A stretch of 64,000 bases of DNA from Chryseobacterium sp. SC28. Its GTDB lineage: Bacteria; Bacteroidota; Bacteroidia; Flavobacteriales; Weeksellaceae. The notes beneath the pieces were generated by a model. It was given only the letters and a program-made list of their open reading frames with translations. It was not told the origin of the DNA and searched no databases. The translations under genes and the position numbers were made by a program. Location of the stretch: contig NZ_QOVY01000012.1 of NCBI RefSeq assembly GCF_003932955.1, forward strand, positions 1 to 64,000. Reading direction: 5' to 3'. Below are positions 1 to 64,000 of this stretch, one piece after another (positions within the stretch are counted from its first letter, which is position 1; each line of letters opens with the position of its first letter).

Positions 1-10
1 TTTTGAGTAA

Positions 11-77
11 GATTGTTCATTTATTTAATTATTTGATAATCAATTAAATATACGGATTTCTATCCAATTGAACAATC
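11..77. repeat. Inverted repeat with T-rich tail at window edge
   Basis: Nine-base arms GATTGTTCA (11-19) and TGAACAATC (69-77) are exact reverse complements, and a second pair (TATTTAATT/AATTAAATA) lies inside them, so the whole stretch can fold into a long AT-rich hairpin. A T-rich run follows on the plus strand. This could be a terminator for an unseen plus-strand gene left of the window, or a shared terminator with the minus-strand peptidase gene that ends at 121. Confidence 0.45.
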
Positions 78-120
78 TCTTTTTTATTTAATTCCTAAAT
101 GCACAACAGGTAAAATAAAT

Positions 121-1224
121 CTATTCTATTCTGAAATCTACCACAGCATCCAATTTTGGAAACTTCGTCGTCGAAATGAATTTTTTGTTGCTACAATCGA
201 TTTCCTTCCAACCTTTTTTATGGCTAAGATCACCAACTTCAGCCACATACGGCTGATAAGTCAGATTTTTGTTTTTATCTACTATTTCCTTGTATTGTAC
301 CGCAATATCCAAAATGGACTCGAACGCTGTATTGAGTTTTACATTTCTATAAATCAGATCAAAGTGAGTTTCCTTATTTTGTGGAATATCAAAATAAATT
401 TCGTAGTTGCACGTGTCACCTTTTAGCAAAGCCATTGCTTTTAAAGCCAAATACAGCGCTTGTGTGTAATATTGCCTCGTTATTTTTCTGTCTAAGTCGT
501 TCTCATAAAACCCGCCCTCAAATAATACGGATGGTATCCCGGCTTTCATAAAATTGTCGCCGCAGGATGTTGGATAGAATTCGTCGGTATAGGTTGCAAT
601 TCTATTGGGCAAGATTTGTCTCATTTGGGTATAAATTGCTGCAATTACGGCCATGCTTTTTTTTCGGTTCTCCGTAATATCTCGTTCCGCATTTTCTGAA
701 GGAGCCAAAAAAGATAAAGTAGCCGGATGGACACCGTCTGTTGAAAAGATGCTTCTTTGATCGTGAAGATTCAGTAAATAAGAATAATTTCCATTAAGCA
801 CCACAGATTTCAGGACCCGCATCTCTATGCTCGAGTCTCTGATAAAATCTCTGTTGATGTCGATATCGTAAGCATTTCGTCTGGTCCAATTCTCCGAGCC
901 ATCCGGGTTCAGCATAAAAATAAAATCAAGCTGAATCAGTTCCCAAAGATCCTCACGCAGTCCCGGATGTTTTTCAAAAATCGTCAGCAAATCCAAAATC
1001 GCCAAGGTGGCCGTAGACTCGTTACCGTGCATCTGAGACCAGCCGGCTACTTTTGTCTCGCCATTTCCTAAGGTCATCATATAAATCGGTTTTCCCAAAC
1101 TCGATTGTCCGACCTCTTTGACACAATCGCTGTAATCCTTTTGTAAATAAGAAAACAATTTTTCGGGCAAAATATAGCGTTCCGGAAAATTTTGATTTGC
1201 GCAATAAGGAAACGTATCGATCAT
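121..1224 (-). CDS. M14 family zinc carboxypeptidase
   Basis: Zinc-dependent carboxypeptidase-fold enzyme of family M14. The zinc ligands are visible: HGNES (His66, Glu69) and a downstream His154 in LNLHDQR. The substrate-pocket motif NPDG (106-109), the INRDF segment near 124-127 and a candidate catalytic glutamate Glu236 in LFEGG follow in the family order. The core takes up roughly residues 20-270 and the last 100 residues form an extra C-terminal region. There is no signal peptide, so the protein appears cytosolic and may trim peptides or deacylate amide-linked substrates; the substrate cannot be read from the sequence. It is monocistronic with its own -7 box. Confidence 0.88.
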   Translation of the reverse strand: MIDTFPYCANQNFPERYILPEKLFSYLQKDYSDCVKEVGQSSLGKPIYMMTLGNGETKVAGWSQMHGNESTATLAILDLLTIFEKHPGLREDLWELIQLDFIFMLNPDGSENWTRRNAYDIDINRDFIRDSSIEMRVLKSVVLNGNYSYLLNLHDQRSIFSTDGVHPATLSFLAPSENAERDITENRKKSMAVIAAIYTQMRQILPNRIATYTDEFYPTSCGDNFMKAGIPSVLFEGGFYENDLDRKITRQYYTQALYLALKAMALLKGDTCNYEIYFDIPQNKETHFDLIYRNVKLNTAFESILDIAVQYKEIVDKNKNLTYQPYVAEVGDLSHKKGWKEIDCSNKKFISTTKFPKLDAVVDFRIE

Positions 1225-1247
1225 TGTGGCTGCTTTTTAATCTTTCA

Positions 1248-1255
1248 CAAAATTA
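1248..1255 (-). promoter_or_regulatory. -7 box of the M14 peptidase gene
   Basis: Reads TAATTTTG on the minus strand, a full match to flavobacterial TAnnTTTG, 24 bases before the ATG at 1224. No clear TTG -33 element is seen at the usual distance. Confidence 0.5.
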
Positions 1256-1542
1256 AGATTTTAATATAATAATAGATGTTTACATTTGTAACATTATTAA
1301 ACATATTAGAATGTCACTTTGTCGGTTGATTATTTTGTGAATTGCAAAGTTCTTAAAATAATTATTCAAATATTTATATATCAGTTAATTATAAATTTTA
1401 TTTAAAGTTTAATTTTGATGTTACTTTAAGTGATGAATGAAGGCTCTATGAGCAATTGTTTGTTCGATGATTAAACATTTTCTTGATGTTTTAAAGACGG
1501 TATTTTACAATTGTATAATTCTTTTTATTCTAATAATTTGCT

Positions 1543-1550
1543 TATTTTTG
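1543..1550 (+). promoter_or_regulatory. -7 box candidate for terC
   Basis: TATTTTTG lies 16 bases before the terC ATG. A weaker alternative (TAATTTG, 1534-1540) is 20 bases from a TTG at 1511-1513 and fits the usual spacing better, so which one is used is unclear. Confidence 0.4.
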
Positions 1551-1566
1551 TCGTAATAATTTACCG

Positions 1567-2646
1567 ATGAGCAACGAGATTTTTTACCTTTCAGGATTCC
1601 TAATATTTATTTTTACACTCCTTCTACTCGATTTAGGCGTATTCAATAAAAAAGATGCAGCCGTATCTTTGCAGCAAGCGGGATTAATGAGCGTCCTGGT
1701 TATACTGATATCTCTTGGATTTTATATTTTAATAACTTATTTTGGTCATCACATCCATGGGATCGACAGTATGGAGCGCCTGCAGGAGATCGTAAAGAAG
1801 CATCAGCATCCTATTAAAATCATACCCGGTAATCTGGAGCACAGCATTATGCTCTACGATAAAAATCTGGGACTGGAGTACCTTACAGGATATGTTGTAG
1901 AATACGCCCTTTCCATCGATAATATTTTTGTAATTCTTTTGGTTTTCAGTGCGTTTGGCGTAGCACCGAGAAATTATCACCGTGTCTTGTTCTGGGGAAT
2001 ATTTGGAGCCATAGTGATGAGATTTTTGTTCATTTTTGTAGGCGCAGCTTTGATCCAGCGGTTTGAATGGATCATGTATATCTTCGGCGCATTCCTTGTC
2101 TATACAGGTATCAAAATGTATATCGACAGAAATAAACACGAAAAAATAGACCCACAAAACCATCCCGTGGTCAAATTTGCGCAGAAGCATTTCAACGTGC
2201 ATAACCGCTTCGTGGGCAACAAATTTTTTGTAGTGAAAGATGGCGTAAGGAAAATGACGCCATTATTTTTGGTTCTTATCATCATAGAATTTACGGATTT
2301 GATCTTCGCAGTAGACAGTATTCCTGCCATATTCTCGATTACCAAAGACCCTTACATTGTTTTCTTTTCCAACATTTTTGCAATTATTGGCTTAAGATCG
2401 ATGTTCTTCCTCTTGGCAGGAATTGTGGATAAATTTCGATTCCTCAAAGTTGGCTTGGCCGTACTCCTCACCTTTATAGGGCTCAAGATGATTTTCGAAC
2501 ATTATTTGGAAAATATCGGATTTGGAACCTCGCACTCGTTAATTGTTATTGTTTCAATTCTCTTGGTCAGTATGATTGCTTCACTTCTGTTCCCTGATAA
2601 GAAAGTGGCGCGAAAGCGTAAAAATCTTAACGATGGACTAAACTAA
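1567..2646 (+). CDS. TerC family integral membrane protein
   Basis: Multipass inner-membrane protein of the TerC family (359 aa), whose members are linked to tellurite resistance and, in better studied cases, to Mn2+ efflux and metal loading of exported proteins. The family's acidic membrane signatures are present: VEYALSIDNIFVI and EFTDLIFAVDSIPAIFSIT, whose aspartates are thought to bind the metal. About eight or nine hydrophobic segments span the protein, with a charged loop near residues 180-220. The C-terminus is a short basic tail. It stands alone between divergent and unrelated genes. The family call is secure; the transported ion is an inference. Confidence 0.93.
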   Translation: MSNEIFYLSGFLIFIFTLLLLDLGVFNKKDAAVSLQQAGLMSVLVILISLGFYILITYFGHHIHGIDSMERLQEIVKKHQHPIKIIPGNLEHSIMLYDKNLGLEYLTGYVVEYALSIDNIFVILLVFSAFGVAPRNYHRVLFWGIFGAIVMRFLFIFVGAALIQRFEWIMYIFGAFLVYTGIKMYIDRNKHEKIDPQNHPVVKFAQKHFNVHNRFVGNKFFVVKDGVRKMTPLFLVLIIIEFTDLIFAVDSIPAIFSITKDPYIVFFSNIFAIIGLRSMFFLLAGIVDKFRFLKVGLAVLLTFIGLKMIFEHYLENIGFGTSHSLIVIVSILLVSMIASLLFPDKKVARKRKNLNDGLN

Positions 2647-2754
2647 CGATCCATTTTCGTAAGCTTTTCAAATAGTTCCTAGCACTAAAAGACTGTTGAC
2701 AAAAGTAAACTTTAAAAGATTACAATTGTAGTTCATAATTTAGTTCTAATGTAT

Positions 2755-2762
2755 TACATTTG
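2755..2762 (+). promoter_or_regulatory. -7 box of the XRE regulator gene
   Basis: TACATTTG is a full consensus match. It ends 4 bases before the ATG at 2767 and overlaps the codons that would follow an earlier ATG at 2749. This favours 2767 as the start and suggests a transcript with little or no leader. Confidence 0.6.
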
Positions 2763-2766
2763 TAAA

Positions 2767-3279
2767 ATGGAATTTAGTGAGAGGATTAAAAAAATAATCG
2801 AACATTCGAAATTGTCGCCGGCAGAATTTGCCGAAGAGATTGGCGTGCAGCGTTCGAGCATCTCCCATATTATCTCCGGGCGCAACAAGCCTTCCTTAGA
2901 TTTTATCACCAAAATAAAAACAGCGTTTCCGCAATTCCATTGGGATTGGCTCATTACAGGGGAAGGCGCCATGCTGAATACCGATGATCCACCCGAGGTG
3001 AATAATGATAAAACGCAAATTTCCGAAAAGAAGAAAGCTTCGTTGCCCAGTCTTTTCTCCTTGATAGATGATGAAAATTTCGGAAAAGAACCAGACACAT
3101 CGGCATCGGCAAGAACTGATAATCCTCCAGAATCCAATAATGCTGACACTAATGGGGAAAATAAAATTTTATCCGATTCTCAGCCATCAGAAAACTACGC
3201 GGACAAATCCCATTCTAAAGTTATTAAAAGAATTGTGTTCTTTTATGGCGATGGCACTTTTGAGACTTACGAAAATTGA
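2767..3279 (+). CDS. XRE-family helix-turn-helix regulator
   Basis: DNA-binding regulator of the XRE/Cro type. Residues 1-60 form the HTH domain (EFAEEIGVQRSSISHIISG contains the turn and recognition helix) followed by a conserved FHWDWLITGEG segment common in Bacteroidota members. Residues 75-150 are polar, Ser/Asn/Asp-rich and probably disordered, and the last 20 residues (YGDGTFETYEN) look like a short beta hairpin. I start it at 2767 because the -7 box lies across the upstream in-frame ATG at 2749. Its target genes are not evident; it may regulate itself. The tRNA-Arg promoter begins inside its last codons. Confidence 0.85.
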   Translation: MEFSERIKKIIEHSKLSPAEFAEEIGVQRSSISHIISGRNKPSLDFITKIKTAFPQFHWDWLITGEGAMLNTDDPPEVNNDKTQISEKKKASLPSLFSLIDDENFGKEPDTSASARTDNPPESNNADTNGENKILSDSQPSENYADKSHSKVIKRIVFFYGDGTFETYEN

Positions 3280-3288
3280 CTAATTTTG
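3260..3288 (+). promoter_or_regulatory. Promoter of tRNA-Arg
   Basis: TTG (3260-3262), 18 bases, then TAATTTTG (3281-3288): a textbook flavobacterial promoter with both elements at ideal spacing. It starts within the end of the XRE gene and lies 15 bases before the mature tRNA 5' end. Confidence 0.7.
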
Positions 3289-3303
3289 CATCTTTGATAT
3301 TTT

Positions 3304-3378
3304 GGTCTCATAGTTCAACGGATAGAATAGAAGTTTCCTAAACTTTTGATCCAAGTTCGATTCTTGGTGAGACCACCA
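3304..3378 (+). tRNA. tRNA-Arg (anticodon CCU)
   Basis: A full cloverleaf folds by eye. The acceptor stem GGTCTCA (3304-3310) pairs with TGAGACC (3368-3374). The D stem is GTTC/GAAT, the anticodon stem GAAGT/ACTTT presents loop TTCCTAA with anticodon CCT, and the T stem CCAAG/CTTGG closes the TTCGATT loop. The discriminator A is at 3375 and the 3' CCA is encoded (3376-3378). It reads AGG codons. Confidence 0.95.
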
Positions 3379-3400
3379 ACTACCGCAATCGTACGACTAA

Positions 3401-3430
3401 AAAATCCTGAAAATTTCTTTTCAGGATTTT
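3401..3430. terminator. Bidirectional terminator between tRNA-Arg and atpC
   Basis: AAAATCCTGAAA (3401-3412) and TTTCAGGATTTT (3419-3430) are perfect 12-base inverted arms around a 6-base loop. The A/T ends give U tracts on both strands, so it can end the tRNA transcript and the converging atpD-atpC transcript. Confidence 0.85.
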
Positions 3431-3451
3431 GATATTGTAAGGATAAATTGT

Positions 3452-3733
3452 TTATTCGCAAAGGATAATTCCATTGTTTCTGCTAAATTCTAAAACCCCA
3501 TTTTTGATCTCGTAGGAATAAGCGTTTTTGGTTTCTGTTTCCTTGGTAAGATATTTTTCGAAAGCCGCATTTACCTTGTCTGTATAGATTTTCACTTTTC
3601 CGCCCACCAAAGAAGAGACGATTGCCGCGTGGTTTTTAAATATCTGAAATTGCCCGCTTTTGCCAGGGACAAGAATCGAATCTACTTCGCCTTCGAAGAT
3701 CACGAATTCCGGGGTTAAAATTTTTATATTCAT
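3452..3733 (-). CDS. atpC: F0F1 ATP synthase subunit epsilon
   Basis: Epsilon subunit of the F1 central stalk, which couples gamma rotation to the c-ring. It matches the N-terminal beta-sandwich of the family (PEFVIFEGEVDSILVPGKSGQFQIFKNH). At 93 residues it lacks the C-terminal two-helix domain that inhibits ATP hydrolysis in E. coli; this short form is normal in Flavobacteriia. It lies 83 bases downstream of atpD on the same strand. The remaining ATP synthase genes are not in this window, consistent with the split atp loci of this group. Confidence 0.95.
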   Translation of the reverse strand: MNIKILTPEFVIFEGEVDSILVPGKSGQFQIFKNHAAIVSSLVGGKVKIYTDKVNAAFEKYLTKETETKNAYSYEIKNGVLEFSRNNGIILCE

Positions 3734-3816
3734 TTTTATGAAATTATAAATTGTAGATTTTTAATTATAAATTATTGAAATTCAGTATAAAATCTAAATT
3801 TAAGATTTAAAATTTC

Positions 3817-5451
<1,635 letters not shown>

Positions 5452-5468
5452 TCAAAAAAATTCAGCCA

Positions 5469-6395
5469 TTGAAAATCATCAGCGATTTTAATAATTATCA
5501 CGCAAATACGCCTTTGGCATTATCCTTAGGAATGTTCGACGGCGTACATCTCGGGCATCGATCGATCATCAATACTTTAAACGAGATTGCAGAGAAAGAA
5601 AATCTGGAATCTGCGATACTCAGTTTCTGGCCGCATCCGAGAAAATTCCTCAATCCCGATGACGATGTCAAAATGCTGACGACCTTAGACGAAAAAATAG
5701 AGTTGCTGGCGAAAAGCGGGATCCGAAATCTCTTCCTCAAAACCTTTGATGAAGAGTTCAGAAACCTGACCGGGATTGAATTTTGCAAACAAATATTGGC
5801 GGACAAACTTCATGTGAAGCACCTCATTATTGGCTACGACCATACTTTTGGAAAGAATAAAAGTGGAAATTATGAGTTGCTGCAATCGTTATCTTCCGAG
5901 TTGGGTTTTAAAGTGAATCAATTAGAAGCTGTGGAATTCGACAATCTGAACATCAGTTCGACAAAAATTCGGCACGCACTTTGGGAAGGGCGGATCGCCG
6001 ATGCAAATAAAATGTTGGGTTACCACTATCCCTTAACGGGAAAAGTCGTCCACGGCAGGAATCTTGGAAAAAAAATAGGCTATCCGACGGCCAATCTCGA
6101 TGTGCCGGCGGATAAACTGCTTCCAAAAAGTGGCGCCTACATCGTAGAAGTTTGGATCGAAAACACATTCTACAAAGGAATGCTGAGCATCGGGACCAAT
6201 CCCACGATTGATAATTCAAATAAAACGTTAAGCACCGAAGTTTATATTCTGGATTTCGATGAGGATATTTACGACCAAGCCATCACAGCGAAATTTCGAG
6301 AATTCCTTCACGACGAAATCAAATTTGAAAGCGTGGAAAAACTGATCCAAAGACTAGATCAAGATAAAAAATTGACTGGAGAATTTCAATTTTAA
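5469..6395 (+). CDS. ribF: Bifunctional riboflavin kinase / FAD synthetase
   Basis: Makes FMN from riboflavin and then FAD from FMN and ATP. The N-terminal nucleotidyltransferase domain (about residues 10-180) shows the GMFDGVHLGHR motif with its HxGH-type site and the YDHTFGKNKSGN segment. The C-terminal flavokinase domain (about 185-308) shows HGRNLGKKIGYPTANL and GTNPTID. Length of 308 is typical. It stands alone, divergent from atpD, and its stop overlaps the 3' end of the convergent YjbR gene by four bases. No FMN riboswitch is seen upstream. Confidence 0.97.
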   Translation: MKIISDFNNYHANTPLALSLGMFDGVHLGHRSIINTLNEIAEKENLESAILSFWPHPRKFLNPDDDVKMLTTLDEKIELLAKSGIRNLFLKTFDEEFRNLTGIEFCKQILADKLHVKHLIIGYDHTFGKNKSGNYELLQSLSSELGFKVNQLEAVEFDNLNISSTKIRHALWEGRIADANKMLGYHYPLTGKVVHGRNLGKKIGYPTANLDVPADKLLPKSGAYIVEVWIENTFYKGMLSIGTNPTIDNSNKTLSTEVYILDFDEDIYDQAITAKFREFLHDEIKFESVEKLIQRLDQDKKLTGEFQF

Positions 6396-6745
6396 GCATT
6401 ATTAATGTCTTCCCGCATCTTCTTGGTCAAAGATTTGAATACCAAATCATAAGAATGATCGATTAATTTAAAGATCAAATCCGGTTTCAGTCCTTCGCAA
6501 GTGACTGAATTCCAATGCATTTTATTCAAATGAAAAGCGCCTTCTATTTGCGGATATTTTTCCCGCAGTTCTTCGCTCCATTCAGGATTGGCCTTTGCAG
6601 AAAAGTTCACAGGCTGTTTTTCTAAAGAAATCAAAAGAAACATCTTTCCGCCCACTTTGAAAACCAAGGTTTCCAGATCAAAAGGAAAATCCTCCGTCAC
6701 CGCTTTTTTTTCTAAGCAATATGTCCGGATCTCTTCGATTTCCAT
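6392..6745 (-). CDS. MmcQ/YjbR family protein
   Basis: Small protein (117 aa) of the MmcQ/YjbR family, which has a CyaY-like fold and is often described as DNA-binding without much functional proof. The N-terminal IRTYCLEKKAVTEDFPF and the central KMFLLISLEKQPVNFSAKA and HLNKMHWNSV segments are the family hallmarks. The frame can be extended two codons to a TTG at 6751, but ATG at 6745 is preferred. It lies 7 bases downstream of the LolA-like gene on the same strand and probably shares its transcript. Confidence 0.88.
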   Translation of the reverse strand: MEIEEIRTYCLEKKAVTEDFPFDLETLVFKVGGKMFLLISLEKQPVNFSAKANPEWSEELREKYPQIEGAFHLNKMHWNSVTCEGLKPDLIFKLIDHSYDLVFKSLTKKMREDINNA

Positions 6746-6752
6746 TACCAAT

Positions 6753-7415
6753 TTAGAATTTAAAGGTGTTCTTCGGTAATTCTTTATTAATTTCTATCTT
6801 GCTGATAGTCATTACATAATCACTATCTTTCTTCGGCGAAGACGATTCGATTCTGAAAGACATTAGCAGATTTCCAACCTTTCTGTAATCGGAATAAGTC
6901 AATATCTCGTCTTTTTTGATTTCCCTAAACAGCATATAATTCTTGGTGTCAAAATAATAAATCGTTTTGTTCACATTCTTTGTGAGCTCCACTTTGAAAT
7001 AATACTGCTCTCCTATTTTTTCGCGGCCTAAAAATTTGGCCTCAAAACCCTTATTTTCCCAATCGATAAAGTCGTTATCGAAACTTTCGGGAACATAATC
7101 GTTGTATTTCTGCAGTTTATTTTGAGCATAGTTCATTCCGTAGCCGTTTTTACCATCGTAGCCTTCCACCGGCATTTCTTTTCCACCGACGATCATTGCG
7201 GTTTTGCTGAGATTCGGCCGTTGCTGATAGATTCTTATCGCATATTCGTCGTTGATTCCCAGCGTTACCCTGCCTTGGATCTGAACGGTATTGAGAAGCT
7301 TCCAATTGGTAAGGCCACCAGAATTTTCGATGTTTTTGTCGATGATTTCTTTGGCGGTTTGGGCGCTTAGGAAATGAGAAAGTAAAACCGCAAAAAGGAT
7401 GATAACATTTTTCAT
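6753..7415 (-). CDS. LolA-like outer-membrane lipoprotein-sorting family protein
   Basis: Exported protein of 220 aa with a clear signal peptide (residues 1-18, cleavage after SAQ). The mature part (IQGRVTLGINDEYAIRIYQQRPN, later YYFDTKNYMLFREIKK) alternates as expected for the open half-barrel of LolA/LolB/RseB-type lipid carriers, and Bacteroidota homologues carry the outer-membrane lipoprotein-sorting name. No cysteine lipobox is present, so it should be periplasmic. Whether it carries lipoproteins is not shown; the fold assignment is an inference from pattern. Confidence 0.65.
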   Translation of the reverse strand: MKNVIILFAVLLSHFLSAQTAKEIIDKNIENSGGLTNWKLLNTVQIQGRVTLGINDEYAIRIYQQRPNLSKTAMIVGGKEMPVEGYDGKNGYGMNYAQNKLQKYNDYVPESFDNDFIDWENKGFEAKFLGREKIGEQYYFKVELTKNVNKTIYYFDTKNYMLFREIKKDEILTYSDYRKVGNLLMSFRIESSSPKKDSDYVMTISKIEINKELPKNTFKF

Positions 7416-7500
7416 TCAAAAATATTGGGATTTCAAAGATAAGTTTTTTCTGCTCTTATCAAATTTTTGAAACTGATAAATTCCGAAAAATATTTACATA

Positions 7501-8223
7501 TTAGATCAATCGTTTCGCCCGCTCCAGATCTTCGGGCGTATCGATCCCAACGCCAACGAAATCCGTTTCTACAAGCTTGATCTTCATCCCGTTTTCCAAA
7601 TATCGGATGCATTCTATTCGCTCCGAAATTTCTAAAGGCGACATTTCCATGGAAGCGAATCTCAGCAAAGCCTCCTTGCGGAACGCATACACACCGACAT
7701 GCTTGTAGTACTGCACATCATCGGCCAGATCCCGATGAAATGGGATGACCGAACGGCTAAAATACAAAGCAAAACCACTTTTGTCTGTAATAACTTTGAC
7801 GTTATTCGGATTCTGAATTTCGGCCAAATCATTCAACTTGATTTTCAAAGACGCCAAAGAAATTTGCTGCGCATGATCCTCCGAAAAAACCTCAATAAGC
7901 TGCCTCAATGGTTCTTTTTTGAGGAAAGGCTCGTCACCCTGAACGTTGATGACGATATCACAATCGATATCTTTCACCGCTTCGGCAATTCGGTCGCTTC
8001 CGGTCTCGTGCTGACCTGTCATTACAGCTTTTCCGCCATTCTTCGAGATTTCATCAAAAATAATTTCGGAATCCGTGGCAACAAAAACTTCATCAAACAA
8101 ACCTGTTTCCACCACGTTTTGATAAGTCGTAGAAATTACCGTTTTATTGCCCAAAACCTCCATCAGTTTTCCGGGAAATCTTGTAGAATTATAGCGTGCA
8201 GGGATTACCGCAATGACTTTCAT
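7501..8223 (-). CDS. kdsB: 3-deoxy-manno-octulosonate cytidylyltransferase
   Basis: Activates Kdo as CMP-Kdo for attachment to lipid A, so it is expected to be essential. The N-terminal nucleotide-binding motif [12 protein letters not shown] (residues 7-18), [22 protein letters not shown] and NVQGDEPF are all typical, and 240 aa is a normal length. Its ATG is only 2 bases after the stop of the RES toxin gene, so at least part of its transcription must come through the toxin-antitoxin operon unless a promoter lies inside the toxin gene. Confidence 0.97.
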
Positions 8224-8225
8224 AA

Positions 8226-8693
8226 TTATTTATATTCCTTAATGATTTCCTCTAATCTTTGATCCGGGATAAAGTTCAGAACCTCAATTAATTTCACTTT
8301 TTTAAAATCCTTATGATAAGTGTTGATCACCATATTATAGTTCTCCGGAACCACTGCAGACGGCACTTTCAAACCAAGATGAATGCCCTCGTCAAACCAA
8401 ATGTTTCCTATCGCTTGGCATTCCTTGTAGCTACGGAAATCCCTCCAGTCCGATGGCAATTGGAGGGTTTCTACTGTCGTATGAGAAAAATTGTTTGGTA
8501 GTTTGATGACCATAATTCTGAAATCAAAATTAAATCCAAAACCTTTGCGGTACGCCATCGTTTCCAGATAGGCCAGCGAAATACTTTCTGCGGCGTAGAT
8601 TACTTTTTTGCCTTCCGAGTTCCATCGGCCTTCCAATCCGCTTGCAAACAGCGAATTCGAATATTTTTTGTGTACAATTCTATAAACCAGCAT
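8226..8693 (-). CDS. RES-domain toxin (NAD+-degrading type)
   Basis: RES-domain protein of 155 aa. The family (MbcT, ParT, RES-Xre systems) depletes or transfers ADP-ribose from NAD+. Visible family blocks are [11 protein letters not shown] with Arg5, [16 protein letters not shown] (Arg23, Tyr33, Glu36, Ser37), the LAYLETM block with Glu44, and a late SAVVP segment. The ATG overlaps the antitoxin stop as TGATG, sharing one base, which indicates translational coupling. Gene order antitoxin-toxin is standard for RES-Xre. Toxicity here is inferred from family. Confidence 0.9.
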
Positions 8694-9163
8694 CAGACGG
8701 GATAGCCTTGTGCCAATTTTTCTAGCTCTGCAGAGACAAGATCGACACCTCCCGACGTTCTAATCAAATCAATCGGTTTTTCTTCGGAATTCCAAAAAGG
8801 ACGATTCATCCATAAATTAAAATCTTCCAAAGACCCCAAAACTTCTTTGCCTAAACTGTAAAGATTGATTAGCTTCAAAAGATGCTCGCTGTAATTTGGA
8901 TCTAGGTATTTTTCTTGATCGCGGTAATTGCTAATCGTCCTAGGGGAAAGATTAATGAGAGAAGCCAGCAATTTCTCGGGCATTTTGATGGCATCGGCTA
9001 AGGAGTAAAAAACCTCTGTCCTTACGCCTTCTCTCGCTTTTTTGATGAGAGAATATTCGTCTTTGATGGCAAGGTTTCCAAATATCTTTTGCGTTCCGTA
9101 AAGTGCTTGTGGTTCGGCAACTTTATTGCTTTCTTGGTTTTTTTTGTTTCTATATGGAGCCAT
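8693..9163 (-). CDS. Xre/MbcA/ParS-type antitoxin (DUF2384)
   Basis: Antitoxin partner of the RES toxin (156 aa). The middle (residues 50-100) resembles an HTH region (LLASLINLSPRTISNYR), and the C-terminus carries the toxin-binding DUF2384 domain with LINLYSLGKEVLGSLEDFNLWMN and SGGVDLVSAELEKLAQG. The final residues are expected to plug the toxin active site. It is the first gene of the operon and probably autorepresses the promoter just upstream. Confidence 0.9.
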   Translation of the reverse strand: MAPYRNKKNQESNKVAEPQALYGTQKIFGNLAIKDEYSLIKKAREGVRTEVFYSLADAIKMPEKLLASLINLSPRTISNYRDQEKYLDPNYSEHLLKLINLYSLGKEVLGSLEDFNLWMNRPFWNSEEKPIDLIRTSGGVDLVSAELEKLAQGYPV

Positions 9164-9179
9164 TTTACTTTCTTTTCCC

Positions 9180-9205
9180 CAAAGGTAGTATTTTTTCCAT
9201 TACAA
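9180..9205 (-). promoter_or_regulatory. Promoter of the RES/Xre operon
   Basis: On the minus strand TTG (9205-9203) is followed after 15 bases by TACCTTTG (9187-9180), ending 16 bases before the antitoxin ATG. The spacing is slightly shorter than the usual 17-23. Autoregulation by the antitoxin would act here. Confidence 0.5.
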
Positions 9206-9225
9206 AAACGAATTTTTTCAAATTT

Positions 9226-10479
9226 TTAAAACAATTTTTTCAACGAGGCCTCCAGATTGGGTAGGCAATCTTTGATATCGCCTAACGAACAGCCGCCAAC
9301 AGAAGCCCGAAACCAAGGCACCGACTTGCCATTCCCGAATGCCGAAAAAGGAACCAGCGCCACTCCAGCATCATTAATAAGATAAAAAACAAGATCGGTA
9401 GAATTTTCTAAAACCTTCCCCTCCGGCGTTCTTTTACCCAGATAATCGATCTTGATTGTCAAATAAAGCGCGCCCATCGGCGAAATACTCTCCACAGCAA
9501 AACCTTTGGCTTTCAAATTCTGAATTCCCAAATGAAGTTCTTTTAAACTCGTATTCAATTTTCCTTTATAATCCTGCAGGAACGTATCCACCGCCGAATC
9601 GTTCGCCAAAAACTCGGCAACCGCTTCCTGTTCCGGCTTCGGAGCCCAAGCGCCCACGTGTGTCAGCAGCGCTTTCATTTTCTCCACGACCAGACTCGGC
9701 CCAAATCCCCAACCTACTCTCACGCCCGTTGCAGCAAAACATTTAGAGGTTCCGTCTACAAAGATTGTATAATCTTGCATTTTAGGGAATAGGCTTACAG
9801 GATTGTAATGTTCCGACCCGAAAGTTAGCATGGCGTAAATCTGATCGTACATCAAGTAAAGCGGTTTTTCATCCTCGCCTCTTCTGCTATTTTCTTCTAA
9901 AACCAATTCACAAATGTCCGACAATTGTTCTTTGGTGAACATCGTTCCGGTAGGATTTAGCGGAGAGCAAAGGCAAAGCAGAACTGCGCCATCCAAATGT
10001 GGTCGCAAATCATCTGCAGTGGGTAAGAAATTATTGGACTCTTGCGTCTGCACTTCCACAGCATTTGCGTTGGTCAAATAAGCATAATGATTGTTGTTCC
10101 ACGAAGGAATTGGATAGATTACTTTATCGCCCGCGTCAACAATTGTTTTAAAAATCGCATAAATCAATGGTCTGGAACCGGCTGTTATCAGAATATCATC
10201 TGCAGAATAATTCAAATCCCAACGCTTCTTAAGATCGTGGCTCACCGAAGTTCTCAAAGATTGCAAACCGTTTGCCGGAGGGTAATTCGTAAGATTATTG
10301 TTGTAGGCTTTGCGGATTCCTTCTTTCAAATCTCCGGGAATTGGATAAATATTAGAATTAAGATCGCCGATGGTGAGATTCGAGATTTGTGCGCCCTTCG
10401 CCTTGAGATCATTCACTTCATTTCCTATTTTGATGATCTCCGAACCAATAAGGTTGGATGCGAGCTTTGATACTTTCAC
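9226..10479 (-). CDS. Fold-type I PLP-dependent aminotransferase
   Basis: Class I/II aminotransferase of 417 aa. The cofactor-binding features are in place: ITAGSRPLIYAIF (about 98-110), NPTG (175-178), Asp212/Tyr215 in YDQIYAML and the Schiff-base lysine Lys246 in DGTSKCFAATGVRVGW. The C-terminal arginine that binds the substrate carboxylate is probably in PWFRASVGG. The SxKxxxxxGxRxGW arrangement places it with aspartate/aromatic-type aminotransferases, but the exact substrate is not readable. It is probably a single-gene unit; its downstream neighbours on this strand are the toxin-antitoxin genes. Confidence 0.88.
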   Translation of the reverse strand: MKVSKLASNLIGSEIIKIGNEVNDLKAKGAQISNLTIGDLNSNIYPIPGDLKEGIRKAYNNNLTNYPPANGLQSLRTSVSHDLKKRWDLNYSADDILITAGSRPLIYAIFKTIVDAGDKVIYPIPSWNNNHYAYLTNANAVEVQTQESNNFLPTADDLRPHLDGAVLLCLCSPLNPTGTMFTKEQLSDICELVLEENSRRGEDEKPLYLMYDQIYAMLTFGSEHYNPVSLFPKMQDYTIFVDGTSKCFAATGVRVGWGFGPSLVVEKMKALLTHVGAWAPKPEQEAVAEFLANDSAVDTFLQDYKGKLNTSLKELHLGIQNLKAKGFAVESISPMGALYLTIKIDYLGKRTPEGKVLENSTDLVFYLINDAGVALVPFSAFGNGKSVPWFRASVGGCSLGDIKDCLPNLEASLKKLF

Positions 10480-10672
10480 TATTTACTTTTTTTGATTTTT
10501 TTAAACCTGGATTTGTATTTCTTGTTTTGATATAATTTACAAAAGTCTTAAATGTAACCCATTAATTCAAAATTTATGACAAAAAAATTCTCAAAACTAA
10601 AAATGTTTAAAGGATTGAGAATTTTAAATTAAAAATATTTGGCTTTATCGGTCTATCAAATAAAATTTTCCA

Positions 10673-12397
10673 TTACAAGTTCAGATCTTTCTCTACAACC
10701 TGAATCTTGTCTTTCAATTGAGGTAGTTTCGCAACAAAATCCTGCTCTGAAGAGATTGAATCTTTGACAGAAACATAAAATTTAATCTTCGGTTCAGTTC
10801 CCGAAGGCCGCACGCAAACCTTGGTTCCGTCTTGAGTGTAATAGATTAATACATTGGACTTTGGAATGTCATCCATTACTTTTTTCTCATTTTGGGAAAC
10901 CACAAAACAAGTTTGCTCTTTGAAATCTTTTATTTCTTCAACTGGAGATCCCGCGATTTCTTTCGGAGGATTTTCACGGAAGTTTTTCATCATTTCCTCG
11001 ATTTCTTCGGCGCCAGTTCTTCCCTTTTTCACCACATTGATCAAGCCTTCATAATACAGTCCCACTTCCTTATAAATGTCGATCAGATATTGATACATTG
11101 TTGTTCCGTTGGCTTTGCACCACGCGGCGATCTCGCAAGCCGTCAAGATAGAGCCGCAAGAATCCTTGTCGCGCACGAAGTCTCCGGTCATAAATCCGAA
11201 ACTTTCTTCGCCGCCGCAAATGAATTTTTCGCGGCCTTCAAAATCGCGAATCATCTTCCCAATCCATTTGAAACCCGTCAGGCCAACTTTGCAATCCACA
11301 CCGAATTTCTTCGCAATATCAAAGAAAATATCAGACGTCACGATCGTAGAACCGATGAATTCCTTTCCGGTGATTTTCCCCGCTTTTTTCCATTGGTCTA
11401 AAATATAATAAGTCAAAATCGTATTGCATTGATTTCCATTCAATAGCTGAATGTCACCATCAAGATTTCTCACTGCTATTCCCAGCCGGTCGCCGTCGGG
11501 ATCTGTTCCGATTACGATGTCTGCATTCGTAATTCGAGCTAAATCAGTCGCCATTTCCAATGCTGCCGGCTCTTCCGGATTTGGCGATTTTACCGTTGGG
11601 AAATTCCCGCTCGGGATCATTTGCTCGCGAACCAAATCCAGCTTGGTGAAACCTGCTTTTTTCAAGGCTTTGGGAACAGTGGTATAAGTTGTTCCGTGGA
11701 TGGAGGTGAAAACGATGTTGAGATTGTCTCTGCCAACATTCTGATAAAGAGAGTTTTCCATACAAGCATCGATGTAAACATCATCTTGTTCTTCGCCAAT
11801 CCATTCTATCAGGTCATCATTGCCGTTGAATTTGACATCCTCAAATTTGGTTTGATAAACTTCTCTGATGATGTTTTCGTCATTGGGTGGCACTATTTGT
11901 GCGCCGTCGTCCCAATAAACCTTGTAACCATTATATTCTGGCGGATTGTGAGAAGCCGTCAAAACGATACCGGCATTGCATTTTTTGTTGCGAACAGTGA
12001 AGGACAATTCGGGCGTAGGCCGGTGGTCTTTGAACAGCAGAACTTTGATGCCGTTGGCCGTCAAAACATCGGCAACAATTTTTCCGAATTCCTTAGAATT
12101 ATGCCTTACATCATAAGCAATAGCCACTTTGATTTCTTGATTGGGGAACTGCTGATGAAGATAATTGGCAAGTCCTTGCGTCGCTTGCCCCAAAGTATAT
12201 TTATTAAGACGATTGGTCCCCACGCCCATTACACCGCGCATTCCGCCGGTTCCGAACTCTAATTCTCTATAAAAAGAATCTTCCAAGTCTGGCGAATTGG
12301 AGTCGATTAAAGTTTGAACAGCATTTCTTGTTTCTTCGTCAAATGTTTCGGAAAGCCAAAGTTTTGCTTTTTCTAAGGTTGATATTGTATCTGACAT
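10673..12397 (-). CDS. Phospho-sugar mutase (phosphoglucomutase/phosphomannomutase family)
   Basis: Alpha-D-phosphohexomutase of 574 aa that moves phosphate between C1 and C6 of a hexose phosphate. The phosphoserine loop is LTASHNP with Ser149, the metal loop is DPDGDR (299-304), the sugar-binding loop is GGEESFGF and the C-terminal phosphate-binding loop is RPSGTEPKIKFY. The length and spacing fit the long PGM2-like group common in Firmicutes and Bacteroidota. Glucose 1-phosphate or mannose/ribose phosphate are all possible; sequence alone does not decide. Confidence 0.93.
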   Translation of the reverse strand: MSDTISTLEKAKLWLSETFDEETRNAVQTLIDSNSPDLEDSFYRELEFGTGGMRGVMGVGTNRLNKYTLGQATQGLANYLHQQFPNQEIKVAIAYDVRHNSKEFGKIVADVLTANGIKVLLFKDHRPTPELSFTVRNKKCNAGIVLTASHNPPEYNGYKVYWDDGAQIVPPNDENIIREVYQTKFEDVKFNGNDDLIEWIGEEQDDVYIDACMENSLYQNVGRDNLNIVFTSIHGTTYTTVPKALKKAGFTKLDLVREQMIPSGNFPTVKSPNPEEPAALEMATDLARITNADIVIGTDPDGDRLGIAVRNLDGDIQLLNGNQCNTILTYYILDQWKKAGKITGKEFIGSTIVTSDIFFDIAKKFGVDCKVGLTGFKWIGKMIRDFEGREKFICGGEESFGFMTGDFVRDKDSCGSILTACEIAAWCKANGTTMYQYLIDIYKEVGLYYEGLINVVKKGRTGAEEIEEMMKNFRENPPKEIAGSPVEEIKDFKEQTCFVVSQNEKKVMDDIPKSNVLIYYTQDGTKVCVRPSGTEPKIKFYVSVKDSISSEQDFVAKLPQLKDKIQVVEKDLNL

Positions 12398-12417
12398 TGC
12401 GATTGATTTTTGTTTTA

Positions 12418-13119
12418 TTAATTAAGGTCTTTCTTCACGATGCTTGCCTTTTCTGTGATTTTCAGTTTTTTCGAAGGATTTCCGTAATAAATCAGTTTTG
12501 CAGTATTTCCAATTTTACCTTTGATTTCTTCATCCACATTCAGTTCTGCATAATTGCCGTTCTCGGAATCGATTTCCAAATCTTTGATGTACCAATAAGG
12601 CGAGATAATGCTTGCGGTATCTCTGATGCTCAGCTTGGCCAAAGTCGTTTTCCCGCGCAGATTAGCGCGGCTTTTGTTCAGCATTTCAATCGTCGAATTT
12701 TCAGAAATCACCGATCCTATAAATTTAGCATTATCTTTCAAATGGAGTGAGAAATTTTGCATATTCATTTGGCTTGAGATATTAAGTTCCACAGAATCAG
12801 ATAGTTTAATATCATCAAAAGCATTTTTTGCGTAGATGGTAATATTATAAAAATCGACTTTTTCTGTGGGGCTTTTTTCAGAGATTGAAAGGGTTTTATT
12901 GACGACTTGGATTATCAGATTGTCAAAAATATTTGGATATGTTTCCACATTTACAAAATTGTGAGGGCTTTGCACATAAAATACTCGGAATTTCCCTTTC
13001 AAATCAAGTTTTGAAAACTCGGCCAGCTCGACATCTTTCGATTGGATTTCGCCTTTCGGCGCCACTTTGCTGCAGGAAACAGCTGTGAGAATAAGAATTA
13101 AATAAAATAGATTTTTCAT
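12418..13119 (-). CDS. GIN (DUF2807) domain lipoprotein
   Basis: Predicted lipoprotein of 233 aa. A short hydrophobic leader ends in the lipobox TAVSC, and the mature part is a head-GIN/DUF2807 domain of repeating short beta strands (FDDIKLSDSVELNISSQMNMQNFSLHLKDNAKFIGSV and similar, each turn about 20 residues), which form a beta-helix-like fold. Function is unknown. The open frame reaches a TTG six codons earlier, but the ATG at 13119 begins the signal peptide. It ends 20 bases before the phospho-sugar mutase start. A second GIN lipoprotein lies at 18701. Confidence 0.82.
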   Translation of the reverse strand: MKNLFYLILILTAVSCSKVAPKGEIQSKDVELAEFSKLDLKGKFRVFYVQSPHNFVNVETYPNIFDNLIIQVVNKTLSISEKSPTEKVDFYNITIYAKNAFDDIKLSDSVELNISSQMNMQNFSLHLKDNAKFIGSVISENSTIEMLNKSRANLRGKTTLAKLSIRDTASIISPYWYIKDLEIDSENGNYAELNVDEEIKGKIGNTAKLIYYGNPSKKLKITEKASIVKKDLN

Positions 13120-13147
13120 TAGATTATAATTTACCAAATTACCACAT

Positions 13148-14101
13148 TTAAATCAATTCCTCGATATGATAATTCTTCTGTTCGCGATTGGTTCGGATGA
13201 TGAGTTCGCCCAAAAAGCCGCCAACAAAGAGTAAGCTGCCAAGAATCATCATCGTCAAAGCTATAAAAAACCAAGGATTATTGGCAAGCAGATTTCCATA
13301 AATTTTGTATGCGTACACATCGATCAACTTCGAAATCCCCAACCAAAGTGCCGATAAAAATCCGATGACGAACATCAAAGTGCCTGCTGCACCAAAAAAA
13401 TGCATCGGTCTGCCGCCAAACCGGCTGACAAACCAAAGCGTTATCAAATCCAAAAATCCGCGAATAAATCTTTCGGTTCCGAACTTCGACGTTCCGTAAG
13501 GTCTTGCCTGATGCTGAACCGGCTTTTCCGTGATATTCCTGAAACCAGCATTAGCCGCCAAAACCGGAATGTAGCGGTGCATATCGCCGTAAACATCGAT
13601 GGATTTTACGACTTGCTTCTTGTAAGCTTTCAGCCCGCAATTAAAATCGTGGAGCGAAACGCCGGAAACTTTTCGGGCAGCCAAATTGAATAATTTGGAA
13701 GGTATATTCTTGGTCATCACGTTGTCGAACCGCTTCTTTTTCCAGCCCGAAACGATGTCGTAATTTCCTACTTTTACCATTTCGTAAAGCTCGGGAATTT
13801 CTTCCGGAAAATCCTGTAGATCTGCATCCATTGTGATGATCACATCGCCGTTTGCTTTCTCAAAAGCCGCATGAAGTGCCTGCGATTTGCCATAGTTTTT
13901 GGAAAATCTTATGCCGTGGATCTGCGGATTTTGAAGCTTAAGATTCTCGATGATGGACCAAGAAAGATCGGTACTTCCGTCATCCACAAACCAAACTTCG
14001 TACGACAGTTTGCTGGCTTTGCAGACCGCTGCAATCCTATTGAAGAGCTCTTCCAGAGAGTCCTGCTCGTTGAGTAATGGGATGATGATGGAGAGATTCA
14101 T
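13148..14101 (-). CDS. GT2 glycosyltransferase, polyprenyl-phosphate type
   Basis: Family 2 glycosyltransferase with two C-terminal membrane helices (317 aa), like DPM1/GtrB/ArnC enzymes that load a sugar on undecaprenyl phosphate. The GT-A domain shows IIIPLLNEQDSLEEL, VDDGSTDLSW (metal/nucleotide site) and MDADLQDFPEEIPEL with the DAD motif. Residues 235-265 and 270-300 are the hydrophobic hairpin. The final RTNREQKNYHIEELI tail is typical for the Bacteroidota members. It probably takes part in surface glycan or glycoprotein synthesis and follows the DUF4199 gene on the same strand. Confidence 0.92.
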   Translation of the reverse strand: MNLSIIIPLLNEQDSLEELFNRIAAVCKASKLSYEVWFVDDGSTDLSWSIIENLKLQNPQIHGIRFSKNYGKSQALHAAFEKANGDVIITMDADLQDFPEEIPELYEMVKVGNYDIVSGWKKKRFDNVMTKNIPSKLFNLAARKVSGVSLHDFNCGLKAYKKQVVKSIDVYGDMHRYIPVLAANAGFRNITEKPVQHQARPYGTSKFGTERFIRGFLDLITLWFVSRFGGRPMHFFGAAGTLMFVIGFLSALWLGISKLIDVYAYKIYGNLLANNPWFFIALTMMILGSLLFVGGFLGELIIRTNREQKNYHIEELI

Positions 14102-14149
14102 TGATTATGGTTTAAAATTTTGAATTAATGATTTCGAAGCTTTATTAAG

Positions 14150-14737
14150 CTATTCGTAGCGCTTTTTGTTTTTCAAAAATCCGGCGATGACAATCGATAA
14201 AAGTAAATAAAAAAGCAAAAAACCGCCAAAAATTCCGGACATATATCTAAAAGAAAAATAATTCCGATCTTCCTTCATTGCTGTTTCTCTTGCCAGTTTT
14301 GCACCTTTGTAGTTGTCTTCCAGTTCTCTGACCTTGCTTTGGTCTTTTTGATTCAATGCCTCACCTCTCAACTTCGCGTACGATTGATCCAGATTATCGA
14401 GTTCGGTCTGGATGTATTGGTGGTTTAGCAAATCTCTGGCATCTGTATCGGCATAATTCAGAAAAGCAAAAATCGAAAGCACGGATAATAATCCGCCTGT
14501 GAAAAGTGTTATAAAACATTGTTTAAATGCCTGAGGATAAGTAATATATTTTCCCCGTCTTAACCAATAAGTTGAAGCAAATCCAGCGACCGCGTACAAG
14601 AAGGTCATCCCAAATGCGTTGACTTGCATTGTGGTGCTCCAATAGTTGGCATTGGCAAAGAAATAATAGACGATGAAGAAAGCCAGCATCGTTGCTAAAT
14701 ACAAACCAAAGCCCCAAGCAAGCGGATTTTTTGTCAT
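14150..14737 (-). CDS. DUF4199 membrane protein
   Basis: Inner-membrane protein of 195 aa with four hydrophobic segments (about 8-30, 35-58, 72-95 and 165-188). A polar, coiled-coil-like stretch (LDQSYAKLRGEALNQKDQSKVRELEDNYKGAKLA is its core, positions about 112-150) separates the third and fourth. This is the DUF4199 arrangement found across Bacteroidota, often beside a GT2 glycosyltransferase, as here (48 bases upstream of it). Function is unknown. Confidence 0.85.
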   Translation of the reverse strand: MTKNPLAWGFGLYLATMLAFFIVYYFFANANYWSTTMQVNAFGMTFLYAVAGFASTYWLRRGKYITYPQAFKQCFITLFTGGLLSVLSIFAFLNYADTDARDLLNHQYIQTELDNLDQSYAKLRGEALNQKDQSKVRELEDNYKGAKLARETAMKEDRNYFSFRYMSGIFGGFLLFYLLLSIVIAGFLKNKKRYE

Positions 14738-14871
14738 AAATAATATTTTACTAGTTCAGAGTTTAGAGTTTTTTACGAAGATTTTGAAACTTTTCATAAT
14801 AGCACTCAGTGGTTTAAAGCCGTTTAATAAGCTGTAAATCTTTTTTCTTTTCTCTTTTCCCTTAATTTTTT

Positions 14872-14879
14872 TATCTTTG
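14872..14879 (+). promoter_or_regulatory. -7 box of the SRP RNA gene
   Basis: TATCTTTG, full consensus, ends four bases before the paired 5' end of the SRP RNA at 14884, which is where transcription would be expected to begin. Confidence 0.7.
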
Positions 14880-14883
14880 CACC

Positions 14884-14976
14884 GGCAAGTCCTAAACAAC
14901 CAGCTCCTGAAAATCCTCCAGGGTGGGAACGCAGCAAAGGTAATCGGTTGTAGCGGTGTGATTTAGGTAGCTTGCC
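14884..14976 (+). ncRNA. ffs: Signal recognition particle RNA, small bacterial (4.5S) type
   Basis: RNA of the signal recognition particle; it binds Ffh and guides membrane proteins to FtsY. GGCAAG (14884-14889) pairs with CTTGCC (14971-14976) and CTAAA with TTTAG, closing a single long hairpin. The apex holds the Ffh-binding core CCTCCAGGGTGGGAACGCAGCAAAGG with the conserved GGAA-like tetraloop and asymmetric loop. There is no Alu domain, as in the small bacterial class. A T-rich run right after 14976 ends the transcript. Confidence 0.92.
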
Positions 14977-14994
14977 ATTTTTTATTTTTTTAAG

Positions 14995-15050
14995 TTAAGA
15001 GATTAAGCGATATTCAAATTTTTGAAATTACTTAATCTCTTAATTTTTTT
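14995..15050. terminator. Bidirectional terminator between SRP RNA and the hydrolase gene
   Basis: TTAAGAGATTAAG (14995-15007) and CTTAATCTCTTAA (15031-15043) are perfect 13-base arms, followed by seven T on the plus strand. On the minus strand the run after the stem is mixed A/T. It can stop both the SRP RNA and the convergent hydrolase transcript. Confidence 0.75.
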
Positions 15051-15052
15051 GT

Positions 15053-15736
15053 TTAAAATTCAAATTCCTGTCCCAATTCCGGTAACGTGAATTCGATATT
15101 CTTGTCAGCAAAATGCTTCTTGGCTTCGTCGTGATCGATTTTAATTGCCGGAAATGTATCGAAATGGCAACCAATCACTTTCGGCGTTTTCAATAATTCT
15201 GATGCAGCAAACGCGGCTTTGCGAGGGCACATCGTATAGTTTTTCCCAACGGGAAGGATCGACCAATCTAAATTCCCAAAAACCTGTGGAAACAAACTCA
15301 TTTCGGCAGTCACGCCCGTATCTCCCGCCAAATAAAGGTTGCGCCCGTCTGCAAATCTGAAAATATAGCCGGATGCCAATCCGCCGTAAGAACCGTCCGG
15401 AAAGGAGCTGGTGTGCAATGCGGGAACGATAGAAATCTTTAAATTTTCAATCTTCACAGAACCGCCGAAATTGAGATCCATACTATTTGGATGTTTGAAA
15501 TAGCCGCAGATCTCCGGCTGAGCAATGACGGCGGCATCAGGATGATTTTCCAGGACTTCTTTCACGTCGGCAGTATGATCGAAATGGGCGTGGGTAATGA
15601 GCACGTAATCGATTTTTTGCGCGCTAATGTCGAATCCTGATTTGTCTTTCTGAAAATTATAAAAAGGATCAGAAAGGATAGTTTTTCCGTTGTACGTGAA
15701 CAAAAAACAGTTTTGTCCCAAAAATTTTATTTTCAT
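15053..15736 (-). CDS. Metal-dependent hydrolase, metallo-beta-lactamase fold
   Basis: UPF0173/YtkL-type metallo-beta-lactamase-fold hydrolase of 227 aa. The metal motif THAHFDHTAD (His49, His51, Asp53, His54), the AGDTGVTAEM segment and GCHFDTFP are present. Physiological substrate unknown. The first 13 codons are almost exactly repeated upstream of the fic gene at 16517-16556, which shows that the gene once continued the menB-menA operon and that the fic module was inserted at its 5' end. Its present promoter would have to lie in the 40 bases between the repeat and the antitoxin gene or in the module; none is obvious. Confidence 0.93.
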   Translation of the reverse strand: MKIKFLGQNCFLFTYNGKTILSDPFYNFQKDKSGFDISAQKIDYVLITHAHFDHTADVKEVLENHPDAAVIAQPEICGYFKHPNSMDLNFGGSVKIENLKISIVPALHTSSFPDGSYGGLASGYIFRFADGRNLYLAGDTGVTAEMSLFPQVFGNLDWSILPVGKNYTMCPRKAAFAASELLKTPKVIGCHFDTFPAIKIDHDEAKKHFADKNIEFTLPELGQEFEF

Positions 15737-15739
15737 TTT
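15700..15739. repeat. 40-bp direct repeat, copy 1 (hydrolase start)
   Basis: Matches 16517-16556 at 39 of 40 positions; the only difference is T15730 versus G16547. It contains the hydrolase ATG and first 12 codons. The two copies bracket the antitoxin and fic genes, and the unit from one repeat start to the next is 817 bases. Confidence 0.93.
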
Positions 15740-15743
15740 ATGA

Positions 15744-15777
15744 TTGATTTTTTGTTAAAAAAAATATTATACATTTG
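15744..15777 (+). promoter_or_regulatory. Promoter of the small Fic antitoxin-like gene
   Basis: TTG (15744-15746), 23 bases, then TACATTTG (15770-15777), a full -7 consensus. The box ends four bases before the ATG at 15782, so the message probably has almost no leader, as also seen for the XRE gene at 2767. Confidence 0.65.
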
Positions 15778-15781
15778 TTAT

Positions 15782-15964
15782 ATGAAATTTTTTGAAAAAT
15801 ATCCTTCTCTTAATCAGAAAGAAACGCTTATGAGCTTATTGGAAAAAAACCTGTACGCGACGATGATATTGGAAAACCAAAAAGTTTCAAGAGCAAAAAT
15901 AAAAAAAATTGTTGCGGATATTTTAGATAAAAAATCAAAAAGCAACAAGGTTTTCTTCAATTAA
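15782..15964 (+). CDS. Small class I Fic antitoxin-like protein
   Basis: Sixty-residue, Lys-rich, probably helical protein. It contains TMILEN (residues 27-32), an exact match to [S/T]xxxE[G/N], the motif whose glutamate (Glu31 here) blocks the Fic active site by pairing with the second arginine of the Fic motif. The context around it, LEKNLYATMILENQKVS and then KIKKIVADILDKK, parallels the VbhA antitoxin layout of an inhibitory helix followed by two short helices. The frame extends further upstream to 15713 but the promoter box falls inside that part, so 15782 is the start. It converges on fic and overlaps its last 30 bases. Assignment rests on motif and location only. Confidence 0.68.
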   Translation: MKFFEKYPSLNQKETLMSLLEKNLYATMILENQKVSRAKIKKIVADILDKKSKSNKVFFN

Positions 15965-16516
15965 TTCATATAATTCGTGGAAATTTCCTTCGTCTGCATT
16001 TTGTAAAGCGCTAATGTAGATTTTTCTACTGTCACCTGCTCTGTGATAAAGCTCGATGGGTCTGAAACCGAATTTCATTGATACTATATTTAATATTAAT
16101 CTCGCCATTCTGCCGTTTCCGTTATTAAATGGATGGATTTTCACAAATTCATAATGGGCAAATATTAAGCAATCAATAATATCTTTCTTATTTGCCGCTG
16201 AAGCAATTAAACCATCTAAATTATCAAAAAATTGATACATAATATTAGGAAATTTTTTGAAAGAGGGCGGTTGAAGCTTGCCTACAGCAACATCTATTTT
16301 TCTCCATTTGCCTGCCCAATCATAAAGTTCGCCAAACGCAATTTTGTGCAGTTTTAAAATTAATTCGGAATCAATTTTATCATCAATATCTAATTGATAA
16401 ATTTCCAATTCTGCCAATCCCACACCTTTTGCTTCATATTCATTAAGCAAGTCTTTATCTGTGATTCCCAGTAAATTTTCATCCGGAAAAGGCGTCCAAT
16501 TGGTATTACTATCCAT
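15935..16516 (-). CDS. Fic/DOC family protein
   Basis: Fic-domain protein of 193 aa. The catalytic loop is HPFNNGNGRMAR (128-139) with His128, Arg136 and Arg139; the upstream GELYDWAGKWRK block forms the usual flap/N-terminal part seen in small stand-alone Fic proteins. Family members attach AMP or a related group to target proteins. The position normally Asp/Glu in HxFx[D/E]GNGRxxR is Asn132, a variant also common in mobile-element Fic proteins. No [S/T]xxxE[G/N] motif is seen within this protein, consistent with a separate antitoxin. The ATG overlaps a 14-codon relic of the hydrolase start. It lies downstream of menA on the same strand. Confidence 0.9.
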   Translation of the reverse strand: MDSNTNWTPFPDENLLGITDKDLLNEYEAKGVGLAELEIYQLDIDDKIDSELILKLHKIAFGELYDWAGKWRKIDVAVGKLQPPSFKKFPNIMYQFFDNLDGLIASAANKKDIIDCLIFAHYEFVKIHPFNNGNGRMARLILNIVSMKFGFRPIELYHRAGDSRKIYISALQNADEGNFHELYELIEENLVAF

Positions 16517-16553
16517 ACAAAAAACAGTTTTGTCCCAAAAATTTTAGTTTCAT
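16509..16553 (-). pseudogene. 14-codon relic of the hydrolase 5' end
   Basis: Reads MKLKFLGQNCFLYG then stop; the intact hydrolase begins MKIKFLGQNCFLF. The TAG stop lies within the first codons of fic in another frame (fic ATG at 16516), so ribosomes starting at the old hydrolase ATG would finish next to the fic start. It is both a scar of insertion and a possible leader peptide. Confidence 0.75.
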
Positions 16554-16556
16554 TTT
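16517..16556. repeat. 40-bp direct repeat, copy 2 (upstream of fic)
   Basis: Second copy of the hydrolase 5' end, 39/40 identical to 15700-15739. It joins directly to the fic start codon, so whatever used to express the hydrolase now lies upstream of fic. Confidence 0.93.
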
Positions 16557-16599
16557 TTTCTTTTTTTTTAAAATTTAAAATCGCAAAAAAAGTTTATTT

Positions 16600-17529
16600 T
16601 TAATTAAAATAGTTCAATCCAAAAGCCACCAAAATACTCATTACCAATGTAATGATTCCCACTTGTTTCAGAAAAGGATCGAGTTCTTTTGGTTCTTTTA
16701 CTTCCATCATTTTTCTGCGCAAAGACATCAGCGGAAATACCATAACAAAAAATATAAATGCATAATAGTTTCCTTGTTTTTGCAAACCATTGATCATCAT
16801 ATAAATTAAAACCAAAATAGGCGGAAGCATCAAAATAATCATTTCATAGACCATTGCATTTTTGAAACCCAATCTTATTGCCAAAGTTTTTTTCCCAGAT
16901 TTCGCATCACTTTCTATATCTCGCATATTGTTGAGATTAAGGACTGCTGCGCTCAAAAAACCTACTGCCGTTGCGGGCAAAAATATGTCCCAATCCAATG
17001 TTTTTGTAAACAGAAAATAACTGCCGCAAACCGAAACCAATCCGAAAAAGATGAACACAAAAATATCGCCCAAACCTAGATAACCGTAAGGTTTTTTCCC
17101 GACGGTGTATCCAATGGATGCCAAAATAGACGCAATTCCCAATCCGATGAAGATCCAAAATTCTTTGGCATAATCGGGATAAAATGCGAGATACAACAAT
17201 GCCACTGTTGCCAAAAAAGATAGGATTGAAAATAAAATAACGGCGTTTCGCATTTGTTTTTCAGAAATTTTGCCAGACGCTACGGCTCTTTGCTCGGCTT
17301 CTCCTATTCTATTATGGTCGGTCCCCTTGATGCCATCGCCGTAATCATTGGCAAAGTTGGAAAGGATTTGATAGAGCAAAGTCACAAGAAGTGCCAAAGC
17401 AAAAATCCGCCAATCCCAAAAACCGCCATCTTGAGAAATCCGCCATCTGGCGATAAAAGAACCCATAATAATTCCGCTGATTGAGAGCGGTAAAGTTCGC
17501 AGTCGAGCTGCTTTTATCCAATCGATCAT
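16600..17529 (-). CDS. menA: 1,4-dihydroxy-2-naphthoate prenyltransferase
   Basis: Integral membrane prenyltransferase (309 aa) that joins the polyprenyl chain to DHNA in menaquinone synthesis. The first aspartate-rich motif is NFANDYGDGIKGTDHNRIG, the second is NNMRDIESDAKSGKKTLAIRLG, both on the cytoplasmic face. Eight or nine membrane helices are visible. The N-terminal IKAARLRTLPLSISGIIMG is typical of bacterial MenA. It lies 83 bases downstream of the menB stop on the same strand. Menaquinone is the sole respiratory quinone in this bacterial group. Confidence 0.96.
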   Translation of the reverse strand: MIDWIKAARLRTLPLSISGIIMGSFIARWRISQDGGFWDWRIFALALLVTLLYQILSNFANDYGDGIKGTDHNRIGEAEQRAVASGKISEKQMRNAVILFSILSFLATVALLYLAFYPDYAKEFWIFIGLGIASILASIGYTVGKKPYGYLGLGDIFVFIFFGLVSVCGSYFLFTKTLDWDIFLPATAVGFLSAAVLNLNNMRDIESDAKSGKKTLAIRLGFKNAMVYEMIILMLPPILVLIYMMINGLQKQGNYYAFIFFVMVFPLMSLRRKMMEVKEPKELDPFLKQVGIITLVMSILVAFGLNYFN

Positions 17530-17604
17530 TTTAGTTGTTGGTTGCTGGTTGCGGGTGATTGGTCAATACTTTCAGAAAACTGACAACTATCAACCAAAAA
17601 CCTT
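17530..17604. repeat. Dispersed imperfect palindromic intergenic element (copy A)
   Basis: Occupies the menB-menA gap. One end has TTAGTTGTTGGTTG and the other CAACTATCAACCAAAAAC, which can pair imperfectly into a hairpin. The 18-base end CAACTATCAACCAAAAAC occurs again at 26964-26981 in an element placed in the same way upstream of priA. Confidence 0.6.
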
Positions 17605-17612
17605 CAAAAAAA

Positions 17613-18449
17613 TTAAGAAATCCACTGATTTTCCCCGAAATTTGGTTTTCGTTTTTCCAAAAAGGCATTTCTACCCTCTTTTGCTTCCTCCGTCATATAT
17701 GCCAATCGTGTGGCTTCGCCGGCAAAAATCTGTTGCCCCACCATTCCGTCGTCTGTTAGATTCATAGCGAATTTCAGCATTCTGATGGAAGTTGGAGATT
17801 TTGCAAGGATTTCTTGCGCCCATTCGTAGGCAGTGTCTTCCAATTCTGCGTGCGGAACTACGGCGTTTACCATTCCCATTTCTGCGGCTTCTTTTGCAGA
17901 ATAATTTTTACCCAATAAGAAAATTTCTCTTGCTTTTTTCTGCCCCACCATTTTGGCTAAATAAGCAGAACCGTAGCCCCCGTCGAAGCTCGTCACATCG
18001 GCATCGGTTTGTTTGAAAATGGCGTGTTCTGAGCTTGCCAAAGTCAAATCGCAAACCACGTGCAGCGAATGTCCTCCGCCTACTGCCCATCCGTTTACCA
18101 CGGCAATTACCACTTTGGGCATAAATCTGATGAGACGCTGCACTTCTAAAATATTCAGCCGATGCCTGCCATCTTCGCCCACGTAACCTTGGTGTCCACG
18201 CGCTTTTTGGTCACCTCCACTGCAGAAAGCGTGTCCGCCATCTTTGGGACTTGGGCCTTCGCCGGTGAGTAGTACAACGCCGATGGAAGCATCTTCGTAA
18301 GCGTCATAAAAAGCATCGTAAAGTTCTGAGGTAGTTTTTGGTCGGAAAGCGTTGCGAACTTCCGGTCTGTTGATCGCGATTCTGGCGACGCCATTAGATT
18401 TTTTGTAGGTAATATCTTCGTATTCTTTCACGGTTTTCCAGTCTGCCAT
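17613..18449 (-). CDS. menB: 1,4-dihydroxy-2-naphthoyl-CoA synthase
   Basis: Crotonase-family ring-closing enzyme of menaquinone synthesis (278 aa); converts O-succinylbenzoyl-CoA to DHNA-CoA. Features are [21 protein letters not shown], the oxyanion loop [11 protein letters not shown], and [23 protein letters not shown], followed by [25 protein letters not shown]-type helix. The open frame runs 10 codons further upstream, but [13 protein letters not shown] is the usual beginning. It is the first men gene here and precedes menA; the other men genes lie outside the window. Confidence 0.96.
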   Translation of the reverse strand: [278 protein letters not shown]

Positions 18450-18700
18450 TTTTTGAAAATTTAGATTGTAAATATACACACAATTGATGGTGTTTCAAAG
18501 AAATTCTGCCGATGGAGTGAGGTTGAAATATGACCTCAATTATAGTCTTCTTTTTTTATAGAATCTACGAGCGGGTATTTTTTTTCAAACGCAATGATAT
18601 TTTCGTAATTTCGAGAACGGATTTATGAAGACAAAATTTACAATAATATCCATCAAAATGTCTTTCTAAGGCATAAATCACAACTTCAAAAAATTATCAT
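18450..18700. other. Divergent intergenic region menB / GIN lipoprotein
   Basis: 251 bases without a supportable reading frame or RNA. It must hold the menB and GIN-lipoprotein promoters, but I see no full TAnnTTTG match at a convincing position for either. Confidence 0.4.
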
Positions 18701-19516
18701 ATGAAAATTAAACTTTTATCTCTAATTTTTGCAACTTCACTAATCCAGTTTTCTTGTATAAAATCAAAAGCAAGTAGCGCCGGGGGGATGTTTCCGAATC
18801 TGATTTCAGAAGGCGGAAAGGGCGAAGTAATCGAGAAATCTTATCTTATGAACTTTGATGAGCTGAAAATTTCGACTGCTTTGAAGGCAGAAGTTTTCAA
18901 AGCTGATGAGGAAAAAATTGTGGTTTATGCGCCTTCGGACTTGATGAAATATGTAGTGGTGAAACAAAATGGGCAAGCGGTACAAATCAAAATTGACAAT
19001 ACAAATTTTAAAAATATTTCTACAGACCGAATCAAAATTAAGGTTTATGCTAAAGATTTTGATCATTTGGCAGCAAATTCCGGCGCAAGTATTGATTTGA
19101 AAGATAATTTTTATTTTTCCAATCTGGACGTTCATATTTCCAGTTCAGGAACAATCAAAGGACATATCTATGGCGCAAATATTAATATGGAAGCATCCAG
19201 CAGCGGAGAATATGATGGGGAAGTCCTTGCCAAGAATCTTCATTTGATGTGTTCGTCTTCCGCCGGCATCGATATCAAAGGGAAATCCGACAGTATCGAT
19301 GTAGAAGCGTCATCTTCCGGCGACGTGAATGCTGAAAATTTCACTGCAGAAAGTGCGGTTCTTGCAACGTCATCTTCGGCGGATATTACCATCGGCGTTA
19401 GCAAAAGCGTATCAGCAAGCGCCTCGTCAAGCGGCGATATCAAAATAATCAAACGTGGAAACCTTGCGGAAATCACAAAAAATGAAAGCAGTTCGGGGTC
19501 TGTATCGATTCTGTAA
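18701..19516 (+). CDS. GIN (DUF2807) domain lipoprotein, second copy
   Basis: Predicted lipoprotein (271 aa). The leader ends in the lipobox QFSC (Cys19). The mature protein has the head-GIN domain: an N-terminal segment with FDELKISTALKAEVFKADEEKIVVYAPSD character, then many short strands carrying SSS/SSSG turns (residues 120-270), typical of a beta-solenoid. The serine-glycine repeats are more regular than in the paralogue at 12418. Likely outer-membrane or periplasm-anchored; function unknown. It converges with kbl. Confidence 0.84.
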   Translation: MKIKLLSLIFATSLIQFSCIKSKASSAGGMFPNLISEGGKGEVIEKSYLMNFDELKISTALKAEVFKADEEKIVVYAPSDLMKYVVVKQNGQAVQIKIDNTNFKNISTDRIKIKVYAKDFDHLAANSGASIDLKDNFYFSNLDVHISSSGTIKGHIYGANINMEASSSGEYDGEVLAKNLHLMCSSSAGIDIKGKSDSIDVEASSSGDVNAENFTAESAVLATSSSADITIGVSKSVSASASSSGDIKIIKRGNLAEITKNESSSGSVSIL

Positions 19517-19552
19517 ATTTTCCTAAAATCCGATGAATTGCTGCGGCGTGTT

Positions 19553-20749
19553 TTAGGAAATAACGGCTAATTTCTTTCCTATCTTTTCGAACGCGGCAAT
19601 CGCTTGATCTAAGTTTTCCTTAGAATGGGCTGCAGAAAGTTGAACTCTGATTCTGGCCTTGTCCTTCGGAACCACAGGATAGAAGAATCCGATCACGTAG
19701 ATGCCTTCGGACAGAAGCTCGTCTGCCATTTTCTGCGCCAACTTTGCATCATACAACATTACCGGAACGATGGCCGCATCGCCATCGGGAACGTCGAAGC
19801 CTTTGGCCTTCATTTCTTTCCGGAAATATTCTGCGTTCTCCATTACTTTGTCTCTCAACGAAGTATCTTCGGTAATCATATCCAAAACTTTGGAAGCGGC
19901 ACCCACAATTCCCGGGGCTAAGGAATTTGAAAATAAATAAGGACGCGAACGCTGTCTCAGCATATCGATAATTTCTTTTTTTCCGGAAGTGAAGCCGCCT
20001 AAAGCGCCACCCAAAGCTTTGCCCAAAGTCGAAGTAATGATATCGACTCTGCCCATCACATCATTGGCCTCGTGCGTGCCACGTCCGGTTTTTCCGATGA
20101 AACCGGTGGCGTGAGAATCATCCACCATTACCAAAGCATCATATTTTTCTGCCAAATCACAAATACCTTGGAGGTTGGCCACGATGCCGTCCATAGAGAA
20201 AACGCCGTCTGTCACGATGATTTTGAAACGGTGATTTTTTTCGGAAGCTGCCATCAATTGTGCTTCCAAATCTTCCATATTATTATTTTTATAACGGTAT
20301 CTTGCAGATTTGCACAATCTTACACCGTCGATAATCGAGGCGTGATTCAGTTCATCGGAAATGATGGCATCTTCTTCGGAAAATAAAGGTTCGAAAACGC
20401 CGCCATTCGCGTCGAAGCACGCAGCGTACAAAATCGTATCTTCCATTCCTAAAAAGTTGGAGATTTTGGCTTCCAATTCTTTGTGAATATCCTGAGTGCC
20501 ACAAATAAAACGAACCGAGGACATCCCATAACCACGCGCATCGATGGCATCTTTGGAAGCTTTCATCACTTCCGGATTATTGGATAAGCCGAGGTAATTA
20601 TTGGCGCAAAAGTTCAATAATCGCTTTCCGCCTACTTCTATTTCTGCACCCTGGGGAGAAGTTATGATTCTTTCTTTTTTGTAAAGACCGTCATTTTCTA
20701 TATTGCTCAGTTCATTTTGGAGGTTTTCCAGGAATTTTTGTGATATCAT
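19553..20749 (-). CDS. kbl: Glycine C-acetyltransferase (2-amino-3-ketobutyrate CoA ligase)
   Basis: PLP enzyme (398 aa) of the alpha-oxoamine synthase family that interconverts 2-amino-3-ketobutyrate plus CoA with glycine plus acetyl-CoA, in threonine breakdown. The Schiff-base lysine is Lys244 in [15 protein letters not shown], the same number as in the E. coli enzyme. [15 protein letters not shown] and [14 protein letters not shown] are specific for KBL rather than serine palmitoyltransferase or ALA synthase. No threonine dehydrogenase gene is adjacent. It has its own -7 box. Confidence 0.95.
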
Positions 20750-20772
20750 TTTTACTTGATTTTCTGTTTTAA

Positions 20773-20780
20773 CAAAAGTA
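20773..20780 (-). promoter_or_regulatory. -7 box of kbl
   Basis: TACTTTTG on the minus strand, 23 bases before the kbl ATG, immediately after the U tract of the preceding terminator. Confidence 0.55.
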
Positions 20781-20809
20781 AAAAAAGCACTTCAAATGAG
20801 TGCTTTTTT
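20781..20809 (-). terminator. Terminator of the M1 peptidase gene
   Basis: AAAAAAGCACT (20781-20791) and AGTGCTTTTTT (20799-20809) are perfect 11-base arms around a 7-base loop. On the minus strand the stem ends in a T run. It separates the secreted peptidase gene from kbl. Confidence 0.85.
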
Positions 20810-20847
20810 GTGATGTTTTAACGTTTTGTAGATTCTTTTGCTTTCCG

Positions 20848-22779
20848 CTATTCTTTTATAATCTTGAAGGACTGATTATTACATTTCAAAACATAAGTTC
20901 CTTTCACCAAAGTTGAAATATTGATTTCGGCATCTTTGTCGGCTGTTCCTCTTTTGATTAATTTTCCTTCAACAGAATAGATCGCATAATCTGCCGATCT
21001 CTCCAAACCTGCAATTTTGATAAACGATTTTGCCGGATTTGGATACACATTGACTTTCTCGGTGTCCAAATCACTGACGGCCAAGTTATTATCTTTGGTA
21101 ACTGTAGATCCTTTTGTAATGATTTGGTTTTCGTAATTGAATGTCACATTTGTCACATCGAAATCCACATCCTGCGTAAAATATTGGTTGTTGGAAGTAT
21201 GATTCAGTACCAAGTAGGCTGTCTGCCCGCTCGATCCTTTAACTCGTATTGGAAGCGGCATCTCGAAGAAACTCACCGCGGCGCTGCTTCTGCTTTGAGA
21301 CACGCGAAAAGTCAGTTTTTTCGATGTGGGATTCTGCGTCCATCTGATTTGGTACGTTGGATAACCTTCTCCATAAATCCAGTCGTTGAAAAACTCTGTA
21401 AAATCCTTGCCGGTATAAGAATTCAGGAAATTTCGGAAATCAGTTGTTTTTACATAATTATATTCGAATGCGGGGTTGCTTTGGTACGCTTTCAGCGCAG
21501 CATAAAACTGCTCATCTCCCAGAATCCATTTTATCATCCTGAGAACGTAACCACCTTTGCTATAAGACAATCTGCCATCAAAAATCCTATAAAAATTAAG
21601 GTCACTGTCCGGAATATAGACGCTTCCGCCGGGAGCGCTGGTAATATAATTCATCTCGCTCACCAGATAGCTTTGGAACTGGGAAGCGCTCATCAATAAT
21701 TTCTCATTGATGACATGTTCGCCCATTGTGGCAAAACCCTCATTGAGCCAAATATCGTTCCACGAACCACACGTCAGTTTGTCCCCGAACCATTGGTGCG
21801 CCAGCTCGTGAGCGATCAAATCCCGACTGAAATTAACGAGCGAAGTCATCGTGGCATGTTCCATGCCGCCTCCCCAATTGAATTGCATGTGACCATATTT
21901 TTCGTTTCGGTAAGGATACAAGCCAAAACTATCTTCAAAAGTTTGCATACAGCTGGTGGTCCAGTTTAGATTGGACTGCGTCGTCGAATTAGCGTAGGAA
22001 GGATAGACATAATTGATAAAAGGAAAAGAACTTCCTGCTGTTGTAATGGTAGAATTCAGTTTTGTATAATTTGAGATCCCCAATGCAAAGAGATAGGCTG
22101 GGATTGGATAATTGGTTTGCCAATAGGTCAGCTTTTTCCCGTTGCTAAGAATTGTCTCCGACATCAGCTTACCATTGGAACCCACGGTGTACTGCGCCGG
22201 CGTGGTCACTTTGATGTCCATTTTCTCGATTTTGTCGTTCAGACTCTGCTTGGTTGGCCACCATTCTTTGGCGCCAAAAGGTTCCGACAAAGTGGCCAAA
22301 ACGGGATCGCCCGACGAAGTGTAACTGGCAGAAAAAGCATCTTCGGTCGCATCTGGAACGCCACTGTAAGTAATTGACAAAGAATCTGTTGCTTGAGCAT
22401 TAAGGACTGCCGGAAAATTGATCTTGATCTCGTCTGTGCTGAGCTGTTGAAATGTAAGATTTTGCCCGTGATATTTCACAGAAGAAACGGAGAGATTATT
22501 GGCTAAATCAAAGTAAATATTGCTTGAATTTGCTAACATTTTGAAATGAGAAGTCATGGTTCCTGAGACGAATTGCTGCGTTGGATTGAGATCCAGGTCT
22601 AGCCGAACGTACTGTAAATCATAATTGAGCGTATTTGGATTGACATTCACATCCAATGCCGATCTGGCGGCAGCGCGCCTTTCGGAGTCTATCAATGCTT
22701 TTCTGTCAATGTTGTTAGATTGTCCGAAAAAAGAAGTGACGGATAGATAAAAAACCATTAAAGTGTAGAAACGTTTCAT
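20848..22779 (-). CDS. Secreted M1 family metallopeptidase with T9SS sorting domain
   Basis: Zinc aminopeptidase (643 aa). A signal peptide (1-20, ending SFFGQ) is followed by the M1 beta domain, the exopeptidase motif as GGMEH (304-308, with His where GAMEN has Asn), the zinc motif HELAHQWFGD (His324, Glu325, His328) and NEGFA with the third ligand. The last 70 residues (VNVYPNPAKSFIKI... to the KIIKE end) are a type A type IX secretion sorting domain, so the enzyme is exported across the outer membrane and released or anchored. The frame begins 14 codons earlier, but the start at 22779 opens the signal peptide. Probably feeds peptide uptake together with the DPP11 at 41809. Confidence 0.95.
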   Translation of the reverse strand: MKRFYTLMVFYLSVTSFFGQSNNIDRKALIDSERRAAARSALDVNVNPNTLNYDLQYVRLDLDLNPTQQFVSGTMTSHFKMLANSSNIYFDLANNLSVSSVKYHGQNLTFQQLSTDEIKINFPAVLNAQATDSLSITYSGVPDATEDAFSASYTSSGDPVLATLSEPFGAKEWWPTKQSLNDKIEKMDIKVTTPAQYTVGSNGKLMSETILSNGKKLTYWQTNYPIPAYLFALGISNYTKLNSTITTAGSSFPFINYVYPSYANSTTQSNLNWTTSCMQTFEDSFGLYPYRNEKYGHMQFNWGGGMEHATMTSLVNFSRDLIAHELAHQWFGDKLTCGSWNDIWLNEGFATMGEHVINEKLLMSASQFQSYLVSEMNYITSAPGGSVYIPDSDLNFYRIFDGRLSYSKGGYVLRMIKWILGDEQFYAALKAYQSNPAFEYNYVKTTDFRNFLNSYTGKDFTEFFNDWIYGEGYPTYQIRWTQNPTSKKLTFRVSQSRSSAAVSFFEMPLPIRVKGSSGQTAYLVLNHTSNNQYFTQDVDFDVTNVTFNYENQIITKGSTVTKDNNLAVSDLDTEKVNVYPNPAKSFIKIAGLERSADYAIYSVEGKLIKRGTADKDAEINISTLVKGTYVLKCNNQSFKIIKE

Positions 22780-22860
22780 TTTTTGAAAAAATTTTAGGCC
22801 CAAATCTACAAAAAAACCCACAATATTTATAGTTTCGTTTATTTTAAAATAATCGTTTTT

Positions 22861-24309
22861 TTAAAGATCCAACGTCGGATCCAGAAGTTGCTCCATTCTC
22901 TGTTTCACTTGTGCGGTAGATCCAGCATAATTATTGATCAACAAAGAAAAAGCAAGTGTTTTGTTGCTTCTCGTTTTGATATATCCGGCGAGGCATTTTA
23001 CCTGATTCAGGGTTCCCGTTTTTGCAAAAATCTGCCCGTTTGAATTGACCAGAAACATACGTTTCAATGTGCCGGTTTGCCCGGCGATTGGCAAAGAATT
23101 GAGGTATTCTTGATAGTATGGCAATTTTGTAATGGCGCCCAGAAACTTCACTTGCGAAATTGGTGTTACGGTATGCGCTTTAGAAAGTCCGCTTCCATCC
23201 ATGTAATTAAGACCGGTCATATCGAAATTCGTGGCTTTCAAATGCTCGGTAACCACCTTTCTTCCAGATTCTGCCGTTTGATCGCCCAACTTCATAAAAC
23301 CGTTAGCTTTTAGGAGTGCTTCCGCATAATTGTTATCGCTTCGCTGATTGGTGTAAGCCACGATCTCTGCCAAACTTGGCGATTTATAAGTACTAATAAT
23401 TTCGCGTGGCTCGGGGTTGCCATCCACGATTTTGGGAACTACTTTTCCCACAGTGATTTTATTTTTAATCAAGCTTTCCCTCAACTTATTTGCTAAAAAA
23501 GCCGGCGGTTCCGCCACTTTAGTGGTTACCCACCCGCCTTCGTATTGGTCTGCATAAACCAATTTGTTGGCATAGGGCGATACGTAAAAATATCTTTTTT
23601 CCTGATTGAAGGGATTGTTGGATTGGCTGATGATCAGTTTCTCATTTCTCGGATTGATATCCTTCGTAGTTCCGGCGGGGAGAAAATAATTGGCTTGCTC
23701 CAGCCATACGATATTCTCGGGAAGTTCCGTTTTATTTTCTTTGAAAATGGCCGTTTGGATGATGATATCCCCTGTGATTTTTTTAATACCTTTCTCTTTG
23801 ATGGATTCCAAATATTGCGTCACAATTTGTCCGTAACTGGCTGCTCCGCCACGGCTTCCGCCTAAAGTGGGATCGCCGCTTCCCACGATGTAAAGATTGC
23901 CCGTCAGCACGCCGTCAGGATCTATGCTTCCAGAGTATTCCAGTTGCGTGTTCCACCTGAATTGCGTTCCTAACAAAGAAAAAGCCGTCTCGGTGGTCAA
24001 CAATTTGGTGGTTGAAGCCGGAATCAGTGGTGTAGTTTCGTTGTAAGAAGTGATGATCTTGTCTGCTTTTATGTCATAAACTACAAAACCCCAATTCGCA
24101 TTTCTGAGAACGGGGTCCGTAAACATTTTATTGATATTGAATTCGATCTGATCTTTCGGAGAGAGCAACGCTTTCTCGGCCGTAATGTCTTTTACTAAGC
24201 TTTGTTGCTCGGCAATCTGAGGCAAAGCGGCGGCTGCGGTACCTTGTGAGAAGAGCAGTGAGGAAAAACAAAAAGCTAAAACCGAACAATAATTTTTAAA
24301 CTGATTCAT
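22861..24309 (-). CDS. dacB: D-alanyl-D-alanine carboxypeptidase/endopeptidase (PBP4)
   Basis: Penicillin-binding protein 4-type S13 peptidase (482 aa) that trims and cleaves peptidoglycan cross-links in the periplasm. Signal peptide up to LFSQG; SxxK is PASTTKLLT with Ser99 and Lys102; SxN is YTNQRSDNNYAEALLKA; KTG is FAKTGTLNQVKCL. The long insert between SxxK and SxN is typical of class C PBPs. The frame can start two codons earlier with TTG; ATG at 24309 is used. Confidence 0.95.
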   Translation of the reverse strand: MNQFKNYCSVLAFCFSSLLFSQGTAAAALPQIAEQQSLVKDITAEKALLSPKDQIEFNINKMFTDPVLRNANWGFVVYDIKADKIITSYNETTPLIPASTTKLLTTETAFSLLGTQFRWNTQLEYSGSIDPDGVLTGNLYIVGSGDPTLGGSRGGAASYGQIVTQYLESIKEKGIKKITGDIIIQTAIFKENKTELPENIVWLEQANYFLPAGTTKDINPRNEKLIISQSNNPFNQEKRYFYVSPYANKLVYADQYEGGWVTTKVAEPPAFLANKLRESLIKNKITVGKVVPKIVDGNPEPREIISTYKSPSLAEIVAYTNQRSDNNYAEALLKANGFMKLGDQTAESGRKVVTEHLKATNFDMTGLNYMDGSGLSKAHTVTPISQVKFLGAITKLPYYQEYLNSLPIAGQTGTLKRMFLVNSNGQIFAKTGTLNQVKCLAGYIKTRSNKTLAFSLLINNYAGSTAQVKQRMEQLLDPTLDL

Positions 24310-24457
24310 TCTCAAAAAAAATATATTTTTAGTGATTATTTTTACTGAAGATTTCTAATAGCATCCATCTCCTCTCAAAACAGCGTAAAATTAGAGAATA
24401 TTGCGCTAAGAATTACGGCTTCCCGTAATAAAAGAATCAAAATTTTGTTAATTTCCG

Positions 24458-26905
24458 TTAAAAATCAACCAGAAAATCTCGCTTGATCGATTTGTATGCC
24501 GTGATCTCATCAAATTCTTCCAAAGATTTCATTAATAATTCTTTGTAAATGATGTAATTTCTGTTTTTGGGAAATTTAAGTAAAATCTGGTACTGATACA
24601 GATTGTTGATCCTTGCAATCGGAGATTTCTCCGGCCCGAGAATGCACTCTTCCGGGATATATTTTCGAAGAACCGATCCAAAAAATTGAGCAGCTCTGTT
24701 CAATTTGTCTTCTTTTCTGTGTTTTAGCTCAATCATTATTAATTTCACAAATGGCGGATAAAGAAATTTCTTTCGTTCCTCTAAAAAATAACGATAAATT
24801 TCCTTAACATTCTGATTTTTAATTAATTCGAAAACAGAGTGCGACGGATTGTAGGTCTGAATCAGTACTTTCCCATCGCCGGAAACCCGCCCGGCTCTTC
24901 CTGCGATTTGTGTTATTAATTGGTAAGCCCTTTCCTCTGCCCGAAAATCTTGCACATACAGCAACGAATCAGCTTTGGGAATCACCGCCAACTCGATATT
25001 ATCGAAATCCAAACCTTTGGAAATCATCTGTGTTCCCACGAGAATATCAGTTTCGCCGTTTTCCAGCTTTTCGTAAAGTTTTTCGTAAGCAAATTTCTTT
25101 CGCATGGCATCCACATCCATCCGATCTACAACGGCTTCCGGAAACAAATTTTTTAGTTCCTCCTCGATCTGTTCTACGCCTATTCCTCTCGTATTCAGAT
25201 TGTTACCGTGGCAGCTGGGGCAGAAAGCCGGCTTCGCAGCTCGGTGGCCGCAATAATGGCATTTCAGCTCGTTAGCCGCTTTGTGATAAGTCATCACGAC
25301 ATCGCAATTGCTGCAATAAGACACGTGGCCGCAAGTTTCACATTCGATCACATTGGCGTAGCCACGGCGGTTGTGAAGAACGATGGTTTGCTTTTTATTT
25401 TCCAGTTCAATCTTAATTTCGTCGATGATTCTTTGACTGAAATTCCCAATCATTTTCTTCTGATTTTGCGCCTCTTTGATGTCGATAATTTCAAACGTGG
25501 GAAGATCCACTTTTCCGAAACGTTCGATGAGCTGGACATAGCGGATCTTATCTTTCATCGCCAGATCGTAGCTTTCCAAAGAAGGCGTTGCCGAGCCGAG
25601 AATCAGTTTCGAATGATAAAATTCTGCCAGCATCATCGCCGCATCTTTCGCATTGAAAAAGAAGTTGGAATCTCGGGATTTGTAAGCCGAATCGTGCTCC
25701 TCGTCCACAATTATTAATCCCAAATTTTCGAATGGAAGGAACAAAGAATTCCTGGTTCCGATAAGGATTTGTAGTTCATTTTTCTTGATTTTTCGCCAGA
25801 CTTCTACCCTTTCAAAATCCGTTAATTTTTGGTGATAAAAACCGAGTTTTTTGCCGTATTTTTTTTCTAATCGAATGGTGATTTGTTTTGTCAAGGCAAT
25901 TTCCGGCAGAAGTAAAAGTACATTCTTTCCCGAATTCACGCAGTCTTCGATTTTTTCAAGATAAATGTGGGTTTTCCCGGAAGCCGTCGCGCCGTGAAGC
26001 AAAACGTTTTTGTTTTCTCCAAAAGCTTCATTGATTTCCGAAAACGCAACTTGCTGACTTGCAGATAATGGTTCAATATCTTCAATTTCGCCTTCGTAAG
26101 AATCTATTCTGTCTTTTTCGAGATAATATTCTGAAACCCAGCCCTTTTCTATTAACGATTTCAGTTGTTGATTTACAAAATTACCCTCATCAAAGACCAA
26201 AGATTTCCGGATTGGCGTTCTCGGTTCACCCATTTGTTTGGATAAAATATTCAGGAATAAATCTTTTTGCTTTTTGGCTTTATCCAATTTAAGAAGAATC
26301 GTGGCCAAGTTCTCCGAAACCAAAGCTTCGTCATTCACTTTCAGATAAGCGATCTCTTTGGCTTTGTATTTTTCGCTGATTTTTTCATCCACGGAAATGT
26401 ATCGTTCATCAATCAGGGCATTGATGGTTTTGATGATTTCTTTTTTTGGAATGAAGGCTTCGATTTCTTGCAAATTCAACATTTGCCGCACTTCCAAAGC
26501 TTGCAAAAGATACGTTTCATTTGCATCCAGATTTTGCCAATCGATTGTTCTTTCTGATAATAAACGGACGTAAGTTTCGCTTTCCAATTTTAATGAAGAT
26601 GGAAACGCAAATCGGTAGATTTCGCCGAGATTGCAGAGGTAATAGGAACTCATCCAATTCCAAAATTCCAATTGTTGTTTTGGAACAATTGGTTGATTGT
26701 CAAGCAAATTGATAATTTCTTTCGGAACAAAATTGTCTTCAAATTCATCGAATAATTCGGCAACAATTCCCGTGTAGATTTTCTTTCCGCGAAACGGAAT
26801 CAGCACACGCATTCCGACCTCGATTTTATCCAAAAAGTCTTCCGGAACTTTGTACGTGAAAGTTCCTTTGAGATTGAGTGGAAGGATGATTTGGGCGAAG
26901 TTCAA
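24458..26905 (-). CDS. priA: Primosomal protein N' (replication restart helicase)
   Basis: 3'-5' helicase that reloads the replisome at broken forks (815 aa). The N-terminal 3'BD domain is followed by the winged helix, helicase lobe 1 with GATASGKTHIYLEKI (Walker A) and VDEEHDSAYK (DEEH), eight zinc-binding cysteines (CETCGHVSYCSNCD ... CHYCGH ... CPSCHG) and lobe 2 with the QIAGRAGR motif. Complete and of normal length. A dispersed palindromic element lies just upstream. Confidence 0.97.
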   Translation of the reverse strand: MNFAQIILPLNLKGTFTYKVPEDFLDKIEVGMRVLIPFRGKKIYTGIVAELFDEFEDNFVPKEIINLLDNQPIVPKQQLEFWNWMSSYYLCNLGEIYRFAFPSSLKLESETYVRLLSERTIDWQNLDANETYLLQALEVRQMLNLQEIEAFIPKKEIIKTINALIDERYISVDEKISEKYKAKEIAYLKVNDEALVSENLATILLKLDKAKKQKDLFLNILSKQMGEPRTPIRKSLVFDEGNFVNQQLKSLIEKGWVSEYYLEKDRIDSYEGEIEDIEPLSASQQVAFSEINEAFGENKNVLLHGATASGKTHIYLEKIEDCVNSGKNVLLLLPEIALTKQITIRLEKKYGKKLGFYHQKLTDFERVEVWRKIKKNELQILIGTRNSLFLPFENLGLIIVDEEHDSAYKSRDSNFFFNAKDAAMMLAEFYHSKLILGSATPSLESYDLAMKDKIRYVQLIERFGKVDLPTFEIIDIKEAQNQKKMIGNFSQRIIDEIKIELENKKQTIVLHNRRGYANVIECETCGHVSYCSNCDVVMTYHKAANELKCHYCGHRAAKPAFCPSCHGNNLNTRGIGVEQIEEELKNLFPEAVVDRMDVDAMRKKFAYEKLYEKLENGETDILVGTQMISKGLDFDNIELAVIPKADSLLYVQDFRAEERAYQLITQIAGRAGRVSGDGKVLIQTYNPSHSVFELIKNQNVKEIYRYFLEERKKFLYPPFVKLIMIELKHRKEDKLNRAAQFFGSVLRKYIPEECILGPEKSPIARINNLYQYQILLKFPKNRNYIIYKELLMKSLEEFDEITAYKSIKRDFLVDF

Positions 26906-26984
26906 TTTTAGTTGATTGTTGTCGGTTGATTGTTGTTGGCAATTGGTTTCGAATTGATTCTATCAACTATCAACCAAAAACTGA
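26906..26984. repeat. Dispersed imperfect palindromic intergenic element (copy B)
   Basis: Fills the gap between the ABC ATPase and priA genes. It begins TTTTAGTTG right at the priA start like copy A at the menA start, and ends with the same 18 bases CAACTATCAACCAAAAAC (26964-26981). TTG-rich left half and CAA-rich right half can form a hairpin. Confidence 0.6.
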
Positions 26985-26988
26985 AAAC

Positions 26989-27684
26989 TTAAATAGTATA
27001 ACTCCGGAACGCTTCTTCCAAACTTCCGAATTTCCCTTTAAACTCAGAAATTGGTGAATCCTGGATGATATTTCCTTGATGAATCAAAATCACGCGCGAG
27101 CAAAGCGCTTCCACTTCCTGCATAATGTGCGTGGAGAGAATCACGGTTTTTTCTTTCCCGATTTCTTTGATGACGTTTCGGATTTCGACAATTTGATTGG
27201 GGTCGAGGCCGTTAGTTGGTTCGTCGAGGATTAATAAATCTGGTTCGTGGAGAATCGCCTGAGCGAGTCCGACACGTTGTTTGTAACCTTTGGAAAGTTG
27301 TGAGATTTGCTTTGATTTTTCTGGCGTTATTCCGACCAATTCTATCACTTCCTCTACTCTTTCTTTTTTGATGTTGTGAAGGTTTGCGACGAATTGCAGA
27401 TATTCTTTCACATACATCTCGTTGTAAAGCGGATTGTTCTCTGGCAGGAAACCGATTTTCTTTTTAGCTTCGATTTCGTTTTCTGTAATATTTTTACCAT
27501 CAAACAAAATTTCGCCTTCGTCGATTTTCAGGACGCCGGTGATGGATTTCATCAAGGTGGATTTTCCGGCGCCGTTTGGGCCCAGAAGTCCGATGATTTC
27601 GTTATTTGAAATGCTTATATGGATATCGTTGAGCGCTATTTGCTCTCCGAATTTTTTGGTGAGTCCCGAAATTTTTAAAGACAT
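26989..27684 (-). CDS. ABC transporter ATP-binding protein (GldA-like)
   Basis: ATPase subunit of an ABC exporter (231 aa). Walker A is GPNGAGKST, the signature is LSKGYKQRVGLAQ and Walker B is LLILDEPTNGLDP; the switch histidine is in LSTHIMQEVEALC. The sequence resembles the gliding-motility/antibiotic-export class (GldA, CcmA-like), but it lacks the 60-70 residue C-terminal extension of GldA proteins. No permease gene is adjacent. It lies 83 bases downstream of priA. Confidence 0.88.
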   Translation of the reverse strand: MSLKISGLTKKFGEQIALNDIHISISNNEIIGLLGPNGAGKSTLMKSITGVLKIDEGEILFDGKNITENEIEAKKKIGFLPENNPLYNEMYVKEYLQFVANLHNIKKERVEEVIELVGITPEKSKQISQLSKGYKQRVGLAQAILHEPDLLILDEPTNGLDPNQIVEIRNVIKEIGKEKTVILSTHIMQEVEALCSRVILIHQGNIIQDSPISEFKGKFGSLEEAFRSYTI

Positions 27685-27856
27685 CTATTATGTTTATAAA
27701 TGATGAGTGGTAAATAATCATTGATTTACAAAATTATGAAAAATTACTTTGTTTATCTGAACGCAAAGCGCGTAAAGATTTTTTTAAATTTTTGAAAAAA
27801 TTTTAGGTTCTCGAAGACGTTAAATAATGTCCAAACCCACATTTCCTTTTATAAAA

Positions 27857-27878
27857 AGCTTATGCATTTTCATAAGCT
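27857..27878. promoter_or_regulatory. Palindrome upstream of the ruvX promoter
   Basis: AGCTTATG (27857-27864) and CATAAGCT (27871-27878) are perfect 8-base arms with a 6-base spacer, 12 bases before the ruvX -7 box. No minus-strand gene ends here, so a terminator makes little sense; an operator is possible. Confidence 0.4.
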
Positions 27879-27889
27879 GAAAATTTTTG

Positions 27890-27897
27890 TAAATTTG
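27890..27897 (+). promoter_or_regulatory. -7 box of ruvX-def
   Basis: TAAATTTG, full consensus, 7 bases before the ruvX ATG. Confidence 0.6.
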
Positions 27898-27904
27898 CAC
27901 ATTT

Positions 27905-28318
27905 ATGGGACAAATCCTGGCAATCGACTACGGAAAAGCAAGAACGGGAATTGCCGCGACAGACGATTTGCAAATCATCGCAAGCGGACTGCCGACGGTG
28001 GAAACGCCAAAGCTGATGGATTTTCTGAAAAAATATTTTTCCGAAAACCAAGTTGATGAGATTGTCATCGGACTTCCCACAGATTTAAAGGGAAATTTAT
28101 CCGAAATAGAGACTGAAATTCAAAAATTCATTTCCAAATTCGAAAACGAATTTCCCGGCAAGAAAATAAGCCGATTCGATGAGCGTTTCACTTCCAAAAT
28201 GGCTTCTTTTTTCATAAGCCAAAGCGGAAAAAGCAAGAAACAGAGACAGGAAAAAGGATTGATCGACAAAGTGAGTGCAACGATTATTTTGCAGAATTTT
28301 TTAGAACAAAAAATATGA
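27905..28318 (+). CDS. ruvX: Holliday junction resolvase-like / pre-16S rRNA nuclease
   Basis: YqgF/RuvX family RNase H-fold nuclease (137 aa). In E. coli it matures the 5' end of 16S rRNA; other members cut Holliday junctions. Catalytic features are AIDYGKARTG (first Asp, residue about 8), VIGLPTDLKGNLSEIETEIQKF and the FDERFTSKMA segment with the second acidic residue, then the final KGLIDKVSATIILQNFL. It overlaps def by 4 bases (ATGA), so the two are translated from one mRNA. Confidence 0.94.
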   Translation: MGQILAIDYGKARTGIAATDDLQIIASGLPTVETPKLMDFLKKYFSENQVDEIVIGLPTDLKGNLSEIETEIQKFISKFENEFPGKKISRFDERFTSKMASFFISQSGKSKKQRQEKGLIDKVSATIILQNFLEQKI

Positions 28319-28887
28319 TTTTACCAATAAGAGCTTTTGGCGACCCTCTTTTGAGAAAAAAAGCCGTGGATATAGACCCCGATTATCCGGAACTAAAAAC
28401 GCTGATAGACAATATGTTCGAGACTATGAACGCAGCCAACGGCATTGGATTGGCAGCACCGCAAGTTGGGTTGGGCATTCGGCTGTTTGTCATAGATATT
28501 TCGCCGCTTGCCGAGGATGAGGATTATAAGGATATTGCCGACGAAGTGAGGGTTTTCAAAAAAGTTTTCATTAATGCCAAAATTCTTGAGGAATCCGGAG
28601 AAGAATGGAAATTCAATGAAGGCTGCCTCAGCATCCCGGAAGTCCGAGAAGATGTGAAACGAAAATCGACCATCAAAATAGAATATTACGATGAAAACTT
28701 CGAGAAGCATACCGACACGTTTCAGGACATCCGAGCCAGAGTGATCCAGCACGAATATGACCACACCGAAGGGATTCTCTTTACAGACCGCCTAAGTCCA
28801 TTGAAGAAAAAAATCGTCAAAGGAAAACTCCAAAAAATCGCGCACGGCGAGGTTGGCGTGACTTACAAAATGAGGTTTGCGAAGTAG
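28315..28887 (+). CDS. def: Peptide deformylase
   Basis: Removes the formyl group from new proteins (190 aa). The three motifs are GIGLAAPQVG, EGCLSIPEV (metal Cys) and QHEYDHTEG (HExxH). An insertion around residues 60-80 and the acidic EDEDYKDIADEV segment are common in Bacteroidota Def proteins. Second gene of the ruvX-def operon. Confidence 0.97.
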   Translation: MILPIRAFGDPLLRKKAVDIDPDYPELKTLIDNMFETMNAANGIGLAAPQVGLGIRLFVIDISPLAEDEDYKDIADEVRVFKKVFINAKILEESGEEWKFNEGCLSIPEVREDVKRKSTIKIEYYDENFEKHTDTFQDIRARVIQHEYDHTEGILFTDRLSPLKKKIVKGKLQKIAHGEVGVTYKMRFAK

Positions 28888-28977
28888 AAAAAAAATGTAA
28901 AATTTATTTCATACAAAGGACTTTGTACATAGGATAGCCGACAATTATAAAAAATAGATTAAAGAAAACATACAAAA

Positions 28978-29541
28978 ATGCAGTTAGAAAAAATTATTTC
29001 AATCTCCGGAAAACCGGGTCTTTTCAAATTGATTTCTCAGCTCAAGAATGGCTTTATCGTGGAAGATATCACGACCAAAAAGAAAACAAGCATCTCCAAC
29101 TCCAGCCAAGTAAGCCTTCTGGACAATATTGCGATGTTCACTTTTGACAAAGAAGTTCCCTTGTTCGAGGTTTTTGAAAATATTGCAAAAAACTACGACT
29201 ACCAACCTACCATCAGCCACAAATCTACCGCTCAGGAATTAAGAGATTTTATGTCAGAATCGCTTCCAAACTACGACGTAGAAAGGGTTTACGAATCCGA
29301 TATCAAGAAGCTGGCGCAATGGTACAACCTTCTGCACAAAGCGGGCTACATCACGCCGGAAAGTTTCGCAAAAACTGAAGAACCTTCAGAAACTTTAGCT
29401 GAAGAAAAAACGGAGGAAACGGCCGAGAAAAAACCTGAAGCTAAAAAAACGCCTGCTAAGAAAACAGCCTCAAAATCCGAAGAAGCCACTGAAAAAAAAC
29501 CGGCAGCGAAAAAAACTGCAGCGAAGAAAACAGTGGAGTAA
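28978..29541 (+). CDS. DUF5606 domain protein with Lys/Ala-rich tail
   Basis: Bacteroidota-specific protein (187 aa). Residues 1-135 form the DUF5606 region (MQLEKIISISGKPGLFKL, then a short SH3-like beta part and AQWYNLLHKAGYITPESF). The last 50 residues are KKPEAKKTPAKK-type repeats, histone-like and surely disordered, suggesting nucleic-acid binding. Function is unknown. It follows def by 90 bases; a short palindrome (TACAAAG/CTTTGTA, 28912-28927) lies between and may mark its promoter. A hairpin terminator follows. Confidence 0.85.
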   Translation: MQLEKIISISGKPGLFKLISQLKNGFIVEDITTKKKTSISNSSQVSLLDNIAMFTFDKEVPLFEVFENIAKNYDYQPTISHKSTAQELRDFMSESLPNYDVERVYESDIKKLAQWYNLLHKAGYITPESFAKTEEPSETLAEEKTEETAEKKPEAKKTPAKKTASKSEEATEKKPAAKKTAAKKTVE

Positions 29542-29572
29542 TTTGTTAAAGGTTAATTAGAAATTGGAAATT

Positions 29573-29609
29573 CTCTCTCAGAAATGTTTATTTTTGAGAG
29601 AGTTTTTTT
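29573..29609 (+). terminator. Terminator directly before the BtuF-like start codon
   Basis: CTCTCTCA (29573-29580) and TGAGAGAG (29595-29602) form a perfect 8-base stem followed by seven T (29603-29609). The next base starts the ATG of the following gene, so any mRNA for that gene from upstream must pass through this hairpin. Confidence 0.75.
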
Positions 29610-30344
29610 ATGAAAGTCATTTCACTTGTACCTTCGATCACGGAAACCTTGTTTGATCTTGGTTTGACTTCTGATGAAATCATCGGAAGGACAAAATTCT
29701 GCATTCATCCAACAGAATTAATAAATGATGTTGAGATTATTGGCGGAACGAAAAATCTAAATATTGAGAAAATTAGATCTTTAAAACCCGACCTCATCAT
29801 TGCGAACAAAGAAGAAAACGTGAAAGAACAGGTTGAGGAATTGATGAAAGATTTCAAAGTTTTGGTAACGAATGTGGAGACTTTGGAAGACAATTACTAT
29901 TTAATCAAAAAACTCGGACACCTTTTCGGGAAAGAAGAAAAGGCGCAGTTTTTCAATCTGAAAACTTATGAAGTTTTTGACATTCCAAAACCTGAAAATA
30001 AATTTAAAGTGGCGTATCTGATTTGGAAAGATCCTTATATGACGGTTGGCGGCGATACTTTTATTTCTAAAATTTTGGAAGAATTAGGATTTGAAAATCA
30101 ATTTAAAAACAAGAAACGTTATCCTGAAATTCAGTTGGACGATTTGAAAGAAGCGGATTTCATTTTCCTATCGTCAGAGCCTTTTCCTTTCAAGGAAAAA
30201 CATATTGCGGAAATCCAGAATATTTGTGTTGATCAAAAAATTATGATTGTGGATGGCGAGGCTTTTTCCTGGTATGGATCGCATTTGGCGAAGTGTGGAG
30301 AATATTATCGTCAACTTTTGGACGAAATCTTTACCGCAAAGTAA
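29610..30344 (+). CDS. BtuF-like helical-backbone metal/cobalamin-binding protein
   Basis: Periplasmic-binding-protein family PF01497 (BtuF/FhuD fold), 244 aa. It opens with ISLVPSITETLFDLGLTSDEIIGRTKFCIHP, goes on with IRSLKPDLIIANKEENVKEQV and has a second lobe with YLIWKDPYMTVGGDTFISKIL. There is no signal peptide, so unlike transport BtuF it should stay in the cytoplasm; such single-gene forms are common in Flavobacteriia and their ligand is unproven. No ABC permease is adjacent. Confidence 0.85.
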   Translation: MKVISLVPSITETLFDLGLTSDEIIGRTKFCIHPTELINDVEIIGGTKNLNIEKIRSLKPDLIIANKEENVKEQVEELMKDFKVLVTNVETLEDNYYLIKKLGHLFGKEEKAQFFNLKTYEVFDIPKPENKFKVAYLIWKDPYMTVGGDTFISKILEELGFENQFKNKKRYPEIQLDDLKEADFIFLSSEPFPFKEKHIAEIQNICVDQKIMIVDGEAFSWYGSHLAKCGEYYRQLLDEIFTAK

Positions 30345-30391
30345 AATGATAAACAAAAATGATTTACCCTATTTTGATGTCGATTTAAAAT

Positions 30392-30841
30392 CTACAAAAC
30401 CTTTGCAACCTCCTCGCAAAGCCAGTTCAACATTTCCTCATCTTCTTTTGTGAAAGGATCTATGAAATGACTGTCAATATCGATTTGACCAATATTCTCT
30501 CCGTTCTTGAAAATAGGAACCACGATCTCCGCTTTTGTATCGATGGAACAAGAAAGATAATTATCCTGAGCGTGAACATCCGGAACTACGAAAGTCTCTC
30601 CAGAAACCGCTACCTGACCGCAAATCCCTTTGCCAAACGGAATAATCACGTGATCGGTCACCGCGCCAACATACGGTCCTAAGACCAACTCATCCTTGTC
30701 GCCATTTTTGAAGTAAAATCCCGTCCAATTGTAATAAGAGATTTCCTTATCCAAAAGTTGACAAACTTTCAGAAGTTTCGCATTCGTATCGTGATCCGGA
30801 CTTTCCAAAATGAAAGAAAGTCGTTTTTTAAGTGCTACCAT
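30392..30841 (-). CDS. GAF-domain protein, free methionine-(R)-sulfoxide reductase-like
   Basis: Single GAF domain of 149 aa resembling fRMsr (YebR), which reduces free Met-R-SO. FGKGICGQVA (Cys74) and NYLSCSIDTKAEIVVPI (Cys98) match the resolving and catalytic cysteines (94 and 118 in E. coli). The third family cysteine (84 in E. coli) is absent; the place reads GAVTDHVIIP. The reductase could still work with two cysteines. Ends convergently with the BtuF-like gene and starts 6 bases from the stop of the next gene upstream, so it likely shares that transcript. Confidence 0.82.
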   Translation of the reverse strand: MVALKKRLSFILESPDHDTNAKLLKVCQLLDKEISYYNWTGFYFKNGDKDELVLGPYVGAVTDHVIIPFGKGICGQVAVSGETFVVPDVHAQDNYLSCSIDTKAEIVVPIFKNGENIGQIDIDSHFIDPFTKEDEEMLNWLCEEVAKVL

Positions 30842-30846
30842 CGTTT

Positions 30847-32274
30847 CTAATTTAAACCCTCGAAGGTTAATTCTTTGTAGCCAAACATGCCGCGGTCTTT
30901 TATCATTTCTGCAACGCCATTAGGCAACTCGTCTTCCCATCCCAAATCGTGGGCCATAATTTTTTTCAGTATCTCTCTCGAGTAGATTTCGAGAAATTTT
31001 GGGTTGTAATTTTCGATATCTACGATTCTCTTGTTGAGTTTGAAATATTTGTACAATTCTTTCAGATTGTCGTGAACTTTCAGATTTTCCGAGGTCAGCA
31101 ATTCGCCGGTCTCAGGATCTTTGTACGGATAGAGATAAACGCGCATATCTTTTTTGAAGAATTTACCGAAAGCCTCCAAAATGCCGCCCGAAAGATTTTT
31201 GTAATATTCCTCGTCGAAGACGTCCAGAAGATTGTTGACACCCATCGCCACTCCGATATGCTGATTGGTGAATGTCGAGAAATAATCTACCATTCGGTAA
31301 TATTCGGAAAAATTGGAGATCATCACCGTGTAGCCCAAAGTTCCGAGAATATCGACCCGGTCGAGAAAATCCCTTTCATCAATATCACCAGCCGCTCTCA
31401 AGTTCGAAATCGTAATTTCAAAGAGAATCTGAGTATTTTCGCTGTCGCAAGCATTGTCTTGATTGAACATTTCCAGACCTTGCTCGAACATATCAATGTT
31501 GACACGCGTCACGGGGCGGAAACTTCCTCTTACGGCAAAAATGTTTTTCTTGTAAAGAATATCCGCCGGCAGCATATTATTGCCTTGCGAATTGAAGATC
31601 ACGGCATCGGTCATTCCCAATTTTACCAGTTGGAGGCTCATCAAACGATTGTCCACATATTGGAAGGCCGGACCACTGAAATCTATCATGTCGATCTCCA
31701 AACGGTCCAAAGAAAGGTCATCATAAAGCGATTCTACAAGAACTCTGGGATTATCGATGTAGAAATAAGCACCATAAATCAGGTTGACACCCAAGCTTCC
31801 CAGCGTTTCCTGCTGCAAGGTGGGATTGGTTTCTTTGAATTTGACGTGAATGACGATTTCGTTATAGTCTTCGTTTTCAGCATTCTGATATCTGATGCCC
31901 ACCCAGCCATGGCCTTTGGATGTCTTATCAAAATTGATGGTGGTTACCGTATTGGCATAAGTGAAGAACTTTTTTCCGGGATTTTTTTCCCTCGGGATTC
32001 TTTCTTCTATAAGAGCCATTTCGTAGCGCAACATTTTGCGGAGACGGTTCTGCGTCACGTATCGGTTTTTGGCTTCGGTTCCGTAGATGGCATCACTGAA
32101 GTCCTTATCGTAGGCCGACATCGCTTTTGCAATCGTCTGAGATGCGCCCCCGGCTCTAAAAAAGTGTCTTACAGTTTCTTGGCCCGCTCCTATCTCGGCA
32201 AACGTTCCGTAGATGGAGGTGTCTAGATTGACGGCTAATGCTTTTTGCTTGGGAGTAAGTTTGGTCGTTATCAC
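30847..32274 (-). CDS. Conserved Bacteroidota protein of unknown function
   Basis: About 475 aa, single family, widespread in Bacteroidota by my recollection and carrying misleading automatic names; nothing in the sequence supports a receptor or an adenylyltransferase. It is soluble with no signal peptide. Conserved-looking blocks are YGTFAEIGAGQETVRHFFRAG near the N-terminus, TYANTVTTINFDKTSKGHGWVGIR, LRGSFRPVTRVN, MISNFSEYYRMVDY and GGILEAFGKFF. The open frame goes to 32367, but the family begins TTKLTPKQKA and a GTG at 32274 gives MITTKLTPKQKAL, 42 bases from a -7 box (32323-32316). It runs divergently from the MBL hydrolase. Confidence 0.75.
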   Translation of the reverse strand: MITTKLTPKQKALAVNLDTSIYGTFAEIGAGQETVRHFFRAGGASQTIAKAMSAYDKDFSDAIYGTEAKNRYVTQNRLRKMLRYEMALIEERIPREKNPGKKFFTYANTVTTINFDKTSKGHGWVGIRYQNAENEDYNEIVIHVKFKETNPTLQQETLGSLGVNLIYGAYFYIDNPRVLVESLYDDLSLDRLEIDMIDFSGPAFQYVDNRLMSLQLVKLGMTDAVIFNSQGNNMLPADILYKKNIFAVRGSFRPVTRVNIDMFEQGLEMFNQDNACDSENTQILFEITISNLRAAGDIDERDFLDRVDILGTLGYTVMISNFSEYYRMVDYFSTFTNQHIGVAMGVNNLLDVFDEEYYKNLSGGILEAFGKFFKKDMRVYLYPYKDPETGELLTSENLKVHDNLKELYKYFKLNKRIVDIENYNPKFLEIYSREILKKIMAHDLGWEDELPNGVAEMIKDRGMFGYKELTFEGLN

Positions 32275-32288
32275 GAAGAATTTAGATT

Positions 32289-32295
32289 TATTTTG
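32289..32295 (+). promoter_or_regulatory. -7 box of the MBL hydrolase gene
   Basis: TATTTTG (one base shorter than TAnnTTTG) lies 31 bases before the ATG at 32327 within a divergent promoter region. Confidence 0.45.
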
Positions 32296-32315
32296 TAAAT
32301 TTACCAAAATAACAG

Positions 32316-32323
32316 CAAAAATA
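32316..32323 (-). promoter_or_regulatory. -7 box of the divergent conserved gene
   Basis: TATTTTTG on the minus strand, 41 bases before the GTG at 32274. It overlaps the leader of the plus-strand gene and supports the short start of the minus-strand gene. Confidence 0.5.
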
Positions 32324-32326
32324 AAA

Positions 32327-33094
32327 ATGCTTTTAAAATTTTTAGGAACCGGGACTTCGCAAGGCATTCCTGTTATCGGCAGCCATCATCCGGTCTGCCT
32401 TTCCAACAATCCTAAAGACAAACGTTTGCGCACTTCCGCCCTGGTAACTTCCGACTCCGGAAAAAAGATTTTGATAGATTGCGGGCCCGATTTTCGCCAA
32501 CAAATGTTAGTGAATCGTGAGGAGCAGATTGATGCCGTTCTCGTGACACACGAACACAACGATCATATTATCGGGCTGGATGATCTTCGGCCGTTGATAT
32601 TCAAAAATAAAAAGTCAATGCCCATCTACTGCAATTCTCGCGTTGCTAAAGAAATCACAGGTCGCTTCCCTTATGCTTTTATTGAACAGAAATATCCGGG
32701 AGCACCGAGTTTTGACCTTATAGAAATTGAACGCGATTTTACCTTATTCGATGAAGTGAAGGTACAGCCAATCGACGTAATACACGCTGAAATTAATATC
32801 TTTGGGTTTAAATTTAAGAATCTGGCGTACATTACCGATGCGAGTAACATCAGCGATGGTGAAAAAGAAAAACTCAAGAGTTTGGACTTCCTGATCGTCA
32901 ACTGTCTCAGAAAAACCACGCCACATCATTCCCATTTCATCCTGCCGCAAGTCTTGGATTTGGTAGATGAGTTGAAGCCCAAAAAAACCTACCTCATCCA
33001 CATCAGTCACGACCTGGGTTTCCACGACGAAGTAGAAATGGAGCTTCCGCAAAATATTCATCCGGCTTATGATGGCCTAGAAATAGAATTTTGA
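32327..33094 (+). CDS. MBL-fold metallo-hydrolase
   Basis: Metallo-beta-lactamase-fold hydrolase of 255 aa, PhnP-like. It begins MLLKFLGTGTSQGIPVIGSHHPVCLS, a hallmark of this group, and has ILIDCGPDFRQQ, THEHNDHIIGLDDLRP (metal site), and HHSHFILPQVLDLV with the later histidines. The substrate may be a cyclic phosphodiester as for PhnP, but this is unproven. The frame extends 38 codons upstream; the family start and the -7 box place the ATG at 32327. Confidence 0.9.
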   Translation: MLLKFLGTGTSQGIPVIGSHHPVCLSNNPKDKRLRTSALVTSDSGKKILIDCGPDFRQQMLVNREEQIDAVLVTHEHNDHIIGLDDLRPLIFKNKKSMPIYCNSRVAKEITGRFPYAFIEQKYPGAPSFDLIEIERDFTLFDEVKVQPIDVIHAEINIFGFKFKNLAYITDASNISDGEKEKLKSLDFLIVNCLRKTTPHHSHFILPQVLDLVDELKPKKTYLIHISHDLGFHDEVEMELPQNIHPAYDGLEIEF

Positions 33095-33179
33095 AAAAAA
33101 TAGGCTTCTGATTTGCAATTCTTTCGCGAGTAAAATTCAAAAAAAATTAAAATCATTTTTATCTGCTCGAAAATAATAT

Positions 33180-33187
33180 TATATTTG
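33180..33187 (+). promoter_or_regulatory. -7 box of tRNA-Leu
   Basis: TATATTTG, full consensus, 19 bases before the mature tRNA 5' end. Confidence 0.65.
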
Positions 33188-33206
33188 CAGACCAATTTGA
33201 AACGAT

Positions 33207-33288
33207 GCCCAGTTGGCGGAATTGGTAGACGCGCTAGACTCAAACTCTAGTATCGAAAGATGTGCCGGTTCGATTCCGGCACTGGGTA
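33207..33288 (+). tRNA. tRNA-Leu (anticodon CAA)
   Basis: Acceptor GCCCAGT (33207-33213) pairs with ACTGGGT (33281-33287, one G-U). The anticodon stem CTAGA/TCTAG presents loop CTCAAAC with anticodon CAA. A long variable arm (TATCGAAAGATG) and T stem GCCGG/CCGGC mark a class II leucine tRNA. The CCA end is not encoded, in contrast to the tRNA-Arg at 3304. It reads UUG. Confidence 0.95.
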
Positions 33289-33290
33289 CA

Positions 33291-33335
33291 AAAAACCGGA
33301 AAAGCAGATTTCAAATCGCTAATCCGGTTTTTTTT
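33291..33335 (+). terminator. Terminator of tRNA-Leu
   Basis: AAAAACCGGA (33291-33300) pairs with TCCGGTTTTT (33323-33332); inner AGC..GATTT/AAATCGCT extends the stem. A T run ends it. Confidence 0.8.
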
Positions 33336-33392
33336 ATGTTAATTTTATGAAGAAAATTTAACGGCAAAAGCCGTTGTTTCATAATATCGCCG

Positions 33393-35198
33393 TTAAGCTT
33401 TCGCACCTCTTTCCACTCTTTTTCTTTCTTCTTCCGAAAGGATTTTCTTTCTCATACGGATGAAGTTTGGCGTCACCTCGATGGCTTCGTCGGCTTGGAT
33501 ATATTCCATACATTCTTCCAGAGAAAATAAGATTTTGGGCGCCACGCCGGTGTCTTTATCCTTTCCCGAGGCGCGCATATTGTTCAGCTGTTTTGCTTCC
33601 ACAATATTCACCACCAGATCTCCCGGCTTATTTTGCTCGCCAACGATCATTCCCGCATAGATCTCCTCGCCCGGATCTACGAAAAACTTACCTCTATCTT
33701 GCAATTTAGAAATCGAATATTCTGTCGCCGGCCCTTGTGTTTTGCTGATCAATACGCCATTTCCTCTTCCGGGGATGGCACCTTTAAACGGTTTATATTC
33801 TGTAAAACGGTGCGCCATAATGGCCTCACCAGCCGTAGCCGTCAACATCTGAGAACGTAAGCCAATCAAACCTCTGGATGGGATTTCGAACTCCAGATGC
33901 TGCATCTCGCCTTTGGTTTCCATAATGTAAAGATCGCCTTTTCTCTGCGTCACCAAGTCGATCACGCGGGAAGCATATTCTTCCGGCACGTCCACAACCA
34001 AAGATTCGTATGGCTCACATTTTTCTCCGTCGATTTCTCTCAAGATTACTTGTGGCTGGCCGATGGTCATTTCGTAGCCTTCTCTTCTCATCGTTTCTAT
34101 CAAAACGGACAAGTGCAGAATTCCTCTACCAAAAACCAAGAATGTGTTGGCATCGTCGGTTTGTTCCACCCGCAATGCCAGATTTTTCTCTAATTCTTTA
34201 GTCAATCTTTCTTTCAAGTGATTAGAGGTTACATATTTTCCATCTTTCCCGAAGAATGGCGAGTTGTTGATAGAGAAGGTCATATTGAGCGTCGGTTCAT
34301 CGATAGATGTTCTCGGCAACGGTTCCGGATTTTCCAGATCTACGAAAGAATCTCCAATCTGAAACGCTTCGAAACCTACGACAGCGCAAATATCACCGGC
34401 TTTTACTTCGGACACTTTTTTCTTTCCGAGACCTTCAAAAACGTAAAGCTCTTTCACTTTGCCCTTCAAAATTTTTCCGTCGGACTGCGCCAAGCCAATC
34501 CATTGTGATTCTTTGATCTCTCCACGGATGACTTTTCCGATTGCAATTCTCCCTAAGAATGAAGAATAATCAAGCGAGACAATCTGCATTTGCAAATTTC
34601 CTTCCTCTACTTTCGGTTCGGGAACGTATTTCAAAATCCCGTCCAATAATGGGAAAATATTGTCTGTTGGTTCCAAAGAGGTGTTGAACCAGCCTTGCTT
34701 AGACGATCCATAGAAGGTTGGAAAATCTAATTGTTCTTCAGTGGCATCGAGGTTGAAGAAAAGATCAAAAACCTGATCGTGAACTTCTTCCGGGCGGCAG
34801 TTGGGCTTATCGACTTTGTTGATAACCACCAAGGGTCTCAATCCCAATTCCAAAGCTTTCTGAAGTACGAATCTGGTCTGTGGCATCGGGCCTTCGAAGG
34901 CATCTACCAGCAAAACCACACCGTCTGCCATTTTCAAAACACGTTCTACTTCTCCACCAAAATCCGCGTGACCCGGCGTATCGATGACGTTGATTTTAAC
35001 ATCTTTGTAGGTAACCGATATATTTTTTGACAAAATCGTAATACCTCGTTCTCTTTCGAGATCGTTGTTATCCATTATCAAATCGCCACTTTCCTGATTG
35101 TCTCGGAAGAGGTGTGTGGCGTGGATAATTTTGTCCACCAAAGTGGTTTTTCCGTGGTCAACGTGTGCGATAATCGCTATATTTCTAATATTTTGCAT
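33393..35198 (-). CDS. typA: Translational GTPase TypA/BipA
   Basis: Ribosome-associated GTPase (601 aa) important for growth at low temperature and stress and for late 50S assembly. G1 is AHVDHGKT (12-19 approximately), the switch region RERGITIL, G3 DTPGHADF and G4 NKVDKP. Domains II, III and V plus the BipA-specific C-terminal domain follow ([19 protein letters not shown]). Full length, alone in its transcription unit. Confidence 0.98.
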
Positions 35199-35216
35199 AT
35201 CTATTTTTTACGCGTG

Positions 35217-35224
35217 CAAATGTA
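35217..35224 (-). promoter_or_regulatory. -7 box of typA
   Basis: TACATTTG on the minus strand, 18 bases before the typA ATG. Confidence 0.65.
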
Positions 35225-35321
35225 GTGAAATTTTGCGGTATGAGAAACGTCATTTAATTATTTTTAAAAATAAAGGGAAATAATTAACATCTTTTTAAAA
35301 TTGTGTTAATCAACGACTTAC

Positions 35322-36503
35322 TCAAGTGCTTCGCAGAATCTCTTTTCCATTGATGCTTTGCGTAAAAATCAAATATTGGTTTCCGCCGTCGTTCAGTTTG
35401 TATTTTTTCTTGATTTCGTCGGGTTTCAGCGGATAATTTTTGGAAATGATATTGTACTTCTCGCCTTTTTTCAAATCCTTTGCTTGTATTTTTTCGATTG
35501 ATAAAACCCTTCCCGGAAAATCTTCAATTTTTTGCTCAGATGTATAAAAATGTGTGTTTCGATGCAATTTTTTCAATCCGAATTGTTGCGAAATGATATT
35601 AAAAGCGCCTGCTTTCAGGATGGAGTTATTGGGAATGTAAAGGAAATCCGAACTTCCCGAGTATTCTGATTTTGCATCTTTTTCGTCATTATGACTAAAA
35701 GAAAATTCGGCTTCATTGGATTCCAAATTCACACAAGTTATTTTGGTATGGTGCTTATTATTAATTTCTTGATTATCAACAACTAAGATTAATTCTTTCA
35801 CCTCATTTCTGATCGCGATTATTTGGATTTCGGTAATGTTTTTCAAGGCGCCCAGCAGATAGGAAATATCAACCAATGGCGACAATTTGACCATAATCTT
35901 TGCTGCAATAGAACCGATTCTTTCCCAGATTTCAAAAAGATTGGGGGAAAGATCTTCGAGTAGAAATTTCTTTTTATTATTCACATCCCGCCGAGCCGGA
36001 TCGAGATAAGCGACATCAAAACTAATTTTGCCTTCCAACTGAGACTGCAACTGACTTTCAAGAAATTCTTCGAGGTTTTGATTGATGAAGCTTGCTTTTC
36101 TGTTCAAAATTTTCCAGTTATGCGCTACGATTTGGATCAGTTCGGGATTTTGCTCCACGAGTGTTACATTTTCAAAATTCTGAGACAAAAAATAAGCGTC
36201 AATGCCGAAGCCACAAGTCAAATCGAGGAAAGATTGTCCTTTCACGCTTTTAGCTTTGTACGCCGCAGTCGATTGCGAAGAAGCTTGTTCCAGATTGAGA
36301 TTTGGCGGAAAAACAATCTGATCTTTTAGCAGAAATGGGAACTTTCTCTGAGCCGTTTTTTTCCCTTTAATTTGCTGAACGATTTCCTGAATGGAAACGT
36401 CTGGAAATGGAGATTTTTTCAGTAATAATTGATGGAGATCGGTGCTTAAATTTTCATTAATAAATCTCTGGACTTCCGGTAAAAGCAAATTTGAAAATCC
36501 CAT
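35322..36503 (-). CDS. Class I SAM-dependent methyltransferase with THUMP-like domain
   Basis: 393 aa. The Rossmann SAM site is FLDLTCGFGIDAYFLSQNF (motif I), VTLVEQNPELIQI (motif II) and VAYLDPARRD (motif IV-like). The C-terminal part (about 320-393, KGEKYNIISKNYPLKPDEIKKKYKLNDGG) matches the THUMP-like domain, so the target is probably RNA or a ribosomal component; unproven. The ATG lies one base after the stop of the DUF1801 remnant, showing that the methyltransferase was once the downstream gene of that gene. Confidence 0.88.
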   Translation of the reverse strand: MGFSNLLLPEVQRFINENLSTDLHQLLLKKSPFPDVSIQEIVQQIKGKKTAQRKFPFLLKDQIVFPPNLNLEQASSQSTAAYKAKSVKGQSFLDLTCGFGIDAYFLSQNFENVTLVEQNPELIQIVAHNWKILNRKASFINQNLEEFLESQLQSQLEGKISFDVAYLDPARRDVNNKKKFLLEDLSPNLFEIWERIGSIAAKIMVKLSPLVDISYLLGALKNITEIQIIAIRNEVKELILVVDNQEINNKHHTKITCVNLESNEAEFSFSHNDEKDAKSEYSGSSDFLYIPNNSILKAGAFNIISQQFGLKKLHRNTHFYTSEQKIEDFPGRVLSIEKIQAKDLKKGEKYNIISKNYPLKPDEIKKKYKLNDGGNQYLIFTQSINGKEILRST

Positions 36504-36504
36504 T

Positions 36505-36639
36505 TTAACCGTATATATTTTTGATTTTGGTAATGCTGGAATGGATCAATTTTCTTAGAATATCAAAATTAATATCTTCATTTTTTTTGATGTAGATGCA
36601 GGCTTTGGCCATTTTGAATTTTCCCAATTCTTGTAGTTT
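36505..36639 (-). pseudogene. 3' remnant of a DUF1801 gene
   Basis: A 44-codon open stretch directly after and in frame with the MFS stop codon. It reads ...LGKFKMAKACIYIKK, then EDINFDILRKLIHSS and ends NIYG. This is the characteristic C-terminal tail of DUF1801 proteins (LGKxKxGKxCLYIKKLEDID...LEKLI). The rest of the gene is missing, replaced by the MFS transporter gene. An internal ATG at 36612 could give a 35-residue peptide, but without the DUF1801 core this is unlikely to be functional. Confidence 0.62.
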
Positions 36640-38052
36640 TTAAGCCGATTTCATATTTTCGCCGTCTCGGAAATCGAGTCTTCGGAAAACAAGTCCCGAC
36701 AAAATAGTCAGAAAACCCATAATCAGAAATGTATAGCGGAAAGCATTGTGAACCTCATTTTTAATTAAAGCAGTGTCGCCTTCGAATAATTTCAGAACAA
36801 TCAAGCCGAACGAAATCCCGAAGCCGACTGCAAACTGCTGATTGACGGCTACAAAGGAGTTTCCGCTGCTGTTTTGATATGGTCGCAAATCGGCGATGGA
36901 AATCGTATTCATAGACGTAAACTGAATCGAATTAAAAAACCCGAGAAGCAACAACACGGGAACAAACCAATAGATGGAAGTGTGGACGCCAGGAATTGCT
37001 AAACAACAGATTACCAAACCGATTACGAAAGTATTGAACATCAACGTTTTTCGGTAACCAAATCTTTTTAAAATAGAAATGACGGCAGATTTACCAAACA
37101 TAGACGTAAGAGCCATCGGCGCCACAATCCAACCCGATGTGAGCGCAGATTGCCCGTAAGCAATCTGAATCATCAGCGGAACCAGAAGCGGAATGGAACT
37201 GATGCCCAGCCGGGTCACAAGATTTCCCAATATCCCAACCCGGAACGTGCGTACGTGAAAAAGGTTGAGCGGAAAAATAGGATTGTTGTCGGTTTTGGCG
37301 TGTTGGTAATAGAAATACAGCATCAAAAAACCCAATACGAAAACCAAGAGCACCGGCGTAATATTCTGTGCATTCCCCAGCAATTCCAAAGAAACCGACA
37401 GCAGCAAAGAGGCCATCGCAAAGATGAGAAATCCCTTCAAATCGAAATCGATAACGGGCGATTTGTAATTGGGCATATATTTTAAACTCAAAATAATCCC
37501 TAAAATCCCGATCGGAATATTGATGAGAAAAATCCAGTGCCACGTCAAATAATCGACAATATAACCCCCGACCACAGGCCCCAGCACCGGACCAATGAGA
37601 GCGGGAATCGTGGCAAAATTGAGCGCTTTCAACAATTCATTTTTATTAAATGTTTTGATGAGGGCCAATTTTCCCACCGGCGTCATCAGACTTCCGCCCA
37701 CACCTTGCACCACTCTGGAAATCACCAACTGCGTCAAATCCTGCGACAATGCACAAAATAACGATCCCAGCGAGAATATCGCCAGTGCAATGATAAAAAT
37801 TTTCTTCGTCCCGAATTTATCTGCCAAAAATCCGCTGACCGGCATAAAAAGAGCCAGCGTCAAGACGTAGCTGATGATCGCATTCTGCATATCCAGTGGC
37901 GACTCGTGCAAATCTCGGGCAATGGATGGCAACGATGTGTTTAGAATCGTAGAATCCAGCATCTGCATAAAGATTGCAGTGGCTAAGATGGATGGGAGAT
38001 ATTTTTTGAAAGACTCCGTATTTATGCCGTTTGTGGTTCTTGTTTCGCTCAT
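36640..38052 (-). CDS. MFS multidrug exporter, DHA2 (EmrB/QacA) type
   Basis: Proton-coupled drug exporter of the DHA2 branch (470 aa, about 14 helices). Motif A is GFLADKFGTKKIF between helices 2 and 3, motif C is the GPVLGPVVGGYIVD segment in helix 5, and MLDSTILNTSLPSIARDL in helix 1 is the DHA2 mark (D-N in helix 1). No EmrA-like adaptor or regulator is adjacent. The first 3' bases beyond its stop are the DUF1801 remnant, so this gene may have been inserted there. Confidence 0.93.
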   Translation of the reverse strand: MSETRTTNGINTESFKKYLPSILATAIFMQMLDSTILNTSLPSIARDLHESPLDMQNAIISYVLTLALFMPVSGFLADKFGTKKIFIIALAIFSLGSLFCALSQDLTQLVISRVVQGVGGSLMTPVGKLALIKTFNKNELLKALNFATIPALIGPVLGPVVGGYIVDYLTWHWIFLINIPIGILGIILSLKYMPNYKSPVIDFDLKGFLIFAMASLLLSVSLELLGNAQNITPVLLVFVLGFLMLYFYYQHAKTDNNPIFPLNLFHVRTFRVGILGNLVTRLGISSIPLLVPLMIQIAYGQSALTSGWIVAPMALTSMFGKSAVISILKRFGYRKTLMFNTFVIGLVICCLAIPGVHTSIYWFVPVLLLLGFFNSIQFTSMNTISIADLRPYQNSSGNSFVAVNQQFAVGFGISFGLIVLKLFEGDTALIKNEVHNAFRYTFLIMGFLTILSGLVFRRLDFRDGENMKSA

Positions 38053-38100
38053 TCTGTAGATTAATCTCTTATAAAAATCAGATTTTTTGGTAAATCGACT

Positions 38101-39192
38101 TCAAGCCAATGGCTCTTGCTGGCTGAGGCAATGGAAGCTGCCCAATCCCCAGATAATATCGGTAGAATCTATGCCCACCACTTCCCGATCTGGAAAACAT
38201 TTCTGAATAATTTTGAGGGCAATCTCATCCTTTTTGCAATTGTAAATGGGGACAATCACAGATTTGTTGGCGATGTAGAAATTAGCATAAGATGCCGGCA
38301 ATCTTTGTCCGTCGCAATAAACAGGATCTGGCATCGGAAGTTCAATAATATTTAGAGGTCTTCCGTCCAAAAGTTTCATTTCTTTTAGCTGGCGGAGATT
38401 ATTTTGAAGAATTTCATAATTATCATCATCTTTATTATCTTCGATAACTGCCAGAACTGTGTCCACATTTACGAAACGAGCCGTATCGTCCACGTGTCCG
38501 TCGGTATCGTCGCCCGCGATGCCGTCATCTATCCAAAGGACTTGTTTTTGTCCGTAATATTTTTTTAGATATTCCTCAATTTCTTCTTGTGAAAGATACG
38601 GATTTCTGTTCTCGTTGAGCAGGCAAGATTTGGAAGTCAAGACCGTTCCGGCGCCGTTGAACTCTACGGAACCACCTTCCATAATGATTCCTGGATACAG
38701 AACAGGAAGTCCTTTTTCTTCAGCTATTTTGGTCGGAATCGCATCGTCTAATTCAAATGGCGGATATTTTCCTCCCCAAGCATTGAAACCCCAATCAATA
38801 ATGATTTTCTTGGGTTCTTCTCCTTTTTTATTGATTAAGAAAGCTGGGCCGTGGTCTCTGCACCAGGCGTCGTTGGTTTCGTGGAAATAGAACTCGACCT
38901 TGGAAATATCTGCGCCGGCCTTGGCGATATGTTCCATTGCGAAGGCTTGCATTTCCTGATCTTTTACATTGATGCAGACAAATTCTCCTTTGGTCAACTC
39001 TGCGATAAATTTGGCGTAAGCAGGATAAATCCGATCGATTTTTCCCGGCCATGATTCTTCTTTATGAGGCCACGAGAGCCAGGTTGCCTCGTGTTCTTCC
39101 CATTCGGCTGGGAAAGTGTAGTCCGCGAGATTTATATTTTCAGGGATGTGATTATTGTTCATTTTGAATATTTCCAAAGTTTTTGAGTTCAT
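38101..39192 (-). CDS. aguA: Agmatine deiminase
   Basis: Converts agmatine to N-carbamoylputrescine, the first step of the agmatine route to putrescine. The guanidine-modifying fold motifs are WEEHEATWLSWPHKEESWPG, DAWCRDHGPAFLIN, GIIMEGGSVEFNGAGT, DDTDGHVDDTARF and the catalytic cysteine in GSFHCLSQQEP (Cys355). A second ATG ten codons in (39162) opens MNNNHIPENINLADY and may be the true start; the upstream one lies 3 bases after the YhcG stop. The pathway partner aguB is the second gene upstream, with a nuclease gene between. Confidence 0.94.
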   Translation of the reverse strand: MNSKTLEIFKMNNNHIPENINLADYTFPAEWEEHEATWLSWPHKEESWPGKIDRIYPAYAKFIAELTKGEFVCINVKDQEMQAFAMEHIAKAGADISKVEFYFHETNDAWCRDHGPAFLINKKGEEPKKIIIDWGFNAWGGKYPPFELDDAIPTKIAEEKGLPVLYPGIIMEGGSVEFNGAGTVLTSKSCLLNENRNPYLSQEEIEEYLKKYYGQKQVLWIDDGIAGDDTDGHVDDTARFVNVDTVLAVIEDNKDDDNYEILQNNLRQLKEMKLLDGRPLNIIELPMPDPVYCDGQRLPASYANFYIANKSVIVPIYNCKKDEIALKIIQKCFPDREVVGIDSTDIIWGLGSFHCLSQQEPLA

Positions 39193-39195
39193 TTT

Positions 39196-40179
39196 CTATA
39201 TCTTCAATGCTTGGAAGAACACTTGGAGATGATCCGGAAGCTTTTCCACCAATTGGATTTCGCTGATGCCGATTGGTTTATGGATGTCCCTCAAAGCAAA
39301 TTCGGCCTCGATATTATTTTTGTCTTTGCAAAGTGAAATTCCAATGCTTGGGTTTTCGGACTCTTCCTTTATCAAACTATCGACGGCTGACGAATAAAAA
39401 TTCAGTTTTCCCGTGTATTCGGGTTTGAATTTTGTATTTTTCAGTTCTATTACGACATAGCATTTGAGTTTGATATGGTAAAAAAGCAAATCCAGATAAT
39501 AACCCTGATTGGCAACCACGAGATGATATTGATTTCCCACAAAAGAAACGCCTTTTCCTAATTCTAGAAGAAATCTGGTAATGTGATGCGTTAGTTGTTT
39601 TTCGATGTCCTTTTCGTGGAATTCCTGATCTATGGTCAAAAAATCAAAGATATAAGGATCTTTCAATGTTTGATTAGCCAGATCCGAAAGTGGTTTGGGT
39701 AAAGTGTTTTCAAAGTTGTTGATGGATTTTCCTTGTCTTTCCTTCAGATTGCTTTTGATTTGCAAATCCAGAACGTCTCGGCTCCAGTTATTTTCGATGC
39801 ATCTTTCTGCATACCAAAATCTTATTTTTTGGTCTTTTATTTTCTCAATTAGCAAAATATTATGACCCCACGGTAATTTTGCCACAAGCTGTGGCAAAAT
39901 TGCTTCGTTTGGATATTCACGATAAAAAGCCAGCATTCTACCAAGGTTTCTTTCAGAATAACCTTTTGCATTTGGAAATTCATTTTTCAGATCTTTAGCC
40001 AATTGCGGAATCACGCCGGAGGACCAGCCTTTCTCACTTTGTTTTTGAGCAATAGAATTGCCAATTTGCCAATACAAAAAAATCATTTCTGAGTTCACAG
40101 ACAAGGCAGCCTTTAGCTGGGCGCTCAGTATTCTTTGTTTTATGTCTGCAAAAAGGTTTTGGTAAATATCAAGTTCCAT
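39196..40179 (-). CDS. YhcG-family PDDEXK nuclease domain protein (DUF1016)
   Basis: 327 aa. The N-terminal DUF1016_N helical domain (residues 1-170, YWQIGNSIAQKQ, RNLGRMLAFYREYP, LPWGHNILLIEKIKD) is followed by a PD-(D/E)XK nuclease domain with YYLDLLFYH, VVIELKNTKFKPEYTGKLNFY (E-x-K) and later helices. The family is common near defence and restriction genes and is predicted to act on DNA or RNA. Here it stands as the only such gene, wedged between the two agmatine-pathway genes on the same strand with 3 and 24 base gaps. This argues for recent gain. Confidence 0.9.
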   Translation of the reverse strand: MELDIYQNLFADIKQRILSAQLKAALSVNSEMIFLYWQIGNSIAQKQSEKGWSSGVIPQLAKDLKNEFPNAKGYSERNLGRMLAFYREYPNEAILPQLVAKLPWGHNILLIEKIKDQKIRFWYAERCIENNWSRDVLDLQIKSNLKERQGKSINNFENTLPKPLSDLANQTLKDPYIFDFLTIDQEFHEKDIEKQLTHHITRFLLELGKGVSFVGNQYHLVVANQGYYLDLLFYHIKLKCYVVIELKNTKFKPEYTGKLNFYSSAVDSLIKEESENPSIGISLCKDKNNIEAEFALRDIHKPIGISEIQLVEKLPDHLQVFFQALKI

Positions 40180-40203
40180 TAGTAGGCATCGAAAAAGTAT
40201 GGG

Positions 40204-41079
40204 TTAATCTTCATCTATAAATCGTTTAGTAATCGGCAAATAACTATCAATCCTTCTGTCTCTCAAAAATGGCCAGTGTTTTCTCATATAATCGGTTTGA
40301 GCCAGATCTACTTCTGTCACTGCCACTTCTTCCTGATCGTGAGAAGCCAGATATAATAATTTTCCCTGAGCATTGGTCACGAAACTGCCACCCCAAAATT
40401 TCATGGCGCCATCCTGCTCGAAGCCTACTCTATTGACAGAAACTACGGGAAGCCCATTTGCAACCGAATGAGATCGCTGAATGGTCTGCCAGGCGTTGTA
40501 TTGATCCTGATTGGTTTCGTCGTCCTGAGTGGTGTCCCAACCAATGGCTGTGGGATAAAACAAAATATCTGCACCCATCAAAGCAGTAATTCTGGATGCT
40601 TCGGGATACCACTGATCCCAGCAAATCAAAACACCAACTTTACCGAATTTTGTAGGGAAAACTTTATAACCCAAATCGCCCGGCGTGAAGTAGAATTTTT
40701 CATAAAATGCAGGATCATCGGGAATGTGCATTTTGCGGTACTTGCCAAGATAAGCTCCGTCTGCATCGATGACGGCGGTAGTGTTGTGATAAAGGCCCTG
40801 CGCTCTTTTCTCGAATAATGAAGCGATGATGACGACGCCCAATTCTTTTGCAACTCCAGACAACGCATCTGTTGAAGGTCCCGGAATTGGTTCTGCCAAA
40901 TCGAAATTGTTGTAATCCTCTACATCGCAGAAATATAAAGAAGCGAAAAGCTCCTGCAGACATACGATCTGTGCTCCTTTTGCGGCGGCTTCCTTTATTT
41001 TTTCGATGGCTTTGTTCAGGTTTTGCTGCTTGTCTGCGGTGCAAGACATCTGAACAGTTCCTATTTTTACTTTAGACAT
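40204..41079 (-). CDS. aguB: N-carbamoylputrescine amidase
   Basis: Nitrilase-superfamily enzyme (291 aa) that hydrolyses N-carbamoylputrescine to putrescine, CO2 and ammonia. The Glu-Lys-Cys triad is Glu43 (CLQELFAS), Lys116 (KYRKMHIP) and Cys153 (LICWDQWYPE). The substrate-loop sequence EPIPGPSTDAL is shared with plant and bacterial AguB. It is the first gene of the transcript that continues with the YhcG gene and aguA. Confidence 0.94.
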   Translation of the reverse strand: MSKVKIGTVQMSCTADKQQNLNKAIEKIKEAAAKGAQIVCLQELFASLYFCDVEDYNNFDLAEPIPGPSTDALSGVAKELGVVIIASLFEKRAQGLYHNTTAVIDADGAYLGKYRKMHIPDDPAFYEKFYFTPGDLGYKVFPTKFGKVGVLICWDQWYPEASRITALMGADILFYPTAIGWDTTQDDETNQDQYNAWQTIQRSHSVANGLPVVSVNRVGFEQDGAMKFWGGSFVTNAQGKLLYLASHDQEEVAVTEVDLAQTDYMRKHWPFLRDRRIDSYLPITKRFIDED

Positions 41080-41217
41080 TTTCTGAAAATTTTTACAAAA
41101 ATACTAAGATTATAGGGAATCAAAATGCTGCCGGAAAAATCGGTGCGATATTATGCAAAAGTAATTTAGTAATAAGCATTTTCTATTTTCTTAAGCTCAA
41201 AATCCTGAGGGAATATT

Positions 41218-41225
41218 TACCTTTG
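41218..41225 (+). promoter_or_regulatory. -7 box of the thioesterase gene
   Basis: TACCTTTG, full consensus, 28 bases before the ATG at 41254. Confidence 0.6.
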
Positions 41226-41253
41226 TATTCTATTAAAACCTCAAATAACGACG

Positions 41254-41667
41254 ATGAATTACCACACCAGAAAATGGATCAAACCGGAAGACCTCAATCC
41301 CAACCATTCGCTTTTCGGAGGAAGGCTGTTGCAATGGATTGACGAGGAAGCTGCGCTTTATGCGATTATTCAGTTAGAAAATTCCAGAACGGTTACCAAA
41401 TATATTTCGGAAATTAACTTTGTAAGTTCTGCTAAGCAGGGCGATATCATAGAGATCGGAATCGAGGCGGTTGAGTTTGGAAGAACATCTCTCACATTAC
41501 GCTGCGAAGTCCGGAACAAAATGACGCACCAAAAAATTATCACGATTGAAAGATTGGTTTTCGTCGCATTAGATGAAGACGGAAATCCCAAACCACACGG
41601 CAAAACCAAAATCGAATATGTGGAAGACCGGCTCTACATCAAAAATACTTCGGCTGATAACGAATAG
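41254..41667 (+). CDS. Acyl-CoA thioesterase, hotdog fold (YciA/BACH type)
   Basis: 137 aa hotdog-fold hydrolase releasing free acids from acyl-CoA. It begins WIKPEDLNPNHSLFGGRLLQWIDEEAALYA with the Asn-His and the catalytic Asp (WIDEEA), and continues TKYISEINFVSSAKQGDIIEIGIEAVEFGRTSLTL. This is the YciA/medium-chain group. Single-gene unit divergent from aguB. Confidence 0.9.
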   Translation: MNYHTRKWIKPEDLNPNHSLFGGRLLQWIDEEAALYAIIQLENSRTVTKYISEINFVSSAKQGDIIEIGIEAVEFGRTSLTLRCEVRNKMTHQKIITIERLVFVALDEDGNPKPHGKTKIEYVEDRLYIKNTSADNE

Positions 41668-41808
41668 AATACATCCCAAAAAAAATCAGCTATACATTTT
41701 TGAAGAGATTTAATATTAGAAAGTAGCATCATTCTAATTCTAAATTATAATAGTCCCGAGTTGTTCCGATTATTTTATTTAAATTCGTCACATTGATAAA
41801 TTGACAAA

Positions 41809-43944
41809 ATGACAAGAAAAATTCTAATCTCAGCCTTATTTTTATTCGCAGCAATGGCTTTTGGCCAGCAGTACGGCGGAATGTGGATTCCCACGGAACT
41901 TAATGAAAAAGAAATGAAAGATCTGGGAATGAAGATCTCTGCAAAAGACATCTTCGACCCAAACAAAGCCAGTATAAAAGACGCTGTAGTGCAATTTGAC
42001 GGTGGCTGCACGGCAGAAGTCATTTCTCCAAAAGGACTTTTGCTGACCAATCATCATTGTGGCTACGACAATATCCAAGCGCACTCTACGGTTGAAAATG
42101 ATCTGCTAACCAACGGATTTTGGGCAAAAGATATGAGCGGCGAATTGCCAAATCCTGGTGTTACAGTAGATTTCGTTACAGACATCAAAGAAGTAACGGC
42201 TCAAATCCTTCTGGGAACAGAAAACCTGGCAGGCCCTGATCTCACGAAGAAAATTAACGAGAATATCGAGACCTATAAAAAAACTCAAAAAACTGAAACT
42301 TATCAAACGATTTCTGTGAAGCCGATGTATTACGGCAACAAGTTTTATGCTTATGTGATCGAGACTTTCAAAGATATTCGTTTGGTGGGCGCACCGCCTT
42401 CTGCGATTGGAAAATATGGCTCGGACACCGATAATTGGGTTTGGCCAAGACATACGGGAGACTTCTCGATGTTCCGAATCTACGCCGATAAAAACAACAA
42501 ACCGGCTGAATATTCCAAAGACAATATTCCCTACACACCGAAACATTTTCTCCCGATTTCTCTAAAAGATAAGAAAGAAAACGATTTCACTTTCGTATTC
42601 GGATTTCCCGGCAGAACAACGGAATATCTGCCTGCCATCGCCGTCGAAAAAATAATGACCGAGATCGATCCTGCAATGATCGCCGTGCGAGATGTTGCAC
42701 TGAAAACTTTGGACGAAAAAATGCGTACCAACGCTGCAACCAAAATCCAATACGCTTCCAAATATGCGCGGGTTGCCAATTATTGGAAAAAATGGATCGG
42801 CGAGGTCGAAGGTCTTAAAAAATCCAACGCTGTGGAGAAAAAGAAACAATATGAACAAATGTTGATTTCGAAAAATCCGGCTATCAAAACAACCATCGAT
42901 CAGCTGAATCAAAAATATAATGAACAGGCGCCCTACAACCTTCACCGCGCTTATTATTCAGAAATTTTAAGGAATTCTGAAACCTTTTTGCTGGCCAACA
43001 TTTACAGTACTTACATCCAAAATTACGAAGCCGGCAAAGCAGATGCAAAATATCTTGAAACCTTGAAAACCCGATTATCCGAAATTTACAAAGATTACGA
43101 TGCCGAACTGGATGCGAAAGTAACGGCGAAAATTCTTGCCCTTTATGCCAACAAAACTCCAACACAGTTTCTGCCGAAAGATTTTCAATTACTGAAAGAT
43201 GTGAATAAAAATTTAGCAATGTTTGAAACCATCTCCAAAATGTCTTTGATCACCGGAAGAGGAAATATGAACGGAACCAAAGCCGCTGATCTCAATAAAT
43301 TATTTTCGGATCAAAAAGCTTTGATAGAAAATCTGAAAAAAGATCCGTTTGTAGAGATGTTTACAACTTTCAAAAACTCATATTTAGCTACTACAGACGA
43401 CAAAGTAACAGCTCTGCAGGCGGATATCGATGCTTTGCAAAAGAAATTTATGGCGCAGCAAATGGAAACGGATAAGGAGAGGAAATTCTTTCCGGATGCC
43501 AACTCTACCCTTCGCGTAACCTATGGCCAAGTGAAAGGTTCGGAGCCGAGAGATGCGGTGACCTACGGCTATCAAACGCATCTTTCGGGGGTGATGGAAA
43601 AATACGTTCCCGGAGATTATGAATTTGATTTGCCCAAAAAATTAATCACGCTATACAACACCAAAGATTTCGGCATTTACAAAGATAAAAGCGGCGATGT
43701 TCCTGTCAACTTCACGGCAACCAACCACACCACGGGCGGCAACTCCGGAAGTCCTGCTTTGGATGCATACGGAAACCTGATTGGGCTAAACTTCGACAGG
43801 CAGTGGGAAGGCACGATGAGCGACATCAATTATGACCCGAAATTATGCCGAAATATTATGGTGGACACCAAATATATCCTCTTCGTGATTGATAAATATG
43901 CCGATGCAAAATGGCTGCTGAATGAGATGAAAATCGTAAAATAA
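41809..43944 (+). CDS. S46 dipeptidyl-peptidase, DPP11-like
   Basis: Periplasmic serine peptidase (711 aa) that removes dipeptides from the N-terminus of oligopeptides. Signal peptide to AFGQ (1-20); the catalytic His is in TNHHCGYD (around 82-83), Asp in GSDTDNWVWPRH and Ser646 in GGNSGSP. Arg664, 18 residues after the serine (LNFDR), occupies the place of Arg673 of P. gingivalis DPP11, which selects Asp/Glu at P1; DPP7 has Gly there. So acidic-residue specificity is expected. It works with the secreted M1 peptidase in growth on protein. Confidence 0.92.
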   Translation: MTRKILISALFLFAAMAFGQQYGGMWIPTELNEKEMKDLGMKISAKDIFDPNKASIKDAVVQFDGGCTAEVISPKGLLLTNHHCGYDNIQAHSTVENDLLTNGFWAKDMSGELPNPGVTVDFVTDIKEVTAQILLGTENLAGPDLTKKINENIETYKKTQKTETYQTISVKPMYYGNKFYAYVIETFKDIRLVGAPPSAIGKYGSDTDNWVWPRHTGDFSMFRIYADKNNKPAEYSKDNIPYTPKHFLPISLKDKKENDFTFVFGFPGRTTEYLPAIAVEKIMTEIDPAMIAVRDVALKTLDEKMRTNAATKIQYASKYARVANYWKKWIGEVEGLKKSNAVEKKKQYEQMLISKNPAIKTTIDQLNQKYNEQAPYNLHRAYYSEILRNSETFLLANIYSTYIQNYEAGKADAKYLETLKTRLSEIYKDYDAELDAKVTAKILALYANKTPTQFLPKDFQLLKDVNKNLAMFETISKMSLITGRGNMNGTKAADLNKLFSDQKALIENLKKDPFVEMFTTFKNSYLATTDDKVTALQADIDALQKKFMAQQMETDKERKFFPDANSTLRVTYGQVKGSEPRDAVTYGYQTHLSGVMEKYVPGDYEFDLPKKLITLYNTKDFGIYKDKSGDVPVNFTATNHTTGGNSGSPALDAYGNLIGLNFDRQWEGTMSDINYDPKLCRNIMVDTKYILFVIDKYADAKWLLNEMKIVK

Positions 43945-44064
43945 ATTTTTATTTGTTGTTTTACCAAAATAAATCCAATGGTCTCTTTATATAGTTTGGA
44001 TAGACAAGCAAAAAATTTCTCAATATTAGATCCTTTTACTGAACATAGAAGTTCCTTTATAAGA

Positions 44065-44090
44065 AAATCCCCCGAAAAATCGAGGGATTT
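44065..44090. terminator. Terminator between dpp11 and pnp
   Basis: AAATCCCCCGA (44065-44075) and TCGAGGGATTT (44080-44090) pair with one mismatch around an AAAA loop. T-rich ends on both sides suit termination of the two converging genes, though the T runs are short. Confidence 0.6.
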
Positions 44091-44111
44091 GCTATGATTA
44101 ATAATATTTTC

Positions 44112-46319
44112 TTAAACTTCGTTCAGAGGTTTGTGCTCGCCGGGTTGATCTCTTCCTTCCGGGTTCACCGCTCGTTCTGATCTCGGTTTTTGCTCCGGTC
44201 GTGGCGGTCGTGGCAAAAGGACCTTTCGGGAAAGTTTCATTTTCTTGCGATCGTCATAGCCCATAAATTTTACCTCCACTTCATCACCTTCTTTGTACGG
44301 CACTTTGTCCAGACGCGCCCATTCGATTTCTGAGATATGAAGAAGGCCTTCAGTTCCCTTCGCAATCGCTACGAAAGCACCGAAGTCCATTACCTTCACA
44401 ACTTTACCCTGATAAACTTCGCCTACTACAGGAACAAAAGTGATTTCATTGATTTTGGCAATTGCCTCGTTGATTTTCTCTCTGCTGAGACCGGAAATTT
44501 CGATTCTTCCGATTTCGCCCACTTCTTCGATGGCGATGACAGTGTCTGTGTCTTTCTGCATTTGCTGAATGATTTTTCCGCCCGGTCCGATGACGGCGCC
44601 GATGAAATCTTTCGGAATTTCCAGCATTACCATTTTCGGAGCGTGTGGTTTCACGTCTTCTCTTGGTGCTGCGATGGTTTCTTTGAGTTTATCGAGAATG
44701 TGCAACCTTCCCTCCTTTGCTTGCAAAAGTGCCTTTTCCATAATATCCATCGACAATCCTTGAATTTTGATATCCATTTGGCAAGCGGTGATGCCGTCGG
44801 CAGTTCCTGTTACCTTAAAGTCCATATCGCCCAAGTGATCTTCGTCTCCCAAAATGTCGGAAAGAATTGTGAACTTCCCCGATTTTACATCGGTTACCAA
44901 TCCCATCGCAATTCCCGAAACCGGTTTTTTGATTGGGACACCGGCGTCCATCAAAGCTAAGGTTCCTGCGCAAACAGTTGCCATAGAAGAAGAACCGTTG
45001 GATTCTAAAATATCGGAAACGATCCGGATGGTGTAAGGATTTTCTTCCGGGATCATATTGACCAAAGCTCGCTGAGCCAGGTTTCCGTGACCAACTTCTC
45101 TTCGGGAAGTGCCTCGCAAAGGCCGAGCCTCGCCGGTGGAGAATGGCGGGAAGTTGTAATGAAGGAAGAATCTCTCGTCATAGTTGATCATCACGTTGTC
45201 TACCATATTTGCATCGCGAATGGAGCCTAAGGTCACGGCCGTTAAAGACTGGGTTTCTCCGCGGGTGAAGATTGCGGAACCGTGTGCGCCGGGCAGATAA
45301 TCTACTTCGCTCCAGATGGGGCGGATGGTTTGCGGATCGCGACCATCGAGGCGGATTTTGTCGTTCAAAATCATTTGTCGCATCGCTTCTTTCTCCACAT
45401 CGTGGTAATACATTTTCGCGAAAGGCGTTACTCTTTCTAATTCTTCAGGATGCTCCACATACTGCGCTAAAAACTCGTCCAAAACAGCTCGGAATTTCTC
45501 GCTGCGTTCTTCTTTTCCCGAAGGCGATTTGGCGACTTCATAAACTTTGTCGTAGGTTTCTTTCCAGACTTTTTCGCGTATGGCTTCATCGTGAACCTCG
45601 TGGCTGTATTCTCTTTTTGGGTAAGATTTGCCTACTTTTTCGGCCAATCTTTCCTGAGCTTCTATTTGTTTTTGGATTTCGGCGTGTGCGTATTGGATGG
45701 CTTCCAGCATCTCTGCTTCGGAGATTTCCTTCATTTCGCCTTCTACCATTACGATAGAATCTTTCGTAGCACCCACCATAATATCCAGGTCAGCTATTTT
45801 AAGATCTTCGCGATTGGGGTTTACAGACAGTTTTCCGTCGATTCGTACGACTCTCACTTCGGACATGGGTCCGTTGAAAGGTATATCGGTAATGGCTATG
45901 GCTGCAGATGCTGCGAAGCCCGCCAAATCATCGGGGATGGACTTGCCGTCGTAGGAAATCAATGAAATCATGACTTGCACTTCTGCGTGGAAATCTTCGG
46001 GAAATAAGGGTCTCAAAACCCTGTCGACCAAACGCATCGTGAGGATTTCCTGATCCGAAGGTCTGGCCTCTCTTCTGAAAAAGTTTCCGGGAATCTTTCC
46101 GCCTGCGTAGAATTTTTCTCGGTAATCTACTGTCAATGGCAAGAAATCTACACCCTCTTTTGCTTCTTTGCTGGCGACCACTGTTGCTAAAAGCATGGTT
46201 CCGCCCATCTTCACGACTACAGCACCATCAGCCTGCTTGGCCAATTTTCCTGTTTCGATTGTGATCTCTCTGCCATCTGCAAGAGTGACCGTTTCTGTAA
46301 TTGCTTGAGGTATACTCAT
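44112..46319 (-). CDS. pnp: Polyribonucleotide nucleotidyltransferase
   Basis: 3'-5' phosphorolytic RNase of the degradosome (735 aa). Two RNase PH domains ([28 protein letters not shown]; later [17 protein letters not shown]) with an alpha-helical linker, then KH ([15 protein letters not shown]) and S1 ([32 protein letters not shown]). The C-terminal tail is Arg/Pro rich. All catalytic aspartates near [19 protein letters not shown] are present. rpsO, a common neighbour, is not adjacent here. Confidence 0.98.
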
Positions 46320-46386
46320 AAAATGTTTTGTGTTGCACTCCGTATTGAATGCGTTAATTAATATGTTTCGTCTAAAAAATTTGGTG

Positions 46387-46394
46387 CAAATTTA
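46387..46394 (-). promoter_or_regulatory. -7 box of pnp
   Basis: TAAATTTG on the minus strand; the predicted leader before the pnp ATG is about 60 bases, longer than for other genes here. PNPase autoregulation through its leader is known in enterobacteria but nothing comparable can be shown here. Confidence 0.5.
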
Positions 46395-46454
46395 AGGATT
46401 ATTTGCATATAATTAATGACTCAAAACAAGTAATTAAGAACGGTCGCGATCATT

Positions 46455-48098
46455 TTATTTCCTCGAAATCCGTAAAAAAATAATAACAAGGAGCAATACC
46501 GAGAACAAAAAGCCCAATATTGCCGCCAAAGGGATGCCGACGAGGCTCGGTCCCGATTCTGAAACCAAAACGATGGCCGTAGCAATAATATTTGAAGCTA
46601 AAATAAGAGCTAAAATTAAATTCACGACGCCGGATTTGATGAGATTGTTGGTCTTTTCAATATTCTTTATCTCGCTCGAAATGGTAAATTTGTTATCATC
46701 TAATTTTTGCAAAACGGATCGAAGTTCTTTGGGTATCTCGTCCACATTATCGGCAAAAGTCATGAATTTTTCCATGCCGCCTTTCAGGAATTTTCTTGGA
46801 TTAATTTTTTCAGACAGAATTTTCTTGGTGTATGGATGCAGGCTTTTTACCACATCAAGATCCGGATTAATGTTTCGGCCAACGCCTTCTATGAGACTGA
46901 TACCTTTGAAAAGCAGATAAAAATAATCTGGCATATAGAGATGATTGTCTTTCAAAACATCTTTCATTTTATTGATGATCACCTGCGTATCAATATCTCG
47001 TAGCGAATTGCTGTGAACGAAATTGAGAACTTCCTCCACATCGTTTTCAAACCTCCTTTCATCGGGTATCTCGTAGCTGACGGCTATTTTCTTCAAATTT
47101 CGGACGATTTTGTGAGCGTTTTTGGCAACGAATGCGAGGATCATGCTCTCAATAATTTCTTTGTCATTCGGCTGAATCTTCCCGACGGCGCCGAAGTCGA
47201 TGAAAACTACCCTGCTATCTTTTTTTACAATGATGTTTCCGGCGTGAGGATCGGCGTGGAAAAAACCATAATCCAAAATCTGCGAAACGAAAAGCCGCAG
47301 ACCCACTTCCGAAATCCTCGCAGGATCGATATGGTGATTTATAAGCTCCGCTTTGTCCGTCACCTTGATCCCGTCAATAAATTCCATACAGAGCACATTA
47401 TTGTTGGAAAATTCGTCGTAAACAATCGGAACATAGGTTTCATTATTGTTTTTGAAATTTAAGGCAAATTGCTTGATATTATTTCTTTCATTCACCAAAG
47501 AAACCTCCTCCAGCAAAGATTTCTCAAACGTCGCTATGGCTTGCTTCAAATTAAGTTTGGATCCGAAGTCGGAATAGGTAGAAATAAGCCGCACCAAATC
47601 CTTTATTAAAAGTAAATCGTCTTCTATAATACTTTGGACATTGGGTTTTTTGATTTTGAGAATGACCTCTTCCCCCGTCACTAAGGTGGCTCTGTAAACC
47701 TGCGCGATAGAAGCGGTGGCCAACGGTGGCACTATAATTTGCGAAAAGTATTGCTTGACCGAAATATCAAATTGGTTTTCGAGAATTTCCTCCACGTTCA
47801 TATCGACCACTTCTACCCGATCCTGAAGTTTTTGCAATTCCTGAATCAACTCCGGTGGCAACAGATCGTCCCGATTGCTGAAGCTCTGCCCCAGTTTCAC
47901 AAAGGTGGGTCCCAGCTCTTCCAAAGCCAATCGGATACGTTCGTAAACGGTTCCTTTGGACACAATTTCGTCAGATGGTGGCACACTTTCTTCCGGTTTT
48001 TTGCCCATTCTGGCAAGTAAATCTTTGAATCCATACTTGCTGAAAACAGAAATTAGCCGGGCGGAACGTTTAATTTTTCTTTGTTGTTTATCGAACAT
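46455..48098 (-). CDS. UbiB/ABC1-type atypical kinase, membrane-anchored
   Basis: ABC1/AarF/UbiB-family protein (547 aa), a protein-kinase-like ATPase connected with isoprenoid quinone synthesis. The KxGQ motif is FVKLGQSFSNRDDLLPPE, the A-rich loop is PLATASIAQVYRA, ExD is in the EEVSLVNERNN region and the catalytic HADPHAGNIIV and FIDFGAVG follow. Two C-terminal membrane helices end the protein. Because this group makes menaquinone, the target would be menaquinone handling. The frame starts 12 codons earlier; the ATG at 48098 fits the family. Confidence 0.9.
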   Translation of the reverse strand: MFDKQQRKIKRSARLISVFSKYGFKDLLARMGKKPEESVPPSDEIVSKGTVYERIRLALEELGPTFVKLGQSFSNRDDLLPPELIQELQKLQDRVEVVDMNVEEILENQFDISVKQYFSQIIVPPLATASIAQVYRATLVTGEEVILKIKKPNVQSIIEDDLLLIKDLVRLISTYSDFGSKLNLKQAIATFEKSLLEEVSLVNERNNIKQFALNFKNNNETYVPIVYDEFSNNNVLCMEFIDGIKVTDKAELINHHIDPARISEVGLRLFVSQILDYGFFHADPHAGNIIVKKDSRVVFIDFGAVGKIQPNDKEIIESMILAFVAKNAHKIVRNLKKIAVSYEIPDERRFENDVEEVLNFVHSNSLRDIDTQVIINKMKDVLKDNHLYMPDYFYLLFKGISLIEGVGRNINPDLDVVKSLHPYTKKILSEKINPRKFLKGGMEKFMTFADNVDEIPKELRSVLQKLDDNKFTISSEIKNIEKTNNLIKSGVVNLILALILASNIIATAIVLVSESGPSLVGIPLAAILGFLFSVLLLVIIFLRISRK

Positions 48099-48230
48099 AA
48101 TTTTATAAATAAAAGCGTTGCGCTGTAACTCCAAAAATTATTCCGATAAATAAGAGTCTTCTATAAAATGCTGACCAAAAAAAATTTTCCAGAGCACTGC
48201 AAATCTTGGAAAGCCGAAAATTCAGCCTTG

Positions 48231-48545
48231 TTACAACCGTTTCCTTTTCGGATCGAGAAAGGTGGGAAAGATGATGACTTGCTCGCCAAACTTCGCAAGG
48301 ATTCTTTCCTGCAAGTTCGGCATTTCGGTTTGCATAAACCGGTCGCGCCGCTCATCATTGTCAAAAACCAAAAACAGATTGGTATTCTTGCCCTCGTCTA
48401 TCAGCTCGGACTGGACTTCGGAAAGAACGTACTGCTCTACATCCAACAGATTTTCCACCATCTGGTGCAGATCATTTTCCAGATAGATGTCCCATTCTTC
48501 AATTTTATTTTCGACGGTATGAAAAGTGATACTGAGGATGCTCAT
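48231..48545 (-). CDS. DUF4286 family protein
   Basis: Small Bacteroidota protein of 104 aa. It begins MSILSITFHTVENKIEEWDIYLENDLHQMV and has the ferredoxin-like alternation of DUF4286. No function is known. A frame extension to 48584 exists but the family begins at 48545. It lies upstream of the UbiB-like gene and divergent from gyrA. The plus-strand open frame across the same bases is a shadow. Confidence 0.85.
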   Translation of the reverse strand: MSILSITFHTVENKIEEWDIYLENDLHQMVENLLDVEQYVLSEVQSELIDEGKNTNLFLVFDNDERRDRFMQTEMPNLQERILAKFGEQVIIFPTFLDPKRKRL

Positions 48546-48692
48546 TGGCGAGAATTTTTTATGATGAATGTTGATAAATTCCACTACAAAAATCGGTTTT
48601 TTTTTGTAAATTAGCCCGTTATAAAAAAAGAAAAACCAGAGGCTTCAGAATGATTTTTAATATTCTGACAGACAACACATTAAAAAATATAT

Positions 48693-51320
48693 ATGCATAA
48701 GGAAGGAGAAAGATTAATACCGATCAACATTGTTGACGAGATGAGAACCTCATACATCGACTACTCGATGTCAGTAATCGTATCACGCGCTTTGCCGGAT
48801 GTAAGAGACGGCCTGAAACCCGTCCACAGAAGAGTGCTGTATGGGATGTATGGTCTCAACGTTTTTTCAAACCGAAAACATTTGAAATCTGCGAGAATTG
48901 TGGGAGATGTTCTGGGTAAATATCACCCGCACGGCGACAGTTCTGTGTATGATGCAATGGTGCGGATGGCGCAGCCCTGGAGTTTGCGCTACGAGCAGGT
49001 TGACGGCCAGGGAAACTTCGGTTCTATGGACGGCGATCCGCCGGCAGCCATGCGATATACCGAAGCTCGCCTTAAAAAAATATCGGACGAGATTTTAGCC
49101 GATCTCGATAAAGATACCGTTGATTTTCAAAATAACTTCGACGACAGTTTGACGGAACCAACCGTTCTCCCCACACGCATTCCCAATCTTTTGGTAAACG
49201 GTGCTTCGGGAATTGCTGTGGGAATGGCCACGAACATGGCGCCTCACAACTTGTCCGAAAGCATCGATGCCATCTGCGCTTATATTGATAATAAAGAAAT
49301 CACCATCGATGAGCTGATGAAGCACATTATCGCACCCGATTTCCCAACGGGCGGCATCATCTATGGTTACGACGGTGTTCGTGATGCATTCCACACGGGA
49401 AGAGGGCGTATCGTCTTGCGGGCTAAAATAAATTTCGAGGAGATTGGAAATCGGACTGCAATCATCGTGACCGAAGTGCCTTATCAGGTCAATAAAGCGG
49501 AAATGATTGCCCGCACAGCCGACCTTGTAAAAGAAGATAAAATACCCGGGATCTACGAAATCCGAGATGAATCTGATAGAAACGGATTGCGCGTGGTGTA
49601 TGAACTGAAAAACGATGCGATCCCAAATGTTGTATTAAACCTTTTGTACAAATACACTTCGCTACAGACTTCATTCTCAGTCAACAACATTGCATTAGTC
49701 CACGGAAGACCTTTGCAACTGAACATCAAAGATCTGATGATCCATTTTGTAGATCACCGGCACGAAGTGGTGGTAAGAAGAACTAAATATGAGCTAAAAA
49801 AAGCACAGGAAAGAGCACATATTTTGGAAGGTTTCATGAAAGTCATCGGTACGCAGGAATCTCTGGATCGGGCAATCGCGATCATCCGCCACAGCGTGAA
49901 TCCGCAGGCTGCGAAAGAAGGTTTGATTGCAGAATTTGAACTATCCGAGATCCAAGCCCAGGCCATTCTGGATCTTCGTTTGGCCCGACTAACGGGAATG
50001 GAGCTGGACAAAATCCGTGCGGAGTATGAAGAAATCATGTCCTTAATAAAAGATTTGGAAGATATTTTGACCAATGAACCGAGACGTTATGAAATCATCA
50101 AAACCGAACTTCAGGAAATCAAAGAAAAATATGGCGACGAAAGGCGTTCGGAAATAGATTACACCGGAGGAGAATTCTCGATAGAAGATATGATCCCAGA
50201 TGAAAAAGTAGTTTTGACCATCTCCCACGCCGGCTACATCAAAAGAACACCACTTTCCGAATACAAAGTACAGTCCAGAGGCGGCGTCGGAAATAGAGCA
50301 GCAACCACCAGAGACGAAGACTTCCTAGAATATATCGTGACAGCCACCAACCACGAGTATCTGCTATTCTTCACAGAAAAAGGAAAATGCTTCTGGCTGA
50401 GAGTTTTCGAAGTTCCAGAAGGTTCCAAAACTGCGAAAGGAAGAGCAATCCAGAACTTAATAAATATAGAACAGGACGATAAAATCAAAGCATACATCCG
50501 AACCAAAGATCTGAAGAATCAGGAATATATCAGGCAGATGTACGTCGTGATGATTACGAAAAACGGAACCATCAAGAAAACGTCTTTGGAAGCCTACTCC
50601 AGACCCAGAACCAATGGAGTCAATGCCATCGAAATCCGAGATAATGACCAACTACTCGGCGCCAAATTGACAGACGGAAATTCCGAAATTATGATAGCGA
50701 CCAAAAATGGAAAATGCATCCGTTTCCCGGAGGAAAAAGCAAGAGCCGTGGGCAGAGGATCTATTGGGGTACGCGGCATCTCCCTGGATGATGATGACGA
50801 AGTGGTTGGTATGATCGTTGTAAATGATTTGGAAAATGATACGGTACTCGTCATTTCCGAAAAAGGTTATGGAAAAAGAACTGCAGTACAAGACTATCGG
50901 GTGACCAATCGCGGCGGAAAAGGTGTGATCACCCTTAATATCACCGAGAAAACGGGAAATCTGATTGCTATCCAGAACGTGACAGACGAGGATGGACTTA
51001 TGATTATCAACAAATCGGGCGTGGCGATCCGCATGAATATGAACGAAATGCGGGTGATGGGCAGAAATACACAGGGCGTGAAAGTAATCAATTTGAAAGG
51101 AAATGATGAAATTGCGGCGATTGCAAAAGTGGAAATGGACAAAGAAGTAGCCGAAGAAGATGAAAATGAGGCGGCAGAAAATGACAGCAATAATCCGGAG
51201 TTCAAAACCAAGCCTCCAAAGCCGGAAAACAAAAGTACCGCAACTTCCGACGAAGATGAAAAATCTGAAGATGGTGACGATTCTCCTGAAAGCGCCGGAG
51301 AAGAAACCGAGGATCTCTAA
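48693..51320 (+). CDS. gyrA: DNA gyrase subunit A
   Basis: Cleavage-religation subunit of gyrase (875 aa). The catalytic tyrosine is Tyr122 ([10 protein letters not shown]), identical in number to E. coli. In the quinolone region Ser83 and Asp87 ([10 protein letters not shown]) are both wild type, so no first-step fluoroquinolone resistance mutation is present. Six beta-pinwheel blades follow with the GyrA box ([13 protein letters not shown] region). The last 65 residues form a strongly acidic Glu/Asp/Ser-rich tail, longer than in many gyrases; such tails regulate DNA wrapping in E. coli. Confidence 0.98.
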
Positions 51321-51380
51321 AAAGTAAATTTAAATAAAGAGCACATCTCATGCAATAATATCTTACAAAAAATCATCATA

Positions 51381-52766
51381 ATGAAAAGAATAATTTTAAG
51401 TTTCGCAGTATTAGCTGCCGTATTAATTAGCGGACAGAAAAAGGAAATCGCAAACGCCGTAAAAGCAGTTGACTCAGGAGACCTTGCCACTGCCAATTCA
51501 GAAATATCAAAGGCGGAAGCTATTTTCGGAGACAAAACCTACCTGTTAGAACCATCGGTATTGGAGCAGTATTATTATGCTAAAGGAATGGCGTTGCTAA
51601 AAGCCGGAAAAAATGTCGACGGCGCGGCCTATCTGGCCAAGATTACATCTTTGGGATCGGAGCCGATCTATACAGGGCGGGATGCTCAAAAGAATAAAGT
51701 GTATTTTGTCGGCAAAGAAGCAGCAGACAAAATGGGAGCCGGCCTAAACCTGAAACAAGATAAATATGTGCCTGTAATGGGTGACAAGGTGAGAGCATCA
51801 GTAGATCCGCTTCTTAAAAAAGCCAATGAAGCGGCCACGAGCAGCTACAATAGCAAAAATTACGATTTGGCGGGCGACAAGTTCGCTGAAACCTATTATC
51901 TTTTCAAAGCCGGAGGCCAAGACGACAAAACTTATCTTTACTATGCCGGAATTGCCTACGCACAATCTCCAAACAGCAAGGATAAAGCGATAGAAATCCT
52001 CACTTCCTTGATCAAAGCCGGCTATACAGGCATTGAAACCAACTATACCGCTAAAAATACAAAAACCGGTAATGTAGAAAAATTGGACAAAGCCGCTTTC
52101 GATCTGTACAAAAAAGCCCCGGGCGGTGCCGGCTATACCGATTTCAAAACAGAACAAACGCCGAGCAAACAAGAGGAACTGTACGAAGTCACCGCGTCTC
52201 TATTATTTGAACAAAAGAAATATGACGAAGCAGCAGCTCTGGCAGATGAAGGTCTGAAAAAATTTCCTAATAATCAAGCACTTTCCCAAGTGCAAAGCAA
52301 TTCTTATTTCAAAGCCGGCAAAACAGACGAGTTTGTCAATAACTTGAGAGCAAAAATCGCCAAGAATCCGAATGATAAAGAAAGTCTCTATAATCTGGGT
52401 GTGATGCTTAGCAAAGATCCTTCGAAACAGGCAGAAGCCGAAGCGATTTACAAAAAGCTGGTAGAACTAGATCCGAAATATCCAAATGCTCTTAACAATT
52501 TGATATTTACCATCATTGGAGAAGACGACAGCAAAACTATCGAAGAGTATAGAACTCTGAGAAAAGCAGGAAAAATAGACGAGGCAAACAAAGTGCTGGA
52601 ACTCCGAAGGGCAAGATTCCAAAAAGCCCTGCCATACGCTGAACAATTGTATCAGCAGGATCCCAACAACAAAGAAGTTGTAACGCTCCTGAAAGGAATG
52701 TATATGACAACCCAAAACACGGCAAAATACAACGAATTCAAAGCAAAAGAAACCGCGATGAAATAA
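51381..52766 (+). CDS. Exported tetratricopeptide-repeat protein
   Basis: 461 aa with a signal peptide (1-18, ending LISGQ). Helical hairpin repeats fill the mature part, e.g. SLLFEQKKYDEAAALADEGLKKFPNNQALSQV, then ESLYNLGVMLSKDPSKQAEAEAIYKKLVELDPKYPNAL, which are canonical TPR units. No lipobox. Periplasmic scaffold or binding role is likely; no specific partner is known. It follows gyrA by 60 bases and may be cotranscribed; a strong terminator follows. Confidence 0.87.
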   Translation: MKRIILSFAVLAAVLISGQKKEIANAVKAVDSGDLATANSEISKAEAIFGDKTYLLEPSVLEQYYYAKGMALLKAGKNVDGAAYLAKITSLGSEPIYTGRDAQKNKVYFVGKEAADKMGAGLNLKQDKYVPVMGDKVRASVDPLLKKANEAATSSYNSKNYDLAGDKFAETYYLFKAGGQDDKTYLYYAGIAYAQSPNSKDKAIEILTSLIKAGYTGIETNYTAKNTKTGNVEKLDKAAFDLYKKAPGGAGYTDFKTEQTPSKQEELYEVTASLLFEQKKYDEAAALADEGLKKFPNNQALSQVQSNSYFKAGKTDEFVNNLRAKIAKNPNDKESLYNLGVMLSKDPSKQAEAEAIYKKLVELDPKYPNALNNLIFTIIGEDDSKTIEEYRTLRKAGKIDEANKVLELRRARFQKALPYAEQLYQQDPNNKEVVTLLKGMYMTTQNTAKYNEFKAKETAMK

Positions 52767-52773
52767 GCAAAAG

Positions 52774-52797
52774 GAAGCCAACCGGCTTCTTTTTTTT
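52774..52797 (+). terminator. Terminator of the TPR gene
   Basis: GAAGCC (52774-52779), AACC loop and GGCTTC (52784-52789), then eight T. Confidence 0.8.
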
Positions 52798-52804
52798 GCC
52801 CTTT

Positions 52805-52833
52805 TTGCGAAGCGAACTAAAAATGTATATTTG
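52805..52833 (+). promoter_or_regulatory. Promoter of the transaldolase/FSA gene
   Basis: TTG (52805-52807), 18 bases, TATATTTG (52826-52833): both consensus elements at ideal spacing, 29 bases before the ATG. Confidence 0.7.
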
Positions 52834-52862
52834 CGAAGAATCTTATTAACAAATCATAACCC

Positions 52863-53516
52863 ATGAAATTTTTCATCGATACCGCCAACCTTGCACAGAT
52901 CCGAGAAGCACAAGATCTTGGAATCTTGGATGGCGTCACTACCAATCCTTCCTTGATGGCAAAAGAAGGCATCTCCGGAAAAGCCGCTATCAACAAGCAT
53001 TATGTAGACATCTGCGCCATATCGGACGGCGCTGTTTCGGCAGAAGTGCTTTCTACGACTTACGAAGAAATGATCAAAGAAGGCGACGAGCTGGCCGCGT
53101 TGCACGAGAGAATCGTGGTGAAAATCCCCATGATCAAAGATGGCCTGAGAGCATTAAAATACTTTTCCGATAAAGGAATCAAAACCAATTGCACGCTTAT
53201 TTTCTCCGCAGGACAAGCCCTTTTGGCCGCGAAGGCGGGAGCCACGTACGTTTCGCCATTCTTGGGAAGACTGGATGATATTTCTGCTGACGGCCTTCAT
53301 CTCATCGACGAAATCCGCTTGATTTTCGACAACTATCACTTCGAGACCCAGATTCTGGCAGCTTCCATCAGAAGTCCGATGCATATCGTCAACTGCGCGA
53401 AGATGGGAGCAGATGTCATCACTTCTCCTTTGCCTTCGATTCTCAATTTGCTCAATCATCCACTTACGGACTCGGGATTGGCTCAGTTCGTAGCAGATTC
53501 TAAGAAGTTGGGATAA
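52863..53516 (+). CDS. TalC/FSA-family aldolase, probably a transaldolase
   Basis: Small class I aldolase (217 aa). The Schiff-base lysine is Lys87 (IVVKIPM). Databases usually call this family fructose-6-phosphate aldolase, but the residue after YVSP is Phe133 (YVSPFLGRLDD) where E. coli FSA has the diagnostic Tyr131. In this superfamily Phe goes with transaldolase activity (mutating it to Tyr gives FSA activity in TalB). So it most likely serves the pentose phosphate pathway as transaldolase. Confidence 0.88.
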   Translation: MKFFIDTANLAQIREAQDLGILDGVTTNPSLMAKEGISGKAAINKHYVDICAISDGAVSAEVLSTTYEEMIKEGDELAALHERIVVKIPMIKDGLRALKYFSDKGIKTNCTLIFSAGQALLAAKAGATYVSPFLGRLDDISADGLHLIDEIRLIFDNYHFETQILAASIRSPMHIVNCAKMGADVITSPLPSILNLLNHPLTDSGLAQFVADSKKLG

Positions 53517-53527
53517 TTTTGCCTGAA

Positions 53528-54859
53528 TCAAAAAAACGTTTCTTTCAGTAGGTACAGATTCAGGCTAATGATGATAATGCTGATAAAGATGGCCAAAATC
53601 TTGAGCCACATTTTGTTGGCAAACTCTCCCATTTTGGATTTGCTGTTGGTAAACATTACCAGGGGAACTACCGCAAAGCTTAGCTGCATCGAAAGAATAA
53701 CTTGACTAAAGACCAATAAATCTGCCGTTCCTCTTTCACCATACATGATGGAAATGATCAATGCAGGAATGATGGCAATCGTTCTGGTGATCAATCGGCG
53801 GATCCAAGGTTTTAATTTGATATCAAGGAAACCTTCCATCACAATTTGACCGGCAAGTGTGCCTGTCAACGTAGAATTCTGCCCCGCAGCGAGCAACGCA
53901 ATTCCGAAAAAGATGCTGGCCAGAGTGGTTCCTAAAAGTGGTGTCAGAAGTTTATAGGCGTCATTGATATCGGCTACGTCTTTGTATCCCGTGGTGTGAA
54001 AAGTTGCCGCAGCAATAATGAGAATCGAAGCATTGATGAGAAAAGCCAACATCAAAGATAAACTGCTGTCTATGCTGGCAAACTTCAGCGCTTCCTTTTT
54101 ACCCTCGATTGTTCGCGGATAATTTCTGGTTTGCACGATGCTGCTATGAAGATAAAGATTATGAGGCATCACCGTGGCTCCCAAAATGCCGACTGCAATG
54201 TACAACATCGAGGGGTTGGTAATGATTTCTTTATGGGGGATCAATCCTTCTAATAAGGGAAATATATCGGGACGGCTAAGGAGAATCTCATAAAAAAATG
54301 CCATGAAAATGACAAAAATCAATCCACCAACGATGCTTTCTATATAGCGAAATCCTCTGGACTGTAAGAATAAAATAATAAAAACATCAATAATTGTGAT
54401 GACCACGCCGATGCTCAGCGGAATCCCGAATAACAGATTTAATGCAATGGCAGAGCCAATGACTTCTGCCAGATCGCAGGCGGCGATGGCTATTTCGCAG
54501 AATATCCAAAGTATAAAGTTGACCACAGGATGAAAATGATCTTTGCAAGCCTGTGCCAAATCACGCTCCGCAACTACACCTAATTTCACAGAAAGATGTT
54601 GCAAAATAATGGCAAAAATATTTGAGAGCAAAACAACCGAAAGCAGCGCGTAGCCAAACTGTGCCCCGCCGGCAATATCGGTTGCCCAATTGCCCGGATC
54701 CATATATCCAACGGCCACCAGCAAGCCGGGTCCCAGATAGGCCAATAATTTTTTATTGAAGTTCCCATCTTTCGGAATATGGATGCTTGCAAAAACCTCA
54801 TTAAGAGAATTGGAACTCTTCTCTTTCCGCCATCCTTTGTTATGATTGAATTGAGTCAA
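53528..54859 (-). CDS. mntH: Nramp-family divalent metal transporter
   Basis: Proton-coupled importer of Mn2+/Fe2+ (443 aa, 11 helices). The helix-1 metal motif is YMDPGNWATD and the helix-6 motif is MPHNLYLHSS; both are intact. The N-terminal 35 residues are polar and extended. A DtxR/MntR-like operator overlaps its promoter, so expression should fall when metal is plentiful. It converges on the transaldolase gene. Confidence 0.94.
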   Translation of the reverse strand: MTQFNHNKGWRKEKSSNSLNEVFASIHIPKDGNFNKKLLAYLGPGLLVAVGYMDPGNWATDIAGGAQFGYALLSVVLLSNIFAIILQHLSVKLGVVAERDLAQACKDHFHPVVNFILWIFCEIAIAACDLAEVIGSAIALNLLFGIPLSIGVVITIIDVFIILFLQSRGFRYIESIVGGLIFVIFMAFFYEILLSRPDIFPLLEGLIPHKEIITNPSMLYIAVGILGATVMPHNLYLHSSIVQTRNYPRTIEGKKEALKFASIDSSLSLMLAFLINASILIIAAATFHTTGYKDVADINDAYKLLTPLLGTTLASIFFGIALLAAGQNSTLTGTLAGQIVMEGFLDIKLKPWIRRLITRTIAIIPALIISIMYGERGTADLLVFSQVILSMQLSFAVVPLVMFTNSKSKMGEFANKMWLKILAIFISIIIISLNLYLLKETFF

Positions 54860-54880
54860 TATTTTAATTGTTAATTTTAA

Positions 54881-54900
54881 TTGTTAGATTAGACTAACAA
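54881..54900. promoter_or_regulatory. DtxR/MntR-like operator upstream of mntH
   Basis: TTGTTAGATTAGACTAACAA has perfect 7-base arms (TTGTTAG/CTAACAA) and its core TTAGaTTAGaCTAAC aligns with the Corynebacterium DtxR consensus TTAGGTTAGCCTAACC. It overlaps the last bases of the -7 box of mntH and its start point. A metal-loaded DtxR-family repressor would block transcription from here. No such regulator gene lies in the window. Confidence 0.65.
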
Positions 54901-54905
54901 AAGTA
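54898..54905 (-). promoter_or_regulatory. -7 box of mntH
   Basis: TACTTTTG on the minus strand, 38 bases before the ATG, overlapping the palindrome by three bases. Confidence 0.6.
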
Positions 54906-54941
54906 CAAATACTATACTAAACTCACAAGCTATGTATAAAA

Positions 54942-54966
54942 AAACTGCCGATTAATTCAGCAGTTT
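54942..54966 (-). terminator. Terminator of the DUF937 gene
   Basis: AAACTGC (54942-54948) and GCAGTTT (54960-54966) form the stem; on the minus strand it is followed by a run of seven T. Confidence 0.7.
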
Positions 54967-55023
54967 GATATAAACACGGTTTAGCGGCGATCGTAAGTTG
55001 TAATATTACTCCCACCCTCGAAT

Positions 55024-55875
55024 TCATCCTTGTGAAAAATTCGACACTTCAGCAGAATTTTCCTTTATAGAAACCGTCGTTCCTGTATCGCACTGTTTCC
55101 AGAAAAACCATCCTAAAATCAACAGCAAAAGCAGCGGCAATAACCATTTCCAAATATTTCCTGTGCTACCACTCTTTTCGGGTACAATATCGTGCGTCGT
55201 TCCGCTTCTGGTGACCTCAATTACCGGTTTCTCAGCCTCAGTAATCTCTGGATTTTCTGTTTTTACGGGATTTTCCGTTGTCGGATTAATATTTCCAAGC
55301 GGTGTCTGCAAAGGTTCGGGAACCACATTGGCAGTTTCTACTTCTGAAGATCCCAACCAATTTCCCAAGCCTAAGGACGCGAAACTAAATCCCGGCGGGA
55401 GAGACGACGCTAAAAATCCTTTTTGATCATTTAAGAAGTTGCTAAATGAGGAAAGTTCCAGATGGTGGTCTGCCAAATATTTATTAATGGTCTCGGCCGT
55501 AGCTTCTGTCACAAGACTAAGGAGCGATTTTGCAGACTCCGCTTTTACACCTGCATAAGCGGAAACTTCGGTCGTAATCGCAGCAAGCAAGTCTCCCTCT
55601 CCGAAAAGTAAACTCAACATTTTAGAGTTTGCAGAATCGCTGTCGTTGAGCTTTTCCAGCAGTTCGGATAAAGGTTGAGAAAATTGGGTTTCTTTTACCG
55701 TAGCGAAAAGTTCCGAAGGCGTATTGCAATGTGTAAAAGCACCAACGACTATGGGAATAAACGCCGCAATGGCTTTGGAAACACCGGATTCACTCTCTCC
55801 CAACTGAATTGCAGCTTGAGAAACCGCTGAAGATCCCAACCGGTCTTTGACGAGGTTCGTAATATTAGTTGCCAT
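55024..55875 (-). CDS. DUF937 protein with C-terminal membrane anchor
   Basis: 283 aa. Residues 1-170 are the DUF937 helical domain (TNLVKDRLGSSAVSQAAIQLGESESGVSKAIAAFIPIVVGAF, later a second YidB-like half LSSFSNFLNDQKGFLASSLPPGF). A Pro/Thr/Glu linker (175-230) leads to one hydrophobic helix (IWKWLLPLLLLLILGWFFW, about 240-258) and a short tail. OmpA-like domains often follow in relatives but are absent here. Function unknown. Confidence 0.84.
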   Translation of the reverse strand: MATNITNLVKDRLGSSAVSQAAIQLGESESGVSKAIAAFIPIVVGAFTHCNTPSELFATVKETQFSQPLSELLEKLNDSDSANSKMLSLLFGEGDLLAAITTEVSAYAGVKAESAKSLLSLVTEATAETINKYLADHHLELSSFSNFLNDQKGFLASSLPPGFSFASLGLGNWLGSSEVETANVVPEPLQTPLGNINPTTENPVKTENPEITEAEKPVIEVTRSGTTHDIVPEKSGSTGNIWKWLLPLLLLLILGWFFWKQCDTGTTVSIKENSAEVSNFSQG

Positions 55876-56027
55876 AATTAGCTTATTTTATTTATTGTTT
55901 GATGTAATGAACTGTACCAAATATTAATCCACAATTAAAAATTTTTATAGGATTTTAATTAGTTCTTATCTTCAAATTACAATGAACCTCCACACTACTG
56001 CTACATGCCTGAGTAATCCCGAGAAAA

Positions 56028-57503
56028 TCAATAAGCCTTTGCGAATACAACCCTCTGCGCGGAAGCTTTGCCGGAGATCAGAGAAACACCTGCTTCTTGC
56101 TTGTTATTCAGAGGGATACATCTTATTGTAGCTTTTGTTTCCTGTTTTATTTGCTCTTCCTCTTCTGCAGTTCCGTCCCAATGTGCCAGGATGAAACCAC
56201 CTTTTTCTGCCAACACAGTTTTGAACTCTTCGTAGGAATCAACTTTTGTGATATGTTCTTCTTTGAATTTCAGGGCTTTGTTGTACATATCTTTTTGAAT
56301 AATTTTAAGTAATTCTTCGATATAAACATCGAGGCCTCCCACGGGGACGGTTTCTTTTGTCAAATTATCTCTTCTTGCCAATTCTACCGTCTTGTTTTCA
56401 AGATCTCTCTGTCCGATGGCCAGTCGCAAAGGAACACCTTTCAACTCGTATTCCGCAAACTTCCAGCCGGGTTTGTTCTGCGTGTCGTCATCATATTTCA
56501 CCGAAATCCCTTTTGCTCTTAACCTATTCTGAATTTCCGAGGCCATTTCACTTATGGCTGCCAACTGATCTTCGCCTTTGAAAATCGGGACAATCACGAC
56601 CTGAATCGGAGCCAAACTTGGGGGCAAAACCAGTCCGAGGTCGTCAGAATGTGTCATGATAAGCGCGCCCATCAATCTGGTGGACGTCCCCCACGACGAT
56701 GCCCATGGATATTCCAATTTTCCCTCTTTATTGGTAAATTTGACATCAAAAGCCTTCGGAAAACTTTGACCAAGAAAGTGTGATGTCCCTGCCTGGAGTG
56801 CTTTCCCATCCTGCATCAAAGCTTCAATACAATAAGTCTCTTCAGCTCCGGCAAATCTTTCGGAAGGTGATTTTATCCCTCGGAAAACCGGCATTGCCAT
56901 AAATTCTTCTGCAAATGTGGCATAGACCTCCAGCATTCTTTCGGCTTCTTCAACGGCTTCTTCTCTGGTTGCGTGGGCGGTGTGACCTTCCTGCCAAAGG
57001 AATTCTGCTGTTCTTAGGAACAATCGGGTTCTCATTTCCCAGCGTACTACATTGGCCCACTGGTTAATTAAGATGGGGAGATCTCTGTAAGACTGGATCC
57101 AGTTTTTATAAGTGCTCCAGATGATGGCTTCCGAGGTGGGCCGCACTACTAATTCTTCTTCCAGTTTTGCATCTGGATCTACAATCAGTTTGCCGGGCTT
57201 TTCGGGATCGGTTTTCAATCGATAATGTGTCACAATGGCACATTCTTTAGCAAAGCCTTCAGCGTTTTTCTCTTCCGCTTCGAACATACTTTTGGGAACA
57301 AATAGCGGGAAATAAGCATTTTGGTGTCCGGTTTCTTTGAACTTTTTGTCCATTTCGTCTCGCATTTTTTCCCAAATGGCGTAGCCATACGGTTTGATAA
57401 CCATACACCCTCTGACACTGGAATTTTCTGCCAGATCTGCTTTCACAACCAATTCGTTGTACCACTTACTATAATCCTCTGCTCTTGCGGTTAATTTTGC
57501 CAT
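56028..57503 (-). CDS. proS: Proline--tRNA ligase, archaeal/eukaryal-type (ProS type 3)
   Basis: Class II aminoacyl-tRNA synthetase (491 aa) charging tRNA-Pro. Motif 1 lies near [16 protein letters not shown], motif 2 is [26 protein letters not shown] and motif 3 is [18 protein letters not shown] with [12 protein letters not shown] before it. The anticodon domain (280-400) and the C-terminal zinc-type domain follow. It lacks the editing insert of the bacterial ProS, as is usual for Bacteroidota. Alone in its unit. Confidence 0.97.
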
Positions 57504-57653
57504 ATTTTTCTAAACTGTTTTTTTAACTATTTTAACTTTTTGTAATCTAAATAAAAAGCCTAATTTTACGGTACTTTATAATTAATTAGTGGTACAAAAT
57601 TTGGTTTCTTTTTTAAGAGTACAAATATAGCAAACTTTAATACTTCCCATAAA

Positions 57654-58652
57654 ATGAAAAATTTCAACAATAGTTACCTTGCGCATCTGATAAAATCAAA
57701 AATTTTGATTTTAATGGTCGGCGCTTTCCTAATGAGTTCCTGCACGGTCTATACAGGTGGATACTCAGAAACAGATGGTGTGTATTATGATCCCAATAAA
57801 GATTCGTTGCCCGCAGGTACCTATCCGGGAAACTACGGTAATCGTATAGATGAATATTATAATTTTCAAGATAGCGCGCCAAGCATCTACGACAATAACC
57901 AACTAAATATACAAGAGCAGCAGAACCGATATCGGCTAAACACCGATTCGGATTGGGGATTTTATACCGGTACAGAAACCTATTACAATAGTTTCAATAC
58001 TTGGGGCTATGGCGTTTGGGGCTACCCAGCTTATGGTTTCTACTACTGGAATAGTCCTTTCAACTCTTGGTCTTGGGGGCTTGGCTTCGGATGGGGCTAT
58101 TCTTTTTATTCACCTTGGGTCTGGGGTCCCGGATTTTACAGTCCGTTCTGGGGATATGGTTACGGCTGGGGTGGCTACTACGGCGGATATTACCATCCAA
58201 TATACTATAACAGATCTGGCACCAACGGCCGATTGAACGGGATGATTACTCCAAACAGAAGTGGCAGCAGAAACGGTACTCACTATGCAGGCATTAATTC
58301 CAGTGGATTCCGTGGCAGCAGAGATGTTAGAACCCAACTTGGAACTGCAAATAGTAGCATAAGAAGTTCTAACAATGCCAACGGTATCAGAATAAATAAT
58401 AGCGGAATAAGAAATTATCCAAATGGTAATGTGAGAACTTACCCCAACAGTAGCGGGGTGAGATCGCAAAACTATCCCAACACGGGCGGCGTAAGAACAA
58501 CGCCTAATTATGGCGGTGGCAGAAATGGCACATATACAAGTCCCTCAAGATCTGGGAATTTCGGCGGCTCTCCGAACTACGGCGGAGGTATGAGATCCGG
58601 CGGTTCATCAGGCGGTGGCGGAATGAGATCCGGCGGTGGCGGAAGAAGATAA
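57654..58652 (+). CDS. Tyr/Trp/Gly-rich low-complexity lipoprotein
   Basis: 332 aa. A signal sequence ends in the lipobox MSSC (Cys30). Residues 110-180 are a dense aromatic-glycine stretch (WGYGVWGYPAYGFYYWNSPF..., YGYGWGGYYGGYYHP), and residues 190-332 are Asn/Ser/Gly/Arg-rich with RSGS, NYPN and GGGMRSGG repeats. No catalytic fold is evident. Surface-exposed adhesive or cell-envelope role is possible but unproven. It precedes the FadL-like gene by 48 bases, so the two are probably coexpressed. Confidence 0.8.
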   Translation: MKNFNNSYLAHLIKSKILILMVGAFLMSSCTVYTGGYSETDGVYYDPNKDSLPAGTYPGNYGNRIDEYYNFQDSAPSIYDNNQLNIQEQQNRYRLNTDSDWGFYTGTETYYNSFNTWGYGVWGYPAYGFYYWNSPFNSWSWGLGFGWGYSFYSPWVWGPGFYSPFWGYGYGWGGYYGGYYHPIYYNRSGTNGRLNGMITPNRSGSRNGTHYAGINSSGFRGSRDVRTQLGTANSSIRSSNNANGIRINNSGIRNYPNGNVRTYPNSSGVRSQNYPNTGGVRTTPNYGGGRNGTYTSPSRSGNFGGSPNYGGGMRSGGSSGGGGMRSGGGGRR

Positions 58653-58700
58653 AAACGTTATAATCATCATAATATAATAATAAAAATACTTTTCATTAAA

Positions 58701-60131
58701 ATGTTAAAAAAAACTATATTACTGCTAAGTATTCCAATTTTAGCCGTGCATTTAGAAGCACAGGACATTTCTGTAATTACAAATACGATTAATGTATACT
58801 CCGAAAACCCTGTCAATGGAAGTGCCAGATATAATGCACTGGCTGGTTCCGTGGGTGCGCTGGGAGGTGATATTTCTACTGTCAATGTCAATCCTGCTGG
58901 AATTGGAGTTTTCATCGCAAACGATTTAAGTATGACGCTTGGCATTTACAACAATAAGAATACTGCCACGCTTGCCGGTAGATCAGTAGGATACACAATG
59001 GATAATACAGATTTAAGCAATGCAGGCGGTGTGCTGACTTTCAATCTTGGGGATAGGGGAACTAAATGGAAGTTTGTAAATATTGGTGTCAGCTACACCA
59101 CCCGTTCCCTTGATAATTATGTAGAATCCGCGGCTAATCCCAATATCATCATTACTAGTTATCCCCTGTATGCGACGCCGGTAGATTATTCTTATCGAGG
59201 ACACGCCTACAACAGATATGGCGACGTGTCGAAGGCAAATTTTACAGTGGGCGCCAACTATGATAACCGATGGTTCTTCGGAGCAGGATTGAATTTCCAT
59301 GACTCTTTCTTAGGTCAGGACGACGCCGCTAATTTTCAAAATAAATTAACGAATGCTATTACCACTTTTAACAAACAATATACATCTTATGAGGAGCATT
59401 CCGACGGATTCTCGGCTAATATCGGGGTAATCGCCAAGCTCAGCAACGAATTCAGAGTGGGTCTTGCTATTGAAACACCTACTTGGTGGAATATCGATAG
59501 AATATACAGCCAATATTACAAAGATGACTCTTATTATGATGTTTTTGTCGAAGACAGAGAGTTGACCACGCCTATGAAAGCTACTCTCAGCGCGGCCTTC
59601 GTCCCCAATAAGAATTTTGCCCTAAATGTGGATTATATCCAAGGAATTACAAAACCTAAGTATGACGAATATGGCGCGGCAGAGCGGGAATTGAATGATT
59701 TCTTTAGCGACTCATATAAAAATTCTTCCGAATTCCGAGTGGGTGCAGAATATAGATTGGACGCGTTCAGATTAAGAGCCGGCTACGCCTACCAAAGCAA
59801 TAGCTTCGATAATCTGTCACTATTGGCTTATAACGACGATGGGTCCAAGTCTAAGCAATCTTTTTCAGATCTTTTGGTGGGAGAACGAAATACGATTGGC
59901 GCAGGTATCGGATATGATTTTAAAGCATTTTATATCGATGCAAGCTATCAGAATATTTCGTCCAAGTACAAAAGTCCATCATTATTCGGCGTGGTAACAG
60001 ATCCTAATTATTATACTACTTCCGGCTATTACAATCCTTCCGGAACCGAATTATTGAGCGATGCCTATGCAGTTTCGAAAGTGAAAAACAACAGAAACAA
60101 CTTCTTTTTGACAGTAGGCTGGAGATTTTAG
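58701..60131 (+). CDS. FadL/OmpP1-like outer-membrane protein
   Basis: 476 aa. Signal peptide (1-20, ending LEAQ), then NGSARYNALAGSVGALGGDISTVNVNPAGIGVF, the N-terminal hatch pattern of FadL/TodX/OmpP1 transporters (alanine-glycine-rich with the NPAG motif). Many amphipathic strands and the C-terminal VGWRF ending in Phe mark an outer-membrane barrel. Members import hydrophobic molecules such as long-chain fatty acids. Ligand unknown. Confidence 0.85.
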   Translation: MLKKTILLLSIPILAVHLEAQDISVITNTINVYSENPVNGSARYNALAGSVGALGGDISTVNVNPAGIGVFIANDLSMTLGIYNNKNTATLAGRSVGYTMDNTDLSNAGGVLTFNLGDRGTKWKFVNIGVSYTTRSLDNYVESAANPNIIITSYPLYATPVDYSYRGHAYNRYGDVSKANFTVGANYDNRWFFGAGLNFHDSFLGQDDAANFQNKLTNAITTFNKQYTSYEEHSDGFSANIGVIAKLSNEFRVGLAIETPTWWNIDRIYSQYYKDDSYYDVFVEDRELTTPMKATLSAAFVPNKNFALNVDYIQGITKPKYDEYGAAERELNDFFSDSYKNSSEFRVGAEYRLDAFRLRAGYAYQSNSFDNLSLLAYNDDGSKSKQSFSDLLVGERNTIGAGIGYDFKAFYIDASYQNISSKYKSPSLFGVVTDPNYYTTSGYYNPSGTELLSDAYAVSKVKNNRNNFFLTVGWRF

Positions 60132-60153
60132 AATAGGGTCTATCCTGCATACT

Positions 60154-60189
60154 AAATCCTGTAAAAATCAATTTTGCAGGATTTTTTTT
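60154..60189. terminator. Bidirectional terminator between the FadL-like gene and rsgA
   Basis: AAATCCTGTAAAA (60154-60166) pairs with TTTTGCAGGATTT (60172-60184) with one G-U pair; eight T follow and overlap the rsgA stop. Confidence 0.8.
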
Positions 60190-61114
60190 AAATGGTATTC
60201 ATTTCATCTGCTTCTTCCATCAGTTTCAGATAGGTGATGTAGCGCGATTCTTCAATAGTTCCGGTTTTCACACCTTCCAGAACTGCACATTTCGGTTCGT
60301 TGATGTGCATACAGTTATGAAATTTGCAAAGCCTCCCAGCCTTAAATATCTCCGGAAAATAATGCTGGATTTCTTCCTTTTGCACATCAATCATCGCAAA
60401 TTCCCGAACGCCGGGCGTATCGATTACCGATCCGCCAAAATCCCAAAAATGCATTTGGGCAAAAGTCGTGGTGTGTTTACCTTTGAGCACAGATTCTGAA
60501 ATATCGCCCGTTTTGATATGCAGATTGGGTTGCAAAGCATTGACCAAGGTGGATTTTCCACAGCCGGAATGGCCGAAGAATACCGATGTCTGCTCTTTGA
60601 TTTTATCTATCAAAAAATTAAAATTTAGCCTTGTGTAGGATGAAATTTTCAAGGTATCGTAGCCGATGTTTCGGTATATTGCTTCGATGTTTTCCACAAT
60701 TTGTATTTCCGCTTCGTCCAAAGTATCTATTTTGTTGAATAAAATCAGAGTCGGAATATTGTAGGCCTCGCAGCAAGCAAGAAAGCGATCGAGAAAACCT
60801 AAAGAAGTTTCGGGGAATTTCAAAGTATAAATGAAGCAGGCAATATCGACGTTGGAAGCAATAATGTGCGCTTCTTTGGAAAGATTGACAGATTTCCGGA
60901 TCAGATAATTCTTTCTTGGGAAGATCTTCGTAATCCACGCCACATCATCCTGCTCCAAAGAAAATTCCACCTCATCTCCCACTGCCAGCGGATTCGTGAG
61001 TCTCGTTTTTTCCAATTTGAATTTGCCCCGAATCCTGGCTTCATAGACTTTTTTGGATTCTCCTTCCAACACTTGATACCAGCTGCCTGTAGATTTGATG
61101 ATGATTCCTTTCAA
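60188..61114 (-). CDS. rsgA: Ribosome small-subunit-dependent GTPase A
   Basis: Circularly permuted GTPase (308 aa) that checks late 30S maturation. N-terminal OB fold, then the G motifs in permuted order: NKID (G4), GHSGCGKSTLVNAL (G1), TTTFAQMH (switch) and DTPGVREF (G3). The C-terminal zinc domain has CKFHNCMHINEPKCAV with the three cysteines and His. Full length. Confidence 0.97.
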   Translation of the reverse strand: MKGIIIKSTGSWYQVLEGESKKVYEARIRGKFKLEKTRLTNPLAVGDEVEFSLEQDDVAWITKIFPRKNYLIRKSVNLSKEAHIIASNVDIACFIYTLKFPETSLGFLDRFLACCEAYNIPTLILFNKIDTLDEAEIQIVENIEAIYRNIGYDTLKISSYTRLNFNFLIDKIKEQTSVFFGHSGCGKSTLVNALQPNLHIKTGDISESVLKGKHTTTFAQMHFWDFGGSVIDTPGVREFAMIDVQKEEIQHYFPEIFKAGRLCKFHNCMHINEPKCAVLEGVKTGTIEESRYITYLKLMEEADEMNTI

Positions 61115-61363
61115 AAATTTGTTTTTATGCCTTGCAAAGTTAGAGTTTTTATCGTCTTGGGACTATAAAACAGTCCGTAGTTTTAATCCTTAAAACTCTT
61201 ACACATTTACAATAAAATCTGAAAAAGCTGTATTTATTATGCTCTCTTTTACTTAGCTTTAAATTAAACAATGGTTTTATGCATTAATAAAGATTCACTA
61301 AAAATCGCTCTATCATTTCAATATTGCTTTTTTTGCAGTAATTTTGAATTTTAAATTTTCCTA
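61115..61363. other. Divergent intergenic region rsgA / lptF-like
   Basis: 249 bases without a supportable gene. It contains the -7 box of the permease gene; no clear rsgA promoter is seen. Confidence 0.4.
61339..61346 (+). promoter_or_regulatory. -7 box of the LptF/G-like gene
   Basis: TAATTTTG, full consensus, 17 bases before the TTG start at 61364. Confidence 0.55.
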
Positions 61364-62818
61364 TTGAAAAAATTAGATCAATATATCGTTAAGACCTTTT
61401 TTGGTCCTTTTCTTTTTATTTTCAGTGTGCTGTTTTTCATCTTCATTGTCAATATTATCTGGACACAGATGTCTCAATTGACGGGCAAAGGGCTGACCTA
61501 CTGGGAAATTGCGAAACTGCTGTTTTATCTTGGGATGAGCGTGGTGAGTATGGTATTGCCGCTTACGATTCTGCTGGCTTCTATTATGACGTTTGGAGAT
61601 TTTGGCGAGCGCTACGAACTCGCAGCGATGAAGGCTGCCGGGATATCGCTGCTTCGCGTGATGATGCCCCTGCTCATCACGGTTACATTTCTTGCAGGCA
61701 TTTTGTTTTTATTTTCGAACAACATCATTCCGGATTTTCAGCGCAAGGCGAAAAATATGTTGTACAATATTGTGTCTTCCAAACCGGCCATCAACTTTAC
61801 GCCGGGCGTCTTTATCGATCAGATTTCCGGCTATTCGGTAAAATTTGATAAAATATACGGTAAAAAGGGCGAAAGACTCGAAGGCGTTTTTCTGCACAAG
61901 AATGCAAGTCCCTACGACGACCAGCAAACAATCATCGCAAAAAATGGAAAATTCGCAAATGCCGAAGACCGAAATTACCTGAAACTCATTCTTTATGACG
62001 GATATGTTTATGAAGACAACATCTCCGGAAAATCTTTTGAACAAAGAAAAAAGCAGCCGAACCAATCTGTAAAATTCGACAGTCTGGTTTATCATTTTGA
62101 TATTAGCGAACTTATCAACAATGCGATAGAGCAGGAAAAAATAACGGACGATTACCGTTTTCAGAACTACGCAGAGGTGAATGAAACCCTTAAAAAAAAC
62201 AGAGAAACCAACCTATCCACTTTGAATTCCGTAGCTTCGCCGGTGATCAATCAGACCAATAACTACGTTCAATATATTGATAAAATAAAACCGAAAGACC
62301 CGAAAATAGAAGAACCGTATAAAATAGACTCTTTGCAAAAAGACAAAAAGCTGGAAGTGCTGTGGGGCGCTTACAACAAAATTGAGGCTCTGAAAAGTAC
62401 CGTGCAATCCAACCAAAAATTAATTGCAGACACCATAAAAAGCCATAACAAAATGGTGATGTATCAGCAGCGCATCGTCTCCTACTCTTTTACCTGTATC
62501 ATTTTTTTCCTGATTGGCGCCAGTCTCGGATCGATAATCAGAAAAGGCGGAATGGGGCTTCCTGTCATCATTGCTATCGTGATCTTCATCATTTTCTACG
62601 TCCTGAATCTCACAGTCGAGAACCTCTCCTGGAAAGGAAAGGTGAATCCCTACCTCGCCGCTTGGATTCCTAATATGGTGCTGTTCCCATTCAGTTTGTG
62701 GATCACTTACAAAGCTTTGACGGATTCTCAAGTATTTGACATCGAAAAATATAAAGCGCTATTCAAGCCGCTTATAGAAAAATTTGTGAAGCCTAAGGAA
62801 CATCAGCGCTACCAATAA
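61364..62818 (+). CDS. LptF/LptG family permease
   Basis: LPS export permease (484 aa) that with LptB extracts LPS from the inner membrane. Three N-terminal helices (residues 12-35, 50-80, 95-125), a periplasmic beta-jellyroll domain (about 130-250) with a longer-than-usual polar insert (250-365), and three C-terminal helices (370-400 and following). The gene begins with TTG: the family start MKKLDQYIVKTFFGPFLF matches the codon at 61364 and no ATG fits. YjgP/YjgQ-type. Confidence 0.92.
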   Translation: MKKLDQYIVKTFFGPFLFIFSVLFFIFIVNIIWTQMSQLTGKGLTYWEIAKLLFYLGMSVVSMVLPLTILLASIMTFGDFGERYELAAMKAAGISLLRVMMPLLITVTFLAGILFLFSNNIIPDFQRKAKNMLYNIVSSKPAINFTPGVFIDQISGYSVKFDKIYGKKGERLEGVFLHKNASPYDDQQTIIAKNGKFANAEDRNYLKLILYDGYVYEDNISGKSFEQRKKQPNQSVKFDSLVYHFDISELINNAIEQEKITDDYRFQNYAEVNETLKKNRETNLSTLNSVASPVINQTNNYVQYIDKIKPKDPKIEEPYKIDSLQKDKKLEVLWGAYNKIEALKSTVQSNQKLIADTIKSHNKMVMYQQRIVSYSFTCIIFFLIGASLGSIIRKGGMGLPVIIAIVIFIIFYVLNLTVENLSWKGKVNPYLAAWIPNMVLFPFSLWITYKALTDSQVFDIEKYKALFKPLIEKFVKPKEHQRYQ

Positions 62819-62931
62819 AGAAGTATCAGAACGTAGATCCAAGGCTTCGGCAAAAATACGTTACTTTATCGACGATGTTCGGAAAGTTTTGGGAATAAAA
62901 TAGTTAAATTTGTTTAATATAATTTCCGCTC

Positions 62932-63867
62932 ATGGGATCCTCGATATTAACCATTACATTCAATCCTGCTGTCGATAAAAGCAGCACCGTCGACAAGATA
63001 ATACCCGAACAAAAACTCCGTTGCACCACCCCGGTTTATGAACCAGGTGGCGGCGGCGTCAACATCTCTCGTGCTCTGAAAAGGCTGGGCGTAGACGCCG
63101 AAACCGTTTTCCTCTCGGGCGGCAGAACAGGCGCTTTGCTCGAAGAGCTTTTAACCCAAGAAAAGCTGACTATAAACGCATTTGCTGTGAAGGGCGAAAC
63201 CCGAGAAAACTTCATCGTGGTAGATACTTCCAACCAGCAGCAATACCGTTTCGGAATGGATGGCGAGGCGGTTTCGGAAGAAGAGCAGACTTCTTTCTTT
63301 AAATTTTTGCAAAACATAGAGACTATACCAAACATCGCCGTCATCAGTGGAAGTCTGCCACCCAATGTGGCGCCCAATTATTTAAAAAAAATTATTGCCA
63401 ATTTTAAAGAAAAAGGTTCCAAAGTCATCGTTGATACTTCTGGAGAAGCCTTGCAGGCGGCCGCGGAGGAATCGGTATTTTTGCTAAAACCAAATATCGG
63501 CGAACTCGCAGCGCTTACTGGTAAACAAGAACTGGACACGCAGTCTGCGCAGGCGGCGGCTTATGAACTCATCAAAGCTAAAAAAGCCGAGGTGGTCGTC
63601 GTTTCTCTGGGAGCGAAAGGTGCTTTTTTATGTTCGGAAAAAGAATTCATCTGGCTGCAAGCTCCGGTTATAAAAGTCCGAAGTACCGTAGGCGCGGGCG
63701 ACAGTATGGTGGCTGGGATGGCGTCTGTACTATTGAAAAATGGAACTTACAAGGAGATGTTGCAAATGGGAATCGCCTGCGGATCTGCAACCACGATGGC
63801 TGCCGGCACCGGGCTTTTCAAAAAGGAAGATGTCGATTTTTTAAATCATCTCATATCAAATCAATAA
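62932..63867 (+). CDS. pfkB: 6-phosphofructokinase II (PfkB-like sugar kinase)
   Basis: PfkB-family kinase (311 aa) that phosphorylates fructose 6-phosphate or fructose 1-phosphate. It aligns along its length with E. coli Pfk-2: EQKLRCTTPVYEPGGGGVNISRALKRLG, VISGSLPPNV, VDTSGEAL and the catalytic STVGAGDSMVAGMASVLL (Asp). The GGGG motif and the QQYRFGMDG segment favour Pfk-2 over ribokinase. Likely glycolytic. Confidence 0.93.
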   Translation: MGSSILTITFNPAVDKSSTVDKIIPEQKLRCTTPVYEPGGGGVNISRALKRLGVDAETVFLSGGRTGALLEELLTQEKLTINAFAVKGETRENFIVVDTSNQQQYRFGMDGEAVSEEEQTSFFKFLQNIETIPNIAVISGSLPPNVAPNYLKKIIANFKEKGSKVIVDTSGEALQAAAEESVFLLKPNIGELAALTGKQELDTQSAQAAAYELIKAKKAEVVVVSLGAKGAFLCSEKEFIWLQAPVIKVRSTVGAGDSMVAGMASVLLKNGTYKEMLQMGIACGSATTMAAGTGLFKKEDVDFLNHLISNQ

Positions 63868-63889
63868 TCTATATTAAATCTCATACAAA

Positions 63890-64000
63890 ATGATAGAAAT
63901 AAAACAAAACAACAACGAGAAAAACGGCGAATTCGTTGCTATTTTTGACGGACAAAAAGCCGGAACGATGACCTACCAGCGAGATGGAGCGGATCTCATC
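63890..64000 (+). CDS. GNAT-type N-acetyltransferase, 5' part
   Basis: The first 37 codons only; the gene runs off the window. It opens MIEIKQNNNEKNGEFVAIFDGQKAGTMTYQ, the form of small YjdJ-like GCN5-related acetyltransferases. It follows pfkB by 22 bases on the same strand and is probably cotranscribed. Confidence 0.65.
   Translation, partial: MIEIKQNNNEKNGEFVAIFDGQKAGTMTYQRDGADLI

Follow-up and report, generated by a model that had tools for sequence, protein, structure and literature searches.

A small gene convergent with fic in Chryseobacterium as the candidate antitoxin of a possibly mobile Fic module

The class I Fic antitoxin genes described so far lie directly upstream of fic on the same strand, as far as the accessible text of the relevant papers goes (PMC5033356, PMC8401265, PMC13327609). 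In the genome of Chryseobacterium sp. SC28, this layout does not hold for one fic gene, which is faced instead by a small open reading frame of 60 codons on the opposite strand. This raises the question of whether the small frame is a gene at all and, if so, whether its product is the inhibitor that the Fic protein lacks in its own chain.

The window analysed here is a stretch of 64,000 nucleotides in which the fic gene (15935..16516, minus strand) encodes a protein of 193 aa with an intact HPFNNGNGRMAR and a Pfam Fic match at E 9.2e-19; the small gene (15782..15964, plus strand) encodes 60 aa. Both frames lie where the preliminary description of this DNA had placed them, and they converge as it said, their 3' ends sharing 30 bp (15935..15964) that take in both stop codons. 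The neighbours are a gene for a metallo-beta-lactamase-fold hydrolase (15053..15736, minus strand) and a gene for a UbiA-type prenyltransferase (ubiA, 16600..17529, minus strand); a small SRP RNA gene (Rfam RF04183, 94.8 bits) is found on the plus strand at 14876-14981. TMILEN indeed occupies residues 27-32 of the small protein. The claim that the Fic protein has no [S/T]xxxE[G/N] motif of its own extends to its relatives, since the motif is present in 0 of 18 Fics (the window protein and 17 aligned relatives).

Given that 2 of the 54 ATG-started ORFs of 50-70 aa in the window contain this motif, the motif is not rare alone, and the small ORF might be a chance frame antisense to the 3' region of fic with a coincidental motif. 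Nor do the databases name it: there is no Pfam or NCBIfam match for the window's small protein at E up to 1, and no credible Pfam match for its 22 homologues. Yet about five sixths of the small gene lies outside the overlap, and the frame is conserved. Among 395 genomes searched in each case, homologues occur in three genomes of the order besides the window (E below 1e-9) and in 11 genomes of the class, window included (E below 1e-10); others are found in five genomes from other classes of the phylum and, beside Fic relatives, on three Hymenobacteraceae plasmids. The ATG lies exactly 26 residues before an [S/T/N]MxLE motif in 20 of 22 loci and 32 residues before it in the other two, a distance kept across orders and classes. 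Codons taken outside the overlap (those of L093/L094, where 24 were used, reach two codons into it) yield dN/dS values of 0.03-0.26 in 21 of 25 close-relative pairs, those with a finite dS; in the remaining four, dS is saturated and dN is 0.08-0.13. For the window's own small protein the nearest homologues are 43-47% identical, and none of the relatives found is near enough for selection on the window's own genes to be measured. The small frame also stays open at loci where fic is broken. On the conserved start distance and the purifying selection we rejected a chance frame, a reading to which we give practically no credence; the small ORF is a real protein gene.

Does the Fic protein ever occur without it? 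Searching the class from the Fic side, we found that all nine genomes with this Fic (E <= 1e-40; 395 searched, window included) have the small gene facing it; the nine all fall among the eleven antitoxin genomes, with the genes convergent. A phylum search of 345 genomes returned seven Fic genomes, two of them already counted at class level, and each of the five that it added has a convergent small gene. The same is true of the three best-ranked plasmid Fic records, which are also the only ones at E <= 1e-20 with a second Fic query; the tally covers these best three, the other 650 plasmid records showing about 31% identity to Fic or less among the matches listed. Thus 0 of 17 Fic-first members, window included, lack the small gene, and 0 of 23 homologues have lost the motif Glu. 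Either kind of loss would have counted against the dedicated inhibitor proposed at the outset, and neither was seen. Two more loci with full Fics (L042, L043) were located via the antitoxin. The homologues in order, class and phylum, the low dN/dS and the pairing of 17 of 17 Fic-first members make the motif more than a chance occurrence. Distances among antitoxins and among Fics are also correlated (r 0.93 for 18 pairs and 0.90 for 11 representatives, with 0 of 5000 permutations as high), although this may equally reflect the common descent of linked genes, not contact.

Several loci have lost one member of the pair. At L041, L063 and L068 the small frame is open and the Fic is truncated or internally deleted. 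At L066 (genome G468), which was counted as present in the Fic-first tally and left out of the Fic alignment, the Fic frame (943 onward) is open with its ATG changed to AAG, an ATG that the close relative L069 keeps; the antitoxin is open. The antitoxin is also found by itself. One solitary homologue (L083, 3001-3159) has terminase genes (PF20901, PF04466) as neighbours; its contig, 43.7 kb long and part of a virus collection, gave no Fic in a search run without a positive control in that record. Another (L138, 2501-2668) was found on a Hymenobacter canadensis plasmid after the antitoxin alignment was made and stands outside the counts of 23; the 5 kb read there hold no Fic of the window family, and an unrelated larger Fic lies 1.6 kb away. 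Broken Fics beside open antitoxins, and solitary antitoxins, are as expected if the small gene encodes an antidote. The next gene at L138, which overlaps it, encodes a Schlafen/AlbA-type piece and is followed by a gene with a RecG-C-terminal-type domain.

Across the 23 antitoxin homologues compared, Met28, Glu31 and Gln33 never vary and Val35 is kept in 22; position 27 is Thr in 15, Ser in 5 and Asn in 3 (L093-L095), and position 32 is Asn in 13, Asp in 3, Glu in 3, Thr in 2, Gly in 1 and Ala in 1. The motif that was named from the window is therefore exact there and universal in its Glu (23/23), but its strict form, [S/T]xxxE[G/N], occurs in only 14 of the 23. An AlphaFold2 model of the antitoxin, made with two sequences (mean pLDDT 82), predicts a helix at residues 13-30 that ends at the motif (T27-M-I-L-E31-N32-Q33), a loop, and a second helix at 37-56. 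Foldseek with this model returned 25 matches, none at E <= 0.001, which we regard as noise.

Profile comparisons point to the inhibitory segment of other Fic proteins. In a search of the whole PDB, the best match of the antitoxin is a weak one to C. elegans FICD (5jj6; E 0.028, domain E 0.1), in an alignment of 44 positions that covers FICD residues 116-163 and pairs Glu31 with the Glu of TVAIEG; we take this stretch to be the inhibitory helix with its inhibitory Glu. The other three matches listed at E <= 10 are 5jj7 (FICD with that Glu changed; E 1.3) and two unrelated chains. With hhalign, the antitoxin falls in register with the SNSIEG of nine class II Fics from relatives (E 0.0018, probability 15%, run without a shuffle control), and its residues 20-51 match the C-termini of six MMPA-like proteins at 91.6% (E 8e-7), eight column shuffles giving at most 1.5%. 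The resemblance to VbhA that had been suggested found no support: none of 23 members matches the VbhA Pfam family (PF18495) at E up to 1, and hhalign gives 2.1% against a VbhA-like set of only three proteins. Judged by sequence, the antitoxin appears to resemble the inhibitory segment of FICD and class II Fics and the C-terminus of MMPA-like proteins rather than VbhA.

FICD is likewise the best solved-structure match of the Fic profile (E 5e-25). The window Fic is recognized by PADLOC as defence candidate PDC-S04 (E 8.3e-39) and scores below the cut-off both for TIGR02613, mobile mystery protein B (68.3 of 124.4 bits), and for the VbhT model. It sits on a long tree branch (0.62) and has no close orthologue among 59 relatives (best identity 30%); a scan of genome contigs with it found nine distant Fics, and a viral scan found no relative of the Fic alignment. 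The window Fic is probably an AMP-transferase that would harm the cell when free. Its AlphaFold2 model, made with seven distant sequences, has a mean pLDDT of 44, so the geometry of binding is argued from sequence alone. By analogy with the inhibitory helix that class II Fics carry in cis and FicA antitoxins supply in trans, helix 13-30 of the antitoxin would occupy the nucleotide site of the Fic and place Glu31 on Arg139, the second Arg of HPFxxGNGRxxR. The 60-aa protein would then be a dedicated Fic inhibitor. Conservation, co-occurrence, the invariant Glu and the likeness to known Fic inhibitory segments give good support to the separate convergent inhibitor that was expected at the outset; very probably, the 60-aa product serves as antidote to this toxin.

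How does the pair relate to known systems? The class I FicTA pairs (VbhT/VbhA, EcFicT/EcFicA, which is Fic/YhfG, and Fic-1/AntF) also combine a short Fic without the helix with a separate Glu-motif protein, according to the accessible parts of their descriptions. The window has an HPFx[D/N]GNGRxxR-type core, no inner motif and a separate motif protein; its antitoxin gene is convergent with a 3' overlap, in contrast to the described upstream position on the same strand. Because the protein features of the class are present and the described gene layout is not, we file the pair as a variant of class I; the departure is one of layout rather than of mechanism. A same-strand upstream pair of the known type is present in the order as well (L098/L011). 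FICD and the class II Fics, which the antitoxin and the Fic each resemble, differ in that their helix belongs to the same chain, N-terminal to the Fic core, where the window Fic has none. The MMPA-like proteins (TIGR02612 type) differ in being about 150 aa long, in their N-terminal HTH-matching domain, and in being encoded upstream on the same strand, overlapping the start of Fic; with its 60 aa, convergent gene and lack of an NCBIfam or Pfam match, the window antitoxin does not have the features of TIGR02612. One inhibitory segment may have been put to three uses, in cis in class II Fics, at the end of a longer upstream protein in the MMPA-like type, and alone and convergent in the window, a scheme for which part of the sequence evidence is weak.

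MMPA-type proteins at L073, L074, L075, L078, L080 and L082 carry a C-terminal [T/S]MxLE[D/N/G]Q, and their genes lie upstream of and overlap the Fic gene; by sequence, such proteins look like Fic antitoxins too. In E. coli, a small antitoxic protein, AS1, is encoded downstream of the Fic protein Sofic, a point of likeness to the window, but Sofic is a class II Fic with its own helix, so far as the available text states (PMC12249575). For a convergent Fic pair we found no description in the open-licence literature, which was represented mostly by titles and abstract openings.

The convergent layout also invites the reading that antisense RNA, in a type I-like manner, is the main control and the small protein a secondary one. 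Type I toxin-antitoxin pairs with antisense RNAs are often convergent. Here, every one of the 19 loci that have a full-length Fic frame (the window and 18 of 18 others) is convergent, 18 of them with an overlap, and no terminator-like site was detected in 15600-16700, which says little because only 0.4 would be expected by chance. The overlap, however, ranges from none to 117 bp. An overlap of 30 bp is shared by the window, L042, L043 and L071; five loci have 39 bp, the plasmids 14-29 bp, L093-L095 96-117 bp and L096 4 bp, and L097 has none; in L065 and L072, whose Fics were found by profile, it is 32 and 36 bp as read from coordinates. Since orientation is conserved and overlap length is not, what the loci have in common is not a sense-antisense duplex of fixed extent. 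Selection on amino acids, and the solitary antitoxins of a phage contig and a plasmid, which have no family fic nearby, further argue against antisense RNA as the main control, which we consider very unlikely; an antisense effect in addition to the protein may exist.

A consensus promoter had been assigned to the small gene. A sigma-70 scan finds none on the plus strand there, but a TAnnTTTG match, TACATTTG (15770..15777, plus strand), ends 4 nt before the antitoxin ATG; TAnnTTTG is what we take to be the Bacteroidota -7 element. In 13 of 22 loci, which are not independent, the 40 bp in front of the antitoxin ATG contain it, compared to 0.87 expected by shuffling. In 12 of the 13 it ends 4-9 nt from the ATG, which suggests that the antitoxin mRNA is leaderless. 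The antitoxin may thus have its own promoter, perhaps with a leaderless mRNA, and this would make it independent of toxin transcription. Upstream of the fic ATG, TAnnTTTG is found in 4 of 11 loci, the window not among them.

What drives fic in the window may be explained by the DNA that flanks the pair. A 40-bp direct repeat has its left copy (15700..15739) at the start of the living hydrolase gene and its right copy (16517..16556) on the ubiA side, as a duplicate of the 5' end of that gene. The hydrolase start, present twice in the window, occurs only once in the stretch fetched from each of the genus relatives with a full-length hydrolase gene (20 of 20). ATTTTTGGGA is found in both window copies and in 0 of the 20 relatives, from which it follows that the duplication arose in the lineage of the window. 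Of the 19 relatives resolved, 15 have the end of ubiA immediately in front of the hydrolase gene, and L116 has this arrangement too, judged by its sequence. The pair looks like a small mobile cassette whose insertion in the ubiA-hydrolase gap would have duplicated 40 bp of the target. A remnant leader ORF (16509..16553, minus strand), derived from the duplicated start of the hydrolase gene, encodes MKLKFLGQNCFLYG and then a stop codon. At its end it overlaps the start of fic by 8 nt, so that fic may be translationally coupled to it. In this way the toxin seems to have captured the start signals of the host hydrolase gene, and the window fic seems dependent on read-through from ubiA together with this captured start.

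In L114, L118, L122 and L127 the gap between these two genes is occupied by another gene, whose product has 95 aa in L114 and 307-326 aa in the other three, so this gap may be a hot spot for insertion.

Flanking direct repeats were found in only 3 of 22 loci, and the other 19 have none above shuffles in a test based on fixed stretches around the starts of the two genes, which suits L041, L063 and L068, with their broken Fics, less well. Besides the window, the loci with repeats are L064, where a 58-bp repeat of 91% identity (1417-1474 and 2270-2327) consists of 3'-terminal sequence from a gene for a low-molecular-weight phosphatase (PF01451), and L072, where a 140-bp, 91% intergenic repeat surrounds the pair and may be a dispersed repeat. 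The repeat-flanked pair of L064 adjoins a ParE-like toxin gene. Insertion of restriction-modification genes with a long target duplication was reportedly described by Nobusato in 2000. Like the restriction-modification units for which insertion with a long, variable target duplication is stated in the available text of PMC3874152, the window pair would be an addiction-type unit flanked by a long target duplication; unlike them, the unit here is a Fic pair, with a duplication of 40 bp for the window and repeats of 58 bp (L064) and 140 bp (L072) elsewhere.

The convergent layout is not confined to one Fic family. A layout survey covered the 30 loci of the Fic search among relatives, of which 25 gave a Fic frame by pattern. 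A convergent motif-bearing ORF was found in the window, L002 and L003 and an upstream motif ORF in L011, while the match in L022 is probably due to chance; the inner motif is present in 18 Fics, and L010 and L023 have neither an inner motif nor such a neighbour. L002 and L003 are the best Fic relatives in the genus, at about 30% identity, and belong to a second family with further members elsewhere in the bacterial family (L135, L136). In 4 of the 4 genomes with this Fic (128 searched), a facing convergent ORF of 50 aa overlaps the end of Fic (L002 1614-1766, L003 2042-2194, L135 2072-2224 and L136 1994-2146, all on the minus strand). These ORFs carry SFxIE[R/K/G], which in L136 is an exact [S/T]xxxE[G/N], and show dN/dS of 0.14-0.35 (three pairs). 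Because its frame lacks an ATG near the usual start, the Fic of L136 may be shortened. In the Fic tree, the convergent members cluster without forming one clade (2 changes; deep forks are weak and long branches meet), and the two convergent families are not joined, again with weak support at depth; a single origin of the convergent layout is thereby neither shown nor excluded.

A separate question is whether the pair is a toxin module at all. The Fic could be a regulatory AMP-transferase, and its complex with the small protein mainly a deAMPylase or a tuned housekeeping switch; in Pseudomonas, Fic-1-AntF removes AMP from GyrB via the antitoxin Glu, according to the accessible part of PMC13327609. 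The patchy distribution of the pair (9 of 395 class genomes), its carriage on plasmids, its apparent entry as a cassette and the broken toxins beside open antitoxins nevertheless fit addiction or defence better. We consider a regulatory role in place of a toxin module unlikely, and both activities may coexist. In line with its protein features, and with good confidence, we see the pair as a type II toxin-antitoxin system belonging to class I of the Fic modules, in which the helix would be supplied in trans and convergently and which probably travels as a mobile cassette; the presence of repeats at only 3 of 22 loci tempers this confidence slightly.

Whether such a module serves in anti-phage defence, with the solitary phage and plasmid antitoxins as counter-defence, is more doubtful; we regard it as possible. 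The Fic matches PDC-S04, on the contig of the virus collection the antitoxin neighbours terminase genes and a search of all 43.7 kb gave no Fic, and the class II Fic Sofic defends by abortive infection, as stated in the available portion of PMC12249575. This phage contig is the only one found, however, 50,697 phage records gave no match, and PDC-S04 is only a candidate label for this Fic family.

These findings bear on how Fic modules are sought and how they arise. A large survey of toxin-antitoxin pairs considered only co-directed neighbours within 100 bp, according to the accessible text (PMC2701414), a design that misses convergent pairs; the whole conserved family described here is convergent. 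The resemblance of the antitoxin to a stand-alone FICD inhibitory segment bears on the relation between class I and class II Fics, between which gene fission has been suggested, as far as the available part of the source goes (PMC13327609). In a convergent layout, toxin and antitoxin cannot share an mRNA, which changes the usual logic of their expression. With the empty sites in its relatives, the window provides a clear example of how a toxin-antitoxin cassette enters an operon-like gap, duplicating a long piece of the target and apparently capturing a start. As a tentative extension, convergent Fic modules of Bacteroidota, perhaps of more than one origin and each with a separate FICD-type helix, might move by themselves, capture start signals as they insert, and be answered by solitary antitoxins of phages and plasmids.
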